NCBI GenBank assembly: GCA_016927905.1
Contig: JAFGLW010000011.1
Coordinates: 1 to 64,000 of the forward strand
DNA length: 64,000 nt
Origin: a candidate division CSSED10-310 bacterium
GTDB taxonomy: Bacteria > CSSED10-310 > JAFGJC01
Direction: 5' to 3'
Shown: positions 1-64,000 of the stretch, one piece after another
Layout: the number at the start of each line of letters is the position of its first letter
Position numbering within the stretch: position 1 is the first letter of the stretch
Position numbers and translations under genes: made by a program
Notes under the pieces: generated by a model
What the model was told of the DNA's origin: nothing
The model's database searches: none
Seen by the model: only the letters and a program-made list of their open reading frames with translations

Positions 1-9
1 AATAAAAAA

Positions 10-87
<78 letters not shown>

Positions 88-102
88 CGCATTCAACGTT
101 TC

Positions 103-426
103 TTATCGTAAATCAGCCAGAATCTCTTGTAAACTGTTTTTTACGTTTCGGAGAGATTTAATCAAGTCCTGTGACGGAGCCGGAAGTTCGGAATTCTTCA
201 GTTTCCGCTTGGTGCCGGACAGAGTCAGTTTTTCATCGTACCGGAGCTGGGCGATCTGGCGGATCATGTCGATATCCCGGTCCGAATACAGGCGCTGCCC
301 TGAAGCGCTTTTCGTCGGTTGCAGTTCGGGAAATTCGGTTTCCCAGTACCGCAGCACGTAAGCGGGAATATCGAGTATTCTGCTGACTTCGCCGATTCGA
401 ACCAAGCGATTGCGGGATTCGTTCAT
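103..426 (-). CDS. MerR-family transcriptional regulator (small)
   Basis: This 107-residue protein has an N-terminal MerR-type winged helix-turn-helix. Residues 9-40 contain [19 protein letters not shown], followed by the wing and [16 protein letters not shown], the usual MerR pattern. The C-terminal third is a short helix ([19 protein letters not shown]) and no effector-binding domain or metal-binding cysteines are visible. It therefore resembles the short MerR proteins that accompany housekeeping genes rather than a metal sensor. It lies between tRNA-Pro and the rluB-like gene on the same strand, with about 95 bp on the upstream side. The target is not identifiable from sequence. Confidence 0.85.
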
Positions 427-520
427 GATGAATTCCAGTTCTTCCGGGATTGCCGGACAACCAGTCTATCCGTCGATGGAACAGGTTTCAACCCCTTTTT
501 CCCGATTGGTATTGCGAATA

Positions 521-1309
521 TCATGACCGACCGGGTCTGCGGATATTTCCCGGTTTTTTTCTTTCCGTGCAGCCGGGTTCCGGGGCGGGTTCGATCAGGC
601 TGCGGATTTCCCAGATATGCAGATGGCGGAACCGGCCGCGGGTCAGGGTTCCCAACTCGACCGGACCGATGGCAATCCGGATGAGTTTGACAACCGGATG
701 TCCGGTGGCCAGGCCCATGCGCCGGACCTGCCGGTTGACGCCGCCGGTCAGGGTGACCTTCAGCCAGGCGTTGGAACGGGTTTTGGATTCGATCTTGACA
801 TCCAGGGTCTTCAGTATGGCATTGCCGTCCCGGATGCCCGTTTTCCATCGTTTCAGGGTTTCCTGGGAGGGTATCCGCCGGACCTTGGCCAGATAGGTTT
901 TCGGTATCTGGTTTCTGGGATGCGCGATCCGGTTGGCCCAGACACCGTCATTGGTGAACAGAATCGCCCCTTCCGTCTGAAAATCCAGCCTGCCCACCGG
1001 GAACAGGCGGGTACCCAGACCGGGGAGCAGATCTTTTGCAAGGGGACGGCCCTCAGGATCGTTGTCGCTGACCAGATACCCACGCGGCTTATTCAGTAGG
1101 AGATAGATGTTTTCGGGCGGAATCTGAGCTGGTTGCCCGTCCACGTCGACTTCATCCCTGCCGGGAACCAATCGCGACCCGGCACCGGCGGGTTTCCCGT
1201 TGATCCGCACGCGTCCGGACTGGATCAGCCGGTCGCAGGCTCTTCTGGGTCCGAAGCCGCAGGTGGCCAGATATCTGACGAGTGGGATTTCAGTTTTCGA
1301 TTTCTTCAT
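521..1309 (-). CDS. RluB/RsuA-family rRNA pseudouridine synthase
   Basis: An S4 RNA-binding domain (residues about 5-65, with a GRVRINGKPAGAG hairpin) precedes the RsuA/RluB catalytic domain. The catalytic aspartate lies in GRLDFQTEGAILFTNDG (D109 from this start), and the family motif VNRQVRRMGLATGHPV follows. The enzyme isomerises a specific uridine in rRNA; the substrate site cannot be read from sequence. I chose the ATG at 1309 because AGGA precedes it at good spacing; an in-frame ATG at 1336 has no clear ribosome binding site. It overlaps the end of scpB by 20 bp. The scpA-scpB-rluB order is common in bacteria. Confidence 0.92.
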   Translation of the reverse strand: MKKSKTEIPLVRYLATCGFGPRRACDRLIQSGRVRINGKPAGAGSRLVPGRDEVDVDGQPAQIPPENIYLLLNKPRGYLVSDNDPEGRPLAKDLLPGLGTRLFPVGRLDFQTEGAILFTNDGVWANRIAHPRNQIPKTYLAKVRRIPSQETLKRWKTGIRDGNAILKTLDVKIESKTRSNAWLKVTLTGGVNRQVRRMGLATGHPVVKLIRIAIGPVELGTLTRGRFRHLHIWEIRSLIEPAPEPGCTERKKPGNIRRPGRS

Positions 1310-1874
1310 CCGGATTCCTGTTTTCCGCTTCTTCATCCGGTGCCGGGTTCAGTATCTGGTCGAACTCCTTGAGATCGGGAAGAGCGGTCAATTCCTTCAA
1401 GCCGAATTCAGCAAGAAATTTCTTGGTCGTTCCGTAGAGAATCGGGTTACCGGGAGCATGTTTTTTCCCCAGGATGGTTATCAGGCCTTTTTCCAGGAGG
1501 TTCCGGACAACTCCGGCGGAGTCGACACCCCGGATATGTTCGATTTCTGGTTGGGTAACGGGTTGCTGGTATGCGATGATGGCCAGGGTCTCGCAGGCGG
1601 CACGGGTCAGCCGGGTCTGACGCTGAACGGTTTTAAGTCGTTTGACATGGGGAGCGAACTGGGATCGGGTAACGATCTGATAACCGCCGGCTACCTCGAT
1701 GATCTGCGTTCCCCACCTCTGGGCGTTGTATGATCGCAGAAACCGTTCGAACCGCATTTCGAAATCATCGGGCAGCGCATCTTCGAAAGCCGATTTGACG
1801 GTGTCCAGCTTCACCGGTTCCGGGGAGGCGAATATCAAGGCTTCACAAATGGCGAAAAACAACTGATCATCCAT
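1290..1874 (-). CDS. scpB: Segregation and condensation protein B
   Basis: ScpB is the winged-helix partner of the SMC-ScpA condensin complex, which compacts and segregates the chromosome. The start MDDQLFFAICEALIFASPEPV is the classic ScpB N terminus. LAIIAYQQPVTQPEIEHIRG and YGTTKKFLAEFGL are the expected signatures of the two winged helices. The ATG at 1874 overlaps the scpA stop in ATGGATGA (8-bp overlap) and is preceded by GGAG; the reading frame stays open upstream but that part is not ScpB-like. The last 30 residues are acidic and variable, as usual. Confidence 0.95.
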   Translation of the reverse strand: MDDQLFFAICEALIFASPEPVKLDTVKSAFEDALPDDFEMRFERFLRSYNAQRWGTQIIEVAGGYQIVTRSQFAPHVKRLKTVQRQTRLTRAACETLAIIAYQQPVTQPEIEHIRGVDSAGVVRNLLEKGLITILGKKHAPGNPILYGTTKKFLAEFGLKELTALPDLKEFDQILNPAPDEEAENRNPDEEIEN

Positions 1875-2622
1875 CGTTCCAACTCTCCAAATCCGTTCCG
1901 GGATAGAGGAACAGGCGGATTTCACCCCACATTTTCCGCTGCCGGGCCTGAATCACACGGATACGAATCAGTTCCAGGATTGCCAGGAAAATCACCACAG
2001 CCTCATACTTGCCGGTTGCCGCCTTGAACAGCTGACTGACCAGAATGGAGGATTCCCCGGCCAGCCGCCGGACGAGATCGAGCATCTTCTCCCGCACCGA
2101 TATCGAATTGGCAACCAGAAGATGCGGCGGTTCTTCCGTCTGTTTCCGGATCACATCACGCAGTGATTTGAGCAGATCAACCAAGGTGGCGTCGATGGTC
2201 CATTCAGTCTGTTCCTGTGGTTCGTGCATCTTGCCGCCGCGCGGGATCAGAAGGCTGCGCGATTCCCCGAGAGTCTGCAGATACCGCCCCGCCTCGCGGA
2301 AGATCTGGTATTGTTTAAGGCGTTCGATGAGACCTTCCCTGGGATCGCAGCCAATAGTGTCATCCTGGATGTCCAGCGGGGAGGGCGGCAGCAGGGTCCT
2401 GCTCTTGATCAGAATCAAAGTGGCGGCCATGACCAGATATTCACCGGCGATGTCCAGATCCATTTCCCTCATAATCTCAATTGTTTTCAGATACTCGGCG
2501 GTGATCGAAGCAATGGATATCTCGGCTATATCGATTCGCTGCATCTGAATCAGATGGAGAAGCAGGTCCAGTGGACCTTCGAACAGATCCAGCGAAACAC
2601 GGACCGTATCTTTGATTTCCAT
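1867..2622 (-). CDS. scpA: Segregation and condensation protein A (kleisin)
   Basis: This 251-residue kleisin bridges the SMC heads. The N terminus VSLDLFEGPLDLLLHLIQ, continuing into IDIAEISIASITAEYL, is the diagnostic ScpA motif. The C-terminal winged helix (TGKYEAVVIFLAILELIRI, VIQARQ) binds the SMC head. The length is normal. It is translationally coupled to scpB downstream and follows the M50 protease gene by 23 bp, so the block 4302-521 may be one long minus-strand transcript. Confidence 0.95.
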   Translation of the reverse strand: MEIKDTVRVSLDLFEGPLDLLLHLIQMQRIDIAEISIASITAEYLKTIEIMREMDLDIAGEYLVMAATLILIKSRTLLPPSPLDIQDDTIGCDPREGLIERLKQYQIFREAGRYLQTLGESRSLLIPRGGKMHEPQEQTEWTIDATLVDLLKSLRDVIRKQTEEPPHLLVANSISVREKMLDLVRRLAGESSILVSQLFKAATGKYEAVVIFLAILELIRIRVIQARQRKMWGEIRLFLYPGTDLESWNDG

Positions 2623-2645
2623 TCAGATCCGCATCGTCACCCGGA

Positions 2646-3299
2646 TCACAATCCGGTGATCAGGTGAATCAGTGAGAAAAAAATTCCGCCCACCGGTCTG
2701 AAATACAACAGATCCAGTATACCGGTGAAAACAAGAATCAGGATGATGATAAAACCGTACTTCTGTATCTGCATCAGTTTGAAGGAAAGATGAACCGGCA
2801 GGAACATCTGGAATATCGAGAATCCGTCCAGGGGCGGGATGGGTAGAATGTTGAACAGCATCAGGAAGATGTTCACCTGGATTGCAATATTCAGAAACTG
2901 GATGATGAAAACCAAGCCGTGTACCGGGATCAGCGAGGACATCGTTAACAGAATCAGGCGGATCAACACCGCGGCAGCAACAGCCAGAACCAGATTGGCG
3001 GCCGGTCCGGCCAGCGCGATGAGTCCGTCGTCCCGTTTGGGGTTTTTGAGATTGTTCAGGTTGATGGGAACGGGTTTGGCCCATCCGAATACAACTCCCC
3101 CGGTAATAGCCAGAAGCAGCGGAAGGAGCACGGTGCCGAGTGGATCGATATGCACGAGTGGATTGAGCGACAGCCTTCCCCGGTTCCGTGCGGTGGGATC
3201 TCCGAAAAAATACGCCGCCATGGCATGGGCTGCTTCATGCAAGGTCAGTGAAATCAGCACCACGATGATGGCCAACACCACTTCAACCGCTCGATTCAT
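2646..3299 (-). CDS. Site-2 protease family protein (M50, Rv2869-unrelated short form)
   Basis: This intramembrane zinc metalloprotease has about six hydrophobic segments in 217 residues. The zinc-binding motif is HEAAH (H21, E22, H25), and the second catalytic motif is NILPIPPLDG (D158 as third ligand). It lacks PDZ domains, unlike the longer RseP in this window. The substrate is unknown. I prefer the ATG at 3299, preceded by GGGGAG at 9 nt, over a TTG at 3308. The M50-scpA-scpB arrangement is common across bacteria. Confidence 0.9.
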   Translation of the reverse strand: MNRAVEVVLAIIVVLISLTLHEAAHAMAAYFFGDPTARNRGRLSLNPLVHIDPLGTVLLPLLLAITGGVVFGWAKPVPINLNNLKNPKRDDGLIALAGPAANLVLAVAAAVLIRLILLTMSSLIPVHGLVFIIQFLNIAIQVNIFLMLFNILPIPPLDGFSIFQMFLPVHLSFKLMQIQKYGFIIILILVFTGILDLLYFRPVGGIFFSLIHLITGL

Positions 3300-3390
3300 C
3301 CCGGGCAACTCCCCATCATTCTATCTTAACTGTATTTTGCCGGGTGGTAAACCCGGTTGCGGGATCGCATCCGTATATCGATGCGGACGG

Positions 3391-4302
3391 TCAGGGGGTT
3401 CCGGGATTTCTGTCCGTTCGCGGGTGATGCTGTTTGACAATCGATTTCAGGCGTTCCCTGGATACATGGGTGTAAATCTCGGTCGTGGTGATCGATGAAT
3501 GTCCCAGCATTTCCTGCACCGCGCGCAAATCGGCGCCCCGGGAAACCAGGTGGGTGGCGAAACTGTGTCTGAGAACGTGCGGGGAAACGTGGGGTGGAGC
3601 GCCTGCGCGTCGAGCATAATGTCGGATCATGTTCCAGACACTGACCCGGGACAACCGCCTGCCGAACCGGTTCAGGAACAGATAATCTGAAACGGCGTTT
3701 TCGCTGGTATATGCGGTCCGCGACCGGTCGAGGTAGCGGCGGATCCAGGATATGGCCGATCCGCCCAGCGGTACCAGCCGTTCTTTGTTGCCCTTGCCGA
3801 AACACCGGATGAACCCATGTTCCGCATGAACATCGCCAAGGCGGATGTTGGTCAGCTCGGAGACTCTGATGCCGGTCGCATAAAGGGTTTCGAGAACCGC
3901 CCGGTCCCGGATGCCTTTAACGCTCGAAGTGTCAATGATCTGGAAAATCCGGTCGATCACTTCGAGCGACAAGACTTTGGGAAGCCGGGGTGGTCGGTAT
4001 CGGACCGATAGATCCTCGGTGGGATCATCCACAATAGCATTTTCCAGCACCAGAAACCGGCAGAAAGACCGGATGGCAGCCAGGTTGCGGGCGATGGTCC
4101 GGTGACTCAGACCGCGCTTCTGCAGTTTTGCCAGGTGGGATTGAACGGTGTGTTCGCTGATGTCCCCCGGTTCGTCCAGTCCGGAGCAGGAATTCAGAAA
4201 CGACCGGATATCTCCGGAATATGCCGCTGCAGTATTCCGCGACATTCCCCGTTCCAGAACCAGATGGTTGACATAATCCTCGATGTACCGCTTCAGCGAC
4301 AT
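3391..4302 (-). CDS. XerC/XerD-type tyrosine recombinase
   Basis: This 303-residue site-specific recombinase most likely resolves chromosome dimers at dif. An N-terminal SAM-like core-binding domain (residues 1-90, ERGMSRNTAAAYSGDIRSFL) precedes the catalytic domain. The full catalytic set is visible: R146 (ATGIRVSEL), K170 (CFGKGNKER), H242 and R245 (HVLRHSFATH), H268 (LGHSSI) and nucleophile Y277 (TEIYTHV). Length and N terminus match XerC/D rather than a phage integrase, and no excisionase or attachment repeat lies nearby. XerC and XerD cannot be separated by eye. Confidence 0.92.
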   Translation of the reverse strand: MSLKRYIEDYVNHLVLERGMSRNTAAAYSGDIRSFLNSCSGLDEPGDISEHTVQSHLAKLQKRGLSHRTIARNLAAIRSFCRFLVLENAIVDDPTEDLSVRYRPPRLPKVLSLEVIDRIFQIIDTSSVKGIRDRAVLETLYATGIRVSELTNIRLGDVHAEHGFIRCFGKGNKERLVPLGGSAISWIRRYLDRSRTAYTSENAVSDYLFLNRFGRRLSRVSVWNMIRHYARRAGAPPHVSPHVLRHSFATHLVSRGADLRAVQEMLGHSSITTTEIYTHVSRERLKSIVKQHHPRTDRNPGTP

Positions 4303-4411
4303 GGTCGGAGATCACACAAATCAGATAAAATGCTCTCGATCGTCGTCCCGGCGCGGCAATCGTCTCCGGGTACGCGCGGAAAAGCGGGTAAACCGGAGGG
4401 GAACAGCCTGA

Positions 4412-5266
4412 TCAGGAAGATGGTTTGCCGCCCTTGAGAAACGGGAAGGGCAGGATCTGCTTTTCGACCGGTTCACCGATAATCTGGCTGACCGATCCCG
4501 AAGTGCCGTACTGCCGCAACTCCATGGTGTTTTCAAAATGAACGGGTGCCTTGGGTGTTTCTTCTGGTTTCAGCTTGTTAACCGTCGTCGTAGTGCTTTC
4601 ATGAGTGACCTTGACGATCCCTCCGAAAGGAACGGAATTGCTGGCGTGGTATTCGGTTTTTGATTCGGTGGTGTCCTGAAGGTGCAGGAATCCCAGATTG
4701 ACCTCCGAAATGAAAGTCCGGTTGAATCGTTTTCCCCGGCACAGCAGATTGGTTCCGCCGACGGTGAACGTTTTTTCAGGCAGTGATGTAATCTCCGGCG
4801 CGTCGATATCCTTGACGTTTCCGAACCGCTTGGCTTTCCCGCTTTCGATGAACGAAGGCGCAAACCGTTTCAGATGCTGGGAGGGGATTTCTTCGGGAGT
4901 ATTGTTGCCTTCCTGGATGATGATCCGCTTGACATCGTCCCAGAACACGAAGGATTGATCGGGATTGAAATCCTGTTTCTCCGCCGCCAGGAACTTGGTG
5001 ATGATAACACTGCCTTCCTGCCGGTCTTCACGGATTTCGAGCCAGTAATAAGGTTTGCCATCCAGGATTTCCTTACCGACGGCAGACAATTTCAATGTTC
5101 CCTGAACCGGATCCGATTCGGAGTCTGTCCGGGTCTGGCTGTACAAGACCCAAGCGCCGTCCTGCCAGAGTTTCGCGGAAGGTATATCCGATGTCCCGCA
5201 TCCCGAGATACCCAACAGGCATCCAAATGGGATAATGGTGAAAATCAAACGATTCATTCTCGTCAT
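4412..5266 (-). CDS. Putative lipoprotein, unknown function
   Basis: This 284-residue protein has a lipoprotein signal peptide: positively charged start, hydrophobic stretch, and lipobox LLGISGC with Cys23. The mature part is mostly predicted beta strands (for example SAVGKEILDGKPYYWLEI and TFTVGGTNLLCRGKRF), and no enzyme motif is recognised. The repeated strand-turn pattern could be a lipocalin-like or LolA-like fold, but I cannot show this. The ATG at 5266 is preceded by GGGAGG. It sits alone between rpsT and the recombinase on the same strand. Confidence 0.7.
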   Translation of the reverse strand: MTRMNRLIFTIIPFGCLLGISGCGTSDIPSAKLWQDGAWVLYSQTRTDSESDPVQGTLKLSAVGKEILDGKPYYWLEIREDRQEGSVIITKFLAAEKQDFNPDQSFVFWDDVKRIIIQEGNNTPEEIPSQHLKRFAPSFIESGKAKRFGNVKDIDAPEITSLPEKTFTVGGTNLLCRGKRFNRTFISEVNLGFLHLQDTTESKTEYHASNSVPFGGIVKVTHESTTTTVNKLKPEETPKAPVHFENTMELRQYGTSGSVSQIIGEPVEKQILPFPFLKGGKPSS

Positions 5267-5299
5267 TCGAACCTCCCCGATCGAGGATAACGCTTGGAT

Positions 5300-5581
5300 C
5301 TATTCTTTCTCCGGTGATTCAACAAGCAGTTTTATCTGGTGGTTCAATCTCGATTTGGTCCGCGCGGCGGCGTTTTTATGAAGATGATGACTTGAAACCA
5401 TGGAATCGATTATCGGAACCATTTTCCGGTAGGCATCTTGAGCGGCTTCAATCTGGCCTTCATGAAGAGCGTGCCGGACTTCCTTGATGGCATTCCGTGC
5501 CCGGGTTCTGTAAGACTTGTTCCGGTTTGTCCGGACGATATCCTGTCGTATTTTCTTGATCGCTGATTTGTGATGCGCCAT
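5300..5581 (-). CDS. rpsT: 30S ribosomal protein S20
   Basis: This small basic protein of 93 residues has the canonical S20 N terminus MAHHKSAIKKIRQDIVRTNRNK. The later segment HLHKNAAARTKSRLNHQI also matches the family. It binds 16S rRNA early in small-subunit assembly. GGGAGG lies upstream at rather long spacing. Confidence 0.97.
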   Translation of the reverse strand: MAHHKSAIKKIRQDIVRTNRNKSYRTRARNAIKEVRHALHEGQIEAAQDAYRKMVPIIDSMVSSHHLHKNAAARTKSRLNHQIKLLVESPEKE

Positions 5582-5621
5582 GTTTTATCAAACCTCCCAA
5601 CGAACTTAAGACCGCACAAGT

Positions 5622-6191
5622 CTATGTTCCATGACAGGCACTGTCAAGATCGATTTTATATGCCGGATTGTTAAGCAGACGACGGACGGCTTCGAAAAGA
5701 ACGATCCCGCATGCGACCGCGATGTTCACTGAGCCTTTGTGGCCGAACATGGGTATCTGGAGCGCGGTATGACAGCGGTCCAGTGTCGGCTGCATGATGC
5801 CCTCGATTTCATATCCGAATACGAAGCACACCGGAAAATCCATCCGGGCGTCGAACAGGGATGTGCTTTCCCGGGTGTGTTCCACGGCGATAATCTGGAC
5901 ATTTTTGCGTTTCAGTTCATCGATCACCGGAAGCGGGTCCGGAGCGTGGGTGAAGGGTACCGTTTTTTCAGCTCCGAGTGCGGTTTTGGAGATTTCCCTG
6001 CGGGGAGGAAACCCGGTGATTCCGGTAAGGAAAAGGTGTTCGATCCGTGCCGCATCGGACGTGCGGAAAACCGATCCGACGTTGTGAAGGCTTCGGATAT
6101 TCTCGAGCAGGACATAGACAGGGAAACGATCCGACCCGAACGGGTGTTTCCCGGCCGGTTCAGTCTGAAAACGGGTCAGGATTTTCTCCAT
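5622..6191 (-). CDS. SpoU/TrmH-family RNA 2'-O-methyltransferase
   Basis: This SPOUT-fold methyltransferase has 189 residues. Motif 1 is VLLENIRSLHNVGSVFRTSDA, with the substrate-facing N and R; motif 2 is VFGYEIEGIM; motif 3 is LQIPMFGHKGSVNIAVACGI, which forms the SAM-binding trefoil knot. There is no N-terminal substrate-binding domain, so it is a short TrmH-like enzyme acting on tRNA or rRNA; the target is not identifiable. It begins 7 bp after the aminotransferase gene on the same strand. Confidence 0.9.
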   Translation of the reverse strand: MEKILTRFQTEPAGKHPFGSDRFPVYVLLENIRSLHNVGSVFRTSDAARIEHLFLTGITGFPPRREISKTALGAEKTVPFTHAPDPLPVIDELKRKNVQIIAVEHTRESTSLFDARMDFPVCFVFGYEIEGIMQPTLDRCHTALQIPMFGHKGSVNIAVACGIVLFEAVRRLLNNPAYKIDLDSACHGT

Positions 6192-6198
6192 GACCGGA

Positions 6199-7377
6199 TC
6201 AGGCGGTTTCGAACGACAGACTGCGCATCCGGTTCAGTGCTTCCCGGAGTTTGTCGGCAGGCTGGAACAGGGTGGCTCTCAGAAATCCTTCGCCGGCCGG
6301 TCCGAACCCGACACCCGGCGTAACCTGCACCAGGGCTTTTTCAAGGATGATCCCGGCGGCTTTCCGTGAATCGGGAATCGGGCTTTTAAACCATGCGTAC
6401 GGGGAATTTCTGAGACCCATGACCATGTCGGACATGCCGGACAAGCCTTCCATAAGGATATCGGCCCGTTCACGGTAGATCCGCATGTTATCGCGAACCT
6501 CCCGGGTCACATCCGGGTCGGAGAGCGCTGCGAGCGCTCCCAGCTGGACAATTTCGGATACTCCTGAATCCCGATTGGACCGGTAACGCCGCCATTGCAT
6601 TCTGGCTTTCCGGTTGCGGATCACCACCCAGCCGATCCGGTCGCCGGTCATGGAGAACGGTTTGGAAAAACTGCCCACCTCGATGGCGATGTCCTCGGCG
6701 CCGTCCAGCGCGAATATACTGAAGGCTTCCGTGGAGTCCGTTCCGGTCATGAAATCCGCATAGGCGATGTCGTGCACGATCAGGGCGTCTCCGCGGACGG
6801 CGAAATCGATCATGTCCCGGGCGTAGCTGCGGGTGGCGGTTATTCCCGTGGGATTGTTGGGGTAACAAAGATAGATCAGGGCCAGGCGACCGGCGTCTGC
6901 AGGCGCGATACGGGGGTAAGGCATGTAGCCGTTTTGGGGAGTGCCGGTCATCCATTCGATCCGGACACCTCGGTAAGTCAGGGAATCACTGTAGACCGGA
7001 TAAGCGGGATCCAGCACCGCCCCGATATCGCCGGGACGGGCAAACACCGCACACAGGTCGAACAGGTCCGTTTTGGCTCCGGGTCCGATCAGGATTTCAT
7101 CCGGATGGACGGCAACGTTGAATCTTGTTCTGTAATGACGGGTGATGGCTTCCCGCAGGTCCTTTCTTCCCTCGACCGACGGGTATCCGAAGTATCGATC
7201 CCGACAGGCTCTGATCATCGCTTCACGGATACCGGCGGGTGTAGGCAGATCCGGGTCGCCGATGGCCAGGGGAATCACCCGGTTCCGGTGCCCGGGTGGC
7301 AGGTTCCGGTAGGTTTCCTCCAGTTCCTGGAACAGGTATGATTTTTCCCAGGAGGCGAAATGAGGGTGAATTTTCAT
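6199..7377 (-). CDS. PLP-dependent class I/II aminotransferase, LL-diaminopimelate aminotransferase-like
   Basis: This 392-residue fold-type I aminotransferase has VIPLAIGDPDLPTP near the N terminus and IYLCYPNNPTG, a stretch characteristic of DapL-type enzymes. The PLP lysine lies in SFSKPFSMTGDRIGW. AVLDPAYPVYSDS also resembles DapL. DapL converts tetrahydrodipicolinate directly to LL-diaminopimelate for lysine and peptidoglycan. Since this family also contains other amino-acid aminotransferases, the exact substrate is an inference. No other lysine genes are nearby. Confidence 0.85.
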   Translation of the reverse strand: MKIHPHFASWEKSYLFQELEETYRNLPPGHRNRVIPLAIGDPDLPTPAGIREAMIRACRDRYFGYPSVEGRKDLREAITRHYRTRFNVAVHPDEILIGPGAKTDLFDLCAVFARPGDIGAVLDPAYPVYSDSLTYRGVRIEWMTGTPQNGYMPYPRIAPADAGRLALIYLCYPNNPTGITATRSYARDMIDFAVRGDALIVHDIAYADFMTGTDSTEAFSIFALDGAEDIAIEVGSFSKPFSMTGDRIGWVVIRNRKARMQWRRYRSNRDSGVSEIVQLGALAALSDPDVTREVRDNMRIYRERADILMEGLSGMSDMVMGLRNSPYAWFKSPIPDSRKAAGIILEKALVQVTPGVGFGPAGEGFLRATLFQPADKLREALNRMRSLSFETA

Positions 7378-7389
7378 CTCCGGATTGAA

Positions 7390-7575
7390 TTATTTAAAAC
7401 AGCCGAGCTGGCACCCGTAAACCTTGATTTTCAATTCATTCAACAGATCACCCACCTGGCGGGGTGATACTTTGAATTCCGAAGCGAGATTCAAGGCCTG
7501 AGCACAGGCGATTTTTTTGTCATTCACGAGTGGGTGCAACGCTTCGGTCAGTTCATTTATTTTATCGTCATCCAC
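7390..7575 (-). CDS. Small conserved helical protein ending in CQLGCFK
   Basis: This 61-residue protein has the helix-turn-helix-like stretch CAQALNLASEFKVSPRQVGDLLNEL, followed by IKVYGCQLGCFK with two cysteines at the very C terminus. Small proteins of this shape occur in anaerobes and methanogens, but I know no assigned function. The terminal Cys-x3-Cys could bind a metal or be redox active. It is 12 bp upstream of the aminotransferase gene and divergent from a MobB-like gene across a 94-bp gap. GGAGG (minus strand) precedes the ATG at good distance. Confidence 0.7.
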   Translation of the reverse strand: MDDDKINELTEALHPLVNDKKIACAQALNLASEFKVSPRQVGDLLNELKIKVYGCQLGCFK

Positions 7576-7669
7576 TATTCAAACCTCCATTTCAGTTCCG
7601 AAGACAGGCTCATACCCGAAAATAGGATTATCTTTGCCGGCATGTCAAGCTCCTGATAAAATCGGTTTC

Positions 7670-8110
7670 ATGAAACGACGGGGATTTCTCCTGCAGGTCG
7701 GCGGCGCTGGTAAGGGATGTGGGAAGACGGCCGTCATTTGCCGTCTTCTGGATGTTTTCCCTGGAGCGGCCGCCGTCAAATCCGGCACCCATCATGTCTC
7801 GGATGAAGTCAAGACCGATTCCAGGCTTTTCACTGTTCACGGTGCTTCGGAAGCCGGTTACCATCCTGAAACGTTCGAACCGAGGCTGGTGGAGCGGATC
7901 GAATCTCTGCTTGGTGAGAACCGGCTGGTATTTCTTGAAAAAAACAGACGGATCCCCTCATGTCCGCCCGATTTGTATCTGTATGTCGAACGGGAAGTGA
8001 ATAATCCCCGGACCGATAGAGAGTTTTTGAAAAGGCAGGCGGATTATGTGATCACGGACCTGGTGATTCCGTGCGATCTGATTGAATTAATCCAGGCCCG
8101 GCGCCCGTGA
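7670..8110 (+). CDS. MobB-like P-loop protein (molybdopterin-guanine dinucleotide biosynthesis B family)
   Basis: This P-loop protein has 146 residues. It starts MKRRGFLLQVGGAGKGCGKT, a Walker A motif, followed by KSGTHHVSDEV, typical of MobB-like proteins. MobB assists insertion of the GMP moiety of the molybdenum cofactor. The family is diverse, so a general KTI12/MobB-type nucleotide-binding role is possible. I chose the ATG at 7670; the upstream frame is antisense to the small protein gene. The last 59 bp overlap the convergent deaminase gene. The neighbouring deaminase type is often found with molybdenum hydroxylases, which would fit. Confidence 0.65.
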   Translation: MKRRGFLLQVGGAGKGCGKTAVICRLLDVFPGAAAVKSGTHHVSDEVKTDSRLFTVHGASEAGYHPETFEPRLVERIESLLGENRLVFLEKNRRIPSCPPDLYLYVEREVNNPRTDREFLKRQADYVITDLVIPCDLIELIQARRP

Positions 8111-9524
8111 ATCCCTCAGCGGAATCGTTTGAGACATGTCGAAGGTAGTCGATCCCGGTCCGGGTGGATGCTTTCCGGAGCAGATCGGCACCCAGCCTGT
8201 TGGCGTTTTCCAGGATGGATGATTCCCGCCCGTTGGCCAGTCGTCCGTTGCGGACGACGATTCGGCCCTGGACGATCACCGCGTGGGCGCGATGGCTCGA
8301 ACCGGCGAATATCAGACCGGCGACCGGATCGTGCACGCCGGCATAATCGACGGAATCGATCCGGAAGAGGGCGATATCCGCGGGATATCCCGGAGCCAGC
8401 ACGCCGAAATCGTCGAACCCGAGCATCCTCGCACCGCCGGAAGTGGCCAGGGTCAGCGCCTGCCAGACATTCATAACAGCCGGACCTTTGAACACGCGCT
8501 GCAGATACAGACATTGCCGGATTTCGCCCAGCATGTCCGACGTATCGTTTGACGCCGGCCCGTCCACAGCCAGACCGACCGGTGCGCCGGCGGCCAGGAG
8601 TTCCGCCACGGGCGCTACACCGCTGCCCAGACGCATGTTGGATGACGGGCAATGAGCGACTCCGGTTCCGGTCCGGCCGAACAGTTCGATTTCATCGGGA
8701 TTCAAATGCACGCAGTGGGCGAACCAGACATCGGGACCCAGCCAGCCGAGATTCTGCATCAGTTTGACCGGCCGGCAACCGAACCGTTTCAGGCAGTACT
8801 TCTCTTCGTCTCGTGTTTCGGCGAGGTGGGTGTGCAGTCTGACGCCGTATGATCGTGCCAGGTCGCGCGTTTCCGTCATCAGGCGTTCCGAGACCGAGAA
8901 GGGGGAGCAGGGGGCCAGGGCGATTCTCTGCATGGACCGGGGACCGGGATCATGAAATTTCTCGATCACTCTGCGGCTGTCCCGGATGATTTCGGATTCA
9001 GTCTGAACCAGGGAGTCTGGAGGTAACCCGCCCTTTGATTTACCCAGAGACATTGATCCGCGGGTGGCGATGAACCGGATTCCCATCTCCCGGGCGGCCT
9101 GGATCTGTATATCCAGCAGGTTGCCGGGTGCGGAATCGGGGAAGAGATAATGATGGTCCGTTGTGAGTGTGCAGCCTGTCAGGAGCAGTTCCGCGATTGC
9201 GGCCAGGGATCCATGATAGACTGATTCCGCATCGATTCCCTCCCAGATCCTGTAATGATGGGTCAACCAGTTGAACAGCCCGGCGTTCTGCATCCGGGGG
9301 ATCGTCCGGGTCAAGGTCTGGTAAAAGTGATGGTGTGTGTTCACCAGACCCGGGATGACGACACACGCCGTTGCGTCGAGAATTTCGAACCCGCCGGCTG
9401 GCAGGTTTGGACCGACGGCCGTGATATCGGTGTTTTCGATGGCGATATCGATATTTCGGGCAACGACGGCATCGGGTGCATTCAAGAACGCGGAATGTAT
9501 GTTCTGAATCAGCAGTTTTCCCAT
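8052..9524 (-). CDS. Amidohydrolase, 8-oxoguanine deaminase-like
   Basis: This metal-dependent amidohydrolase carries a composite-domain start (IQNIHSAFLN), the motif VIPGLVNTHHHFYQTLTR (HxH metal ligands), LHTHLAETRDEEKYC, WFAHCVHL and VGLAVDGPASNDTSDML with the catalytic Asp. The stretch CPSSNMRLGSGVAPVAELLAAG strongly resembles 8-oxoguanine deaminases and related atrazine-chlorohydrolase-type enzymes. It would deaminate an oxidised purine to urate. The ATG at 9524 has AGGA at about 10 nt; an ATG at 9548, 10 bp after the upstream stop, is also possible. It overlaps the convergent MobB-like gene by 59 bp. Confidence 0.88.
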   Translation of the reverse strand: MGKLLIQNIHSAFLNAPDAVVARNIDIAIENTDITAVGPNLPAGGFEILDATACVVIPGLVNTHHHFYQTLTRTIPRMQNAGLFNWLTHHYRIWEGIDAESVYHGSLAAIAELLLTGCTLTTDHHYLFPDSAPGNLLDIQIQAAREMGIRFIATRGSMSLGKSKGGLPPDSLVQTESEIIRDSRRVIEKFHDPGPRSMQRIALAPCSPFSVSERLMTETRDLARSYGVRLHTHLAETRDEEKYCLKRFGCRPVKLMQNLGWLGPDVWFAHCVHLNPDEIELFGRTGTGVAHCPSSNMRLGSGVAPVAELLAAGAPVGLAVDGPASNDTSDMLGEIRQCLYLQRVFKGPAVMNVWQALTLATSGGARMLGFDDFGVLAPGYPADIALFRIDSVDYAGVHDPVAGLIFAGSSHRAHAVIVQGRIVVRNGRLANGRESSILENANRLGADLLRKASTRTGIDYLRHVSNDSAEGFTGAGPGLIQSDRTESPGP

Positions 9525-9558
9525 AGCCGAGTTTTCCTGTTCCGGCATCCCGAAAACT

Positions 9559-10338
9559 TCAGAATACCAGGATGTCCAGGTCTTTGGGTATCAGGATGCT
9601 GCCGTGATATTGAAGAGCGGCTTCATTCCGGAATTCATTCTCATCGAGGGTTTCGCCTGTATCCAGGTGCACCAGCACCAGCGATGAAACCCCCGCTTCC
9701 CGGGCGACGATTGCAGCGTCCCGGGCCGTGCAGTGACCGTATTCGTCCGCTTTACCTTTGTGGCTGTCGAGATAAGTCGATTCGTGTACCAGAACGGTTG
9801 CATTCTCGGCCAGCGCACGGATGGCCGGAGAATACCGGGAATCACCTGAAAAAACGATGGATTTACCGGTTTGCAGCGATTCAATCCGATATGCCCTGGC
9901 GGCGCGACTGTGATTGGCCGGAGATGCGGTGATGTGATTGTGTTCAGTCCGGCAAACCTCGGTTCGGTCATCGGACGGCACGCGGATATGCCTGATGGAA
10001 AATGTCCGGATATCCGGACCCAGACCGTAGGAACGAAGCTGGTCCAGCAGCTGCTCGAATTCCTCTTCCGGTGCCGCGATAGGCAGGGGATCGGTTCTGC
10101 CGTTCAAGTACAAGTGAAACAGCAGGGCAGGCAGGCCGTAACAATGATCGATGTGCAGATGTGTGATCAGTATCAAATCCAGATCCAGCGGTTCTGAACC
10201 GGTCCGGAGAATTTTACGGGCTGGATCTCCGGCGCAATCGATGAGTATCTTGTCGGGACCGGATTCCAGCATGAAAAAAGTGTTGTCCCGGTCTGAAGTG
10301 ACGGAAGCACCTGAGGTGCCCAGAACGGACAGTTTCAT
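9559..10338 (-). CDS. Metallo-beta-lactamase-fold hydrolase, RNase Z-like
   Basis: This 259-residue protein opens with MKLSVLGTSGASVTSDRDNT and carries ITHLHIDHCYGLPALL, the HxHxDH dinuclear zinc motif. SIVFSGDSRYSPAI supplies the bridging Asp and VLVHESTYLD the next motif. DEYGHCTARDAA and LVLVHLDT supply the final histidines. This layout matches tRNase Z and related arylsulfatase-type enzymes; the flexible exosite arm is not evident, so a non-tRNA substrate is possible. The ATG at 10338 overlaps the stop of the upstream gene (ATGA), so the upstream extension of the frame is not used. Confidence 0.85.
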   Translation of the reverse strand: MKLSVLGTSGASVTSDRDNTFFMLESGPDKILIDCAGDPARKILRTGSEPLDLDLILITHLHIDHCYGLPALLFHLYLNGRTDPLPIAAPEEEFEQLLDQLRSYGLGPDIRTFSIRHIRVPSDDRTEVCRTEHNHITASPANHSRAARAYRIESLQTGKSIVFSGDSRYSPAIRALAENATVLVHESTYLDSHKGKADEYGHCTARDAAIVAREAGVSSLVLVHLDTGETLDENEFRNEAALQYHGSILIPKDLDILVF

Positions 10339-11930
10339 CTCTTTTTGCTGGGGCGATTGAGTATTTCCATGCCTTGCCGGGCAATTGCCAGTTCCGGATC
10401 CATCTGCAGGGCACGTCCATAATCTATGCGGGCCTGCGCGGTGCTGCCCCTTCGGTGATGGAGCAATCCCGACAGCGCCATGATGTGCGGATTGGTACCA
10501 AACTCCGTCAGGCATCGATCGATCAGCATCCGGGCGGCTTTCCATTGTTTTTGGTTTTGAATCATGATGTAGATCAGACGATGGTGATAATCCGCATTGC
10601 GGTCATCGAGATATATGGCGAATTTCAGATGAACGATGGCCAGGGGCGCTCGTTTTGTCCGGTACGCCTGCATTCCCTTGCGGTATTCGTGGTTTGCCAT
10701 CTGAAGTTTCTGGCGGATATCGACGGTATTCCTGATGGAATCGAATTGGTTTCGCAGGGTCATGTTGGTGAGAATCGTTTTGGATTCCTCCAGGAGATTC
10801 AAGGCGGACATGGCGTATTCTTGAATTTCTGCATACGGCGAAGACAGGTATGAGTTGATCTGGTTGTATTTTCGGTAATATGCCTGGTTGATCTGTTCGG
10901 TCGAACTGTGGATATCCACATCCAGCACATCGTAAGGGTCCCACTGGAATCCGGATTCGATTATCTGATTGAGGATCCCCTTTTCAATTTCGGGTCCGTC
11001 GGAGTCCAAATCGAGACCGGATGATTCGAGCATATCTTTGAAATCTTCCTCGGACAGGACGTCGCTGACCGGCTCCGGCTCCGGACTCCGGGTATCCGGT
11101 GCCTTTCTTGCGGTGGGTCCGGGTGGGGGTTGGGGAGGCGCAACGGAATCGAAGCGGATCCGGATCATACCCAGAGCGTGCAAGCCCAGAAGAATCCGGC
11201 TGAAGGCTTCCAGTCCCATTCCTTCGGCAGTCGTGGCGGACCGGATGGACACCGGTTTGCGGATGGATTTGAGGACGCGTTTTTCGACGGCGGTCAGGTT
11301 GATGGTGAATTTGGTGTCGTGTCCCATGACCGGTTCAACCGATGTGTCGGGTTGAGCCAGTATTTTCCGCAATCCGACAGGATCGGGAGCCACCTTGATT
11401 TCCCGCATTATCATCTCGGGTATTGAACGGTGGACTTTGAGGGGGGGATCCGGCCGGGTGACACGCGACATCTCCATAACATAGTCACCCTCCGCCCAGG
11501 ACATCAGATCGTGCAGGATCCGGCGGACACGCCGGTGCATGAATTCATCGATCTCACCGGGCTGCATCATGCCTTTCTGAATTCGGTCACTCAACATCTT
11601 CAGGGTTTGATCCTTTTCGTCTGGAACCGAATCCGTCGAAGCGGGCTGACTGTCCTTGAATTTTCCCATTTCGTGGAGGATATAATAGGAAGAATCCAGA
11701 GGATCGCTCGATTTGGCCTCGATCAGAAATCCGGATTTGAACCGAAGGGATTTGGTGGTATCGCCAAGATTACAGGCAAGGGTTCCGTTCATTCCCGTTG
11801 TATAAGCGAAAAAGAGCAATTCGCATACAGTCCGGTCGCTGAGTGTTCCATGGCGGACGCGGAGCTGTTCGGAGGGTGTCCGGCGGCCATCTCCGGATAT
11901 GTTATCCGGTGGTTTGGCTTTTTCCATCAT
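10335..11930 (-). CDS. PATAN (DUF4388-like) - J-like - TPR protein
   Basis: This 531-residue cytoplasmic protein has three parts. Residues 20-135 look like a PATAN/DUF4388 domain (GTLSDRTVCELLFFAYTTGMNG). A low-complexity Pro/acidic linker at 260-330 follows. Residues 335-405 resemble a degenerate DnaJ-type J domain (DPYDVLDVDIHSSTEQINQAYYRK) without a visible HPD motif, and the last 120 residues form TPR-like helices (AIVHLKFAIYLDDRNADYH, YGRALQMDPELAIARQGME). Proteins of this design occur in deltaproteobacteria and link gliding, surface sensing or gene control. Function here is unknown. It is coupled to the RNase Z-like gene by an ATGA overlap. Confidence 0.75.
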   Translation of the reverse strand: MMEKAKPPDNISGDGRRTPSEQLRVRHGTLSDRTVCELLFFAYTTGMNGTLACNLGDTTKSLRFKSGFLIEAKSSDPLDSSYYILHEMGKFKDSQPASTDSVPDEKDQTLKMLSDRIQKGMMQPGEIDEFMHRRVRRILHDLMSWAEGDYVMEMSRVTRPDPPLKVHRSIPEMIMREIKVAPDPVGLRKILAQPDTSVEPVMGHDTKFTINLTAVEKRVLKSIRKPVSIRSATTAEGMGLEAFSRILLGLHALGMIRIRFDSVAPPQPPPGPTARKAPDTRSPEPEPVSDVLSEEDFKDMLESSGLDLDSDGPEIEKGILNQIIESGFQWDPYDVLDVDIHSSTEQINQAYYRKYNQINSYLSSPYAEIQEYAMSALNLLEESKTILTNMTLRNQFDSIRNTVDIRQKLQMANHEYRKGMQAYRTKRAPLAIVHLKFAIYLDDRNADYHHRLIYIMIQNQKQWKAARMLIDRCLTEFGTNPHIMALSGLLHHRRGSTAQARIDYGRALQMDPELAIARQGMEILNRPSKKR

Positions 11931-12015
11931 TGGATCCAGGCAAAATGATATCTCCCACGGCTGACTTCACTGAGAAATTTAGCAAAATCCCGCAGGATTT
12001 GTCAATCTTGGACCT

Positions 12016-13197
12016 TCAGCTGAACTGCAGGATCACCTTGGGATGCGCAGTGATGGCTTCCTCCAGCAGATCGGGAGTGTACTGATCGATATGGAAAACG
12101 GTGCCTTCGCCGCCGGCGAGAATTACATTCAGGATTTTATCCTGAATACCGTTCTGTTTGGATTCCAGAAGATTTTTGGTGATGAACCATGTCCGGAATA
12201 TCTGCCGGCCGATCACGCTGTGCAGGGATATGCCGTTTACGATCAACCGGTCGAAATCCTGTAATATGGAATTGCCGGATTTCAATCCGAACAGAACGAC
12301 ATCTCCGCCTCTGCGAACAGATTTAATGGCGTTGTTCAGAGACGAATTGAAGCCGGACATTTCCATCGCCACATCCGCACCGATGCCGTTTGTGCAATCC
12401 AGGACCGCGTCAACCACCTTCCGGTCGTGTTGCCATGATTTGGATTTCCGGGCATCCGGCTCCAGCGCAATGACCTCATCGGCGCCGAGTGCCAGGGCCA
12501 TTTCCCGGTGTTTTTCCAGCGGTTCGATTCCGATGATCCGGCCTGCGCCCAGCGCCCGGGCCACCAGAACGGCGAACAGCCCGATTGTTCCGCACCCGAA
12601 TATCGCCAGGGTTTTGCCTCTGAGATCCACCTTGGTGCAGCAGTGCACGGCGTTCCCGAAAGGTTCCTGTACGGCTCCGACCTTCAGGGATATCTTATTT
12701 TTATCCGTGCGCCAAAGGCTTTTTGCGGGGAGTTTGATGTATTCGGCGAAACAGCCGTCGCGGGAAATGCCGATAATGATATCATCGGCACAGACATGGG
12801 TATCTCCGATCCGGCACTGGTAGCAGGACCCGCAGATGATATGCGATTCGGTCGTGACGATATCTTTTGGCTTGAATCCGAACAACCGGCGGGCGCGCGA
12901 TCCCACCTGGACGATTTCTCCCAGCAATTCGTGCCCGATGATACGCCTGGATTTCTTCTCCTTTTTCAAAGAATCGAAAATGGCGCCTTTGAAGGAGTTT
13001 CTGAACCAGATGCCTCTATCCGAGCCGCAGAATCCGGCGTAAATGACCTTGATCAGGACATTGTCCGAATCGTCGGGATCCGTGTGTTCATCCAGTACCG
13101 GTTTGGGCACTTCCATCTTACGGAATCCTTTTGATCGCTCCCAGTCGTCGATCTGCTTGTCGAAAACCAGAGCCCACATCATTTCCTGTTTTGCCAT
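12016..13197 (-). CDS. Zinc-dependent alcohol/polyol dehydrogenase (MDR family)
   Basis: This 393-residue medium-chain dehydrogenase shows catalytic zinc ligands in AGFCGSDRG and IIGHELLGEIV, and the structural-zinc cysteine cluster in CGSCYQCRIGDTHVC. The nucleotide-binding glycine motif is IFGCGTIGLFAVLVARALGA. It most resembles threonine or sorbitol dehydrogenase-type enzymes; the substrate is unknown. The ATG at 13197 overlaps the stop of the upstream vertex-protein gene (TGATG) with AGGAGA before it. This coupling to three microcompartment proteins suggests that the enzyme works in or at a compartment. No N-terminal encapsulation helix is obvious. Confidence 0.88.
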   Translation of the reverse strand: MAKQEMMWALVFDKQIDDWERSKGFRKMEVPKPVLDEHTDPDDSDNVLIKVIYAGFCGSDRGIWFRNSFKGAIFDSLKKEKKSRRIIGHELLGEIVQVGSRARRLFGFKPKDIVTTESHIICGSCYQCRIGDTHVCADDIIIGISRDGCFAEYIKLPAKSLWRTDKNKISLKVGAVQEPFGNAVHCCTKVDLRGKTLAIFGCGTIGLFAVLVARALGAGRIIGIEPLEKHREMALALGADEVIALEPDARKSKSWQHDRKVVDAVLDCTNGIGADVAMEMSGFNSSLNNAIKSVRRGGDVVLFGLKSGNSILQDFDRLIVNGISLHSVIGRQIFRTWFITKNLLESKQNGIQDKILNVILAGGEGTVFHIDQYTPDLLEEAITAHPKVILQFS

Positions 13198-13517
13198 CAA
13201 GATCTCCTTTCGCTCGAATCCGCATTCATCCTGTAAAGCCGATCCCGGATTTCCATCTCATCGATCACGCCGACAACAATCGTTCTGACCGGTGCATTTT
13301 TCGATTTCAGTACGGTACGTGCAGAACCGCCTTCATCCAGAACCAAAACGATATCTCCCGGACCGGCGTCGATGCCGGCGCATACCGCCAGCACCGGTTC
13401 CCCGTAAACCACCGGTGGATTGCCGTTCATGGCTCGGACTACCAGAAGTCTGGTATTTTCAAGACCGGGTGATTTCCGGGTTGCCCAAACCCGGCCGACG
13501 ACTCTGGCAACGTACAT
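13197..13517 (-). CDS. BMC vertex protein (EutN/CcmL family), copy 1
   Basis: This 106-residue pentameric shell-vertex protein reads MYVARVVGRVWATRKSPGL near the N terminus and has LAVCAGIDAGPGDIVLVLDEGGSAR in the middle. It ends the fold with VRTIVVGVIDEMEI. In known microcompartments such pentamers cap the 12 vertices of the shell. The C-terminal 20 residues extend beyond the usual fold. The start overlaps the preceding gene's stop by one base (TGATG), so the gene is coupled both upstream and downstream. Confidence 0.92.
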   Translation of the reverse strand: MYVARVVGRVWATRKSPGLENTRLLVVRAMNGNPPVVYGEPVLAVCAGIDAGPGDIVLVLDEGGSARTVLKSKNAPVRTIVVGVIDEMEIRDRLYRMNADSSERRS

Positions 13518-13789
13518 CAGTACCCGCTTTCAAAGTCCGCACCGTCGATGATCCCGACAATAGCGGCATCGATCGGGGGATTGGTTTGGACCGCGATGGA
13601 TGCATCCCGGGCTTCGACAAAAAAAACATGTTCACCGGCACCAGCTCCCACCGCGTCAGCCGCCACCAGGACCTCCTTCATCGGAGTGCCGTCCCATCCG
13701 GTTCGCCTGAGCAGCAGAAGTTTCACTCCGGTGAGTGATTCCACCTTGCGAGTTGCCATGATCCGGCCGATCACCACGGCCGATTTCAC
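13517..13789 (-). CDS. BMC vertex protein (EutN/CcmL family), copy 2
   Basis: This 90-residue member of the same family shows VVIGRIMATRKVESLTGVKL, VAADAVGAGAGEHVFFVEARDAS and DAAIVGIIDG. These are the full set of EutN/CcmL landmarks. The start is GTG at 13789, which overlaps the stop of copy 3 in GTGA. It differs clearly from copies 1 and 3, so the trio is not a recent triplication; multiple distinct vertex proteins per locus are known in several microcompartment types. Confidence 0.92.
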   Translation of the reverse strand: MKSAVVIGRIMATRKVESLTGVKLLLLRRTGWDGTPMKEVLVAADAVGAGAGEHVFFVEARDASIAVQTNPPIDAAIVGIIDGADFESGY

Positions 13790-14088
13790 GGCGTTTCCTC
13801 GGATTTATTGAATACTGTGGATCCGTTGCATTCCACCAGATCGACAATGGCCATGATGACGCAGTCACAGGGTGTGTCCCTGGTCAGCTCGGTCTGCCTG
13901 GCGGAAGAACCGGAGGCAAAAAGAACCAGTTCACCCTCTCCGGCACCCACCGCATCAACCGCGACCAGATAACCACCCGAAGGATTGAATTTTTCATCAA
14001 GCGGCTGAATCAGCAGCAGTTTCCGGTTGGATATCCCGGCATCTTTCTGAGTAGCGACCACCGTTCCGATGATTTGTGCAAACTTCAC
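13786..14088 (-). CDS. BMC vertex protein (EutN/CcmL family), copy 3
   Basis: This is the promoter-proximal member (100 residues). It reads VKFAQIIGTVVATQKDAGI, then LVAVDAVGAGEGELVLFASGSSAR and DCVIMAIVDLVE. The start is GTG at 14088, with GGGGGGAG upstream at good spacing; the frame continues upstream but that part does not belong to the family. Transcription probably starts in the 220-bp gap shared with divergent yihY. It leads the four-gene set of three vertex proteins and a dehydrogenase. Confidence 0.9.
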   Translation of the reverse strand: MKFAQIIGTVVATQKDAGISNRKLLLIQPLDEKFNPSGGYLVAVDAVGAGEGELVLFASGSSARQTELTRDTPCDCVIMAIVDLVECNGSTVFNKSEETP

Positions 14089-14309
14089 TGCAGGCTCCCC
14101 CCCAATTCGGTTTATACGCCTGAAATGCAGACAATGCCGATCCCACTCTCCAGGCGTCACCAGGATAAACACTATCCATCAGCCGCCGACTATTTTCAAG
14201 AGCCAGTTGACTTTTACGGCATCCCGGGATCGGTTTCGATTCGGGATAACCGGAATCCGGGGGTTTCTTGTATTTTTACATTTCTGCTTCTAAACTCACT
14301 GAGGATTCA

Positions 14310-15626
14310 ATGAAGCGATCGTTCATGTCAGATATCCGGGCGGTCCTGAATGCCGCCTATAACGGGACGGATCCATCCTGGGACAGGGGATACCGCCGGG
14401 TCGTGTCGCTGCTGCTCCGCTATGGAATCCATACTGGTTCCCAGTTCAACCGGGACCGGTGTTTCCTGCGGGCCGCCGCCCTGACTTACACCACAATCCT
14501 GACCCTCATTCCCATTCTGGTCCTGATTTTCGTGATTTTTCAGGCATTCGGCGGACTGGAAACCTTGCGAGATCAACTGGAGACATTTCTGTTCAGCCAC
14601 ATGCTTCCGGAATCCGTGGTCAATGTCCGGGACTACATTCAGGGATTCATCCATGGATTCAACTCCAGGACGGTTTCGGTCGTCAGCATTGTGTTCCTGC
14701 TGTTCGCGGCATATGGACTGTTCTCGTCAATTGAATCCTCATTGAACGCCGTCTGGAATGTCTCCACCCCGGCCCGGATTTTTTCCCGGATGGTCAATCT
14801 CTGGTTCATCCTGACCGTTACGCCATTGTTTCTGGGATATTCCATATATCTGTCCAAGAAGTTTCTGGACTTGAAAGATTCCCAGGTCCTCGGGCTCGAT
14901 CTGCTGTATGCAACCCTGATGTGGATTGCTCCCACGCTCCTGACGTGGCTGGCTCTGTTTCTGATCTACCGGCTGGTACCCAGGGCGTCGGTGACCTGGC
15001 AGTCGGCGGCGATCGGCGGTTTTATCGCAGCCGTCTGGTGGGAAATGAGCAAATTCGGATTCAATGTTTACGTCGAGTATTTGATCAGCATGGAGCTGCT
15101 ATACGGCTCCTTTATTCTTCTGCCGCTTTTTCTGATCTGGATCGATCTGTCCTGGATCATTATTCTGGGGGGAGCGGAACTGGGGTATACTCATCAGAAT
15201 CTGACCCGTCTTCATGCCGCCGTACGCGACCAGGACAAGGATTCCGGGCGTGCGCTGTCCGCTGAACCCGCCCTGCGGATCATGTTCCTGATCGGACGGG
15301 CTTTCAGGTTGGGCGACGGGCCGGTTTCGAGAGACGCTGTTCTGGCGGTTCCGGGGATGGACGGCGAAACCGCCGGGGATTATCTGGGTGCACTGGAGCG
15401 GGCCGGGCTGATCCTGTCCACCCGGAGGCGCGATCATTATACTCTGGCCCGGAGTCCGGATCGGATCCGGCTGAACGCGGTTTTCGATATTTTTGATCCG
15501 GAGGACGTTTCCGGGAAGATTCGATCCGGTATCGACGCATTCCTGGCGGATTACCGGGGAAAACGGACCGACATGCTCGAAACGATGACACTGGCGGATC
15601 TAATAAACCATGATCTTGGGGCTTGA
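14310..15626 (+). CDS. YihY/BrkB-family membrane protein
   Basis: This 438-residue inner-membrane protein has about six transmembrane segments in residues 50-310 (ALTYTTILTLIPILVLIFVIF, VSIVFLLFAAYGLFSSIESSLNAVW, LLTWLALFLIYRLVP, GSFILLPLFLIWIDLSWIIILGGAELGY). This is the UPF0761/YihY pattern, formerly misnamed RNase BN. A cytoplasmic C-terminal domain of about 120 residues looks like a winged helix (AVLAVPGMDGETAGDYLGALERAGLI). Transport or lipid-handling roles are suspected for the family. The ATG at 14310 follows GAGG. It overlaps tsaB by 17 bp. Confidence 0.88.
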   Translation: MKRSFMSDIRAVLNAAYNGTDPSWDRGYRRVVSLLLRYGIHTGSQFNRDRCFLRAAALTYTTILTLIPILVLIFVIFQAFGGLETLRDQLETFLFSHMLPESVVNVRDYIQGFIHGFNSRTVSVVSIVFLLFAAYGLFSSIESSLNAVWNVSTPARIFSRMVNLWFILTVTPLFLGYSIYLSKKFLDLKDSQVLGLDLLYATLMWIAPTLLTWLALFLIYRLVPRASVTWQSAAIGGFIAAVWWEMSKFGFNVYVEYLISMELLYGSFILLPLFLIWIDLSWIIILGGAELGYTHQNLTRLHAAVRDQDKDSGRALSAEPALRIMFLIGRAFRLGDGPVSRDAVLAVPGMDGETAGDYLGALERAGLILSTRRRDHYTLARSPDRIRLNAVFDIFDPEDVSGKIRSGIDAFLADYRGKRTDMLETMTLADLINHDLGA

Positions 15627-16314
15627 AACGTCCACAAAATTCGGCGGAGTCGCCCTGGTGGATGGAACCGGTACGCGCGCGGTCATCCGATTCACTGCGG
15701 AAGTGAATGCATCCGAACTGCTTCTTCCGTCCATCGCCGGGCTGCTCCGGGAAAACAATTGCCGGATTGCGGATATCAGACGTATCGGCGTGTCGATCGG
15801 TCCCGGATCGTTCACCGGTTTGCGGGTCGGGTTGACGGCGGCGAAGACGCTGGGGTATTTCAACGATATACCGGTCACATGTATCCCGACGCTGGATGTG
15901 CTGGCGTATCAGGCGCGTTCTTATGGGGCGGTCATCTCCGTTCTCATGGATGCACGGAAGGGGGAGGTTTACGGGAGTGTGTACTGCGGGGGCGAAATTG
16001 TGAGATCCTTGACCGATACCCGGGTTTGCACGGTGGAGGAGATACTGACCGCTTCCGGCTGCGATGCCGTGACCGGCGACGCCATCAAGCGGTACCGGGA
16101 GCGGATCGATACCGCCTGCGGCGGCATGGGGCGTTTTACGCCCGAAACCATCTGGTGTCCGGATCCGGAGCAGGTTGCCCGGCTGTCCGCGGATTTCGGG
16201 TATCCGGAATACCGGGGGGAAGCGCTGTTTGATCTCACCCCACTGTACATCCGCCGGTCGGAGGCTGAAATCCGGTGGGACCCAAAGCAGGATCGCCGGG
16301 GTTCACTCCCGTGA
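15610..16314 (+). CDS. tsaB: tRNA threonylcarbamoyladenosine biosynthesis protein TsaB
   Basis: This 234-residue ASKHA-fold protein begins MILGLETSTKFGGVALVDG. The diagnostic motif GVSIGPGSFTGLRVGLTAAKTL is present, followed by VLMDARKGEVYGSVY. TsaB is the dimerisation partner of TsaD in the t6A37 modification complex. The next gene codes for the TsaC-type enzyme of the same pathway, overlapping by 4 bp (GTGA), which supports the assignment. Confidence 0.94.
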   Translation: MILGLETSTKFGGVALVDGTGTRAVIRFTAEVNASELLLPSIAGLLRENNCRIADIRRIGVSIGPGSFTGLRVGLTAAKTLGYFNDIPVTCIPTLDVLAYQARSYGAVISVLMDARKGEVYGSVYCGGEIVRSLTDTRVCTVEEILTASGCDAVTGDAIKRYRERIDTACGGMGRFTPETIWCPDPEQVARLSADFGYPEYRGEALFDLTPLYIRRSEAEIRWDPKQDRRGSLP

Positions 16315-16907
16315 TTCGTTCCGGCAGCGATGCAGCGATGGTGATCGATGTGATTCGGCGGGGAGGTGTCGCCGTGGTTCCGACGGAAACGTCCTACATG
16401 TTGGCGGCGGACGTGACCAACCGGCATGCGGTTGAACGGGCATCGGCATTGAAGATCCGTCCGCCCGGGCACTCGTTTACGGTCGCATTCTGGAGCCGGG
16501 ACGGCGCAGCGAGATGGACGGTCTGGGATGACCGGGCCGAGAAATTGGCCCGAGTGTTTCTGCCGGGGCCCCTGACATTGATTTTGAACATTCGCCCGGA
16601 CGCTCCCGTACAGTTCGCAGCGCGGGGTCGCACGCTGGGAATCCGAATACCCGGGTTTGATCCGCTGCTGCATCTTCTGGAGCGCACGGATATTCCGGTC
16701 ACGGCAACTTCCGCCAATCCGCACGGTGGCCCGGAACCCTACCGGATTGAAGATTGTGTCCCGGGAGCGGATATCTACTGGGATATGGGTGTTCTTGCGG
16801 AGAACAGACCCAGCACGATCGTCGATCTGACGGTCCGGCTGCCGGTCATCCGCAGGGAGGGCTCTATTCCCGGAGAAGTCATTTTCGGCGTTCTGGATGA
16901 AGCTTAG
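16311..16907 (+). CDS. tsaC: Sua5/YciO/YrdC-family L-threonylcarbamoyladenylate synthase
   Basis: This 198-residue protein makes threonylcarbamoyl-AMP for t6A. Visible family signatures are GVAVVPTETSYMLAADV, ALKIRPPGHSF (KxR-type ATP/threonine pocket, slightly divergent), FLPGPLTLILN and PVTATSANPHGG. GTG at 16311 overlaps the tsaB stop. The KIRP-x3-F region departs from the usual KxRP-x3-PL, so TsaC assignment rests partly on context. Its TAG stop interleaves with the TAA of convergent rseP (shared bases 16904-16907). Confidence 0.87.
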   Translation: MIRSGSDAAMVIDVIRRGGVAVVPTETSYMLAADVTNRHAVERASALKIRPPGHSFTVAFWSRDGAARWTVWDDRAEKLARVFLPGPLTLILNIRPDAPVQFAARGRTLGIRIPGFDPLLHLLERTDIPVTATSANPHGGPEPYRIEDCVPGADIYWDMGVLAENRPSTIVDLTVRLPVIRREGSIPGEVIFGVLDEA

Positions 16908-18238
16908 AGATTCAAAAGCCGGATGATATCGTTGTAACTGATGATCAGAGCGAAGGCGATCAGCATAAAGAAAAAAACATTCTGAACGGCGATCTGTATC
17001 TTTTCACTCACCGGTTTTCTGTTGATGAGTTCCACGACAAGGAACAGGATCATTCCCCCGTCCAGAATTGGGATGGGAAGAATGTTCAGGATCGCCAGGT
17101 TCAGGCTGATGAAGGCGGTCAGGTATATCAGGTCGATAAGTCCTTTCCGGGCGGCTTCACCGGCCAGCATGCCGATCATGATGGGTCCCCCCAGACTCTT
17201 GATGGAAGCTTTTCCCGTCATCAGCTGGCCGATCAGTTCAAACATGGATGCGGCGATGTTGTAATTGACCGTGAACCCGACGCCGATGGATTCCAGAAAA
17301 CCGTGTTTCTTGAGAATCTGTTCGATCTCAAAATTAATTCCGATCAGATATCTTCCGGCGGTTTCGTCATATTGCGGCGACAGGGTGAAAGAGCGGGATT
17401 CGCTGTTTCGCACAGCGTTGATTTCCACGGGGAGCCCTTCGGACCTGCTGATGGCATACTGCAGTTCCTGAACGGTCTGAATCTTCGAACCGGCCACATG
17501 GGTCAGAACATCACCGGTCTGGAGACCGCCTATGTCGGCTGGGGATCCCTTGCGAATGGATCCAACGGTCACGCGGGCGGGTATGGCAATTCCGCCCAGG
17601 GGATATTCCAGGGACTGGTCGCCCGGAGTGAAATGAGTTTGATGGAGTTCTTCATTGCGAAGGATCTGCAACAGGTGGTCCGCATCGGGATTCACGAAGA
17701 TGGCATTGATTGTTTCTTCCCAGTCTGCAACGGATTTCCCGTCCACGCTTTGGATCAGATCCCCCGGCTGGAGGCCGGCGGTTTCCGCAGGGGATCCGGG
17801 AACGATCCATCCGATCCGGGGTGGTTTTTCGGTATAAGCCGGGATGTAGAATCCGATATATGCCAGCCCGATGGTGAACAACAGGGCCACCAGGGCATTC
17901 ATGGCCGCTCCGGCAATATAGACAAAAAACCTTGCCGGGACGGATTTGGATTGAAGATCCCCGCCATCGCCCTCCCGATCGGAACCAGTCTCTTCCGGAG
18001 ACTGGCTTTCCGGCCCGGTCGGTGTTTCTCCCGCCATTTTGACATAACCGCCGAACGGGATGGCCGATATGCGATAATCGGTATCTCCCCGCTTGCAGCC
18101 GATTATCCTGGGACCGAATCCCAGTGAAAACGTCAGCACCCTTATGCCCACCCAACGGGCGGCGATGAAATGCCCGAGTTCGTGGATAAAAATCAGAAAT
18201 CCGAGCACAACGAATACGGCGGTGAGGGTCAATATCAT
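16904..18238 (-). CDS. rseP: RseP-type site-2 protease with two PDZ domains
   Basis: This 444-residue inner-membrane zinc protease starts MILTLTAVFVVLGFLIFIHELGH (HExxH in the first membrane helix). LGFGPRIIG and SAIPFGGYVKMAGE are RseP signatures. Two periplasmic PDZ domains follow (PAETAGLQPGDLIQSVDGK and PADIGGLQTGDVLTHVAGS), and then NILPIPILDGG gives the third zinc ligand. It would cleave anti-sigma factors or signal-peptide remnants. The ATG at 18238 overlaps the epimerase stop (ATGA). Bacterial rseP usually sits with dxr or uppS, so this epimerase neighbour is less typical. Confidence 0.95.
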   Translation of the reverse strand: MILTLTAVFVVLGFLIFIHELGHFIAARWVGIRVLTFSLGFGPRIIGCKRGDTDYRISAIPFGGYVKMAGETPTGPESQSPEETGSDREGDGGDLQSKSVPARFFVYIAGAAMNALVALLFTIGLAYIGFYIPAYTEKPPRIGWIVPGSPAETAGLQPGDLIQSVDGKSVADWEETINAIFVNPDADHLLQILRNEELHQTHFTPGDQSLEYPLGGIAIPARVTVGSIRKGSPADIGGLQTGDVLTHVAGSKIQTVQELQYAISRSEGLPVEINAVRNSESRSFTLSPQYDETAGRYLIGINFEIEQILKKHGFLESIGVGFTVNYNIAASMFELIGQLMTGKASIKSLGGPIMIGMLAGEAARKGLIDLIYLTAFISLNLAILNILPIPILDGGMILFLVVELINRKPVSEKIQIAVQNVFFFMLIAFALIISYNDIIRLLNL

Positions 18239-19266
18239 CGCGTAATCTCCGACTGACCGAACAGATTGCGGTTGGCGTCGATCCAGTCGTGAAGCAGTTT
18301 GAATCCCTGACCGGGTGAATATCGTGGTTTCCAACCGAAATCCCTGTCGGCTTTCCGTATGTCACTGACATATACTTTCTGATCTCCGGGACGCCATTCA
18401 TCGAAACTGTATGGGAGCTGAAGGTTCAGGTCTGACTGGATGAACTCGATGAACTCCAGAAGCGATACCGTCCGTTCCGGACCGCCACCGATATTGTAGG
18501 CATGACCCGATGTGACCTCTTTTTTCTCGACCGCCAGCATCATGGCATCGATCAGATCGTCGACATACAGGACGTCACGTATCTGCTTCCCGTCCCCGTA
18601 CAGAGTGATCGGTTTTCTCAGAACGGCTTGGATGAGGAAGTATGCCACCCAGCCCTGATCCTCGCACCCCATCTGTCGGGGTCCGTAGATGCAGGACATC
18701 CTGAACACGATTGAAGGAACACAATAGATGCGGGCATAATCCAGGATATACTGGTCGGCGCTTCCCTTTGAACAGCCGTAGGGAGAATAGAAATCGAGCG
18801 GTGTCGTTTCCGGATTCCCGGTCGGCAGGTCACGGTATTCCCACCGCCCGTTCCGTTCGACGACGGGGATGCCGTCCATCTTGCCGTAAACCTTGTTGGT
18901 GGATGTGAACAGGATCAGCGGCGGCGGATCCGCGTGCCGCGCCGATTCCAGGACATTGAAGGAACCTTCCAGGTTCACTTCGAAATCATGCCGGGGTTTC
19001 AGAACGGAAGTTGTGACCGCGACCTGGGCGGCGAGATGAAACACGGCATCCACTCCCTTCATGGCGGCCCGGACCGATTCCATATTGCGGACGTCGCCAT
19101 GGTGGAAAACGAGTCTTCCTCCCAGGGATTTGATCCAGTCCAGATTCGCCTCCGTGCCCTTCCGGGAAAGATTGTCCAGAATAACGACTTCCGCTCCCGT
19201 TTCCAGGCATCTGCGGGCGAGATTCGAGCCGATGAATCCGGCGCCTCCAGTGATCAGAATTTTCAC
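18235..19266 (-). CDS. NAD-dependent sugar epimerase/dehydratase, CDP-paratose/tyvelose 2-epimerase-like
   Basis: This extended short-chain dehydrogenase (343 residues) opens with the Rossmann motif VKILITGGAGFIGSNLARRCLE. It has DVRNMESVRAAMKGVDAVFHLAAQ and the catalytic pair in DFYSPYGCSKGSADQYI (YxxxK). GPRQMGCEDQGWVAYFLIQAV and PITLYGDGKQIRDVLYVDDLIDAM match the CDP-tyvelose epimerase group. It probably supplies a nucleotide sugar for surface glycans. The start is GTG at 19266, with AGGAGG in front. Confidence 0.9.
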   Translation of the reverse strand: MKILITGGAGFIGSNLARRCLETGAEVVILDNLSRKGTEANLDWIKSLGGRLVFHHGDVRNMESVRAAMKGVDAVFHLAAQVAVTTSVLKPRHDFEVNLEGSFNVLESARHADPPPLILFTSTNKVYGKMDGIPVVERNGRWEYRDLPTGNPETTPLDFYSPYGCSKGSADQYILDYARIYCVPSIVFRMSCIYGPRQMGCEDQGWVAYFLIQAVLRKPITLYGDGKQIRDVLYVDDLIDAMMLAVEKKEVTSGHAYNIGGGPERTVSLLEFIEFIQSDLNLQLPYSFDEWRPGDQKVYVSDIRKADRDFGWKPRYSPGQGFKLLHDWIDANRNLFGQSEITR

Positions 19267-19298
19267 GCGACGGCCTCCTGAAAGGCATGATCCGAGGA

Positions 19299-20039
19299 TC
19301 ATTCGGTTATCAATACACCCCGTGATTTGGCAAGTTCCAGCGCTGCGGGTGTGATCCGGCGGCCGGGTGGCAATTTGAGCGGTTTGCCGGACCGGATCAG
19401 GGCATGAATATCCTCCGCCGTCACATATGTCAACCGGCCGGTCCCGGGTTCCGGAGGGTCCGGGACGATGATTTGCACGGTATCGCCTGATTTGAGATCG
19501 GCCGCATTGGCCTCGTCGGTGTCCAGATGAAGCTCGAGACATGCGGAATCGGAAATCCGAACCGCAACCGCATCATATCGGATCCGGCGGGAACCTCCCC
19601 CCACCGCCTGAACCGTCTGATCCTGATTCAGACCATACCGGTTCGCTTCCATGGGGGTGATGTGGAGATGCCGGACCGCCACAATGACGCCTTCCTTGAG
19701 CAGGACGGTTCCCGCAGGTCCCACCAGGGTGATTCCCGGACTGCCGTCCAGGTTGCCGGAAAGCCGGAGGGGGACGTTCATTCCCAGAAGGACCGCATCG
19801 GTTCTGGCAAGTTCGATCTGGGACCGGTTCCGGGCGGGGCCCAGAACCCTGAGAGACAGGCTGGATCCCTGCGGGGAAACGGCTGTAACTTTCTCCCGGG
19901 CGGCATATTCGCCTTTCTGGCTCAGGTCCCGCAGAACGTGCAGCGGATTGTTGAACAATACCTGGATATGCGTCTGGGTCAGGTGTGCATGCCGGGCGGA
20001 AACTCCGACCGGAACGGTGAATGAGCGGAGTGTTTCCAT
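19299..20039 (-). CDS. pduL: PduL-type phosphate acyltransferase
   Basis: This 246-residue zinc enzyme swaps phosphate and CoA on short acyl groups (acetyl or propanoyl). Family signatures are VPVGVSARHAHL (HxH ligands), VRHLHITPMEANRYG (second HxH) and LELHLDTDEANA. A C-terminal extension, ITPAALELAKSRGVLITE, resembles the tail seen on several microcompartment-linked proteins. No N-terminal encapsulation peptide precedes the fold (METLRSFTVPVG), so it may be a cytosolic form that produces acetyl phosphate. The ATG at 20039 follows AGGA at 8 nt. Microcompartment vertex genes lie 5 kb away. Confidence 0.92.
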   Translation of the reverse strand: METLRSFTVPVGVSARHAHLTQTHIQVLFNNPLHVLRDLSQKGEYAAREKVTAVSPQGSSLSLRVLGPARNRSQIELARTDAVLLGMNVPLRLSGNLDGSPGITLVGPAGTVLLKEGVIVAVRHLHITPMEANRYGLNQDQTVQAVGGGSRRIRYDAVAVRISDSACLELHLDTDEANAADLKSGDTVQIIVPDPPEPGTGRLTYVTAEDIHALIRSGKPLKLPPGRRITPAALELAKSRGVLITE

Positions 20040-20156
20040 GGGAATCATCCTAATGACCGGGGCGGTGGTTGTCCAGCGAATATTCGGATCGAACCGCCCG
20101 AAAGAACAGGAAGGGAATTGAAAATTCACAGCCGTCGAACTAGGATCAGTACCGCC

Positions 20157-21464
20157 ATGAGTGCTGCGGCGAAGTTTTATATTGAAACGTTCGGGTGCCA
20201 GATGAATGTCCACGACTCCGAAAAACTGGAGGGGCATCTGGTGGGTCACGGCTGGTGCAAATCTGCGGATCCGGAACTCTCGGACGTGATCATCCTCAAT
20301 ACATGTTCGGTCAGAGAGAAGGCGGAACACAAGGTGTTGTCACGGGTGGGTCGATTGCATCGGATCCGCCGCCGGAATCCCGGATTGTGCATTGTTCTGG
20401 CGGGATGCATGGCCCAGGCATGGGGAACCCGGTTGTTTGACAGCGCCGTGCCGGTGGATATGGTTCTGGGACCCGGAGCGATGGTCAGGTTACCGGATTA
20501 TTACACCCGCTTTCTCCGGAATCGGGATCCGGTTGCTGACACATCGGAACCGGAGGCGATATTTCCTCTGGATACCCGGCTCCTGCCGCTTCCACGGCAT
20601 CATTTTACTTATTTGACAATCATGGAAGGGTGCGACAATTATTGTTCCTACTGCATCGTACCGCATGTCCGGGGCCGGGAACGGAGCAAGCCGGCAGACC
20701 AGATCATGATGGAAATCGGCCAGCTTGTTAAACGGGGAGTCCGGGAGATCACCCTGCTGGGTCAGAATGTCAATTCCTACCGCGGTTGTCCGGGCGGGTT
20801 CCCGGAACTCCTGGCCCGGATTGATTCGATTCCGGATCTGCTCAGAATACGGTTCACCACATCGCACCCGAAAGATATTTCTCCTGCTCTGGTCGATGCG
20901 GTATCGTGCCTGCCCAGGGTATGCGAATACATCCATTTTCCCGCCCAGTCGGGTTCGACACCGGTTCTGACCCGAATGAATCGCGGGTATTCCCGCGAGG
21001 ATTATCTGGAAAAGGTGGCGTTGATCCGGGACAGAATACCCGGGGTGGCGCTGAGTTCCGACATGATTGTGGGATTTCCCGGTGAGACCGACGCGGATTA
21101 TGACCGGACGATCTCGCTGATTCGGCAGGTCCGGTTCGACAACGTGTTTGCATTCAAATACTGCACTCGGCCCGGAACATCCGCGGCTGAATTGGTGGAT
21201 GATGTACCCGGCGGCGTGAAATCGGACCGCCTGAGCGGCCTGATTGACATCCAACGCGGAATATCGCTCCAGATCAACCGGGAATGGATTGGAAGAACGG
21301 CGGAAGTATTGATAGACGGTCCGGACCGGCGCGGGGGGAAACTGACCGGCCGGACCAGACAGAACCGCATTGTGAATCTGCAGGGCGAATGTGGCAGAGG
21401 TGAATTGATACCCGTCAGAATAGAAGGTGCCAGTCCCAACTGCTTGTATGGCGTACAGGTATGA
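20157..21464 (+). CDS. miaB: tRNA-2-methylthio-N6-dimethylallyladenosine synthase
   Basis: This radical-SAM methylthiotransferase has three domains. The N-terminal domain (FYIETFGCQMNVHDSEKLEG) binds the auxiliary cluster through conserved cysteines. The radical-SAM domain has CDNYCSYC (CxxxCxxC), VPHVRGRERSKP, and SSDMIVGFPGETDADYDRT. The C-terminal TRAM domain reads IGRTAEVLIDG to IPVRIEGASPNCLYG. It methylthiolates i6A37 in tRNAs; the CQMN start fits MiaB rather than MtaB. The ATG at 20157 and a TTG at 20118 are both possible starts. Confidence 0.94.
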   Translation: MSAAAKFYIETFGCQMNVHDSEKLEGHLVGHGWCKSADPELSDVIILNTCSVREKAEHKVLSRVGRLHRIRRRNPGLCIVLAGCMAQAWGTRLFDSAVPVDMVLGPGAMVRLPDYYTRFLRNRDPVADTSEPEAIFPLDTRLLPLPRHHFTYLTIMEGCDNYCSYCIVPHVRGRERSKPADQIMMEIGQLVKRGVREITLLGQNVNSYRGCPGGFPELLARIDSIPDLLRIRFTTSHPKDISPALVDAVSCLPRVCEYIHFPAQSGSTPVLTRMNRGYSREDYLEKVALIRDRIPGVALSSDMIVGFPGETDADYDRTISLIRQVRFDNVFAFKYCTRPGTSAAELVDDVPGGVKSDRLSGLIDIQRGISLQINREWIGRTAEVLIDGPDRRGGKLTGRTRQNRIVNLQGECGRGELIPVRIEGASPNCLYGVQV

Positions 21465-21489
21465 TTTTGAGTTTGAGGGAGTGCGTTTT

Positions 21490-21747
21490 ATGAATTTTAA
21501 TGAACTGGCTCACAGGATTTCACTGAATTTCCCCCTGAACCAGCGGGATTCAAAAGGCGTGTTGCGGTTTATTCTGGAGGAAATCGAAAAGGAAGTGAAA
21601 CAGTGCAAACGAGTGTATTTCAGGGGGTTCGGATCGTTTGTAAAGGAGCTGAAACCGGCCCGGAAATACCGGGACCCGATTTCAGGAAAAATCAAGCGAA
21701 GCCCGGAGGACCTGAGGGTTCGATTTCGATCTTTCATCCGGTTTTAG
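21490..21747 (+). CDS. HU/IHF-family DNA-binding protein
   Basis: This 85-residue histone-like protein has the HU fold order: helices 1-2 (MNFNELAHRIS, SKGVLRFILEEIEKEV) and the beta-arm motif VYFRGFGSFVKELKPARKYRDPISG. It bends or wraps DNA. The overall length is slightly short and the C-terminal helix is reduced (SPEDLRVRFRSFIRF), but core positions GFGSF and the P in the arm are kept. The ATG at 21490 follows GAGGGAG. The frame is open upstream into the miaB end, but that part is not HU-like. Confidence 0.85.
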   Translation: MNFNELAHRISLNFPLNQRDSKGVLRFILEEIEKEVKQCKRVYFRGFGSFVKELKPARKYRDPISGKIKRSPEDLRVRFRSFIRF

Positions 21748-21750
21748 ATG

Positions 21751-21816
21751 CCGCCTGTAACGATTGTGCCAGGCGGAAAAGCTCCGGAGCGGGGATGATC
21801 CCGAGATCCGCTCCGG
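21751..21816 (+). terminator. Two tandem hairpins after the HU-like gene
   Basis: The first hairpin pairs CCGCCTG (21751-21757) with CAGGCGG (21770-21776) and is followed by AAAA. The second pairs CCGGAGCGG (21784-21792) with CCGCTCCGG (21808-21816) and can be extended by AAG/CTT around a bulge. No T-run follows, so classic intrinsic termination is uncertain; they could instead stabilise the 3' end of the transcript. They lie 4 and 37 bp after the stop codon. Confidence 0.5.
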
Positions 21817-21905
21817 CTTGATTGTCCCGCATTTACTTTGTCTTTCGCTGATAGTATCTTGAAAGAGAAGGCAGGTGTGGAATTGTTCCCGATTGGAGAA
21901 AGCTC

Positions 21906-22391
21906 ATGTTAGTCAAAATGAAAGTGCGAAATCTGACTCTGGATCCACTGACGAACATGCCCATCATCATTTTGCGGAACGATGAGGGTGATTTAGTTGT
22001 GCCGATCTGGATCGGTGTTTTTGAAGCGAATGCCATCGCCATGGAACTGGAAAAGATTCCGACCAGCAGGCCGCTGACGCATGACCTGTTCCGTACCATT
22101 CTCCAGAAAGCCGATATCACGGTGATCCGGACCATGATCACCGATCTGAGGGACGGGACTTATTACGCGGTTCTGGAGTTGAAAATCGGACCCAAAACCA
22201 TTTCGGTTGACGCCCGTCCTTCCGATGCAATCGCGCTTGCCATCCGCTTTGACGCACCCATTTTTGTACACCAGGATGTCATCGAGCAGAGCAAGGCGGC
22301 GGATCATGGTCGGGATCAGGAGACTGCGGAGAAACTCAGGGATTGGCTGAAATCGCTGAAACCGGAGGATTTCGGCAAGTATCAGATGTAG
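21906..22391 (+). CDS. Bifunctional nuclease family protein (DUF151)
   Basis: This 161-residue protein is built like the bifunctional nuclease family. It reads MLVKMKVRNLTLDPLTNMPIII, VPIWIGVFEANAIAMELEK, TRPLTHDL-like SRPLTHDLFRTI, and the hallmark ISVDARPSDAIALAIRFDAPIFV. The plant founder has DNase and RNase activity; bacterial roles are unclear. A UVR-type C-terminal tail is absent, and instead there is a short charged helix. It lies between the HU-like gene and the T2SS operon. Confidence 0.88.
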   Translation: MLVKMKVRNLTLDPLTNMPIIILRNDEGDLVVPIWIGVFEANAIAMELEKIPTSRPLTHDLFRTILQKADITVIRTMITDLRDGTYYAVLELKIGPKTISVDARPSDAIALAIRFDAPIFVHQDVIEQSKAADHGRDQETAEKLRDWLKSLKPEDFGKYQM

Positions 22392-22522
22392 GAGGATGCA
22401 GGAAAGCGGTCCGGGGGAGCGCCGCGAATGGCCGTCACGGACCGAGATCCAAGGAACTTAATCCGAAGTGATGTGTTCTTTGTTTGTGACTCCCGGCAGA
22501 AAAATCACCACAGGAGGTTCAA

Positions 22523-24241
22523 TTGACCATCAAACTGCCTGAATTCAGCTTCACGGATCATTTGTTGCAGAAGGGATCCATATCGATCGAGGATCTTCAG
22601 GTATCCATGAAACAGGCGGAACGGGCCGGAAAGCCATTCCAGGAAATTCTGCTGGAGTTCGGGTTGTTGTCGCCCAGGAAGTATGCGGAGCATCTCGGCG
22701 AGTTTTTCAACATACCGTTTCTGGATCTTTCCAGCAATGAAATCGAAGCGGTTCCGGATATTCCCATATCGGTTAAATTTCTCAGACAGTACCGGTTGCT
22801 GCCGGTTTACATGGATGACCAAATCATCCGGATCGCCACTTCGGATCCCCTGAAACTCAATGTGATCGAAAATATTAAGACCGTTCTCAACCGGAAGGTG
22901 GAGGTTTTTGTGGCCGATTCCGTTGAGATAGAGCGGAAGATAGAAGAATTATATGGCAGCGGCGCTTCCAGCATGAAACTCATTTTAGATGACATGCAGG
23001 AGGAAGAGCTTGAGATTCTGGGGGGTGAAGAGGATCAGGATGTGGAAGCTCTCCGGGACATGGCGTCCGAAGCGCCGGTCATCAAGCTGGTGAACCTGTT
23101 GTTTTCGCAAGCGGTGGAGATGAGGGCCAGCGATATCCACATCGAACCGTTTGAAGGGGATTTGAAAATACGGTTCAGGGTGGATGGCGTGCTTCACGAT
23201 CAGGAAGCACCGCCGAAGCGGTTTCAGGCCGCCATCATCTCCCGGGTTAAGATCCTGAGCGGTCTGAACATAGCGGAACACCGGCTGCCTCAGGACGGCG
23301 GTATCCGGCTGAGGATCATGGGTCAGCGGATTGACGTGCGCGTCAGCACTGTTCCCACCCTGTACGGTGAAAGTGTCGTGATGCGTCTTCTGGACCGGTC
23401 GAGCATGTTCCTGGATCTGGAGTCACTCGGATTCCCCGGCACCGAGTTGAAACTGTTCGAGCAGATCATCCAGCATCCGCACGGGATGGTGCTGGTCACC
23501 GGCCCGACCGGTTCCGGTAAAACCACCACTCTGTATGCCGCATTGGACAAAATCAATCTGCCGGGTAAAAAGATCATCACGGTCGAGGATCCGGTGGAGT
23601 ATCAGCTCAAGGGTGTCAATCAGATCCAGGTCAACGCCAAGATCGGATTGACTTTCGCATCCGGTCTGAGATCGATTGTCCGGCAGGATCCGGATATTGT
23701 CATGGTGGGTGAGATCCGGGATCTGGAGACTGCGGAGATCGCGGTGCAATCCGCCCTGACCGGGCATCTCGTTTTTTCGACGGTTCACACCAACGATGCA
23801 TGCGGAGCGGTGACGCGACTGCAGGACATGGGGATGGAGAACTATCTGATTGCATCCTGCCTGGATTGCGCTCTGGCTCAGCGGCTGGTCCGGACAATCT
23901 GCCCGGAATGCAGGCGTTCGATCCAGGTCGATCACCGTGCTCTGGAGGAACTGGAGGTCGACAATGGAAACGGCGGCCAGATCACGGTGTATCAGGGTGA
24001 AGGATGCAAGCGGTGCAACAAGACCGGTTACCGGGGTCGAACCGGTATATACGAGATGTTCATTATCAATGATGAGATCCGCCAGTTGATCCTGGACAAG
24101 GCCAGCGCCAACATTCTCAAACGGGAAGCCAGAAAATTCGGCATGCGGACCCTGCGGGAAGACGGATGGCAGAAGGTCAAATCGGGGATGACAACAATTG
24201 AAGAAGTCATGCGGGTCACCCAGATTGAAGAAAATTACTGA
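22523..24241 (+). CDS. gspE: Type II secretion system ATPase GspE
   Basis: This 572-residue assembly ATPase powers pseudopilus growth at the inner face of the membrane. An MshEN-type N-terminal domain (residues 10-140) precedes the motor. Walker A GPTGSGKTT starts at residue 327, the Asp box is in ITVEDPVEYQL, and Walker B is in DPDIVMVGEIRD. A four-cysteine zinc knuckle (CPECRR and CKRC) follows. The start is TTG at 22523 with a perfect AGGAGG five bases upstream. It is the first gene of the operon. Confidence 0.96.
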   Translation: MTIKLPEFSFTDHLLQKGSISIEDLQVSMKQAERAGKPFQEILLEFGLLSPRKYAEHLGEFFNIPFLDLSSNEIEAVPDIPISVKFLRQYRLLPVYMDDQIIRIATSDPLKLNVIENIKTVLNRKVEVFVADSVEIERKIEELYGSGASSMKLILDDMQEEELEILGGEEDQDVEALRDMASEAPVIKLVNLLFSQAVEMRASDIHIEPFEGDLKIRFRVDGVLHDQEAPPKRFQAAIISRVKILSGLNIAEHRLPQDGGIRLRIMGQRIDVRVSTVPTLYGESVVMRLLDRSSMFLDLESLGFPGTELKLFEQIIQHPHGMVLVTGPTGSGKTTTLYAALDKINLPGKKIITVEDPVEYQLKGVNQIQVNAKIGLTFASGLRSIVRQDPDIVMVGEIRDLETAEIAVQSALTGHLVFSTVHTNDACGAVTRLQDMGMENYLIASCLDCALAQRLVRTICPECRRSIQVDHRALEELEVDNGNGGQITVYQGEGCKRCNKTGYRGRTGIYEMFIINDEIRQLILDKASANILKREARKFGMRTLREDGWQKVKSGMTTIEEVMRVTQIEENY

Positions 24242-24261
24242 GTCATCCGCGAGTAGAATCA

Positions 24262-25485
24262 ATGGCACGATTCAACTACCAGGCAACAGATCGATCGGGA
24301 AAACAGCGAAGCGGAATCATTGAAGCCAGCAACGAGGCGGCGGTGGTTCAGAGGTTGAGAGAACAGGAGCTGCTTCCCCTGTCCATTTCCACCGATACCG
24401 CACGGAGCAAAATACACGGGACCGATATTCATCTGGGCAGGCTGTTCCAGAGGGTCCGGCGGCGGGATGTCATGGATTTCACGTCCAAGCTGTCCGTCCT
24501 GTCGGACGCCGGCATCCAGTTGGACCGGTCCCTGGCGATTGCAGCGGATCTGACCGAGAACGAGAAGTTGAAGGAGATCATCCGGGATGTCAGGCGGAAT
24601 GTTCAGGGCGGCAGTTCGTTTGCCGATGCACTGGCCCGGCACCCCAAGATTTTCAACCGCCTGTATGTGAACATGGTGCGGTCGGGCGAAACGGGAGGTG
24701 TTCTGGATACCATTCTTCAGCGTCTGGCCGGGTTTCTTGAAAGCTCCCAGCAGTTGCGCGACAAGATCGTTTCGGAAAGTATTTATCCCGTCCTGCTCAT
24801 CGTCGTGGGAACCGCCGTGGTCGTGTTGATGGTGACGTTCGTTCTGCCCAAATTCACCCTGATATTCCAGAACATGGGAGCGGATCTGCCTCTGCCCACC
24901 AAGATGCTGGTGCAGTTCACGGAGTTTGTCAAGAAGAGCTGGTTTTTCATTCTGGGCGCCGTGGCGGTCGCCGTGGTCATGTTCAGACAGTACATCAGGT
25001 CGGAAGACGGCCGGCATCAATGGGACCGGTTGAAATTGAACCTGCCGGTGTTCGGCAGACTGATTCAGAAGATCGAGGTGGCCCGGTTTGCCCGAACCCT
25101 GGGCACCCTGGTCAAATCGGGAGTGCCGATTCTGCAGGCTTTGTCCATCGTCAAGGAAACACTGACAAACGAGATCATCGCATCCTCACTGCTGTCGGTG
25201 TACAGCCGCCTGAAAGAGGGGGGCGGACTGGCCAATCCGCTCAAGGAAACGGGCGTTTTCCCGCCCCTCGCCATCCACATGATCGCAGTCGGCGAAGAAA
25301 CCGGTTCGTTCGAATCCATGTTGATCAAGGTCGCGGACACTTACGAAAACGATGTCAGGCTTTCCGTGGAGCGAGCCATGGCGCTCGTGGAACCGGCTCT
25401 GATCATTACAATGGGCGTTGTCATCGGGTTTGTCGTTGTATCGATGTTACTGGCCGTTTTCAGCATTTCGGATATGCCGTTGTAG
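24262..25485 (+). CDS. gspF: Type II secretion system inner-membrane protein GspF
   Basis: This 407-residue platform protein has two T2SSF domains and three membrane segments (YPVLLIVVGTAVVVLMVTFVL, SWFFILGAVAVAVVMF, and a C-terminal IITMGVVIGFVVVSMLLAVF). The N terminus ARFNYQATDRSGKQRSGIIEA and the repeated LDRSLAIAAD and ILQALSIVKE stretches are typical. It couples the ATPase to the growing pseudopilus. It starts 20 bp after gspE. Confidence 0.96.
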   Translation: MARFNYQATDRSGKQRSGIIEASNEAAVVQRLREQELLPLSISTDTARSKIHGTDIHLGRLFQRVRRRDVMDFTSKLSVLSDAGIQLDRSLAIAADLTENEKLKEIIRDVRRNVQGGSSFADALARHPKIFNRLYVNMVRSGETGGVLDTILQRLAGFLESSQQLRDKIVSESIYPVLLIVVGTAVVVLMVTFVLPKFTLIFQNMGADLPLPTKMLVQFTEFVKKSWFFILGAVAVAVVMFRQYIRSEDGRHQWDRLKLNLPVFGRLIQKIEVARFARTLGTLVKSGVPILQALSIVKETLTNEIIASSLLSVYSRLKEGGGLANPLKETGVFPPLAIHMIAVGEETGSFESMLIKVADTYENDVRLSVERAMALVEPALIITMGVVIGFVVVSMLLAVFSISDMPL

Positions 25486-25524
25486 CGGGTATGCTGGGGG
25501 GTTAAGTTTTCCGGAGGTTTGACA

Positions 25525-25923
25525 ATGTTTTTGGATGCACTCAAAGAAAAGAAATATGATCGAGGTTTCACTCTGGTGGAGATCATGGTGGTTGTGGTGA
25601 TCATCGGACTGCTGGCGGGGTTGGTCACGCCCAGAATTTTCAACCGGCTGGACAAGGCAAAGAAGGAAACGGCGAGAGCGCAGATGGGGAGTTTGAAAAC
25701 GACGCTGGCCACCTACCGCCTGGATATCGGCCGCTATCCGGATTCACTCGAATGCCTTGTTCGCAGTTGTGGCGACGGGTGGGCCGGACCGTATTTGGAC
25801 AGTGACGAAATACCGCTGGATCCCTGGAACAATCCGTACCAGTATGAGGTCATGAATAACGGAAAGGCGTTTGTTCTGACCTGTACTGCGGACGGGGATG
25901 AAGCCATTCAAGTGAAGGGTTGA
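25525..25923 (+). CDS. gspG: Major pseudopilin GspG
   Basis: This prepilin has a short leader ending MFLDALKEKKYDRG and is cleaved before FTLVEIMVVVVIIGLLAGLV, the type IV pilin helix with Glu+5. The C-terminal globular part includes PLDPWNNPYQY and the calcium-binding loop region that identifies GspG. ATG at 25525 follows GGAGG at 7 nt; a TTG six bases upstream is less likely. Its size (132 residues) is normal. Confidence 0.95.
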   Translation: MFLDALKEKKYDRGFTLVEIMVVVVIIGLLAGLVTPRIFNRLDKAKKETARAQMGSLKTTLATYRLDIGRYPDSLECLVRSCGDGWAGPYLDSDEIPLDPWNNPYQYEVMNNGKAFVLTCTADGDEAIQVKG

Positions 25924-26516
25924 TCTTGGTTGGTCTCAAACGGAGACAATCCGGCGGATTCACGCTGGTGGAGATCGTCGCGGTGACCGTCGTTCTGGGC
26001 CTGATGGTCGTCATCGCCGCACCGCGTGTCTACAACGGATTCCAGGGCGCCAATCTGAAAACCGGAGTCAAGCGGTTTGCGTCGTCGTTGAGAGCCGCCC
26101 GGAGTTTTGCGGTGGCCAGAAGGGCCGTCGTCCGCGTCCAGGTGGATCTGGGAACCGGAACAGCGCAGTTCAATGTCCGCTATCCATCCGGCGGCGGTGC
26201 CGGATCCGGGCAGGGGGGTTCAGCTCCGTCCGATCCGGGGACGATGCCCGGAGATGAATCAAAGGGATCCGGAGGCGGGGGGGATTATGTCCCGGAATTT
26301 CTGAGCGGCGATTTCAATCTTCCGGAGGGTATTTATTTCAGTCAGTTCCTGATCGAAGCGGATGATTACATTCCGGATGAAGCCGGACAGTTGCTGTTTT
26401 CTCCCCGGGGGAGTTCGACTGGGGGAGTTTTTATTATTTCGATGGAGTCGGGAGTGGGATATGCCGTGTCGGTGAACCGCATCACCGGCAGAGTATACGT
26501 GGAAGCCGTTTCATGA
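25920..26516 (+). CDS. gspH: Minor pseudopilin GspH
   Basis: The prepilin leader LKRRQSGG is followed by FTLVEIVAVTVVLGLMVVIAAP. The soluble domain of this 198-residue protein contains a Gly/Ser-rich insertion (SGGGAGSGQGGSAPSD through SGGGGDY) in place of a normal loop. It ends SVNRITGRVYVE, as GspH proteins do. The start is ambiguous: TTG at 25920 overlaps the gspG stop, and a TTG lies 6 bases further on. Position between gspG and gspI supports the H assignment. Confidence 0.88.
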   Translation: MILVGLKRRQSGGFTLVEIVAVTVVLGLMVVIAAPRVYNGFQGANLKTGVKRFASSLRAARSFAVARRAVVRVQVDLGTGTAQFNVRYPSGGGAGSGQGGSAPSDPGTMPGDESKGSGGGGDYVPEFLSGDFNLPEGIYFSQFLIEADDYIPDEAGQLLFSPRGSSTGGVFIISMESGVGYAVSVNRITGRVYVEAVS

Positions 26517-27004
26517 ATCGGATCCGATGGATATCACCCCGGTCGTGCGGCGGGTTTACGCTTCTGGAGGTCATGGTGGCCATTGCGATACTCGGCCTGA
26601 CGCTGACCGGCATCATGGTTGTCTTTTCCAATTCACTTCAGGGGATCGGTAAAACGGAATTGTATACCGAGGGGGTTCTGGTGGCCCGGGAAGCCATCGA
26701 GCGGATGATGATTCTTCCCGACATGCAGGAAGGCTTTTCCAGCGGGGTATACAATGACATGTTCCGGTGGGAGGTTCAGATCATCAAACGGGATACGGCC
26801 GTGGAGGCTGAAAAGAACGAATTGATTGACAGCATCGGGCCGTCTCTCCCGCTTTCGTGGCTGGAAGAGGAATCCCCGCTCAGCCTGTATGAAATCATCG
26901 TGGATGTCACCTGGCCCGGAACCGGATATCCCGGCCATGTCACGCTCCGAACCCTGCAGGCCCGGGTCGAGATTCCGGAATTGCTGATGGAAGCACAAGA
27001 ATGA
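26513..27004 (+). CDS. gspI: Minor pseudopilin GspI
   Basis: Leader MNRIRWISPRSCGG is followed by FTLLEVMVAIAILGLTLTGIM with Glu+5. At 163 residues, the protein fits the tip-complex pseudopilin GspI, with the short soluble domain ending VTWPGTGYPGHVTLRTLQARVE. ATG at 26513 overlaps the gspH stop (ATGA), so the two are coupled. The next gene starts with the same overlap. Confidence 0.9.
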   Translation: MNRIRWISPRSCGGFTLLEVMVAIAILGLTLTGIMVVFSNSLQGIGKTELYTEGVLVAREAIERMMILPDMQEGFSSGVYNDMFRWEVQIIKRDTAVEAEKNELIDSIGPSLPLSWLEEESPLSLYEIIVDVTWPGTGYPGHVTLRTLQARVEIPELLMEAQE

Positions 27005-27756
27005 AGATCCGGAGAAACGGGTTTACTCTGCTGGAAGTCATGATGTCCATGGCCATTCTGGCTCTGGTGTCGCTGGGTGTGGCTTCCGGCCTGTCCGCAG
27101 CGATCCGGGCATGGGAACGCGGGGAGAAGGATCTGGATGCTTATCAGAGGAAACGGATATTGTACGAGCGCTTGTTTTCGGAGATGTCCGGCACAATCCA
27201 CCAGATGGGCCAGAACGAGGATGATGACAACCGGCGGATGGTCTTCGACGGCGATACCGATTCCCTGTCGTTCGTCACAACCGCCGATTCCATGGCTTAT
27301 GCCGGTTACCCGCTGGGGCTGAAAGAGGTTTTCATCAGGGTCGAACCCGGAGATGGTCTGACCGTCAGCGAAGCACTCTTTTCCAACCGGGATTTTTTCA
27401 ACCGGGACCGCGGTGTGACCTATATTCTCGATCCGTTTGTTCGGGAGATCGGATTCAGGTATTTCTATTATCCCGCTTCCCGTTATCAATTTGAAGATAT
27501 GCCGACCGAAGGGGAATGGCTCGATCAGTGGGGCCCGGAGCATATCGAATTGTATGAATCGGTGGAGGAAGACCTGGACGGAACCCGGGTCAGAAACCGG
27601 GAGATGCGGATGAACATTCCCGTGGCCATCGAGATGAAGCTGTCGGTGTGGAATCCCGAGACGGACGAGGTTGAAGACTGGCAACCGATCATCATCCCGT
27701 TAAAGGATGCGCGGGTTATCGGTGTTTCACTGAGATGGCGGCAGCGGACGCGGTGA
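27001..27756 (+). CDS. gspJ: Minor pseudopilin GspJ
   Basis: Prepilin leader MKIRRNG then FTLLEVMMSMAILALVSLGVA. The 251-residue soluble part has SLSFVTTADS, LKEVFIRVEPGDG, and ends with RVIGVSLRWRQR, consistent with GspJ of the I-J-K tip complex. It overlaps gspI by 4 bp. Two acidic stretches (EDMPTEGEWLDQW, ESVEEDLDG) are unusual insertions in the middle. Confidence 0.87.
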   Translation: MKIRRNGFTLLEVMMSMAILALVSLGVASGLSAAIRAWERGEKDLDAYQRKRILYERLFSEMSGTIHQMGQNEDDDNRRMVFDGDTDSLSFVTTADSMAYAGYPLGLKEVFIRVEPGDGLTVSEALFSNRDFFNRDRGVTYILDPFVREIGFRYFYYPASRYQFEDMPTEGEWLDQWGPEHIELYESVEEDLDGTRVRNREMRMNIPVAIEMKLSVWNPETDEVEDWQPIIIPLKDARVIGVSLRWRQRTR

Positions 27757-27757
27757 C

Positions 27758-28867
27758 ATGAAACGGGAACCGGAACTGAAATGGCGGGATGAGTCGGGTA
27801 TCGCCCTTCTGCTGGTTCTGTTCGTCGTGAGTCTGCTGATGGTCCTGGCTGCCGAATTCATGTTCACCACCCACATGGAAGTCGATGTCACCCAGAACTT
27901 CAAGGAGAATCTCGAGGGGTACTACTACGCGCTGGCAGGATTTCAGTATGCTTTGACCGAAGTGATCGGACAATACAATCTCACATACCTGGCTCCCGGT
28001 GGACAGATTGGATTTTACCGGAACTGGTTTCACGAGCCGGAAGGTCAAAAACCGGAGGAAGGGGATCCGGTGGATTGGCCCAGTTGTCCGAACCGGGAGA
28101 ATATTCGGATCGGTGAGGGTGCTTTCGACTATGTCATAACGGACGAGGAAGGCCGGCTGAACATCAATTATATCCAGGCCACCCAGGGAGCCGCTTCGGA
28201 TACCCGGAGAGTTTTCCGGGAACTTTTACTTGCGACCGGTGTTGAGGAAGGCGATCATCCCGATATCATCACGGATTCGATTATTGACTGGATCGATCGA
28301 AACGATCTTCATCTTTTGAACGGAGCGGAATCGGACTGGTATGAACACAATTACGCTGAAATGGGTTTTTCGGAGCCCTATGCCTGCAAGAACGACCGGT
28401 TCGACACCCTCGATGAATTGCTGATGGTGCGGGGCATGGCACCGGAAATATTGTATGGCTCCGATTCGATATACTCCCGGCAGGATCCGGATGCCCCGAA
28501 TTATGCCGGGATCGCGCCTTATATCACGATTTACGGTTTTCACCGGAAAGTAAACAAGATTACTGCACCGCCGCTGCTGGTACGCATCATGGATCCCGAA
28601 AAGGCGGACGAGTTTCTCCAGGATCGGCAGCAGGCCAAAAAATACAGCAGCAAATCCAAGACTTTCCGGATCGAAGTCCGGGGTTATCGGGCGGGAAGCC
28701 GGACCGACCATCGGATCATGGCTGTGGTGCGGCAGACTCAGCGATCGAAATCCGGTGGCGGTGCGGAAATTTTGTATTGGAATGACAATGCAACCGGATA
28801 CGGTGACGGCTTGAAAGCGTTCAGCGGATATGATAGCGGTGACAGGATTTTCCAAGTTGTGCAATAA
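27758..28867 (+). CDS. gspK: Tip pseudopilin GspK
   Basis: This 369-residue large pseudopilin lacks Glu+5 in the membrane helix, as GspK does: ESG then IALLLVLFVVSLLMVLAAEF. The helical insertion domain contains LNINYIQATQG, ITDSIIDWIDRNDLHLLNGAE and FDTLDELLMVRGM. It caps the pseudopilus and carries the metal-binding tip. It begins 1 bp after gspJ. Confidence 0.93.
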   Translation: MKREPELKWRDESGIALLLVLFVVSLLMVLAAEFMFTTHMEVDVTQNFKENLEGYYYALAGFQYALTEVIGQYNLTYLAPGGQIGFYRNWFHEPEGQKPEEGDPVDWPSCPNRENIRIGEGAFDYVITDEEGRLNINYIQATQGAASDTRRVFRELLLATGVEEGDHPDIITDSIIDWIDRNDLHLLNGAESDWYEHNYAEMGFSEPYACKNDRFDTLDELLMVRGMAPEILYGSDSIYSRQDPDAPNYAGIAPYITIYGFHRKVNKITAPPLLVRIMDPEKADEFLQDRQQAKKYSSKSKTFRIEVRGYRAGSRTDHRIMAVVRQTQRSKSGGGAEILYWNDNATGYGDGLKAFSGYDSGDRIFQVVQ

Positions 28868-28890
28868 TTTTGGCTGGGGAAGGTAACCGG

Positions 28891-30840
28891 ATGGCGCAAA
28901 TCGGATTGGGAATATCCATTTTAAGGGGCAGCGTAACCCTCGCGGCGGTGAATCGATCGTTCCGGTCTACCCGGCTGGAGTGCGTCAAATCGTACGCCTT
29001 GATCCAGACGGACTTAATGAGCGATCAGCGCGTTGCTGAGGTTTCGCTGGCGATCCGGACATTCTGCCGAGATTTCAATATCAAACCGGCGTATGCGGTC
29101 ATGTGCCTGGAACGCGGGAATTTCATGTGGTCGAACATCGAGATGCCACCCGTATCCAAACAGGATCTGAAGAAATTAATGCAGTATGAACTGGAACTGC
29201 ACATCCCGGTCGATCCGGCAACGATATATTTCGATATCGTACCCGGTGATGACATTTCCGGCGGAGTCAACAAGGTGGTTCTGGTTACCTCGAGCCGGCA
29301 GGTCGTCGACCGGTACGCGGAGATGGTGAATGAGGGCGGGTTGAGAATCCGGGCGGTGGAGCCGGTACCGTTTGCCTGGTGGCATTACCTGTCATTGCAT
29401 CGGAAGGATATCTCTCAACAGCCGTACCGGACGGTGATCGCCTTCAGCGGCAACGAATCCGAACCGGCAGTGGGAATCCTCATTTTGAAACAGGGCAGAC
29501 CGGTGGTTTACCGGGATGTGACCTGGGAGGATCCCTGGGGGCGGAAACCCCCCGGGAACCGGGAGAACGGAGAAAAATCGGGTCAGCAGATGCATGAAAT
29601 GACCCGGCATATCTTGAGCGAGATCCGGATCTGCTATTTCGGTCTCGGATTGAAAGATGCAGCCGACGATTACGGCGAAATATGGGTTCTGGGCGATCCC
29701 CCGGCATGGTGGCGGGATTCGTTCGATGCGGTTGAGAGCGGAACACGGCGGATTCAGATAATCGATCCCGCCGATCCGGGTAAAACCGCGGGTTCTCTGG
29801 CCGAAATATCGGCGGCGGGAGCGGCCATGGCGGATCCGGAAGATGAGCGCGCCGTCAATCTTCTCCCGGAAAATCTCCGTCCGGTCCAGCGACATATGGC
29901 AACCATCCTGACCGGGATTTTTGCCGGACTTCTGCTTTCCTCATCGGTATTGATGATGGCCAATGCATACTGGATGACGGATGTGGAGCTGCTCCGGACC
30001 AAAACAAGGATCGCTGGCATGGAGGATTCGGTGAAGCAGATCCTGGACATCAACGACCGGCTCACGGAAGTGCGGGGAAGATGGGATTTTTTCTGGAATA
30101 TGAGCCAGAACTACCCGAACCAGCTTCAGATTTTGCGTGAATTGACCCGGATCCTGCCCGCGGCGGACACATCCGACAAAAAGAAGGTGCATCTGGAAGA
30201 ATATCAGGCAAACGGCAACGAAATCGCCATCCGGGGTCGGTCCGCTTCCCCGGAGGGTCTCATTACCCTGCTCGAGGACTCGCCGTATTTCGAGAAAGTT
30301 CAATTCGACGGAACCGTATCCGGTGACAGTTTCCGTATCAAGGCGCAGTTGTCCCGGTATCAGGCCATTGAGGCAGATCTGGGGGAAGGGGAAGAGGAGG
30401 CGTTGGAGGAGACGGCTTCTGTGGAGATGGAGGAGCCGGTGGCGGCAGCTCCGGAAGAAAAGCCTTCCCGGCCGGGAGATGCCAACGGTGGGCGGGATGC
30501 GCAGCGGGAGGATTATACGTACGAACTGCCCAGGGGACCCGCATTCCCCAGACAGCGCGTGGATCCATCCGGGGAAGAACTGCCGTCCGGGGAACCTGAG
30601 ATTCCGCCGGAAATTCCCGGTGAACCGGCTCCACATGAGAAAACGGAAGAGGAAGTGGAGGAGATGAAGCAGAATCTCCTTGAATTCATCCGGACCCACA
30701 AGGAAGAAGGCAATGTGGTTGAACGGGACAGGCAGTATTATGAGGAACCGGATCCCGATGAGGCCGCGGCCAATTTTCTCGAATTTCTGAAGATGGCCGC
30801 GGAAAAAAGAGACGCTGAAGGTTCCCCAGAAGGAAACTAG
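28891..30840 (+). CDS. gspL: GspL-like/PilM-like assembly protein with long acidic tail
   Basis: This 649-residue protein has a cytoplasmic actin-like domain (residues 1-310, starting AQIGLGISILRGSVTLAAV), one membrane segment near 335-360 (ILTGIFAGLLLSSSVLMMANAY) and a periplasmic ferredoxin-like domain (about 375-490). This is GspL layout, recruiting GspE to the membrane. Then comes a Pro/Glu-rich tail of about 150 residues with two similar short helices (NLLEFIRTHKEEG and NFLEFLKMAAEKR). Usual GspL is near 400 residues, so the tail is exceptional. ATG at 28891 follows GGAAGG. Confidence 0.85.
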   Translation: MAQIGLGISILRGSVTLAAVNRSFRSTRLECVKSYALIQTDLMSDQRVAEVSLAIRTFCRDFNIKPAYAVMCLERGNFMWSNIEMPPVSKQDLKKLMQYELELHIPVDPATIYFDIVPGDDISGGVNKVVLVTSSRQVVDRYAEMVNEGGLRIRAVEPVPFAWWHYLSLHRKDISQQPYRTVIAFSGNESEPAVGILILKQGRPVVYRDVTWEDPWGRKPPGNRENGEKSGQQMHEMTRHILSEIRICYFGLGLKDAADDYGEIWVLGDPPAWWRDSFDAVESGTRRIQIIDPADPGKTAGSLAEISAAGAAMADPEDERAVNLLPENLRPVQRHMATILTGIFAGLLLSSSVLMMANAYWMTDVELLRTKTRIAGMEDSVKQILDINDRLTEVRGRWDFFWNMSQNYPNQLQILRELTRILPAADTSDKKKVHLEEYQANGNEIAIRGRSASPEGLITLLEDSPYFEKVQFDGTVSGDSFRIKAQLSRYQAIEADLGEGEEEALEETASVEMEEPVAAAPEEKPSRPGDANGGRDAQREDYTYELPRGPAFPRQRVDPSGEELPSGEPEIPPEIPGEPAPHEKTEEEVEEMKQNLLEFIRTHKEEGNVVERDRQYYEEPDPDEAAANFLEFLKMAAEKRDAEGSPEGN

Positions 30841-30845
30841 ATATC

Positions 30846-31463
30846 ATGGGCATCCTTGGAAACTGGTGGAGAAGCCGTTCGGTCCGGGAACGGAAAATAC
30901 TGAGCATCGGATTGCTGATCGGGGCAGTTTACCTGCTGGTCAGTTATGTGTTCGATCCGCTGTATTTCCGGTACAATTCCAACAAACAAGAACTGGAAGC
31001 CCAGAAAAGCATGCTGAGGCGCTATGAACACCTCATACGCAACCGGGAAAAGGTCTCGGAACAGCTGGCCCGGATCGATGCCATGGACGTGGGGATTTCG
31101 GAGATTCTGCTGAGCAGTCCCACGACCGAACTGGCCAGCGCTGAATTCCAGGGCTTGATCAAGAACCTGGCCCAGAGATGCAATATTTCCTTCACCCGCA
31201 TCAGCCCTCAGAAACCGACGGATTTCAACGGGTATTACGGGATCAGCCTGAGCACTCCGTTCCGGGGAACCATTCAGCAGATCCAGCAGTTTCTGTTTGA
31301 GCTGGAAAGCACCCAGAAACTGATCCATATCGATAAGCTTGAAGTCAGAAGCATCCGCAGGGACAACACCAATCTGCGGGTTGAACTGGAAGTCACGGCC
31401 TATATCGCCAAACCGGCTGACAGTGGAAAGCCCGGCGATGACGAAGAAACCAGAGAAGCATGA
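30846..31463 (+). CDS. gspM: GspM/PilO-like inner-membrane protein
   Basis: This 205-residue bitopic protein has one N-terminal membrane segment (ILSIGLLIGAVYLLVSYVF). A coiled coil (KQELEAQKSMLRRYEHLIRNREKV) follows, then a ferredoxin-like periplasmic domain (LIHIDKLEVRSIRRD, LRVELEVTAYI). That is the PilO/GspM fold, pairing with GspL. It starts 5 bp after gspL and is followed by an 100-bp gap before gspD. Confidence 0.85.
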   Translation: MGILGNWWRSRSVRERKILSIGLLIGAVYLLVSYVFDPLYFRYNSNKQELEAQKSMLRRYEHLIRNREKVSEQLARIDAMDVGISEILLSSPTTELASAEFQGLIKNLAQRCNISFTRISPQKPTDFNGYYGISLSTPFRGTIQQIQQFLFELESTQKLIHIDKLEVRSIRRDNTNLRVELEVTAYIAKPADSGKPGDDEETREA

Positions 31464-31563
31464 TGAAATCATGGATCGTCTGTCCCCATCTGAATTATCC
31501 GATTGATTCTGATCCGGAAAATAACATGCGATCGACCGGAAAACGCGTATGAAGGAGGAATGG

Positions 31564-33768
31564 ATGCCGCGGTTTAAATTCGGAATTTGTATCGTCTTGA
31601 TCGTTCTGGCAACCGGTTGCCAGCATTTTATGAAATCGACCTCCGACCGCCCGGATGATATTTCTCCCGCGGTGACACCGCCGGAAGAGGCTGAAAATCT
31701 GGCGACCCCGACCGGAACGCCCACCCAGCAGCTTTCATCCGAGGGATTCACGATGGTCGAGCCGACCGACACCCCCCGCCCCAGCCCGACACCCACACCG
31801 GTTTCACCGGAATCGGAGGAGGAATGGGTCCAGATCAATTTCGAAGATGCATCTCTCCGGGAAATTCTCATATACCTGGCTGAACTGGCGGGATGGGACT
31901 ATCTGATCAGTCCGGAAGTCGGGACCGGATCGGTCACACTCAGAACCACCAAGCCGTTCCGGCGAAGCGATATCGAGAAAGTCATCTATTCCATTTTCGA
32001 CATGAACAATCTTGCCGTTGTAGACGGGCCGGTCACCGCCGACGGCAAACCGGCATTCAAGAAGATCATTCCCAAGCCGGACGCCAAACACAGTCCCATC
32101 ACCACCCGGTTCGGCAAGGATTTATCGGTTATTCCCCAGGAGGACATGCTGGTCACCCAGATCATCACCACCGATTTCCTGTCGCCCGACGAGGTTCTCA
32201 ACACCATCCGCCCCTTGATCTCACCGGATGCCAGCATCATCACACATCCCGGCGCAAACATGATGATCATCACCGAAATATCTTCCAATATCCGCAGGCT
32301 GATCGACATCATCGAATTGCTGGACCGGGAGACCGCGCTGCTGGAACTGGAGATTTTTCCGATCCAGTACGGCGATGTCCAGGACATCGTATCGGTTCTG
32401 GAGCGGGTGATCACTTCCCGGGCATCCATCGGCGGAGGCACGGCCATCACCGGAGGAACCGGCGTCAAGCAGACCAAGGGCGGAACCCGGCCCGCCCCCA
32501 CAACCACCAGCCAGGATCTGGGGCCCATCATGATCCCCGATACCCGGTCCAACTCCTTGATAGTATTTGCCCTGAGAAAAGACCTGGAATTCATCCGGGA
32601 AATCATATCCATCCTGGATGTGGACATTTATGTCACCAAAAAAGCATATATATACTATGTGGAAAACGCGATCGCATCCGATCTGGCGCGACTGCTGGAG
32701 GCGGTCTATACCGGCCAGCAGGACTCCGGATCCCCCGTCCGCCGTACCGCACCCACCCGGCAGGCTCCCCAGGGGGGCGGTGCAGGCGTTGCGCCGGCCA
32801 TCGGCGGTGTTTCGGATGTTGAGGGGGAGGTGAGCATTGTCGCCGATGAGCGCACGAATGCGCTGATCATCGTGACCGCGCCCGTTAATTACCCTTACAT
32901 CGTCGAGACGATCAAGATGCTCGATATCATGCCCAAACAGGTTCTGATCGAAGTGTTGATCGCAGATGTAACCCTGGATGAGGATACGGAGATGGGCATC
33001 TCCTGGAACCTCCGGGGTCAGGGGGAGATGGATGTTGGGGGCGACACATATTATTTCGACGGCACAATGTCCCAGACGGTGGGCGGACCCGGGTCGGGAT
33101 TCGTTTATGATCTTTACGAAGCCAGCCGGTTCAAGGCAGCCATCTCGGCCAAAGCCAATGAAAACAAACTCGATATCCTGTCCAATCCCCATATTCTCGT
33201 CGCGAACAACATGGAGGCTTCCATCGATGTCGGATCCGATATCCCCATCGTGACATCTGTCACCGACGAGGGATATGACGCATCGGGGAACCGCCGGTAC
33301 AATCAGACAATCGAATACCGCAGCACCGGGATTCTCCTGAATGTCACGCCCCACATTAATTCCGCCAAATTCGTCAACATGGAAATTTCACAGGAAGTGT
33401 CCAGCCTGTCGGAGACATCCCTGGAAAACGTCAATTCGCCGGTAATTGAGCAGCGCAAGGTATCCACATCGGTGATGGTTCCCCACGGCCAGACACTGGT
33501 CATCGGCGGAATGATCCAGCGTTCCATCAATCCCTCCCGGGAAGGCGTTCCGTGGCTTTACAAAATTCCGGTCCTGAAGTATTTATTCGGCAAGCACAAA
33601 TACAATCAGCGGGCTTCCGAGCTGCTTTTATTCATCACGCCGCACGTGGTGAATTCTCCGGAAGAGGGAAAAATGCTTTCCGAAAAGTTGCGCAACAAGA
33701 TCAATATCAACCAGACATTTTATCAGGATTTTATCGGCCTGGATTCCTACGGGCAGGAGGGCAGATAG
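31564..33768 (+). CDS. gspD: Type II secretion system secretin GspD (lipoprotein form)
   Basis: This outer-membrane secretin is a 734-residue lipoprotein with lipobox VLATGC (Cys19). A Thr/Pro-rich linker (about residues 35-85, ending TPTPVSPESEEEW) precedes the N0-N3 periplasmic domains. The secretin domain holds VLIADVTLDEDTEMGISW, ILSNPHILVANNMEASIDVG and VPHGQTLVIGGMIQRS. ATG at 31564 follows GGAGG at 5 nt; an ATG 15 bases upstream is poorer. The gene is last in the cluster, whereas many T2SS operons begin with gspC-gspD; gspC is absent. Confidence 0.94.
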   Translation: MPRFKFGICIVLIVLATGCQHFMKSTSDRPDDISPAVTPPEEAENLATPTGTPTQQLSSEGFTMVEPTDTPRPSPTPTPVSPESEEEWVQINFEDASLREILIYLAELAGWDYLISPEVGTGSVTLRTTKPFRRSDIEKVIYSIFDMNNLAVVDGPVTADGKPAFKKIIPKPDAKHSPITTRFGKDLSVIPQEDMLVTQIITTDFLSPDEVLNTIRPLISPDASIITHPGANMMIITEISSNIRRLIDIIELLDRETALLELEIFPIQYGDVQDIVSVLERVITSRASIGGGTAITGGTGVKQTKGGTRPAPTTTSQDLGPIMIPDTRSNSLIVFALRKDLEFIREIISILDVDIYVTKKAYIYYVENAIASDLARLLEAVYTGQQDSGSPVRRTAPTRQAPQGGGAGVAPAIGGVSDVEGEVSIVADERTNALIIVTAPVNYPYIVETIKMLDIMPKQVLIEVLIADVTLDEDTEMGISWNLRGQGEMDVGGDTYYFDGTMSQTVGGPGSGFVYDLYEASRFKAAISAKANENKLDILSNPHILVANNMEASIDVGSDIPIVTSVTDEGYDASGNRRYNQTIEYRSTGILLNVTPHINSAKFVNMEISQEVSSLSETSLENVNSPVIEQRKVSTSVMVPHGQTLVIGGMIQRSINPSREGVPWLYKIPVLKYLFGKHKYNQRASELLLFITPHVVNSPEEGKMLSEKLRNKININQTFYQDFIGLDSYGQEGR

Positions 33769-34911
33769 ATGAGACCTCGAAACCAAGCGCCGCTGACCCT
33801 GCTGGCAGGAGTCGTCGTCATCACCATCACGCTGACTCTGGGTTTCTGGTCCTGCGACAGCCCGGATCCCACCGGCCCCGCAGCTTCCGCCCGCATCACC
33901 ATCACGGTCACCGACAGCGCCATCCCGGCGGACGGAGTGTCCACATCCCTGATCACGGCATACGTATACAACCAGGTGGGCCAGCCCGCCGAGGGTCCCA
34001 TTTACTGGACAACCACCTGCGGGTCACTGGACAAATCCAGCGAGACCATGGATGCGGGAGTGTCCAGTGTAACGCTGACCGCACCCAATTCGCCCTGTAC
34101 CGCCGTGGTGACCGCCGATGCCGTTCACGCCAGGAAATCCATCGAAATCAACTGCTATGCCATCGATGCCTATGAAATGGATGTGTCGGCCAATCCGTCC
34201 GATATACCGGCCGATGGGTATTCCACATCCACCATATCCGCCGTGGTAACCGATGCGCGGGGCGAATCGGTTCCCGACGGAACCGCCGTCGATTTTTCCA
34301 CCTCCGGCGGCACCCTGTCCGCCGGTTCGGCCACGACCGAAGCGGGACGGGCATCGGTCACCCTGACCAGTGAGACCGTGCCCAAGAGTGCCAAAGTGTC
34401 GGCGACCTCCGGATCAGCGACGGACTACACCTGGGTCCGGTTCTACTCCACTTCAGTCGGCCGGATCGATCTGAGAGCTAATCCCAGCAGCAACATACCG
34501 GCCGACGGCACCAGTTCGTCCATCATCACAGCCACCGTTTACGACATCACCGGAAATCCGGCTGAAGATGGTACGACCGTGTATTTCACCAGTACCTGGG
34601 GCCGATTGTCCGCGACAAGTGCCACCACATATCAGGGCGTTGCAACCGTGATCCTCGTCAGCAGCTACGATCCCAACAACGATCAGACCGCAATCGTCAC
34701 CGCAGTCAGTGGCGATGTATCCGATACCGTCAGCGTGCATTTCCGAAGGTATTTCGGCACCCCCAATTCACCCATCCCGACCAGCACGCCGACCGCTGCA
34801 CCGACCAACACGTTCAGCCCGACACCGACAGCTTCACCCAGTATCACACCGACACCTGCTTCCCCGACCGCCATGAAACCGGTTCCGGACTGGTTTCTCA
34901 CCGCCCGGTAA
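33769..34911 (+). CDS. Lipoprotein with three invasin-like (Big_1) Ig domains
   Basis: This 380-residue protein starts directly after the gspD stop (TAG then ATG). The signal peptide ends in TLGFWSC, a degenerate lipobox. Three repeats of about 100 residues (roughly 40-140, 142-240, 245-345) share IPADGxSxSxIxAxVxD and DGTxVxFxTxxGxL, the bacterial Ig-like invasin pattern. The C-terminal 40 residues are Thr/Pro-rich (STPTAAPTNTFSPTPTASPS). It probably displays on the cell surface and may be a cargo or accessory of the T2SS it follows. Confidence 0.85.
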   Translation: MRPRNQAPLTLLAGVVVITITLTLGFWSCDSPDPTGPAASARITITVTDSAIPADGVSTSLITAYVYNQVGQPAEGPIYWTTTCGSLDKSSETMDAGVSSVTLTAPNSPCTAVVTADAVHARKSIEINCYAIDAYEMDVSANPSDIPADGYSTSTISAVVTDARGESVPDGTAVDFSTSGGTLSAGSATTEAGRASVTLTSETVPKSAKVSATSGSATDYTWVRFYSTSVGRIDLRANPSSNIPADGTSSSIITATVYDITGNPAEDGTTVYFTSTWGRLSATSATTYQGVATVILVSSYDPNNDQTAIVTAVSGDVSDTVSVHFRRYFGTPNSPIPTSTPTAAPTNTFSPTPTASPSITPTPASPTAMKPVPDWFLTAR

Positions 34912-34950
34912 ATCCGTTCCGGGGTGGTTCCGTTGAAAAGGAGGGATGCG

Positions 34951-36429
34951 ATGGGAATAACCTGGCGGAACATTTCAGTTGCCGGATTCATCGGAATCAT
35001 CTTGATATCTTTCTCGGCTTCTGTATCCCTTGCACGGGAAGTCTTCGTGGAGAACGACGAGACCATCCAGGGGGCCATCGACATGGTCGAAGACGGCGAT
35101 ATCGTCACGGTCCGGGACGGCGTCTACACGGGATGGAATAACACAGACCTGGATTTCAGCGGGAAACGGATTACCGTCCGTTCTGAGAACGGCCCGTTCC
35201 GTTGCATCATCGACTGCAACAACTCCGGGTGCGGGTTTCACTTCGATTCCGGGGAAAAAGGCGATTCGATCGTCCAGGGATTCACGATCCGCTACGGCAA
35301 CGCCTTCCGGGGTGGCGCAATCTATTGTAAAACTTCGTCTCCCACCATCCAGAACTGCGTGTTCTCGCAGAACAACAGCTCCAATATGGGCGGCGCTGTT
35401 TACTGTCTTTTCGATGCATCTCCTAACATCTTCAACTGCCTCTTCGAAGACAATACCGCGGAATACGGGGGGGCGATCCATTGCGATCTGTATGCCGGCC
35501 CCGAAATCGCGAACTGCACCTTTTCCGGAAACCGGGCACGAGCGGAAGGCGGCGCGCTGTTTGTTTCGAATTTCGCCAATCCGTCCATCTCGAACGGCAT
35601 CCTTTGGGGGAATCTACCGGAGGAAATCAACGGGCCGTCCCCTGCGACAGTCACCTATTCCGATGTACAGGGCGGGTATCCCGGTTCCGGGAACCTGGAT
35701 GCCGATCCCCTGTTAACCGCCGGTTCCATGGGCGGGTATTATCTGAGTCAGGTTTCAGCCGGTCAACCGGATGACAGCCCCTGCCTGGATGCGGGATCCG
35801 ACCCGGCCGGTACAATATGCATGAAATGGAGCTGGGGTGATGTCTGCCTGGACGACCTGACCACCCGGACGGACCACCAGACCGATGGGAGCGCTGCAGA
35901 CATGGGATTTCACTACGCGCCGCCCGGATTCGCCACGCCGACACCGACTCCATTTGTCATCCCGTCTCCCACACCGACCGCAACGCCATCGATCATGCCG
36001 ACATTTACCATAACCGCGACCCCGACGACGACACCAACCATCACACCCACACCCACTCCGGAATTCCGGACGGTGATCACCATGCCGGACGATTTCTTCA
36101 CACCCGGGGAAACCTGCTGGGTCAAGTTGGATTTCCACAACCACCTGAGCACCGTGCTGTGGAACATGCCGGTGTTTGTTGCCCTGGATATTTACGGACA
36201 GTTCTGGTTCTGGCCGGAATGGTCCCCGGAGATTGTTTACCGGGAAGAAAGCATCCCCGAAGGCGCTTCAGGTCTGTCAATCATCGAATCCTTCTCCTGG
36301 CCTGATATCAAATTGCAATCCATGAACGGGTTGAAATTCTGGGGTTGCGTCACCGATCCCGACTTCATAACCGTCTGGGGTGGGGAAGACGGCCTGAGTT
36401 TCTGGGAATTCGGTTTCGGTCCGCTCTGA
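34951..36429 (+). CDS. Secreted right-handed beta-helix protein
   Basis: This 492-residue protein has a signal peptide (GFIGIILISFSASVSLARE), a beta-helix of about 280 residues and a Thr/Pro linker. It ends with a 120-residue C-terminal domain of unknown fold. The helix contains repeated turns such as GGAIYCKTSSPTIQNCVFSQN, GGAVYCLFDASPNIFNCLFEDN and GGAIHCDLYAGPEIANCTFSGN. Such solenoids bind or cleave polysaccharides, but no catalytic set is visible. Its linker (TPTPTPFVIPSPTPTATPS) resembles those of the two preceding gene products. ATG at 34951 follows GGAGGG. Confidence 0.82.
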   Translation: MGITWRNISVAGFIGIILISFSASVSLAREVFVENDETIQGAIDMVEDGDIVTVRDGVYTGWNNTDLDFSGKRITVRSENGPFRCIIDCNNSGCGFHFDSGEKGDSIVQGFTIRYGNAFRGGAIYCKTSSPTIQNCVFSQNNSSNMGGAVYCLFDASPNIFNCLFEDNTAEYGGAIHCDLYAGPEIANCTFSGNRARAEGGALFVSNFANPSISNGILWGNLPEEINGPSPATVTYSDVQGGYPGSGNLDADPLLTAGSMGGYYLSQVSAGQPDDSPCLDAGSDPAGTICMKWSWGDVCLDDLTTRTDHQTDGSAADMGFHYAPPGFATPTPTPFVIPSPTPTATPSIMPTFTITATPTTTPTITPTPTPEFRTVITMPDDFFTPGETCWVKLDFHNHLSTVLWNMPVFVALDIYGQFWFWPEWSPEIVYREESIPEGASGLSIIESFSWPDIKLQSMNGLKFWGCVTDPDFITVWGGEDGLSFWEFGFGPL

Positions 36430-36738
36430 TCCGTTCGGATCGATATCAATCCGCCAGTCCGCGCGGCAAGCTAAGTTTATAAAAATTATAAACAATTTGT
36501 AAAGCTCCCGAAAAATAAGTGTTGACAAAATAATCCAGACAAATTATATAAACATTTATGGATTGGGATCGACCCGCACCGAATTTTGAAAGTCAAACTC
36601 GAGATTCCGATAAGGTCCGATTTCATCCTGAGGGTTTCAATCGTGGAGATTCCGGGAACTTGTGAAGCACTCGGAATGAAATGAAAATACCGGTTTTGAG
36701 CCTGAAACCGGTCCCAACGAAGTGATGGGGAAATGGTT
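36430..36738 (+). other. AT-rich intergenic leader before the giant secreted-protein gene
   Basis: A stretch of about 310 bp without a gene. It contains a markedly AT-rich block (36475-36560), in sharp contrast to the rest of the window, holding the promoter listed separately. The remaining 170 bp would be an untranslated leader with GGGG 8 nt before the ATG. No hairpin followed by a T-run was seen before the AT-rich block. Confidence 0.6.
36522..36550 (+). promoter_or_regulatory. Sigma70-type promoter of the giant protein/cupredoxin operon
   Basis: TTGACA (36522-36527) and TATATA (36545-36550) are separated by 17 bp in an AT-rich setting. The -35 is a perfect consensus match and the -10 differs by one or two bases. 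Upstream AT tracts (ATAAAAATTATAAACAATTT) could act as an UP element. It is the strongest promoter-like sequence noticed in the window. Confidence 0.7.
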
Positions 36739-39700
36739 ATGAACGGCAATCAATCAAACAAAACCAGTTGTTGGATCATGCTGATGTTGTTATTGGGCAT
36801 TTCGGGCGGTCCTGCTCCGGTCTTGGCCGATTTCACGGTGGAAGTTGTTGATGAAGCCGGGGTGCCGGTTTCGGGGTTCTATTGGCTGGTGGAGAAGGAC
36901 ACGACGTATGCTGTCGTTCCGGGAGATCCCGTACCGGATCCGCTTTCGGTCCGTATTCATTCCAGTCATGCACCGGTGGTGGCGCAGGGTGAATCGGTCG
37001 GAAGTTCGGTGGGAATCCAGACATCGGATATGGAGCGGTATTTCGTCTCGGTGCTGCCGACCGCAGGCGGACACACCATGGGTGGCGCTCCGGTTGCAGC
37101 GGGACAGGCTACGGTGACCGTGGTGGTTCACACCCAGCCCATCCCTACCGCCCAGATATCGGTTTTCTGCTACCAGGACGACAATCCTCTGAACAACGAA
37201 CCGGATTTACCGGCGGAGATTGGGTTGGCGGGTTTTGTCGTGGTCGTCGCCGATGAGGCTGGGCAGGTGATGCTGGATGCATTCGGCAACATGCTGGGAA
37301 CCACCTACCGGATGGATGAAAATGGTGATCCGGTTCTGGATCTCGAGGGAAATCCAATTCCGGAAACCATGGGTAACGGGATTATCAAGACCGATATAAG
37401 TGGCGAAGCGTTGATCAGGTATCTGCCTCAGGGCAAGTACGGCATCCAGATCATTCCACCTGCCGGGGAAGGCTGGGTTCAGACGGCCACGATCGAGGGT
37501 ACGCCCACTGTTGATGCATGGGTTAAGGCAGGTGAACCGCCCTTGATGGTTGAATTTGCTCCGTCCTTTTATCATGTATTCATCGGATTTGTGCAGCCGA
37601 TGAACCGGCTGGATGAGCTGCCGAATCCCGGAGGTATTACCGGGAGTATCAGCGGCAGGTTGGTCAACAACCACCTTTCGAGACCCCCTGTCGTGCTCGG
37701 ATATTCCGGCGAATCGGTACCGCTCGGCTGGGTGGGTCTGAATACAAACACATCGCTGGAAGCAGTATATCTGGCTGAATGTGCACCGGACGGTAATTTC
37801 GATATCACGGATATCCCGCCGGGAATTTACCAGCTGGTATATTTTGATACCGATCTGGATTACATCTTCGGTTTCCAGTCGGTGATCATCGATGAAGCCG
37901 GTACACCGGTCGATCTGGGTGATGTACGGATGAACGCCTGGTTCGGCAAAATTGCGGGGTCGGTTTTTTACGATTTCGACGGGGACGGTTTCCGGGATGA
38001 TGGTGAACCGGGGATTCGGAATCAGGGTATGCTGATTCGGTTCCGCGACGGTACCATCTACAAGGCCGCGGAAACAAATCCGATGGGAAAATTCATATTC
38101 CCGGAAATATTTCCGTTTTTCAAGTTTCTGGTTATGGAGGTGGACTTTCTCCGGTTCAACGCAACCGGGGCAACATTTGTCATCGACAACGGCGGTCCGG
38201 TTCCTCCGCATACCGGTTGGGATATGCCGTCATTCGGCATGTTGAATCCCCAGCCGCAGAATGAGATCAACATCAACACGGGTAATGATTTGTCGCGAAC
38301 CGAAACGGGTGTTGTGCTGACCGAGGCATTTTATCTTATGGCCGGTCAGGGGATGCACGTCGATTTCGGAAAGCAGGATTATGCAACCGGTACGAACGGC
38401 GGCATTTCGGGGCTGGTGTTTTATGCGACAACCCGCGCGGAAGACGATCCGATGTATGCGGGCGGTGAGGGATGGGAGCCCGGAATACCCAACGTGCAGA
38501 TGAATCTGTATGAAGATCTCGACTGCGATATGGTTATCGACGATCTCAACGGAGATGGCGTGGAAACGCCGGCGGATATCGACAATCCGCCGGTGGGTGT
38601 GTTCCCGGGTCCTGAGGATACCGATTGGAATACCAATGGACTGTTCGATCCGGGTGATGCCGTCAACATCGTCTACACGGATTCATGGGACGAGAACATA
38701 CCCCAGGGATGCATAATCGATCCCATGCTTATCCATGGACAATGGGTGGATGGCTGTTTTGACGGTTTCGCGAACTGGAACCAGGCGGTTCCGGGGATTT
38801 TTGACGGCGGTTATGCGTTTACTTCGTATTTTCCCGGTGGGATGGAATCCGGATCCGACGAGGTGGAAGGTCTCCCGGTGGGAATGTATATCGTTGAAGC
38901 AGCGCTGCCCGCTGGAATGAATCATGTGAAGGAGGAAGACAAGAATGTCGATTTCGGTGATGCATATATTCCCGATGCGAATGCGCTTCCACCCATCTGT
39001 GTGGGCGAAGAGCACCTGGTTCCGGAGGAACTGGTGCTGTTCCCGGGCATCCAATCGCCTTTTGCGGGCCAGATGCGGCCATTGTGCAACCGGAAGCAGA
39101 TACCGCTGACGGACGGTTCCAATGCCGCCGCCGATTTTTTCTTCTACACCAAAGTACCGAAAGCGGCGCGCGCGGTTGGATTCATAAATAATGATCTCGC
39201 CGCTGAATTCCGGTCGTTTTCTCCCGTTTTCGGTGAGAAAGCTGCGCCCAGATGGCTGCCGATCTCATTTCAGAATTTCGAAGGAACCGAAATCGTGCGG
39301 ACCTATTCCGATGAATTCGGCGTTTACAATGCTCTGATTCCATCGAACTTCACCAATAATCTGGGAACACCCGCCGGAATGGTTCCGCATATGATGATCA
39401 TCACATTGAACGATCCCGGTCCGATTCCGGACCCCGAAAATCCAGGTGAGATGATCATCGATCCCAATTACGATCCGAATTATTCCCAGTTCAGCTATAC
39501 ATTCAACTTCTCACCCGGCCGGACGACCTATCTGGATACGCCGGTTCTGCCACTGGGGGCATTCCGGGAGATCAGCATGGTAAACCTGGATTGTGAATTT
39601 GAAAACGGCACTCCGGTAATCTTCAGCGTCACCAATGAAACATCGGGCGGCCCGGTGGTCTCCGGACCCGGAGACCGGATCACGGTGACGGCTCTCGGGC

Positions 39701-41778
39701 GGGTGAACATTCCGAATCCGGGATACGGGACTTCGCCGGGAAGCGTCAAGCCGACGATACAGCGGGATTACACATTCGGCCCGTTCCGGGGCAGTGTGAC
39801 CGTGGGCGGCCTGCCGCTGGAGAACCTGGTCTGGTCGCCGGACGGCATGACCATCTCGGGCCGGGTTCCTTCCGGGGCCAAGACCGGACAGGTCATGGTC
39901 ACCCGCGGTGACAACGGCAAATCGTCCCAGACAGGCGTGACCCTGCATATCGGAGTCGATCTTGACACTGTTCTGTACGTCAACGATGGCGGATCCATCC
40001 AGGATGCGGTCAATCTGGCCCGGGATGGGGATCTGATCATCGTCGGGCCAGGGAATTACGACGAGAACATCATCCTGTGGAAGAATGTTTCCATCCAGGG
40101 CTGGGGCGCTCCGGCGGTCCGGCTGAACGCCTGGAACATCATCGATCCGATGATCCGCGACGCCTGGATCCAGTTCGCACAGAACCTGGTTGATGGCGGT
40201 CACGTCGATTTGATACCGGGTCAGAATCCGGACGCGTTATTCCAGACCATAGCAGGTCCTGGAATCATGGTCTTGGTCCCGGAAGGGCTATTCTCACACG
40301 GGAATGCACCCCGTATCGACGGCCTGACCATCACCGGTTCGATTTTCGGGGGTGGCATTTTCGTGAACGGTAACGGAAACGACCTGGCCATTTCAAACCT
40401 GAAACTCATCAGCAACCAGGGAACCTACGGCGGCGGCATCATACTGGGTGAACCATCGCTGATCGAGGATCCTTGTGATCCGTTCTGTGGCGGGCATAAC
40501 GAAAACATCACGATCACGTACAACCAGATTTCTCACAATACGGGTGTAATGAGCGGGGGGGGCGTGTCGATTCACAACGGCGCCGACGGGTACATCATCC
40601 AGTCAAACATGATCTGCGGGAATTTCAGCCTGGCAGGTGGTGCGGGCATCCGCCATTACGGAGTCAGCGACAACGGCTCGATCGATGCCAACCGGATCGT
40701 CTTCAACGAGACCTTCTACGGCGCTCAGGCTCAAGGTGACGGCGGCGGTATCCAGATCGCCCGGGAACCGATCCCGGTTACCGGCCGGTTATTTCCGGGA
40801 ACCGGATCCGTCTACATCACATCCAACCTGATCCAGGGCAACAGCACAGGCTCTGGAACGGGAGGCGGGATCGGACTGAACGGCATCAACGGGGAAGAAA
40901 TCGCGCGTTCCGTTCTGCCACCTTATGACTGGTACGAAATCGTGATACTCGACAATATGATCGTCAACAATATGGCCGGATTCACGGGAGGCGGGATTGC
41001 CCTGCAGGATGCGGCGCGGATCAGGATCATTCACAACACGATCGCTGCCAACGATGCGACGTCGACCAGCATGAGTGCATTCATGAACGGTATCGGGGCC
41101 GACGAATCGGTGCCGATGCCGGCAGGAATTGTTTCATTTCTGCATTCCGCCGCATTGGCGGATGCCATCGGCACAGGCCCGGGACCCGAATATGCAGCAT
41201 ACTCCAATCCGGTTCTCTACAATACCGTCGTATGGGAGAATCGGTCTTTCTATTTTGACCTGACACTGGACGGCGGAATGGGAGGTCTGTTGCCGAATCC
41301 GATCATGCCGTACTGGGATCTGGCAGTCATGAGCACTAATTCGTCGCATACTCTGAATCCTCTCTTTTGCGATCTGACCGACGCTGACGGATATCACGTC
41401 AGCAACATCTCGATGGACCCGGAATTTGTCAGGCCCTATTCAAACGAGTATTTCACTGCGACCGTCATCGACGAGGGTGGCAATTTCGTATCAACGGTTT
41501 TCGCGCCGCTCTCGATGATGTTCGGCGATTACCACATTCTTCAGGATTCCCCCGTTATCGATGCCGGGGATGATCTGTTCCTGTATCTGTATCCCGAGCT
41601 GAAAGCAGATTTCGACGGAGATATGCGTCCGTCGGGATGGAATGTGGATATCGGCGCGGATGAATATGCCATTCCAGGCTTGACCGATTCGCTGGTTCCG
41701 TACAGCACGGGTCTGGACATACTGACCCGTGACAGGCGGGTTTTTCAAATCGAATCAAAGAAGGAGAAACAACAATGA
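36739..41778 (+). CDS. Giant secreted multidomain protein: SdrB-like, IPT-like and beta-helix domains
   Basis: This 1679-residue protein has a signal peptide (CWIMLMLLLGISGGPAPVLA). The first 980 residues are a series of beta-sandwich modules of SdrB or carboxypeptidase-regulatory type; one reads GSVFYDFDGDGFRDDGEPGI near residue 400, with a calcium-type DxDxDG loop, and another reads ISGLVFYATTRAEDDPMY near 555. An IPT/TIG-like domain lies near 985-1070. A beta-helix occupies about 1085-1620, beginning VNDGGSIQDAVNLARDGDLIIVGPG. No membrane anchor or sorting signal is visible. It overlaps the next gene by 4 bp (ATGA), tying it to three cupredoxin genes. ATG at 36733 is an alternative start. 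Confidence 0.82.
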   Translation: MNGNQSNKTSCWIMLMLLLGISGGPAPVLADFTVEVVDEAGVPVSGFYWLVEKDTTYAVVPGDPVPDPLSVRIHSSHAPVVAQGESVGSSVGIQTSDMERYFVSVLPTAGGHTMGGAPVAAGQATVTVVVHTQPIPTAQISVFCYQDDNPLNNEPDLPAEIGLAGFVVVVADEAGQVMLDAFGNMLGTTYRMDENGDPVLDLEGNPIPETMGNGIIKTDISGEALIRYLPQGKYGIQIIPPAGEGWVQTATIEGTPTVDAWVKAGEPPLMVEFAPSFYHVFIGFVQPMNRLDELPNPGGITGSISGRLVNNHLSRPPVVLGYSGESVPLGWVGLNTNTSLEAVYLAECAPDGNFDITDIPPGIYQLVYFDTDLDYIFGFQSVIIDEAGTPVDLGDVRMNAWFGKIAGSVFYDFDGDGFRDDGEPGIRNQGMLIRFRDGTIYKAAETNPMGKFIFPEIFPFFKFLVMEVDFLRFNATGATFVIDNGGPVPPHTGWDMPSFGMLNPQPQNEININTGNDLSRTETGVVLTEAFYLMAGQGMHVDFGKQDYATGTNGGISGLVFYATTRAEDDPMYAGGEGWEPGIPNVQMNLYEDLDCDMVIDDLNGDGVETPADIDNPPVGVFPGPEDTDWNTNGLFDPGDAVNIVYTDSWDENIPQGCIIDPMLIHGQWVDGCFDGFANWNQAVPGIFDGGYAFTSYFPGGMESGSDEVEGLPVGMYIVEAALPAGMNHVKEEDKNVDFGDAYIPDANALPPICVGEEHLVPEELVLFPGIQSPFAGQMRPLCNRKQIPLTDGSNAAADFFFYTKVPKAARAVGFINNDLAAEFRSFSPVFGEKAAPRWLPISFQNFEGTEIVRTYSDEFGVYNALIPSNFTNNLGTPAGMVPHMMIITLNDPGPIPDPENPGEMIIDPNYDPNYSQFSYTFNFSPGRTTYLDTPVLPLGAFREISMVNLDCEFENGTPVIFSVTNETSGGPVVSGPGDRITVTALGRVNIPNPGYGTSPGSVKPTIQRDYTFGPFRGSVTVGGLPLENLVWSPDGMTISGRVPSGAKTGQVMVTRGDNGKSSQTGVTLHIGVDLDTVLYVNDGGSIQDAVNLARDGDLIIVGPGNYDENIILWKNVSIQGWGAPAVRLNAWNIIDPMIRDAWIQFAQNLVDGGHVDLIPGQNPDALFQTIAGPGIMVLVPEGLFSHGNAPRIDGLTITGSIFGGGIFVNGNGNDLAISNLKLISNQGTYGGGIILGEPSLIEDPCDPFCGGHNENITITYNQISHNTGVMSGGGVSIHNGADGYIIQSNMICGNFSLAGGAGIRHYGVSDNGSIDANRIVFNETFYGAQAQGDGGGIQIAREPIPVTGRLFPGTGSVYITSNLIQGNSTGSGTGGGIGLNGINGEEIARSVLPPYDWYEIVILDNMIVNNMAGFTGGGIALQDAARIRIIHNTIAANDATSTSMSAFMNGIGADESVPMPAGIVSFLHSAALADAIGTGPGPEYAAYSNPVLYNTVVWENRSFYFDLTLDGGMGGLLPNPIMPYWDLAVMSTNSSHTLNPLFCDLTDADGYHVSNISMDPEFVRPYSNEYFTATVIDEGGNFVSTVFAPLSMMFGDYHILQDSPVIDAGDDLFLYLYPELKADFDGDMRPSGWNVDIGADEYAIPGLTDSLVPYSTGLDILTRDRRVFQIESKKEKQQ

Positions 41779-42989
41779 AGGCGAAATACCTGTTCATGAT
41801 ATCCGCAGTGATTGCAGGTTTAACCATGGTATGGCCTGTGCGGGTGAATGCGGGGGGTGTCTACGTGCAGTGTCCCGGTGATGTTGACGGTGATGCCGTC
41901 CCGGATTTCCCCGATCCCGCACATCCCAATGCGACATGCCTGCATCTGGCCGCCGGAGACGGGTTCGGCAATATGGCGGATGGGTATCTTCAATACCTTT
42001 TCGGATTCTCAGATGCCACCGGTGTGGATCCGGAGATGGTCATGGAATACGGAATGATCGGCGCTAACCTGCCGTCTCCAACCATCGCCCTCGCGGAAGG
42101 GGAAGGTGCGGAGCTTTATTTGACTCTGACCAACGTCGGCATGATGATGCGTCCGGACCTTTTCGATCCGCATACTGTCCACTGGCACGGATATTCCAAT
42201 GCAGCATCTGTTTTTGACGGTGTGCCGGAAGCGTCCCTTTCGATCAATATGGGCGCCAGCCTGACTTACTACTACACCATTCCCGAACCGGGCACCTATA
42301 TCTACCACTGTCATGTGGAAGCCACCGAACACATGCAAATGGGCATGCTGGGGAATCTATATGTCACACCGGCGCAGAACAACCTGCCGGATGGAACGGA
42401 TTTGAACGGATTCACTCACCACACCGGTTACAAATACGTCTACAACGACGGCGATGGATCGACCTATTACGACGTCGAAATGCCGCTGCTCCTGGAGGCG
42501 TTCGATCCGGTTTTCCACGATGCCAGCCTGAATGTGCAGCCGCTGCCTTTCGCCCTGATGGATGATAAATACGCGATGTTCAACGGGCGGGGGTATCCCG
42601 ACACCGTCAACGAAGCGGAGCTTCCAAACAGCTTCAACGGCGACTTTTCCCAGAAAATGCATTCGATGATCCGGGCTCAGGCGGGCGATGTCATCCTGCT
42701 GCGGATCGCGAGTCTGTCGACGGTGCGTCATTTCACCGTTACGGTTCTCGGCATCCCCATGACCGTTGTCGGCAGGGATGCCCGACAACTCCGGGCGGCC
42801 AACGGCGACAACCTGTATTACCAGACGAATTCCATCACCCTGGGCGGTGGTGAAACCATGGACGTCCTGCTCTATACCGATGATGTCGTCGAGGGAACTT
42901 ACTTCATCTATACAACGAATCTGAATTATCTGAGCAATGATTCGGAAGATTTCGGGGGAATGATGACCGAAATCGAAATTTCGGGTTGA
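41775..42989 (+). CDS. Cupredoxin (multicopper oxidase-like) protein 1, active N-terminal half
   Basis: This 404-residue exported protein has a signal peptide ending VRVNA. It comprises two cupredoxin domains. Domain 1 carries HTVHWHG (H136, H138) and YHCHVEATEHMQMGM (H178, C179, H180, H186, M191), that is, a type-1 copper site plus half of a trinuclear site. Domain 2 lacks the usual HxxHxH (only TVRHFTVTVLG) and its terminal HCH region is replaced by FIYTTNLNYLSNDSEDFGGMM. It is most like small two-domain oxidases or nitrite-reductase-type proteins. AAGGAG precedes the ATG. The neighbour has the complementary motifs. Confidence 0.87.
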   Translation: MKAKYLFMISAVIAGLTMVWPVRVNAGGVYVQCPGDVDGDAVPDFPDPAHPNATCLHLAAGDGFGNMADGYLQYLFGFSDATGVDPEMVMEYGMIGANLPSPTIALAEGEGAELYLTLTNVGMMMRPDLFDPHTVHWHGYSNAASVFDGVPEASLSINMGASLTYYYTIPEPGTYIYHCHVEATEHMQMGMLGNLYVTPAQNNLPDGTDLNGFTHHTGYKYVYNDGDGSTYYDVEMPLLLEAFDPVFHDASLNVQPLPFALMDDKYAMFNGRGYPDTVNEAELPNSFNGDFSQKMHSMIRAQAGDVILLRIASLSTVRHFTVTVLGIPMTVVGRDARQLRAANGDNLYYQTNSITLGGGETMDVLLYTDDVVEGTYFIYTTNLNYLSNDSEDFGGMMTEIEISG

Positions 42990-43006
42990 TCCGGAAAGGA
43001 TTCATC

Positions 43007-44332
43007 ATGAAACGCACAAATCAAATCGAGACAAAAATACTGCCGGTGCTGTTTATCCTGAGCATTATCGCCAGCACTGCACAGGCAGTGATTCCCGGCG
43101 TGACCGGTACGGAATTCTTCCTGGAAGCGAAATCCGGTCAGATCACCGGCGGTGACGGGATGACTCTGCTGGCCTGGGGATATGCCCTGGAAGGCGCACC
43201 AATGCAGTATCCCGGCCCAACCCTGATCCTGCAGCAGGGTGACGAAATCACCATCAATCTGCAAAATAACCTGCACCATCCGGTATCCATGGTATTCCCG
43301 GGCCTGCACCCGGTGACGGCTTCGAGCGGCGGGAGCGGGTATCTGACACGTGAAGCAATGCCCGGAAGTTCCGTCAGGTATTCATTTGTTGCGGATAAAC
43401 CGGGAACCTTCCTCTATCACAGCGGAACCAATCCGGATCTGCAGGTTGAAATGGGTCTGGTCGGCGCAATCATTGTTCGACCCGCTCTGGGTGTCCAGTA
43501 TGCTTACAACGATGAGGATACATATTTCGACCGGGAGTATCTGTTTTTGGAAACCGAGATGGATCTGGAGATCCATCGGGCGGTTGAACTGGGATGCGAC
43601 AACTGCAATACAAATGATTTCTTCCCGGTTTACTGGTTTCTCAATGGTCGGAACGCACCGGACACGCTGGCACCGTCAATGGCTCAATGGCTTCCCCACC
43701 AGCCATACAACTGCATGCCCAGAATGCATCCCGGCGAGAAAATTCTACTGCGTTTCATTTCGGCCGGCCGGGACGCCCATCCGTTTCATACCCACGGCAA
43801 CCACTTCCAGGTGATCGCCCGGAACTCCTTTGTTCTGGATGTTCCGGGAGGTGGCGGAACGGATCTCTCTGAACTGCATTTCACATTCTCGGTCCCGCCT
43901 GGGGAAACCGCGGACGCCGTTTTCGAATGGACCGGAGCGGGATTGGGCTGGGATATTTACGGACACCAGCACGATATCGACAACCTCCCGCTTGGGAATT
44001 TTCCAGGGGAGGAAGATATCGACCACAACGGTGACGGGATTATGGACCTGGTACCGGAGGAACCGTTCGAAGATCCGAACGATCACGGCAAACCGTTCCC
44101 GGTTGCCCTGCCCGAACCGACCGATATCACCTACGGCAACGCATGGAGCGGCAGCCCGTTTCTCGGAACGATGGGATACCTGCCGCCGGATCATCCCCAT
44201 TTCAATCTGACCGGAGCATATTTATATATGTGGCATTCCCACAATGAGAAGGAAATGGTCAACAACGATATCTTCCCGGGCGGCATGATGACCATGCTGA
44301 TCATCGAACATCATGATGTTTTCATTCCCTGA
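43007..44332 (+). CDS. Cupredoxin (multicopper oxidase-like) protein 2, active C-terminal half
   Basis: This 441-residue exported protein has a signal peptide ending IASTAQA. Its first cupredoxin domain is degenerate: HHPVSMVFPG in place of HWHG, and YHSGTNPDLQVEMG in place of WYHSH. The second domain keeps HPFHTHGNHFQV (H258, H261, H263) and YMWHSHNEKEM (H410, S411, H412). The Cys of HCH is serine, so the type-1 copper site is lost but four trinuclear-type histidines remain. Start ATG 43007 follows AAAGGA; it lies 17 bp after protein 1. A 90-residue insertion with EEDIDHNGDGIMDLV (calcium-like loop) separates the motifs. Confidence 0.87.
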   Translation: MKRTNQIETKILPVLFILSIIASTAQAVIPGVTGTEFFLEAKSGQITGGDGMTLLAWGYALEGAPMQYPGPTLILQQGDEITINLQNNLHHPVSMVFPGLHPVTASSGGSGYLTREAMPGSSVRYSFVADKPGTFLYHSGTNPDLQVEMGLVGAIIVRPALGVQYAYNDEDTYFDREYLFLETEMDLEIHRAVELGCDNCNTNDFFPVYWFLNGRNAPDTLAPSMAQWLPHQPYNCMPRMHPGEKILLRFISAGRDAHPFHTHGNHFQVIARNSFVLDVPGGGGTDLSELHFTFSVPPGETADAVFEWTGAGLGWDIYGHQHDIDNLPLGNFPGEEDIDHNGDGIMDLVPEEPFEDPNDHGKPFPVALPEPTDITYGNAWSGSPFLGTMGYLPPDHPHFNLTGAYLYMWHSHNEKEMVNNDIFPGGMMTMLIIEHHDVFIP

Positions 44333-44353
44333 GGGGGAAAAAGGAGTCTAGCC

Positions 44354-45988
44354 ATGAGATCTTTGCGATTCAACACGTTGATATATACGGGCATCATCGC
44401 TGCATTACTAGCGACCTCCCCATCCCCGGCGATGGATGTTAATCTCCGGGCCGAGCAGTTCGTTAAAACGATGCCGGACGGCGTACCGGTGACTATGTGG
44501 GGGTTCGCCGTAGATTCAGCGTTCGGCACCGAGGACGGCGACCCGCAGTCGCCCGGTCCCGTGATCCGGATCCCGCACGGAGATACCACACTGACCGTTT
44601 ATCTGGACAATAATCTGGATGAAGCGATGTCCCTTGTGATACCCGGTCTGTCGGCAGTCATGACGCCGGTCCGCAACGGAGACGGACGGGTCCGCTCCTT
44701 CACCCATGAAACCCCGTCAATGAACACCATAGCCGGAGTTTACACTTGGAGCGATCTGAGACCGGGTTCTTATATTTACCAGAGCGGAACACACCCCGCC
44801 GTTCACATCCAGATGGGTCTCTACGGTCCGATGGTGCAGGATGAAACAGCCGGTCAGGCCTACGGTATTACGGAATCCGTTTACGACAGCGAGGTCATCC
44901 TGTTTCTGAGTGAAATCGATATGGATCTCCACACCGCAATTGCTACCGGCAATTACGGTCCGGGTCAAGCCATGACCAGCACCATCAACTATCATCCGCG
45001 CTATTACCTGATCAACGGCATGTCCTACGGTCCGGGAACGACGCCGATCCCGGCCGGCCTGCCTGGCAACGCCATTCTCCTGAGATTCTTCAACGCATCA
45101 TTGAAATCCCATGCGCCACTGCTCCATAACACGGATCTGACCATTATCGCCCAGGATGGCCGCCTGATGCCCTACATGCGCCCTGGAAACTCCGTCTACC
45201 TGCCGGCATCCAAAACAGCGGATGCCATGATATATCCGGCGTCGGCGGGATATATCCCCGTTTATGACCGGATGATGTCGGTGACGAACGACGGCGAATT
45301 CCCCGGCGGAATGCTGGCCTACCTGGATATCAAGGACCTGGATCGCCGCGAACTGACGGTCAACTTCACCGGCAGCGGAACCGGCACGGTCATCATCGCC
45401 AGTGCGCCTGGCGGCTTGGAATGTCAAGATGACTGCGTTACGGAGTTTAATGCTGGAACGGGTATCCGTCTGAAAGCGATTCCGGATCCCGGCAGCAGTT
45501 TCCTTCGCTGGGGCAGTGGATCCAGCGAAATCGGCGGCGATCTGGAAGTGCTTATGGATCGGGATCGAACAGTGAATGCGATATTCAGTGCCGCCGACTC
45601 GATTCACAGCGTGCCGCAGCAGGTTTCTGGATCCGGTTCAACCCACCCCGATAAAGCCGCTGAGCAGTTGGGGATTCAAATCGAAGCGATCCGCCGGTCT
45701 GCGGATGACCACCTCCTCGATGTGAGGTTCCGAGTGCTCGATACTGAAAAGGCATCCGCAATGTTCGATTTCCGGAATGAGATCGCCTTAATCCACGAAA
45801 AAACCGGCACCCGTCTAATGATTCCTAATACGCCCAAAGCCGGAAAACTGAGACCGACCCGCCGCGGAACTGCGGAAGGAAAAACATATTTTATCCTGTT
45901 CCGGAATTCCGGCCGGCTGGTCCGGTCGGGTGAGGCCGTGACTCTGATTGTTGGAAACACGCGGATCCGTCATCTGAATGTGCAGTAA
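44354..45988 (+). CDS. Cupredoxin-like protein 3, without copper ligands, with extra C-terminal domains
   Basis: This 544-residue exported protein repeats the two-domain layout of its neighbours. Its HWHG position is AMSLVIPGLSA, its HxH position is YIYQSGTHPAVHIQMGLYG, and its HxxHxH position is SHAPLLHNTDLTII. The C-terminal motif became DRMMSVTNDGEFPGGM. No copper site remains. After residue 330 there is a Flg_new/bacterial-repeat-like module (VNFTGSGTGTVIIASAPGG to DRDRTVNAIFS) and a further beta-rich domain of about 120 residues. It may be a structural partner. AAGGAG precedes the ATG. The stop TAA touches the inverted repeat. Confidence 0.8.
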   Translation: MRSLRFNTLIYTGIIAALLATSPSPAMDVNLRAEQFVKTMPDGVPVTMWGFAVDSAFGTEDGDPQSPGPVIRIPHGDTTLTVYLDNNLDEAMSLVIPGLSAVMTPVRNGDGRVRSFTHETPSMNTIAGVYTWSDLRPGSYIYQSGTHPAVHIQMGLYGPMVQDETAGQAYGITESVYDSEVILFLSEIDMDLHTAIATGNYGPGQAMTSTINYHPRYYLINGMSYGPGTTPIPAGLPGNAILLRFFNASLKSHAPLLHNTDLTIIAQDGRLMPYMRPGNSVYLPASKTADAMIYPASAGYIPVYDRMMSVTNDGEFPGGMLAYLDIKDLDRRELTVNFTGSGTGTVIIASAPGGLECQDDCVTEFNAGTGIRLKAIPDPGSSFLRWGSGSSEIGGDLEVLMDRDRTVNAIFSAADSIHSVPQQVSGSGSTHPDKAAEQLGIQIEAIRRSADDHLLDVRFRVLDTEKASAMFDFRNEIALIHEKTGTRLMIPNTPKAGKLRPTRRGTAEGKTYFILFRNSGRLVRSGEAVTLIVGNTRIRHLNVQ

Positions 45989-46096
45989 AAGGGGTCAAGT
46001 CTGCTCTTGACTCTTGGAGGCCCGAGCTGATTCTGTCGCATCAGATGATCGAAAAATCCTGGAGATCAAGAGTCAAGAGCAGACTTGACCCCTTTT
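45987..46096. repeat. Perfect 30-bp inverted repeat element (MITE/REP-like, bidirectional terminator)
   Basis: The left arm (45987-46016) and right arm (46067-46096) are exact reverse complements over 30 bp. The outer ends are AAAAGGGGTCAAGTCTGC and GCAGACTTGACCCCTTTT, and a 50-bp spacer separates them. The left arm overlaps the stop of the cupredoxin gene, and the right arm codes for the last residues of the convergent membrane protein. The T-tracts at each end make it a plausible terminator in both directions. The size and symmetry also suit a small mobile repeat. No target-site duplication was identified and I did not find another copy in the window. Confidence 0.85.
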
Positions 46097-46662
46097 GCCT
46101 GGAAGGCCATGCCCAGGGTGCCGATTGCCAGCCAGGAGATCAATGAAAACAGCTGTGTGGTCTGCGGCAAGTCTCCGGGCAGGTCGATCATCCAGGGCGG
46201 TTTGTTCAGCAGATAGCTCAGGGCACTGATGACCGCCAGCCAGGCTCCTGTGTATGCCGTGCCCAGGATCAGGATCGGTTTCTGTATGCCCAGTGCGGCC
46301 AGGCCACCCAGCAGGCTGCAGACGGCGATCCAGATCCATGAAAGCGTCAGGTGGAGATGAACGGCGGTGAGATTCAGAATGAAATAGCCGAACAGGGCGC
46401 CCAGGAGGAACACGCCCGCGAAGTACAGGAGTGAAACCAAAGCAGCGCCGATTATGCCCAAAAGCAGGGTGATGATCCATTTCCCGATGCCGTAGAAGCC
46501 CATTGTGTCGCTGATCCACATGCCCGAGGTGATCCCCGTGAAAAACCCCCAGATTCCGATCAATATCCGGAAAATGCGATATCCGAAGAAGCAGTTGACG
46601 GATCCGAAAAGAATTCCGATGATCTGGGTGGCGGGGAGTGATATATGGTGCAACTGGACCAT
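46066..46662 (-). CDS. Multi-pass membrane protein, DUF4203-like
   Basis: This 198-residue protein is almost entirely hydrophobic with about seven membrane segments (IIGILFGSVNCFFGYRIFRILIGIWGFFTG, WIITLLLGIIGAALVSLLYFAGVFLLGALFGYFIL, LILGTAYTGAWLAVISALSYLL). Glycine-rich packing resembles DUF4203/TM7S3-type proteins; function unknown. The last nine residues (KGVKSALDS) are encoded inside the inverted repeat, so the natural C terminus was probably altered by the element. It is convergent with the cupredoxin operon. Confidence 0.72.
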   Translation of the reverse strand: MVQLHHISLPATQIIGILFGSVNCFFGYRIFRILIGIWGFFTGITSGMWISDTMGFYGIGKWIITLLLGIIGAALVSLLYFAGVFLLGALFGYFILNLTAVHLHLTLSWIWIAVCSLLGGLAALGIQKPILILGTAYTGAWLAVISALSYLLNKPPWMIDLPGDLPQTTQLFSLISWLAIGTLGMAFQAKGVKSALDS

Positions 46663-46750
46663 GTAACAATTTTCCTTTCCAGGATGCCGGGTTCAGGATA
46701 CAAAAACCAGCAGATTTTGTAAAATCTGCACGGTTAAGTTCTTAAAGGGC

Positions 46751-46779
46751 TTGACACTTGCAAATAAGACAAGTAGAAG
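46751..46779 (+). promoter_or_regulatory. Promoter of tRNA-Val (and possibly thrS)
   Basis: TTGACA (46751-46756) is followed after exactly 17 bp by TAGAAG (46774-46779), a weak -10. The site lies 38 bp before the tRNA. A GC-rich discriminator-like sequence follows. It fits a stable-RNA promoter but the -10 is not consensus. Confidence 0.5.
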
Positions 46780-46816
46780 AAGGATGATCCCGGGGGGTAT
46801 GTCCACGGGTCGAATC

Positions 46817-46889
46817 CAGGCGCGTAGCTCAGGGGGAGAGCACTTCCTTGACGCGGAAGGGGCCAGGGGTTCAAATCCCCTCGCGCCTA
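46817..46889 (+). tRNA. tRNA-Val(GAC)
   Basis: The cloverleaf has acceptor AGGCGCG/CGCGCCT, D arm GCTCAGGGGGAGAGC, anticodon stem CTTCC/GGAAG with loop TTGACGC (anticodon GAC at 46849-46851), and T arm AGGGGTTCAAATCCCCT. The 3' CCA is not encoded, unlike in the tRNA-Pro of this window. The A1-T72 first pair is uncommon for valine tRNAs. Confidence 0.93.
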
Positions 46890-47028
46890 TATTAAATCTG
46901 CAGGTACTGTGGATTTAATGGGGTCATAACCGGGCAACCAGGGGGCACTGCCGGATCGAGGACTGGATCGGGCGATGTCCCTTTGTTGCGATTTGAAAGG
47001 AGCGGGATTTGCTCATCCCGGAGGCTAA

Positions 47029-48957
47029 ATGGCAGATATAACCTTGAAATTACCGGACGGTTCGTATCTCAATGCTGAGAAGGGCTTGACCGTCACGGAA
47101 ATATTTTTTCAGCTTTTCCCGAGCAACAAGAAACGGATGCGGGTCATTGCTGCACAGTTCAACGACCGGATCATTGATATCCGTGACACGATCAACAGCG
47201 ATGGGGTTTTAAAGGTCATTTTCGAGGAGGACTTGCAGGCTCTGGAGGTCATCCGTCACAGCGCTTCGCATATCATGGCTCAAGCTGTCCGCAAGTTGTT
47301 TCCAGAGGCCAAACTGGCCATAGGTCCGGCCACCAGCGAAGGATTTTATTATGATTTCGAGGTGGACAAGCCATTTTCGCCGGAGGATCTGGAAGCTATT
47401 GAACGGGAGATGCATGTCATCGTGAAACAGCATTTGCCGTTCACCCGGGAGGAGATGTCCCGCGGGGACGCGATCCGGTTTTTCGAGGAAGCGGGGGAAA
47501 GATTCAAGGTTGAGCTTTTGAAAGAGATACCCGATGACCGTGTAAGTCTTTACCGCCAAGGCGATTTCATCGATCTTTGCAGAGGTCCGCATGTCCGGAA
47601 TACGCATCAGATCCCCGTTTTCAAACTTCTGTCCAGCGCCAGTGCCTACTGGCGGGGTGATGAGAACCGGGAGGTTCTGCAGCGGATTTACGGAACCGCG
47701 TTTCGAAACCATGAAGAACTGGATGCGTTTCTGGAATTACGGGAGAAGATCCGTTTGCGGGATCATCGGAAGCTGGGCAGGGATCTGGACATATTTTCAA
47801 TTCACGATGATGTGGGTGCGGGTCTTGTATTCTGGCATCCGAAAGGTGGGATGATCCGGCATCTCATCGAGGAATTCTGGCGCCGGGAACATCTTTCGAG
47901 AGGGTATGAGTTTGTATATACGCCGCACATTGCCAGGGAACAGGTGTTCGAGGTATCCGGTCATCTTGAAAATTATGCTGAAAGCATGTATGCTCCTTTG
48001 CTCATCGATCAACAACCTTACCGTTTGAAGCCGATGAACTGCCCGGGACACATCAAAATCTACCAGAGCCGGTTGCGAAGTTACCGGGATCTGCCGATCC
48101 GGTATTGCGAACTGGGAACGGTTTACCGGTATGAGCGCAGCGGAACGCTTCACGGGATGTTGCGGGTCCGCGGTTTTACTCAGGATGACGCCCATGTGTT
48201 CTGCACTCCGGAACAGCTTTCCCATGAAGTTTACAAGATCATCGAGCTGGTCGATGTCCTGATGACTGCGTTCGGGTACACTTATGAGATTTACCTGGCG
48301 ACCCGTCCCGAAAAGTATCTGGGATCGGATGAAGAGTGGGAGTTGGCCACCCAGGCGCTCCGGCAGGCTCTCGACCGTTGGGGTCAGCCGTATCAGATGG
48401 ACGAGGGTGGCGGTGTATTTTATGCGCCCAAGATCGATGTGAAGCTTACCGACGCTCTGGGTCGGCACTGGCAGGGACCGACCATCCAGGTGGATCTCAA
48501 TCTGCCCAAACGTTTTGGTGTCAAGTACATCGGGGAAGACAATACGGATCATGAAGCGATCATGATACACCGGGCTGTTCTGGGATCGATGGAGCGTTTC
48601 ATCGGCGGCTTGATCGAGCATTATGGGGGAGCGTTTCCCATGTGGCTTGCTCCCGTCCAGGCCGTGATCATGCCGATAACAGACAAGCAGCTGCATTATG
48701 CGGACCAGATCCGGGATGCCCTCAGCAACGCCGGATTCAGAGTTTTCCTTGATGAGCGGAATGAGAAGCTGGGATTCAAGATACGGGAAGCCCAGCTTGA
48801 GAAAGTGCCGTATATGATCGTTGTGGGTGAACGGGAAGCGGAAAACAGTGTATTATCGGTGCGGCACCGGGTCCTGGGAGATCTGGGGACGATGCCTGTT
48901 GCCGATTTCATCGATCGGGCCCGGGAAGAAGTTGAATCGAAGAAGATCGATTATTGA
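47029..48957 (+). CDS. thrS: Threonyl-tRNA synthetase
   Basis: This 642-residue class II synthetase has a TGS domain (ITLKLPDGSYLNAEKGLTV), an editing domain with HSASHIMAQAV (HxxxH) and RGPHV, the catalytic core motifs, and a C-terminal anticodon-binding domain. Zn-ligand motifs are PMNCPGHIKIYQS and RVRGFTQDDAHVFC. It charges tRNA-Thr. It heads thrS-infC-rpmI-rplT, the same order as in E. coli. Its 130-bp leader after tRNA-Val shows no T-box element. Confidence 0.97.
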   Translation: MADITLKLPDGSYLNAEKGLTVTEIFFQLFPSNKKRMRVIAAQFNDRIIDIRDTINSDGVLKVIFEEDLQALEVIRHSASHIMAQAVRKLFPEAKLAIGPATSEGFYYDFEVDKPFSPEDLEAIEREMHVIVKQHLPFTREEMSRGDAIRFFEEAGERFKVELLKEIPDDRVSLYRQGDFIDLCRGPHVRNTHQIPVFKLLSSASAYWRGDENREVLQRIYGTAFRNHEELDAFLELREKIRLRDHRKLGRDLDIFSIHDDVGAGLVFWHPKGGMIRHLIEEFWRREHLSRGYEFVYTPHIAREQVFEVSGHLENYAESMYAPLLIDQQPYRLKPMNCPGHIKIYQSRLRSYRDLPIRYCELGTVYRYERSGTLHGMLRVRGFTQDDAHVFCTPEQLSHEVYKIIELVDVLMTAFGYTYEIYLATRPEKYLGSDEEWELATQALRQALDRWGQPYQMDEGGGVFYAPKIDVKLTDALGRHWQGPTIQVDLNLPKRFGVKYIGEDNTDHEAIMIHRAVLGSMERFIGGLIEHYGGAFPMWLAPVQAVIMPITDKQLHYADQIRDALSNAGFRVFLDERNEKLGFKIREAQLEKVPYMIVVGEREAENSVLSVRHRVLGDLGTMPVADFIDRAREEVESKKIDY

Positions 48958-48988
48958 CAGGGTGAAGTTCAAGCATAAAGGGGGATGA

Positions 48989-49531
48989 TTGAGGAGAAAA
49001 AACTTAGTTCCTGACAGCCGTGGCAGCCAGATTACGGATGATTGCCGGATAAACGATCAAATCAAATCCAGGACGGTTCGGTGTATTGATCGAAACGGGA
49101 ACCAGATCGGAGTCGTTCCGGTTGAAGAAGCGCTTGCGCTTGCGGATCAATCCAATCTGGATCTTGTGGAAGTGGCGCCCGGGGCCGACCCGCCGGTATG
49201 CAGGATCATGGATTACGGTAAGTACAAGTATCAGAAATCCAAGCGTACCTCATCCAAGAAACAGAAGGGTGCCACTCTCAAGGAGGTCAAATTCCGACCC
49301 AAGGTGGACGTTCATGACTACAATTTCAAGCGGAATCATGTGGAACGGTTTCTCAAGGCTGGAGCGAAAGTGAAGGTGACGATCATGTTTCGCGGCCGGG
49401 AGATGGCACATACGGACAAGGGAATGGAGATTCTCCAGCGGGTTGCCAGGGAGGTCGAGGAATTGGCCCGGGTGGATCGGGAGCCCAGACTGGAAGGAAG
49501 AAACATGTTCATGATTTTATCTCCGAAATAG
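48989..49531 (+). CDS. infC: Translation initiation factor IF-3
   Basis: This 180-residue factor has the canonical N-terminal domain (DDCRINDQIKSRTVRCIDRNGNQIGVV) and the C-terminal domain (KEVKFRPKVDVHDYNFKRNHVERFLKAG). The start codon is TTG at 48989, behind AAGGGGGA. Use of a non-ATG start in infC is well known and underlies autoregulation, since IF-3 discriminates against such starts; in E. coli the codon is ATT. Confidence 0.96.
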   Translation: MRRKNLVPDSRGSQITDDCRINDQIKSRTVRCIDRNGNQIGVVPVEEALALADQSNLDLVEVAPGADPPVCRIMDYGKYKYQKSKRTSSKKQKGATLKEVKFRPKVDVHDYNFKRNHVERFLKAGAKVKVTIMFRGREMAHTDKGMEILQRVAREVEELARVDREPRLEGRNMFMILSPK

Positions 49532-49594
49532 TTATGGTACCGGTTGTGAGAAGTACTGATCACCGGGTGCCAGGTATCGGGAAAGAGGTGGAAA

Positions 49595-49792
49595 ATGCCG
49601 AAGATCAAAACGCTGAGGGGGGCTGCCAAGCGATTTAAGGGCACCGGTTCGGGGAAACTGGTGCGGAACAAGGCGTTTGCAAGCCATATTTTGACCAAGA
49701 AGACGCGGAAGCGGAAACGGCATTTGCGTAAATCCGTGACCGTGAGTGATGCGGATTTCAAATCCATCAAACGACTGGTACCGTATATTTAG
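49595..49792 (+). CDS. rpmI: 50S ribosomal protein L35
   Basis: This 65-residue basic protein reads [20 protein letters not shown] and [20 protein letters not shown], the canonical L35 pattern. It lies 63 bp after infC in the standard operon. GGTGG lies upstream of the ATG. Confidence 0.97.
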
Positions 49793-49809
49793 GACAGGGA
49801 GGAATTGTC

Positions 49810-50163
49810 ATGCCGAGAATAAAAGCCGGACCTCAATCCAGGCGGCGCCACAAACGGGTGCTGCAACAGGCAAAAGGATATCGCGGTATTCAGGGAGTTC
49901 GATACAAGGCATCCATTGAAGCGGTGATGAAAGCCGGTCATCATGCATATGCAGACCGCCGCAGGAAGAAGCGGGAGTTTCGGGCACTGTGGATTCAGCG
50001 GATCAATGCAGCCAGCCGGTTGCATGGGCTGCCTTACAACAAGTTCATATCCGGACTTCAGAAAGCCGGGGTCCGGCTCGATCGCAAAGTATTGGCAGAT
50101 ATGGCGATGAACGAGCCTCAGACGTTCACTGAGCTTGTGAATCTAGCCAGATCGAACGGATGA
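49810..50163 (+). CDS. rplT: 50S ribosomal protein L20
   Basis: This 117-residue rRNA-binding protein starts [23 protein letters not shown] with the usual basic N-terminal arm. The globular part reads [22 protein letters not shown]20 is an assembly initiator of the large subunit and can repress its own operon in other bacteria; no clear leader structure is visible here. AGGGAGGAAT precedes the ATG. Confidence 0.97.
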
Positions 50164-50188
50164 TCATTTTTGCTTTGGAGAACTCATT

Positions 50189-50503
50189 TTGTTAGAATCA
50201 AATCAGAAAGGGAATGCACTCAACCTGGAAAAGCGATTCCAGGTTTTGGAAGAACAGGTTCTGAAGGCGGTCAAGATAATATCCGGCCTGAAAAATGAGA
50301 ATTCGGAATTGAAAACCGGGATGGATGCGCTGCACAGCCGGATCCGGGAGTTGGAATCCAATCTTGAAGCCGCCGAAGGCTGTGCTGCAGAGGTTGAAAA
50401 GTGGAAACAGCAGGCCCGGGAATTGGACCGGATCAAGCAGATGGTTGCCGGGAAAATAGAGAATCTGCTGGCGCAGATCGAGACTCTGAACCTCGCGGGT
50501 TGA
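50189..50503 (+). CDS. ZapB-like coiled-coil cell-division protein
   Basis: This 104-residue protein is almost pure coiled coil (FQVLEEQVLKAVKIISGLKNENSELK, RIRELESNLEAAEGCAAEVE, KQMVAGKIENLLAQIETL). Its position directly before zapA and the closing segment KIENLLAQIETLN match the ZapB-like proteins that accompany ZapA at the Z ring. The start is TTG at 50189 with GGAG 8 nt upstream. It overlaps zapA by 4 bp. Confidence 0.75.
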   Translation: MLESNQKGNALNLEKRFQVLEEQVLKAVKIISGLKNENSELKTGMDALHSRIRELESNLEAAEGCAAEVEKWKQQARELDRIKQMVAGKIENLLAQIETLNLAG

Positions 50504-50814
50504 AACCTGAACTTCAAAAAAAGCGTTTCCGATCGGATGAGCAATTGAATCGAGTTGAGGTTCAAATATTCGGACAGGATTACAATATCGTCGGAAATGA
50601 CAATCCGGCGAGGGTTCAGCGTCTCGCCGAGCTTGTTGACATGAAGATGAGAGAAATTGCCGATTACACCAAGGGTATTTCTCCCTTGAAGATTGCAATA
50701 TTAGCAGCCCTGAACATTTGTGATGAGATGGTGAGTATCCAGGAGGATCATGAAAATATTGCGCTCAAGGGGGAAAAATTGATATCATTGTTGTCGGAAG
50801 TGATTGACGGATAA
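50500..50814 (+). CDS. zapA: Cell-division protein ZapA
   Basis: The core reads NRVEVQIFGQDYNIVGNDNPARVQRLAELVDMKMREIA, the ZapA N-terminal domain, then a C-terminal coiled coil (KIAILAALNICDEMVSI to KLISLLSEVI). ZapA cross-links FtsZ filaments. The start is TTG at 50500, overlapping the zapB-like stop (TTGA); a TTG at 50542 is the only other reasonable candidate. There is no upstream ATG in a sensible place. Length is about 104 residues. Confidence 0.88.
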   Translation: MKPELQKKRFRSDEQLNRVEVQIFGQDYNIVGNDNPARVQRLAELVDMKMREIADYTKGISPLKIAILAALNICDEMVSIQEDHENIALKGEKLISLLSEVIDG

Positions 50815-50815
50815 A

Positions 50816-51226
50816 ATGGTTGTTTGGACTTCGAAACAGAAGGCTAATCAGATCGGTCAACCAGGGAAACTGGATTTGAGACCGCGATTTCCGGTTTTTG
50901 ATCCGGAGATTTCGGGATTGCTTGTGAGTCTGTTTGCCGTCATGTATATACTGGCGGCGGCATGGCTGCTGGATGAAGTGAAATTTTGCTGTATTATTTT
51001 TGTCCCTCCTGTGGTGTTGGTGATGCTGCGCAAGTATTTGAGCCAACGCTTGAATAAAGGGAGCCTTTCTTCGCGCATGGAGTTCATGCCCGTTTATGGG
51101 ACGAGCGAAGTGCGCGAGCGGGCACCCACCTGGTACGCCAGGTTCATTACGAACGTGGCACACGGCATTCCATGGGAGGGATTTTTTCAACGTCCTGCCT
51201 GTTCATATCATCCGGCACATTTCTGA
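50816..51226 (+). CDS. Doubtful small membrane-protein ORF overlapping the 6S RNA candidate
   Basis: The frame opens with ATG 1 bp after the zapA stop and has two hydrophobic stretches (GLLVSLFAVMYILAAAWLL and FCCIIFVPPVVLVML). The second half (after about residue 75) runs through the structured RNA region and has no protein-like character. If real, the gene product is a two-helix membrane protein of about 136 residues; more likely only the first part has ever been coding, or the frame is chance. The ribosome binding site is weak. Confidence 0.25.
   Translation: MVVWTSKQKANQIGQPGKLDLRPRFPVFDPEISGLLVSLFAVMYILAAAWLLDEVKFCCIIFVPPVVLVMLRKYLSQRLNKGSLSSRMEFMPVYGTSEVRERAPTWYARFITNVAHGIPWEGFFQRPACSYHPAHF
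51050..51187 (+). ncRNA. ssrS: Probable 6S RNA
   Basis: The segment contains GGGCACCCACCT followed by CCTGGTACGCCAGGTTCA (a CCTGG/CCAGG hairpin) and GTGGCACACGGCATTCCATG. The pattern CCCACCT, AGGTTCA, ACACGGCA is typical for the 3' half of 6S RNAs. CATGGA/TCCATG and ATGCC/GGCAT close the outer stem, and a T6 run (51182-51187) ends it. The zapA-proximal position matches many bacteria. It would bind the RNA polymerase-sigma70 holoenzyme. End points are approximate and no promoter was recognised. Confidence 0.55.
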
Positions 51227-51299
51227 TACCGCCTCCTGTTTCGAGCTGTCTGGCTTGATGTAAAGCTTGATCAAGTCATGTTCGAAGGAGGTGAGTCCG

Positions 51300-52871
51300 A
51301 TTATACCGAAAGATATCATTATAGCGGTGATCGCAGGTTTGATAGGACTTGTGACCGGGTTTGCCGCGGACTATTTTTTCACGATTTTCAGAAGCCGCAG
51401 GATCCTGCGCAATGCCAAGAACGAAGCCATGCAGATCGAGGAAAAAGCATTGCAGGATGCCGGTGCCATCCGCAAGGAAGCGGAAGTTGAGGCGAAGGAC
51501 AAATATTACACCAAATTAAATCAATTTGAGCAGGACACCAAGGAACGGCGTGCTGAGCTGAAGAAACTCGAGTACCGGATCATCAAGCGTGAGGAGAATC
51601 TGGAGAGGAAGCAGAGTTTTCTGGACAAGAAAGAACGGACTCTGATCCAGAAATCAAAAGAACTCCAGACGCAGAAAGATGAAATCGGCGATCTGGAAAA
51701 GATGAAGCGGGAGATGGTTGAGGAGCAGGATAAAACGCTTCAACGGATTGCCGGAATGTCCAACCAGGAAGCCCGGAAGATTGTGATCGAACGGGTGGAA
51801 AACGATGCCCGCAAGGAAGCGGCTGACACCATCAAGAAGATCATTGACGAAGCCAAAGAGAAAGCGGAGATAAAAGCCAAAGAGGTCATTTCGGCTGCGA
51901 TTCAGAGAATATCGTCCGATCATGTCAGTGAGACTACCGTGAGTGTGGTTGATCTGCCGAACGATGAAATGAAGGGGCGGATAATCGGGCGTGAAGGTCG
52001 AAACATCCGGGCTCTGGAGGCTATGACCGGTGTCGATCTGATCATTGACGACACCCCGGAAGCCGTCATTATATCCGGCTTTGACGCCATTCGCAGGGAA
52101 ATCGCAGCCAATTCGCTGAAGAGGTTGATTTCCGATGGACGGATACATCCCGCCCGAATCGAAGAGATTGTGGCGAAGGTGGAGAAAGAGGTCGAGAAAA
52201 ACATCCGGGAAACCGGAGAGCAGGTGGCTTTTGAGGTGGGAGTTCAGGGGTTGCATCCGGAGATCATCCGGCTTCTCGGGCGGTTGAAATTCCGCACGAG
52301 TTACGGACAGAATGTGCTCAATCATTCCAAGGAAGTGGCGTTTATTGCCGGAATGATGGCTTCGGAGCTGGGCGTCAATATCAAACTGGCCAAACGCGCG
52401 GGACTTCTGCACGATATCGGTAAAGCGGTGGATCATGAGGTGGAGGGATCGCACGCCTTGATTGGTGCGGAGATCGCCAAGAAATTTGGTGAACCCAAGG
52501 AGGTTGTCCGGGCGATGGCGGCGCACCATGGTGATGAGTCTCCGACCACGATTGAAGCTGTGCTGATCCAGGCGGCAGATGCCCTGTCGGCTGCCCGGCC
52601 GGGTGCCAGACGGGAGATCCTGTCGACCTATCTCAAGCGGTTGGAGAAACTCGAGGATATCGCTCAGGGATTCACCGGCGTCGACAAGTCCTATGCCATT
52701 CAGGCGGGAAGGGAGATCCGGATCATATTTCGTCCGGAGGATGTTTCGGATCAGGAAATGGCGATGACGGCCCGGGAGATTGCCCAGCGTATCGAGAGGG
52801 AGTTGGAGTATCCCGGGGAGATCAAGGTTACTGCCATTCGGGAAACACGGTCGGTAGAATATGCCCGATGA
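51300..52871 (+). CDS. rny: Ribonuclease Y
   Basis: This membrane-anchored endoribonuclease of about 523 residues has an N-terminal helix ([22 protein letters not shown]) and a long coiled coil to about residue 200. A KH domain follows ([26 protein letters not shown]), then an HD domain ([31 protein letters not shown]) and a C-terminal domain ending SVEYAR. It initiates mRNA decay. No ATG is available in frame; AAGGAGG at 51285-51291 fits an ATT at 51300 (8 nt), while GTG at 51291 overlaps the ribosome binding site. Confidence 0.93.
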
Positions 52872-52913
52872 CAGCCGAAAGCCGAGTTCCCGAATTCAGC
52901 AAGGAGGTGTGAC

Positions 52914-54881
52914 ATGCTTGATGTGATACACAACCCGGAGGATCTGAGGAAGCTGGATATCGGTGTTCTGGAGGAGCTTGCGCGGGAATGCCGGGATGAG
53001 ATCATTCAGACAGTATCGCGGACGGGGGGGCATCTTGCGACCAATCTGGGCGTGGTCGAGTTGACGCTGGCGCTGCACTATGTGTTTGACACGCCCCGGG
53101 ACCGGATTATCTGGGATGTGGGTCATCAGGTTTACACACATAAGATACTCACGGGCCGGTTGAACGCGTTCCGAACCGGGCTGCGGCAATACGGGGGTTT
53201 GTCCGGATTCCCCAAAAAAGCGGAAAGCGAGTATGATCATTATGATACGGGGCACAGCGGCACCTCCATTTCATTCGCTCTTGGCATGGCGGAAGCATTG
53301 CATGCCCGGGGTATTCAGAACCGAGTGATCGCGGTTATTGGGGATGGATCCATGACTACCGGTGTTGCATTTGAAGCGTTGAATCACGGTGGCCAGGTCA
53401 ACAATCCCAATCTGATCGTGATTCTGAATGACAATGAAATGTCCATATCCCCCAATGTGGGTGCATTATCGGAGTATATCAGCCGCAGAATTGCATCTCC
53501 CCGGAGCACTCAGATCCGCAAAACGACCAAAGCCATTCTGCATGCAATTCCGAAAGCTGGGGACGACCTGATCCGACTGGTTCGCAAGCTGGAGCGGTCG
53601 GTCAAGGATTTGATTCAGCCGGGATTGCTTTTTGAGGAGATGGGATTTCAGTACCTGGGACCGTTTGACGGACACCGGATCGACGGGCTGGTGGATATTT
53701 TCCGGAACATCAGGCACATTCCGGGTCCGCTACTGATTCATGTTCTCACCCGGAAAGGCTGCGGGTATAAACCGGCGGAGATTGAACCGGAGCGGTTTCA
53801 CGGAGCTTCGGCGTTCGATGTTTCGACCGGCAGATTCATCCAGAAGAATGAGTCTCCCAGTTACACCGAGATATTCGGAAAGGCCCTGATCGATCTTGCG
53901 CATTCGGATGACCGAGTGGTAGCCATAACCGCTGCCATGACCCTGGGTACGGGTCTGGATGGTTTTGTCAAGGTGTTCCCGGATCGGTTTTATGATGTGG
54001 GTATTGCCGAACAGCATGCGGTGGCCTTTGCAGGAGGATTGGCCCAGGAGGGTTACCGGCCGGTTGTCGCGATATACTCCACGTTTTTACAACGGGCGTA
54101 TGATCAGGTGTTCCATGATGTCTGTCTGCAGAACCTGCCGGTTATTTTCGCTCTGGATCGGGGCGGGCTGGTTGGAGCAGACGGTCCGACCCATCATGGC
54201 GTATTCGATTTTTCCTATCTCCGTCATCTGCCCAACATCTCGGTCATCGCACCCCGGGACGAGAATGAACTTCGCAGGGCCTTGTTTGCGGCGGCGGAGC
54301 ATGACCAGCCGGTTGTCATACGCTATCCGAGGGCTGCCGGAATGGGAGTGGTAGTTGAAGCGGATCCCAGGCCATTGAACTGGGGCGAATCGGAATTGTT
54401 GCGGGAGGGGAGTGACATTACGGTTCTGGGAGCGGGGCCTATGGTTTACGAGGCTTTGAAGGCCGCCGAGATTCTGGAGCAGAGCGGTATCGACGTGGAG
54501 GTTATCGATGCCAGGTTCATCAAACCGCTGGATAGTACACTCATACTCAAATCAATCCGCAAGACCCGGAGATTGTTGACGCTGGAGGAAAACTCCCTTG
54601 CCGGTGGTTTCGGCAGTGCCGTGATCGAGACACTGACCGGTCAGGACATCTCCTTCTGTCATGTCGATTGCATGGGTATCCCGGATCAGTTTATTCCCAT
54701 GGGCTCCCAGGGGGAGCTTCGGAATGATCTGGGATTATCGGCGAACGAACTGATCCGCCGGATTCGACTTCTCGTGCCCGCATCGGGGTCGAGCCGGCAT
54801 AACCGGGACAAAAAGATGAAGACGACTCTCGATGGCTCTCATCCGGGCAGACGTACTGGTAACGAAAAGAAAACTGGCTGA
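52914..54881 (+). CDS. dxs: 1-deoxy-D-xylulose-5-phosphate synthase
   Basis: This 655-residue thiamin-diphosphate enzyme makes DXP from pyruvate and glyceraldehyde 3-phosphate, first step of the MEP isoprenoid pathway. The ThDP motif is VIGDGSMTTGVAFEALNHGG. The N-terminal GGHLATNLGVVELTLALHYVF, the DVGHQVYTHKILTGR loop and FYDVGIAEQHAVAFAGGLA (catalytic Glu) are canonical. The last 50 bp overlap tlyA, so the C-terminal tail (rich in Arg, Lys, Gly) is non-homologous extension. Together with polyprenyl synthase downstream it forms an isoprenoid-related neighbourhood. Confidence 0.97.
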   Translation: MLDVIHNPEDLRKLDIGVLEELARECRDEIIQTVSRTGGHLATNLGVVELTLALHYVFDTPRDRIIWDVGHQVYTHKILTGRLNAFRTGLRQYGGLSGFPKKAESEYDHYDTGHSGTSISFALGMAEALHARGIQNRVIAVIGDGSMTTGVAFEALNHGGQVNNPNLIVILNDNEMSISPNVGALSEYISRRIASPRSTQIRKTTKAILHAIPKAGDDLIRLVRKLERSVKDLIQPGLLFEEMGFQYLGPFDGHRIDGLVDIFRNIRHIPGPLLIHVLTRKGCGYKPAEIEPERFHGASAFDVSTGRFIQKNESPSYTEIFGKALIDLAHSDDRVVAITAAMTLGTGLDGFVKVFPDRFYDVGIAEQHAVAFAGGLAQEGYRPVVAIYSTFLQRAYDQVFHDVCLQNLPVIFALDRGGLVGADGPTHHGVFDFSYLRHLPNISVIAPRDENELRRALFAAAEHDQPVVIRYPRAAGMGVVVEADPRPLNWGESELLREGSDITVLGAGPMVYEALKAAEILEQSGIDVEVIDARFIKPLDSTLILKSIRKTRRLLTLEENSLAGGFGSAVIETLTGQDISFCHVDCMGIPDQFIPMGSQGELRNDLGLSANELIRRIRLLVPASGSSRHNRDKKMKTTLDGSHPGRRTGNEKKTG

Positions 54882-55629
54882 GAGCCGTTCGGAAGCAGCG
54901 GATCTGCTCCGGAGAGGTTTGATAGCCATTGCCGGAAAACCGGTGGTCAAACCGGGTGCCATGGTTTTGGCGGATGCGGCTGTCGTGCTTTTGAAACCCG
55001 GCCCGCGGTTTGTCAGCCGGGGTGGTGACAAGCTGGCGGGCGCTCTGGACGCATTCGGAATATGTCCTGCAGGCCGGATCGCTCTCGATTGCGGAGCTTC
55101 CACGGGCGGTTTTACCGACTGCCTGCTTCAGCGCGGTGCCCTGAAAGTATATGCCGTGGATGTCGGATACGGCCAGCTGCACTGGAAACTCAGAACTGAC
55201 CCGAGGGTGTCTGTACTCGAGCGGACGAATATCCGCTATTTGTCCTCCGATCTGATCGATCCTCCCGCCGAACTGGCCACTTTGGATCTTTCATTCATAT
55301 CTCTCAAACTGATAATGGGAAGGATGATGGATTTTCTGATGCGTGACGGTGCCGTTGTCGCTCTGATCAAACCTCAATTCGAAGCGGGCAGGGATCAGGT
55401 CGGATCCGGAGGTGTTGTGCGGGACGCATCGGTTCACAAACGGGTCCTGATGGAATTGGCGGAATCATTTCAACACGATGGATGGGTGATACCGGGTGTG
55501 ATATGTTCATCCCTGACCGGTCCGAAGGGAAACCGGGAGTTTTTCTTTCATATGAAACGAAATCCGGGGGAATCTGTTTCCGGGATTGCAGCGATGATCG
55601 ATGCTGCGGTGAACGGCAAGGAAGGGTAG
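54832..55629 (+). CDS. tlyA: TlyA-family rRNA 2'-O-methyltransferase
   Basis: This 265-residue protein has an S4 domain (MALIRADVLVTKRKLAESRSE) and a FtsJ-like methyltransferase domain. SAM and catalytic motifs are IALDCGASTGGFTDCLLQRGA, VYAVDVGYGQLHW, LDLSFISLKLIM and VALIKPQFEAG. Family members methylate 16S and/or 23S rRNA, sometimes called hemolysin A. The ATG at 54832 lies inside dxs; the N terminus matches the family so the 50-bp overlap is real. nadK follows 7 bp later. Confidence 0.92.
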   Translation: MALIRADVLVTKRKLAESRSEAADLLRRGLIAIAGKPVVKPGAMVLADAAVVLLKPGPRFVSRGGDKLAGALDAFGICPAGRIALDCGASTGGFTDCLLQRGALKVYAVDVGYGQLHWKLRTDPRVSVLERTNIRYLSSDLIDPPAELATLDLSFISLKLIMGRMMDFLMRDGAVVALIKPQFEAGRDQVGSGGVVRDASVHKRVLMELAESFQHDGWVIPGVICSSLTGPKGNREFFFHMKRNPGESVSGIAAMIDAAVNGKEG

Positions 55630-55636
55630 CGGAAAA

Positions 55637-56494
55637 ATGAAAACCATAGCGATCTGTGCCAAACCCGATACGCCTATGGTTGCGCTGATTGGCGGCACGC
55701 TGGTCGATTGGCTGAAGCAGCGGGATCAAATCATCTTAATGGATGAGATGGCTTCCGTTCAAATCAGAAAACCGGCCGATAGAATCATCGAGAATACAAT
55801 TCCGCCTCAAACAGATCTGGTTATTGTTTTGGGAGGTGACGGCACGATTTTGAGGGTGGCGCGTCTTCTGGAGGATCATCAGACACCCATCATGGCAGTG
55901 AATCTGGGCGGCCTGGGATTTCTGACATCGTTCACTCCGGAAGAGATGCTCCAGGAACTGGATAAAATTCTCCAGAACCGATTTCAGGTTTTAAACCGTT
56001 TAATGCTCCAGACCCGGCTTTTTCGCGACAATACCCTGATATATGAAAACACGATTCTCAACGACGTGGTTTTCAAGGAGTCGACATTATCCCGAATCAT
56101 CAAACTCAGCACATGGGTTGACGACGTTCCCATCACGACCTATCATGGCGACGGTCTGATCATTTCGACGCCAACTGGATCCACCGGCTATTCCCTCTCC
56201 GCAGGCGGACCCATAATCTGTTCGCACCTCAAAGCAATCATCCTGACACCAATCTGTCCCCATTCGTTCGCACACCGCCCGATTGTGATTGGGCCCGAGC
56301 AGGTTGTGGAGGTTCGGCTGGAATCGTCTCACGGGGAGGTATCCCTGACCATCGACGGTCAGGTCAGGTATGCAATGCAGTATCGGGATAAAGTGCTGGT
56401 CACAGGAGCTCCGGTTCAAACCCGTCTTATCCAGAATCCCAATACGACGTATTTCCAGGTTCTGAGTCACAAACTGAAATGGGGATTGATCTGA
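55637..56494 (+). CDS. nadK: NAD kinase
   Basis: This 285-residue enzyme phosphorylates NAD to NADP. The GGDGT motif is LVIVLGGDGTILRVARLL, followed by PIMAVNLGGLGFLTSF and DGLIISTPTGSTGYSLSAGGPI, the substrate-binding loop. KKIAIC-type start: MKTIAICAKPDTPM. It lies between tlyA and recN, a common order in many bacteria. Confidence 0.96.
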   Translation: MKTIAICAKPDTPMVALIGGTLVDWLKQRDQIILMDEMASVQIRKPADRIIENTIPPQTDLVIVLGGDGTILRVARLLEDHQTPIMAVNLGGLGFLTSFTPEEMLQELDKILQNRFQVLNRLMLQTRLFRDNTLIYENTILNDVVFKESTLSRIIKLSTWVDDVPITTYHGDGLIISTPTGSTGYSLSAGGPIICSHLKAIILTPICPHSFAHRPIVIGPEQVVEVRLESSHGEVSLTIDGQVRYAMQYRDKVLVTGAPVQTRLIQNPNTTYFQVLSHKLKWGLI

Positions 56495-56495
56495 T

Positions 56496-58229
56496 ATGCT
56501 CGATTCCGTTCACATCCGGAACTATGCGTTGTTGAATGACATTGAACTGTCATTTTCGGATGGCTTGAACGTGGTATCCGGCGAAACGGGATCCGGGAAA
56601 TCAATTCTGGTTCAGGCGATTTCGGGACTTCTGGTGACACCCGTGGAGAAAGAAAAGATCCGGCCTCCGGAGAAGATGGCTCTGATCGAGGGTTACTTCT
56701 CCGGCATCGATCCCGGGTGGGTGCGAGGCGTTCTGGATGATATCGAGATGAACGGAACGGATACGATGAGGCTGATTTTGCGTAGGGAGATGTTTGCCAG
56801 TGGTCGAAGCCGGTATCTGGTGAACGACCAGTCGGTGCCCAAGCACATTTTTCAGGAAATCGGGCGTCATCTTCTGGACATCAACAGCCAGCATGAACAC
56901 CAGAAATTACTGGATGCACGCAACCATTTGGAATTTCTGGACAGGGCTCTCGATCTTGAGTCTCCTGTTGCGGAGATCGTCAGGTTTCATAACAAGCTGC
57001 AGGTTCTGAGCCGCGAAATCATGGAGATGGAAGTTACGGACCGGAAACGCACGGAGCAAGCCAGAACGCTGGAAGACCGGATGGCTGAAATCGATGCAGC
57101 CAGCCTGTTACCCGATGAAAAGAGTTCTCTGGCGGACGAACTGAAACGTTTGCGGCATGCGGATGAGCTGAAGACACTGCTGGATGAGATTGTATATAAC
57201 TGTCGTTATGCGGAGCAGTCGTTATTGACCCAGGCAGGCAGGCTGTCCCGGCTGCTGCAAAAAGCGGTTCAACATGATTCCGGATTGGAGCCTTTGGCTG
57301 CTCAGGCTGAATCGGTTTTTCTGATACTGGACGATCTGGGCGATACGATCCGTCAGAAACGGGACCAGACTGACTGGACCCGGGAGCGGTTGAACGAAGT
57401 GGCGGAACGGCTGCATTTTCTCCAGAGCATGGAAGCGAAGTATCAAAACGATATCCCGGGTATCATTGCCTATCGGGGAACGATTGAGGAGGAGCTTTCC
57501 CAGCTCGGGAATCTGCGGCATCGAATCATGTCGATGAAGCAGGAATGGGACGATCTATACCGGAATTATCTGAAGAAGTGCGCATTGATTTCATCCGCCC
57601 GGCGCAGGGGAGCGGTCGGTTTATGCAGGAGTATCGCCGGATTGCTGAACGAGGTCGGGATGACCGGTGCCCGGTTTGAAATTGCATTCTCTGCACTGCC
57701 CGAGGATCTTGCCCGGGAGTTGAACGTGGATGATCAAAGGCTTCCGGAGTTATGCCGGGCGCAGGGTTTGGACATTGTTGAATTCAGGTTATCCGCCAAT
57801 CCGGGCACTTCTCTGCTTCCCCTGTCCCGAGTTGCCTCCGGTGGAGAATTGAGCCGGATCATGCTGGCGCTGAAACACCATTTCATTTCCGACGATGTGT
57901 CCACAGTCATCCTGGACGAAGTCGATGCCGGGATTGGCGGTCAGACCGCGGATTCGGTTGCCCGGCAGATCAAAAAGCTTTCCAGGCGAAAACAGATTCT
58001 ATGTGTGACGCATCTGGCGCAGATCGCGGTCCATGCAGACCGTCATATCTTGGTGGCCAAACGGATTTCGGGTGGCAGCACTGAGGTGGCGATTCACCGG
58101 GTTGACAAAGAAGCCAGAATCGATGAGGTCGCCCGGATGATTGCCGGTGAGACCGCCGACGGGCAAGCGAAAAAACTGGCTGAATCTCTTCTGTCGAACG
58201 CTTCCCTGTCCGACGCCGGATGTAAATAA
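56496..58229 (+). CDS. recN: DNA repair protein RecN
   Basis: This 577-residue SMC-like ATPase has Walker A GETGSGKSILVQAISGLL in the N-terminal head, a coiled coil with hinge in the middle (residues about 160-370), and the C-terminal head LSRVASGGELSRIMLALK (signature) and STVILDEVDAGIGGQTADSVA (Walker B). It acts in double-strand break repair. It starts 1 bp after nadK. The stop lies 14 bp from the convergent polyprenyl synthase stop. Confidence 0.96.
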   Translation: MLDSVHIRNYALLNDIELSFSDGLNVVSGETGSGKSILVQAISGLLVTPVEKEKIRPPEKMALIEGYFSGIDPGWVRGVLDDIEMNGTDTMRLILRREMFASGRSRYLVNDQSVPKHIFQEIGRHLLDINSQHEHQKLLDARNHLEFLDRALDLESPVAEIVRFHNKLQVLSREIMEMEVTDRKRTEQARTLEDRMAEIDAASLLPDEKSSLADELKRLRHADELKTLLDEIVYNCRYAEQSLLTQAGRLSRLLQKAVQHDSGLEPLAAQAESVFLILDDLGDTIRQKRDQTDWTRERLNEVAERLHFLQSMEAKYQNDIPGIIAYRGTIEEELSQLGNLRHRIMSMKQEWDDLYRNYLKKCALISSARRRGAVGLCRSIAGLLNEVGMTGARFEIAFSALPEDLARELNVDDQRLPELCRAQGLDIVEFRLSANPGTSLLPLSRVASGGELSRIMLALKHHFISDDVSTVILDEVDAGIGGQTADSVARQIKKLSRRKQILCVTHLAQIAVHADRHILVAKRISGGSTEVAIHRVDKEARIDEVARMIAGETADGQAKKLAESLLSNASLSDAGCK

Positions 58230-58243
58230 TTCTGTTTCAGATC

Positions 58244-59344
58244 TTATTTTAGGCGCTGAACGGAATACTCCGCGATCCCGGTCAGGATATCGAGATACGG
58301 TGAATCGGGGAGTTCGGAGAGAATTGAAATCGAATCATGGATCAGCTGTTCCGAGCGGCGGGCGACCCGGTCGATGGCCCCGCTGCTGATCACGGTTTTC
58401 TTCAGAAGTCCGGCTTCTTCAGCCGTCATATCTGATTTTCCCAGCAGCCGTTGAATGAATTCCCTGGTTTTTATGTCGGACAGGTCGTAAGCGTATTTTA
58501 TGGCCAGGGTTCGTTTGCCTTCCCTGAAATCTGATCCGATGGGTTTCCCCAGCATTTCCTCGTCTCCCAGAATCCCGAGGATATCGTCTCTTAATTGGAA
58601 CGCCAGTCCGATATTGGATCCGTAAGCGCTCAGTATCCGGATCCACGGATGTTCGAGATCAATTATATTCAATCCGATCAATCCCCCTGCGACCACTGAA
58701 AACGAAAGCAGCGTGCCTGTTTTCCGTCGGAGCATCAATTCGATTTCATCGATGCGGATCCGATCCAGTGGTATTCCAGTTTGCAGAACATCCGAGACTT
58801 CACCGGTCAAGAGATCCGGCAGGACCTGTCCTTCCAGCATGGCGATCAGTTTCAGGACGATATGGGATGGAAGGTCGTCGGCCAGAGCGGATTGAGCCAG
58901 GATATCGATCACGAATCCATGCTGGGCGTCGCCGATGAGCATGGCCATTGAATTGGCCAGATGATCTTGAGGCAGCAGTGGATTTTGAAGATCCCAATCC
59001 GGGAAATCCCGGTAGATTCGATGGTGAATGGTGGGTCCACCCCTTCGGTATTGGTCCCGATCGATGATGTCGTCGTGAACCAGGGTCCAGGTGTGGAACA
59101 TCTCGATTGCCGCACCCGCTGGAACGGCTTTCCAGGGATGCCCGCCGGTCAAACCTGCCGCGGCACATGTCAGGGCGGGACGCAGGCATTTTCCGCCTCG
59201 CGAGGAGTAATCGAGTATTCGGTCCTTGATCAATCCGTCCGGAAGCCGGTTCAAAAACGGGGCTGATGTGAGTGCCGATCCGATGCGACTGGAGACTTCG
59301 TTCAGGAATTCGCGAAGGATCCGGTCTCTGTTTTGATCACTCAA
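58244..59344 (-). CDS. Polyprenyl (farnesyl/geranylgeranyl-type) diphosphate synthase
   Basis: This trans-prenyltransferase has the first Asp-rich motif in HTWTLVHDDIIDRD and the second region in AFQLRDDILGILGDEEMLGKPIGSD. GKCLRPALTCAAAGL and EGKRTLAIKYA are further signatures. It condenses isopentenyl diphosphate onto allylic diphosphates; chain length cannot be read. The start TTG at 59344 overlaps the stop of the proteasome-like gene (TTGAGTGA); the frame continues upstream but that is antisense-free coding for the neighbour. About 366 residues. Coupling to the proteasome-like pair is odd. Confidence 0.88.
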   Translation of the reverse strand: MSDQNRDRILREFLNEVSSRIGSALTSAPFLNRLPDGLIKDRILDYSSRGGKCLRPALTCAAAGLTGGHPWKAVPAGAAIEMFHTWTLVHDDIIDRDQYRRGGPTIHHRIYRDFPDWDLQNPLLPQDHLANSMAMLIGDAQHGFVIDILAQSALADDLPSHIVLKLIAMLEGQVLPDLLTGEVSDVLQTGIPLDRIRIDEIELMLRRKTGTLLSFSVVAGGLIGLNIIDLEHPWIRILSAYGSNIGLAFQLRDDILGILGDEEMLGKPIGSDFREGKRTLAIKYAYDLSDIKTREFIQRLLGKSDMTAEEAGLLKKTVISSGAIDRVARRSEQLIHDSISILSELPDSPYLDILTGIAEYSVQRLK

Positions 59345-60386
59345 CAGCCGGTCTTTCAGGATATCCCCGGAGAATATCCAGCATTGCGCATGGACTGGAG
59401 ACTGCGCTCCAGAATTTGCCGTCCACGGATTCCCATGTGCCGCCTTTCCAGAAAAGCTCATCCAGCAAATCCATGGCCGTATCTTTCGCCATCAGCCGCA
59501 CTTCCCATGCTTTGACGATCTCCGATGCCAGCTTGGCCCGGGCGTCGTTGACGGTGCGCATCCGGTGATCCGGTGTTTCCCGGCCGTCGAACAGGATGAT
59601 ATTCAGATATCCTTCAACTCCGATGTCGTGGCGGCTGGCGGCATTGACGGCGTTGATCATCTCGAACAGTCCTTCCGATCGGGGAATGGCTCCCCGGCGT
59701 TCCGGCACTGTTTTTCTGCTGCTGAACTCACTGAGATAAAGCGTCGCCACATCCCGGCCGGATCCATCAGCCAGGAAAATCTCCTGTACAGGGAAATAGG
59801 TGTGTTCGATCATGGACAGCGAAAAAATCCGGAATCCCTGCCGGGGTTCATATCCCGCGATAATCCCGGCATTCAGAAAGATTGATGTCATTTCGCCGGT
59901 CCGGCCTTTCCAGGTGATTGCGTCATGGATTGCGCTGACAGTGCCGGCATCCTTGATTTCGTATTTCTGTCCGTTGCGCATGTAATACCCGCGGCACAGG
60001 TCGTTAACCGAGAATCCGTACCGGCCGATGATCGTTTGGTCGATATGTTCCCGTTTCAGTTTTATCTGGGCTTCAAACGCCCATTTTGCCAGTTCTTCGA
60101 TGGTAATGAAGGATTCCGGGATTTTGTCCTTTTTTGTTTTCAGAAGATCGTATTCGGTTCGCACGCGTTTTCTGATATTGAACTTGAGTTCATCTCCGAT
60201 CGTCGATGTCCCCGTGTTTCCGTAGCAGGCCACGATACCCTGTTCCCGGGCGATATCGGGATCGACCACGGATTTAATTTTGTCGGCCGAATTAATGATC
60301 ATGTTTTCGGGATTCCATCCCCGCTGCTCGTCGCACACCATAGCGCCGGAATACTCGTCAAACCGGATCGCGTTGATCGATGTCAT
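59337..60386 (-). CDS. Proteasome/HslV-like Ntn-hydrolase-fold protein B (Thr-containing subunit)
   Basis: This 349-residue protein starts MTSINAIRF and then EYSGAMVCDEQR, closely like the HslV start MTTIVSVRR and its G-x4-D strand. After Met removal Thr would be residue 1, the Asp of CDE aligns with Asp17 (one residue longer turn), and K36 in SADKIKSV aligns with Lys33. ACYGNTGTSTIGDELKF resembles the strand-helix after it, and LADGSGRDVATLYL the later GSGG motif. An insertion of about 80 residues (100-180) and a C-terminal extension are unusual. ATG overlaps the stop of gene A (ATGA), behind GGAGGAG. Confidence 0.7.
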   Translation of the reverse strand: MTSINAIRFDEYSGAMVCDEQRGWNPENMIINSADKIKSVVDPDIAREQGIVACYGNTGTSTIGDELKFNIRKRVRTEYDLLKTKKDKIPESFITIEELAKWAFEAQIKLKREHIDQTIIGRYGFSVNDLCRGYYMRNGQKYEIKDAGTVSAIHDAITWKGRTGEMTSIFLNAGIIAGYEPRQGFRIFSLSMIEHTYFPVQEIFLADGSGRDVATLYLSEFSSRKTVPERRGAIPRSEGLFEMINAVNAASRHDIGVEGYLNIILFDGRETPDHRMRTVNDARAKLASEIVKAWEVRLMAKDTAMDLLDELFWKGGTWESVDGKFWSAVSSPCAMLDILRGYPERPAVE

Positions 60387-61480
60387 CGTTTTGCTCCTCC
60401 TTTGCCGGGTTTTTGCGGTTTGACGGGCGATCCAGGCGGTAATTCCGGAAAGGGGGGCAGTTTGTATCCCCGCAGGAGTTTGTGAAGGGTTGCCTGATCT
60501 TCGATCTGGTCGAAGAACAGGTGTTCAACATCCGTTCTATCTGCCTGTTTGAAAAACAGTTTTTCCAACAGGGGGTATATCTTTTCTTGGGTTATCAGGC
60601 CGTGCTGGAGAGCCCGGACCATTTCCATTGCCAGACGGGTTGTATCGCCGGAAAACTCGAAATAGCGGTTTGCATGATCTTGACCGTTTCCATCGATATA
60701 GATCAGGCTTAGACCGCCGCCCACTTCGTGAAAGTGATCATATCCTTTCAAGGTGGCCTGATAGAGAGCCAGCATTCCCCATACCGGATCGAATCCGGTT
60801 CGGCGTTGATCCAGAGTGAGATTGTTCATGATCCGAGAGAATTCGATTCCAGCTCCGTACAAACCGGCGCCTATGGCTTCAAATCCGCCTGAAATCAAAG
60901 AATACACCGTATTTTCAGCATTAATGTGAAAGGCCCTGAATTTGCTCTGGGGATCGTATCCAATCAAGACGGCCTTGTTTTTGAATATCGGATCGGTGAG
61001 ATTGCCTTTTTTTTCGTATGTAATGATTTTCCGGGCTTCTGTTTTAATGGCTTCCTGAGCCAGATCGTACCGGGTGCCGTCCTCCTCGAAGAAGCCTCGG
61101 TTCAGATCGTCCATTGTGAATCCGTAGAGGAATTTCAGCATATCGTTTACTTTGCGCTGCCGGATATCCTGCATGGTCTGCCGGATGATTTCGGCGATGG
61201 CTTCCAGATCATTCACCGGCATGTTCCGGACCTTGTCGCCGCTTTTAAAAATTTTCAGGATGTTATCCCGGGTTCTCCGAATCACTTCCTCGTGAAAACC
61301 GGGATGCCCGTATCCGCCGTATGCCGCTTCGATTCCCAGAGCTTCCGAAATCTCCCGGGGCAAGATATTCCGGATGTTATCCAGGAAAAAAGATCTTCTT
61401 CTACGGAGGAACCAATATTCCTCATCGCACAGCATGGCTCCGGATGAGGTACTGAACTGCAGAGCGGTAACGATTGCCAT
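60383..61480 (-). CDS. Proteasome-like Ntn-hydrolase-fold protein A (pseudo-subunit)
   Basis: This 365-residue paralogue of protein B starts MAIVTALQF and SSGAMLCDEEYW, so the hairpin and Asp of the fold are kept. Ala replaces the N-terminal Thr, and the Lys position is Asn (FLDNIRNI). AAYGGYGHPGFHEEVIRRT and SGGFEAIGAGLYGAGIEF follow the proteasome pattern. Like B it carries the motif FTMDDLNRGFFEEDGTRYDL in its insertion (B has FSVNDLCRGYYMRNGQKYEI). A Pro-rich tail (PPFPELPPGSPVKPQKP) ends it. ATG at 61480 follows GGGGG. It would be the inactive or structural member of a heteromer. Confidence 0.7.
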   Translation of the reverse strand: MAIVTALQFSTSSGAMLCDEEYWFLRRRRSFFLDNIRNILPREISEALGIEAAYGGYGHPGFHEEVIRRTRDNILKIFKSGDKVRNMPVNDLEAIAEIIRQTMQDIRQRKVNDMLKFLYGFTMDDLNRGFFEEDGTRYDLAQEAIKTEARKIITYEKKGNLTDPIFKNKAVLIGYDPQSKFRAFHINAENTVYSLISGGFEAIGAGLYGAGIEFSRIMNNLTLDQRRTGFDPVWGMLALYQATLKGYDHFHEVGGGLSLIYIDGNGQDHANRYFEFSGDTTRLAMEMVRALQHGLITQEKIYPLLEKLFFKQADRTDVEHLFFDQIEDQATLHKLLRGYKLPPFPELPPGSPVKPQKPGKGGAKR

Positions 61481-61544
61481 TTGAACCCCCATCTGCCGAG
61501 TTGATCGAAGTATCGAGACCCCCTGCGGGTCAAACAAAGGACGC

Positions 61545-61573
61545 ACTATAGCACAACTTCGGGGGAATGACAT
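61545..61573 (-). promoter_or_regulatory. Promoter of the proteasome-like operon
   Basis: On the minus strand ATGTCA (61573-61568) and TATAGT (61550-61545) are 17 bp apart, a fair sigma70-type pair. It lies 65 bp before the ATG of gene A. The leader contains a small GACCC/GGGTC hairpin. It follows the preceding acetyltransferase gene, which ends at 61595, so the three-gene unit could be transcribed independently. Confidence 0.5.
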
Positions 61574-61594
61574 CAGATTATCTTCGAGGGAGGA

Positions 61595-62140
61595 TCAATC
61601 CGGCGGATAGCCCAAAGCATCGTTGCCGGACGAAGCCGGGTTGGTGGCATCCAGGCCGATTTCCATCTCGATCTCATCACGGATGGGGATGCCGTCGCAA
61701 CCGGTTCGGGGAATGGAGGGTTTGAGTTTCCGGGAATATACCATGGCGTCGGGGTATATATCGGTGATGTGCATGCCCCATTTCTGGTAAAAACGGATTG
61801 CAGGTGTATTGTCGTTGGTTGTGATCAGCCACAAGCGCCGGCATCCCTTCCGGTATGCCTCCTGTTTTACCGCATCCATCAATGCGGACCCGATTCCACA
61901 TCGGCGGATCAGGCTGTTCAAAGTGATGATTTCACAGGAATCATTCAGGATGCGGTAGGTGATCAGCCCGACGATGGCATGGTTGTGCATGCATATGAAA
62001 CCGGGCAGTTTACCTGCGTGATGCATCTTGCCCCGTGTGACGATTTCGGCAGATCCCCAATGCGCGACAAGAAAATTCTCCATGGCCGGCCGATCGGCAT
62101 TGATCACCCGACGGATACCCGATGAAAGAATCAGGTTCAT
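61595..62140 (-). CDS. GNAT-family N-acetyltransferase
   Basis: This 181-residue protein carries the acetyl-CoA-binding motif LIRRCGIGSALMDAVKQEA (R-x-x-G-x-G/A), preceded by SCEIITLNSL strands and followed by LWLITTNDNTPAIRFYQKWGM, the GNAT motif B. A 40-residue C-terminal tail has no recognised function. The acceptor substrate is unknown. It is followed by the proteasome-like promoter. Confidence 0.88.
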   Translation of the reverse strand: MNLILSSGIRRVINADRPAMENFLVAHWGSAEIVTRGKMHHAGKLPGFICMHNHAIVGLITYRILNDSCEIITLNSLIRRCGIGSALMDAVKQEAYRKGCRRLWLITTNDNTPAIRFYQKWGMHITDIYPDAMVYSRKLKPSIPRTGCDGIPIRDEIEMEIGLDATNPASSGNDALGYPPD

Positions 62141-62155
62141 TTCGTTGTCAGGCTG

Positions 62156-62701
62156 TCATTTTCGGCTGTAGCGGCCCATGAGCGTGGTCTGAGCGAGAAT
62201 GTGGTTTTTGATGGCGGTTTCGACCTGGGATTTCGATTGTCTTGCCGGCAGGCCGGGGTCCGTATCCAGGGCGTAGAGTCTGAAAAAGTACCGGTGAGTT
62301 CCACTTGGAGGGCAGGGACCGCCGTATCCGATCCGTTTCCAGCTGTTCAGTCCGTGAGTGCCGACCGACGGTATCGTCTCCTCCGGAGCCACCCCTTCCG
62401 GAAGCGCTCTGGTTTCGACAGGTATGCCATATAGGATCCAGTGGTCCCAGGTACCGACCGGGGCGTCCGGATCGTCCATGATCAGCACGTAACTTTTTGT
62501 CCCGTCCGGAGGTTCAGACCAGGACAGCGGCGGTGAAAGGTCTTTTCCGTCACAGGAATATTTGACCGGTATGGATCCCCCCTCGGCAAAAACGCCGCTT
62601 GCAAGCGTGAATTTATCGGACTCGGCCGATTGAGCAGCTTTTCTTCCCGGCAGAAAACTCATGGCAAACAGTGCCGGCAGCAAGATTCCCATCAGACGCA
62701 T
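62156..62701 (-). CDS. YbhB/YbcL-family (PEBP-like) protein, exported
   Basis: This 181-residue protein has a signal peptide (MRLMGILLPALFAMSFLPG), then FTLASGVFAEGGSIPVKYSCDGKDLSPPLSW and the PEBP motif YVLIMDDPDAPVGTWDHWILYGIP. GPCPPSGTHRYFFRLYALD is the second ligand-binding signature. Family members bind small anionic ligands; bacterial roles are unclear. ATG at 62701 follows GGAGG at 8 nt; a start 15 bases upstream is poorer. It lies 15 bp before the acetyltransferase gene. Confidence 0.9.
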   Translation of the reverse strand: MRLMGILLPALFAMSFLPGRKAAQSAESDKFTLASGVFAEGGSIPVKYSCDGKDLSPPLSWSEPPDGTKSYVLIMDDPDAPVGTWDHWILYGIPVETRALPEGVAPEETIPSVGTHGLNSWKRIGYGGPCPPSGTHRYFFRLYALDTDPGLPARQSKSQVETAIKNHILAQTTLMGRYSRK

Positions 62702-62933
62702 GGAACACCTCCCCAATCCCTGTTGAGATATTTCGTGGAACGAGTCATACCGATCCGGGTTGAAGTATCTTTCGCATATTTCACTCCAAGTATATCAGAA
62801 ATCATCCAATCCGGGTAGTGTCAAAGCCCGTCTCTTTTGGAATCCGGGAAATCTTTCGTTTTTTTTCTGATCGCGATGTGCACGAGTGGACACAAATACA
62901 TTGTCGATTCTTCTTTCGGCACCCGGTTACGAC

Positions 62934-62942
62934 TGGTATAAT
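62934..62942 (+). promoter_or_regulatory. Extended -10 promoter of the peptide-binding protein gene
   Basis: TGGTATAAT (62934-62942) matches an extended -10 element (TGn then the perfect TATAAT). It lies 26 bp before the ATG at 62968. No convincing -35 was found at 17 bp upstream, which is usual for extended -10 promoters. Confidence 0.55.
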
Positions 62943-62967
62943 TCGGACTTCGAGAAGGGAGAGAATC

Positions 62968-64000
62968 ATGATTTTCCGGCCGATGAGCCATTCAGGTCTG
63001 CTTTTTGTTTTGTTTGCGCATGCGTTTTTCATGACCGGGTGCACCGGAAACGGGCGTGATCCCATGCAGGCCAACGAAATGGTGATCGGTTTCAGCGCCC
63101 GACCGAAATCACTTGATCCCCGGCTGTCCACCGACCTTGCTTCCGCGCGTGTTCAGCAGCTGCTGTACAATTCGCTGGTTAAAAAGGACATCCATTCCAA
63201 TCTGGTACCCGACCTGGCGGAGCGATGGGAGATGCCCGATGATGTCACATACCGGTTTTTTCTTCGGGAAAACGTGCGGTTTCACGATGGGACAATCCTG
63301 ATGGCTCGGGATGTCAAGGCCACGTTCGATGCCATCCTGAGCGATGAGCTGGGTTCACTGAAACGGGCGGCATTCGAGAAAATCGCCTCTATTGAGATTG
63401 AGAACGATCACCAGCTTGTGTTCAGAACCAGCGAACCGTTCGCTCCGTTTCTGATCAATCTCGTCCAGGGAATACTCCCCGCCCGGGAAGCGTTCAAGCT
63501 GGATCAGGCGGACCGGATCGAGCCGGTGGGCACCGGTCCGTTTTTGCTCGAGGAGCGACAGGGGGAGGAATATCTGGTGCTGAAGGCGTTTGAGGATTGT
63601 TTCAGCGGATCTCCCCGGTTGGACAGGATCATTATCCGGGTCATTCCGGATGATACCATCCGGTTGATGGAGCTTGAAAAAGGAACCATCGATTTTCTCC
63701 AGAACAACATTCCACCCGATTCAATTCCCCGGATCGAACAGAATCCCCGGTTCGAAGTTGTGAGCGCGCCGGGAACTTCGATTTATTACCTGGGATTCAA
63801 CTTCCGCCTGGACTACCCGCCCAGGGACCGGCGGGTCCGGCAAGCGCTGGCACTGGCTTTGAACCGGGAGGACATCATCCGGCATTTGCTCGGCGGCAAT
63901 GCCAGCCCGGCCACCGCTGTTATTCCAGAGAATCACTGGGCATACAATCCCCGGGTCGAACAGGTCCCTTTCCGCCCGGATCATGCGCGCGAGCTTTTGG
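62968..64000 (+). CDS. Peptide ABC transporter substrate-binding lipoprotein (partial, window end)
   Basis: The open frame runs off the window after about 344 codons. It starts MIFRPMSHSGLLFVLFAHAFFMTGC, a lipoprotein signal with lipobox FMTGC. SLDPRLSTDLASARVQQLLYNSLV, DLAERWEMPDDVTYRFFLRENVRFHDG and GTGPFLLEE belong to the family 5 extracellular solute-binding proteins, which bind oligopeptides, nickel or other solutes. AAGGGAG precedes the ATG. The truncated 3' part lacks the last 150-200 residues. Permease and ATPase genes are expected just beyond the end. Confidence 0.9.
   Translation, partial: MIFRPMSHSGLLFVLFAHAFFMTGCTGNGRDPMQANEMVIGFSARPKSLDPRLSTDLASARVQQLLYNSLVKKDIHSNLVPDLAERWEMPDDVTYRFFLRENVRFHDGTILMARDVKATFDAILSDELGSLKRAAFEKIASIEIENDHQLVFRTSEPFAPFLINLVQGILPAREAFKLDQADRIEPVGTGPFLLEERQGEEYLVLKAFEDCFSGSPRLDRIIIRVIPDDTIRLMELEKGTIDFLQNNIPPDSIPRIEQNPRFEVVSAPGTSIYYLGFNFRLDYPPRDRRVRQALALALNREDIIRHLLGGNASPATAVIPENHWAYNPRVEQVPFRPDHARELL

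Follow-up and report, generated by a model that had tools for sequence, protein, structure and literature searches.

Conserved bacterial gene pairs that probably encode an active and an inactive subunit of a proteasome-like Ntn hydrolase

The alpha subunits of the 20S proteasome have a structural or regulatory role, and one question about the proteasome is how its homomeric ancestor gave rise to beta subunits that are active and alpha subunits that are not. HslV is encoded by a single gene and is not known to have an inactive partner. HslU reaches HslV through its C-terminal tail (PMC4106860), peptidase activity of Anbu was looked for in published work and not seen (PMC6376114, PMC5666114), and Fuchs et al. 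(2021) describe 22 new proteasome-like families (PMC8665760). Here we analyze a bacterial gene pair, A and B. Its products probably form a proteasome-like Ntn hydrolase with two components, one subunit from each gene, which goes unrecognized by Pfam and NCBIfam.

The window, that is, the whole stretch of 64,000 nucleotides analyzed, comprises positions 1–64,000 of contig JAFGLW010000011.1 (GCA_016927905.1) from a candidate division CSSED10-310 bacterium and is labelled C19:1-64000. A first-pass annotation had described coupled A and B genes sharing an ATGA overlap in an operon with a prenyl synthase. The positions and the 4-base overlap of the reading frames were borne out; both genes are on the minus strand, with A upstream of B, and the polyprenyl synthase lies directly downstream of B, its probable start codon, read from the sequence, being a TTG at 59344 that overlaps the end of B.

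60383..61480, minus strand: gene A, 365 aa plus stop, proteasome-like subunit lacking catalytic Thr, Lys, and Ser
60396..60401, minus strand: Shine–Dalgarno-like AGGAGG, 9 bases 5′ of the B ATG
59337..60386, minus strand: gene B, 349 aa plus stop, proteasome-like subunit in which Thr1, Asp, and Lys are all intact
58244..59344, minus strand: polyprenyl synthase (PF00348, by Pfam), downstream of B, conserved neighbor of the window's pair type

The order A–B–polyprenyl synthase is retained in 5/5 loci of the window's pair type (type I). Of the three A/B pairs in the genome, one is that of the window, on contig C19; the other two are on contig C11, about 38 kb from hslU.

The AlphaFold2 models of the two proteins have pLDDT values of 88.5 and 86.6. 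The best PDB matches of both models are 20S proteasome subunits (Foldseek E 2e-9 and 9e-9), that of A being 3hfa. At E≤0.001 the A model matched 950 PDB chains and the B model 931, and the best 50 of these listed for each subunit are proteasome or Anbu chains throughout. The proteasome-type Ntn fold, on which the first-pass annotation had staked its reading, was thus recovered by structure prediction and fold search, and an unrelated fold is ruled out by the listed matches. Searched against viral structures, the B model had 21 matches at E≤0.001, to proteins 146–388 residues long; a few carry the name HslV or proteasome subunit, and most are unnamed or uncharacterized. A sequence search of phage and plasmid records with B gave no match.

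By sequence, neither A nor B of the window matched a Pfam or NCBIfam family over its cut-off, with only weak chance matches below it. The proteasome subunit family PF00227, a match to which is diagnostic of known members rather than a definition of the fold family, gave no match at its curated cut-off for the window's A and B or elsewhere in their genome, and among 22 B proteins it matched one, at E 0.041. Single-sequence phmmer searches of the PDB returned just two phosphatase matches (E 0.09 and 0.3). With profiles, proteasome sequences made up 20/23 PDB matches of B (best E 0.05) and 11/18 of A (best proteasome E 0.018), all sub-significant; the top match of the A profile was a ribosomal protein (E 0.017). 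For HHalign, PF00227 matches were sorted by eye into groups of known proteasome-like sequences. B aligned with four 20S-beta-type sequences at E 9e-5 and probability 59 over 86 columns, compared with a probability no higher than 0.56 among 12 unrelated control families, and A scored 9.7 against 20S-beta-type sequences, compared with at most 0.54 for controls. B was at or near control level with HslV (0.77) and alpha-type sequences (0.15), as was A with HslV (1.02), which rules out that the pair is HslV itself. B was also at control level with two sequences judged by eye to be Anbu-like (0.50), although the reference Anbu–HslV and Anbu–20S-beta comparisons were low as well. Because the HslV, Anbu-like, and alpha-type comparisons lie near controls, the case for kinship rests mainly on the fold.

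The first-pass annotation had B carrying Thr1, Asp, and Lys and A apparently catalytically dead, and this split holds over 39 B and 35 A proteins at the following codons of the window's B gene.

60381..60383, minus strand: Thr2, the predicted nucleophile Thr1 once Met is removed (T in 39/39 B, 0/35 A)
60330..60332, minus strand: Asp19, equivalent to proteasome Asp17 (D in 39/39 B, 35/35 A)
60279..60281, minus strand: Lys36, equivalent to proteasome Lys33 (K in 39/39 B, 0/35 A)
59757..59765, minus strand: GSG motif, equivalent to the Ser129 loop (S in 39/39 B, 2/35 A)

The equivalents of Thr1, Asp17, and Lys33 and the GSG motif are therefore invariant among full-length B proteins (39/39), and a chance Thr at position 2 is ruled out; start codons were chosen nearest the profile start, so that a Thr directly after Met arises partly by construction and upstream in-frame starts are possible. 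The window's A has Ala in the first position and Asn in place of Lys. A is no decayed pseudogene: its 35 frames are open over 342–372 residues and have conserved residues of their own. Without its Met, B would start as Thr1-Ser-Ile-Asn, and its Asp and Lys would be numbered Asp18 and Lys35. Methionine aminopeptidase should strip Met1 from B, and the exposed Thr1, judging from the invariant residues and the fold, would attack an amide bond with the help of Asp18 and Lys35. A retains the fold without the nucleophile or the Lys and, with few exceptions, without the Ser; it would be structural or regulatory.

Both proteins had been described as sharing an unusual insertion of 80 residues, and the additional length proved real. 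The spacing from Lys to the GSG Ser is 170–175 residues in 39 B proteins, compared with 96 residues from Lys33 to Ser129 in classical 20S numbering.

59871..60017, minus strand: insertion of B, about residues 124–172, which follows helix H2 and is made of a short helix, a beta-hairpin, and a helix, from AlphaFold2 secondary structure and spacing
60977..61123, minus strand: corresponding A insertion, about residues 120–168, from AlphaFold2 secondary structure

H1 and H2, names that we assigned ourselves on the B model, are long in that model. The large insertion occupies the pore-loop site and probably regulates entry to the active site.

The pair is present in 7/8 genomes of the phylum, the window's own included, and was found in 0/52 other bacteria surveyed. 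Further surveys found it in 7/294, 3/294, and 2/149 genomes, counts that include 4, 1, and 1 already known seed genomes; the contig scan used a single motif pattern, so this distribution is a lower bound. The 187 matched reading frames reduced to 78 distinct ones, of which 74 (39 B and 35 A) were kept and four under 300 residues (two A, two B) were dropped.

A survey of gene neighborhoods, as the first-pass annotation had suggested, found a full-length A directly upstream in 33/39 full-length B loci, 14 of these with the 4-base overlap. In a tree of A and B proteins, of a quick kind and including two long rows, a single branch with 99% SH-aLRT splits A from B. The A and B halves mirror each other with a correlation of 0.90, reached by 0/5000 permutations, although co-inheritance of linked genes also raises this value. 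Among paralogues within a genome, the partner pair chosen by A agrees with that chosen by B in 51/61 comparisons and differs in 10/61, and at one locus (L013) they are placed differently in the two halves of the tree. Two of the 39 B proteins lack any A that we could find (L080/L132 and L095/L131), one is the second B of an A–B–B row, and in one case A and B are about 1 kb apart; A is thus not strictly needed everywhere. The arrangement recurs in distant genomes and is therefore not a product of chance: the A/B pair is a conserved unit. Given the gene overlap, tight linkage, and mirrored trees, we infer that an A–B hetero-oligomer is most likely the working form.

It is quite conceivable, though not our preferred reading, that A/B is a metabolic amidohydrolase or peptide-processing enzyme that works with amide ligases, as has been proposed for Anbu, rather than a general protease. 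The neighbors of some pair types fit such a role. Type II pairs adjoin genes for an M20 peptidase and circularly permuted ATP-grasp-like proteins (by Pfam on the neighbors at L007 and L008, the L007 member lying just below Pfam cut-offs), and locus L040 reads ATP-grasp, M20, A, B, ATP-grasp. L038 is followed directly by an M29 aminopeptidase gene and preceded, at a distance of about 3 kb, by a TldD/TldE-like pair, and four Ignavibacteria/Bacteroidetes pairs are flanked by a cyclase-family gene and kynureninase (by Pfam for L047 only). The Anbu operon likewise contains ATP-grasp, along with alpha-E and transglutaminase (PMC6376114); neither of the latter two was seen beside A/B pairs in Pfam searches of 20 neighbor proteins of other loci and three of the window. 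ATP-grasp-like genes adjoin some pair types only, the window's own pair has no such neighbor, and neighbors vary among pair types, which does not support a single pathway. For type I a peptidase role is favored; the pair types that neighbor amide ligases and peptidases may act on particular peptides or amides.

A whole-genome search for the HslU family found a match on contig C11 and none within C19:1-64000, in agreement with the first-pass annotation, which had seen no HslU in the window. The four HslU-bearing genomes of the window's order (86.5, 90, 60, and 78% complete) all lack hslV in its gene slot, and a family search of these incomplete genomes, the window's own among them, found no hslV. 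HslU is retained in all four, its HslV-docking tail exchanged for a new common tail. Type I is the only pair type present in all four and may therefore have replaced HslV. It is possible, though less likely than not, that hslV was lost from its original gene cluster, that HslU, its pore loop and ATPase motifs kept, was re-tailed, and that the type I pair is fed by this orphan HslU as the peptidase of the machine. The replacement is unproven because the re-tailed end of HslU is also similar to a motif for docking to ClpP, given as (L/I/V)-G-(F/L) in PMC8745299. A retargeting of HslU to ClpP, leaving A/B with no AAA+ partner, is likewise less likely than not: the tail reads K-V-G-F in 3/4 genomes and ClpP is found in all four, but in the window's genome it reads K-P-G-F, outside the motif, and the motif is described in protruding loops, not at a C-terminal tail as in the orphan HslU, the part through which HslU contacts HslV. 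A further genome, G001 (69% complete), yielded neither HslU over the cut-off nor ClpP and is thus uninformative. If the orphan HslU feeds A/B, one lineage would directly show an AAA+ unfoldase changing its peptidase partner; displacement of HslV would mean that an AAA+ proteasome of alpha/beta type had arisen independently a second time.

We consider it unlikely that A/B is the proteasome homolog with helical insertion (PHI), or another of the 22 families, and that the pairing alone is new. In the available text of PMC8665760, PHI is the sole family for which a long insertion is described following H1/H2 and none is listed between H3 and H4, and its range of several bacterial phyla and archaea (Table 1) would suit; the B model, compared with PHI by description only, shares both traits. 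The A/B insertion, however, includes a beta-hairpin besides helices, no inactive partner is described there for PHI, and its authors report that informative genomic context is absent. Still less probable is that A and B are linked paralogues acting separately, with B forming a homo-oligomer and A serving as a regulator on its own, which the solitary B genes of two genomes would fit but the adjacency in 33/39 loci, the mirrored trees, and the paired duplication oppose. Found across several phyla, and including two B genes that stand alone, an active/inactive pair of the same fold outside the 20S family would offer a natural comparison for the origin of alpha and beta subunits.

Among known systems, HslV shares with B the N-terminal Thr nucleophile, and HslU is encoded in the same genome; the pair differs in its near-control HHalign scores and in lying on C19, away from hslU on C11. 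Anbu is also proteasome-like, has an operon without AAA+, and resembles some pair types in its ATP-grasp neighbors; Anbu 5nyw appears at rank 29 among the listed matches of the A model. Anbu consists of one kind of subunit, encoded in an operon of set composition that includes ATP-grasp, alpha-E, and transglutaminase; no such operon was seen in the loci read. A and B are proteasome-like in the sense of Fuchs et al. (2021), with the predicted Ntn fold and, in B, equivalents of catalytic Thr1, Asp17, and Lys33. In the available text of that paper (PMC8665760), PMI-3/4 share the long insertion following H1/H2 and also carry an H3–H4 insertion, which the B model lacks, and none of the families is described as an active/inactive pair; judged by these descriptions, the A/B family is likely previously undescribed. 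The genome G001 holds A/B pairs plus a 20S-like pair. Unlike 20S subunits, A and B go unrecognized by PF00227, carry extra C-terminal helices, and have about 70–80 additional residues before GSG by the classical numbering, and the A model, beginning with a strand at residue 3, lacks the N-terminal helix of 20S alpha. With the 20S proteasome (e.g., Mycobacterium tuberculosis 2fhg and 3hfa) they share the Ntn fold, the Thr1/Asp/Lys/Ser layout in B, and an active and an inactive paralogue encoded together, A/B being analogous to alpha/beta.

Genes A and B occupy the positions that the first-pass annotation had given them, and their coordinates, read in the window, bear out the coupling of the two frames.

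60383-61480, minus strand, gene A, a proteasome-like subunit without the catalytic Thr and Lys
59337-60386, minus strand, gene B, the tandem subunit with intact catalytic residues; overlaps A by ATGA

B is preceded by AGGAGG and followed by a polyprenyl synthase gene, the probable TTG start of which overlaps the end of B. Neither A nor B has a match over the cut-off in Pfam or NCBIfam.

Structures were predicted with AlphaFold2 from input alignments of 22 B and 21 A sequences (pLDDT 88.5 and pTM 0.85 for B; pLDDT 86.6 and pTM 0.82 for A). In Foldseek searches of the PDB, 20S proteasome chains ranked first for both models (E 2e-9 for B and 9e-9 for A; probability 1.00 for both). At E<=0.001, 931 chains matched B and 950 matched A, and among the matches listed, the best 50 of each, every chain was proteasome or Anbu. 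Structure prediction and fold search thus agree on the proteasome-type fold first proposed for the two proteins. The sequence evidence for this kinship is weaker than the fold evidence. Proteasome subunits made up 20 of the 23 PDB matches to the B profile (best E 0.05) and 11 of the 18 to the A profile (best E 0.018), none of them significant, and the top match of the A profile was a ribosomal protein (E 0.017). HHalign aligned B with four 20S-beta-type sequences over 86 columns (E 9e-5, probability 59) and gave A a probability of 9.7 against this group; 12 unrelated families, run as controls, reached at most 0.56 for B and 0.54 for A. Comparisons of B with 19 HslV sequences (0.77), 3 alpha-type sequences (0.15), and 2 Anbu-like sequences (0.50) were at or near control level, all four groups having been sorted by eye.

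Catalytic residues were counted over 39 B and 35 A proteins, each of at least 300 residues. Thr directly follows Met in 39/39 B and 0/35 A, where Ala, Ser, or Gly takes its place, and the equivalent of Lys33 (20S numbering) is likewise present in every B and no A. The Asp17 equivalent is found in all 39 B and all 35 A, and the Ser of the GSG motif (equivalent to Ser129) in 39/39 B and 2/35 A. With Thr1 as residue 1, every B has the Asp at position 18 and the Lys at 34 or 35. The earlier reading of B as carrying Thr1, Asp, and Lys, and of A as catalytically dead, holds across these 39 B and 35 A. Given the start codons chosen, none of the 39 B has a propeptide, and removal of Met1 would expose a presumably active Thr1.

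The unusual insertion noted at first is also evident in B. In 20S numbering, 96 positions separate the catalytic Lys from the Ser, compared with 170 to 175 residues in B. The B model places long helices H1 and H2, then a helix, a beta-hairpin, and a helix, before strand S5, and has additional C-terminal helices. This insertion may control access.

A gene-neighbor survey, suggested in the first-pass annotation, found that 33 of the 39 B are immediately preceded by a full-length A on the same strand, with a 4-base overlap in 14 of these pairs. Among the remaining six, A is cut by the contig end at L009 and L022, L026 is the second B of an A-B-B row, A lies ~1 kb from B at L088/L089, and no A was found beside B at L080 and L095. 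In a contig scan, A was directly upstream of B at 21/21 loci, one of these A being cut by a contig end. The window's genome itself has three A/B pairs. The solitary B of L080 (L132:6020-7252, G060:C42) takes the basal position among B in the tree, and that of L095 (L131:4975-6021, G663:C281) adjoins what by eye is a transposase-like gene. In an A-B-B row at L133:4204-7440 (G005:C154), the two tandem B genes are both of the active type and have diverged from each other.

In a tree of 74 proteins, a single branch (99% SH-aLRT) parts A from B, and most pair types reappear in both halves; at L013, an exception, B groups with type I (the window's own pair type) and A elsewhere. Distances among A and among B correlate at 0.90, a value reached in 0 of 5000 permutations, and A and B chose the same pair among another genome's paralogues in 51 of 61 comparisons. 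These results indicate that the A/B split is old and that the pairs have since mostly been duplicated and moved as pairs.

The 21 matching contigs include CSSED10-310 (10), Kuenenia (2), Bacteroidetes (2), Ignavibacteria (2), Eremiobacterota (1), and Schekmanbacteria (1). A/B genes were found in 7 of the 8 genomes surveyed from the window's phylum, in none of 52 other bacteria surveyed, and, in further surveys that included the seed genomes, in 7/294, 3/294, and 2/149. Genomes G001 to G005 and G007 are kin of the window's genome at family, order, or phylum level. Two phylum members carry a 20S-like adjacent gene pair (L134, G001:C231; L135, G006:C52); the next gene in G001 has a Pup-related look, judged only by eye.

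Neighbor families were checked by Pfam for one or two members each, and the rest were grouped by BLAST. Polyprenyl synthase, recN, nadK, tlyA, and dxs, the last four named from translations, adjoin type I pairs at 5/5 loci (L001, L009-L012). An M20 peptidase gene is upstream of type II (L002, L015, L016) at 3/3 loci and an ATP-grasp-like gene downstream at 2 of 3 (L007, L040), with a second upstream at L040. A Memo-family gene lies upstream of type III at 2/4 loci (L008, L052). At four Ignavibacteria/Bacteroidetes loci (L045, L047, L048, L051) the pair sits between a cyclase-family gene, possibly a kynurenine formamidase, and kynureninase, and an FAD-binding monooxygenase-like gene lies farther out. 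At L038, a TldD/TldE-like gene pair lies upstream of A/B, and an M29 aminopeptidase gene lies downstream. The neighbors thus lean to amide and peptide chemistry, yet vary between loci. Circularly permuted ATP-grasp-like genes and M20 peptidase also recur together near or adjoining type II and III pairs.

L007:6065-7465; L008:58-1425; L040; L046, ATP-grasp/M20 recurrences
L008:5239-6462; L052:3034-4269, Memo-family genes near or adjoining a type III pair

A PF00227 search of the window's genome (G000) and of G002, G003, and G004 found no HslV and no other proteasome protein, and HslU was found in all four, well over the curated cut-off.

L147 (G000:C11:128000-141000), L148, L149, L150, hslU without hslV, directly after xerC

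Gene names here, other than HslU and HslV, come from reading translations. The order in G000, G002, and G003 is topA, xerC, hslU; the short G004 contig shows xerC and hslU only. The xerC frame extends into hslU. The slot is filled in relative G005 (topA, xerC, hslV, hslU), and in G007 an hslV match sits in the same place. The four orphan HslUs keep Walker A, the GYVG pore loop, and GARR, and end in EN[VI]RKKxKxGF instead of the [DE]LS[RSQ]Y[IV]L of 11 HslUs from other genomes. Against the HslU family model they stop at positions 429-436, whereas 13/13 others, each from a genome that also has a PF00227 protein, reach 441. Tail identity among the four (60-79%) is close to body identity (62-74%), so the new tail is conserved, but not unusually so. 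An excerpt of PMC4106860 describes the HslU tail as reaching into HslV.

Of the A/B types, type I alone was found in each of these four incomplete genomes, which makes it the first candidate for a new HslU partner. Against this partnership, the orphan HslU may have been redirected to ClpP: three of the four new tails contain VGF, consistent with the ClpP-docking motif given in PMC8745299, and each of the four genomes has ClpP. G005, moreover, has hslUV plus a pair with a B akin to type I. The probability that HslU works with type I A/B is put rather low. In the proposed mechanism, A and B would form a hetero-oligomer with A as a structural or gating subunit.

Among the literature titles and abstract openings listed, none described bacterial proteasome homologs, other than the 20S proteasome, that form a tandem of one active and one inactive member, and none described an HslU without HslV; a term search of a 2026 proteasome review (PMC13022661) did not return Anbu, BPH, or 'inactive subunit'. 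We rate the A/B pair as probably a new form within the proteasome-like kind. PMI-3 and PMI-4, as described in a section of Fuchs et al. 2021 (PMC8665760), have a further insertion between H3 and H4, unlike the B model; PHI is the one family of that scheme given a long insertion after H1/H2 and none listed between H3 and H4, which is the arrangement in B. The published Anbu operon, in extracts of PMC6376114 and PMC5666114, includes an ATP-grasp gene, a likeness to the ATP-grasp-like genes beside some A/B pairs.
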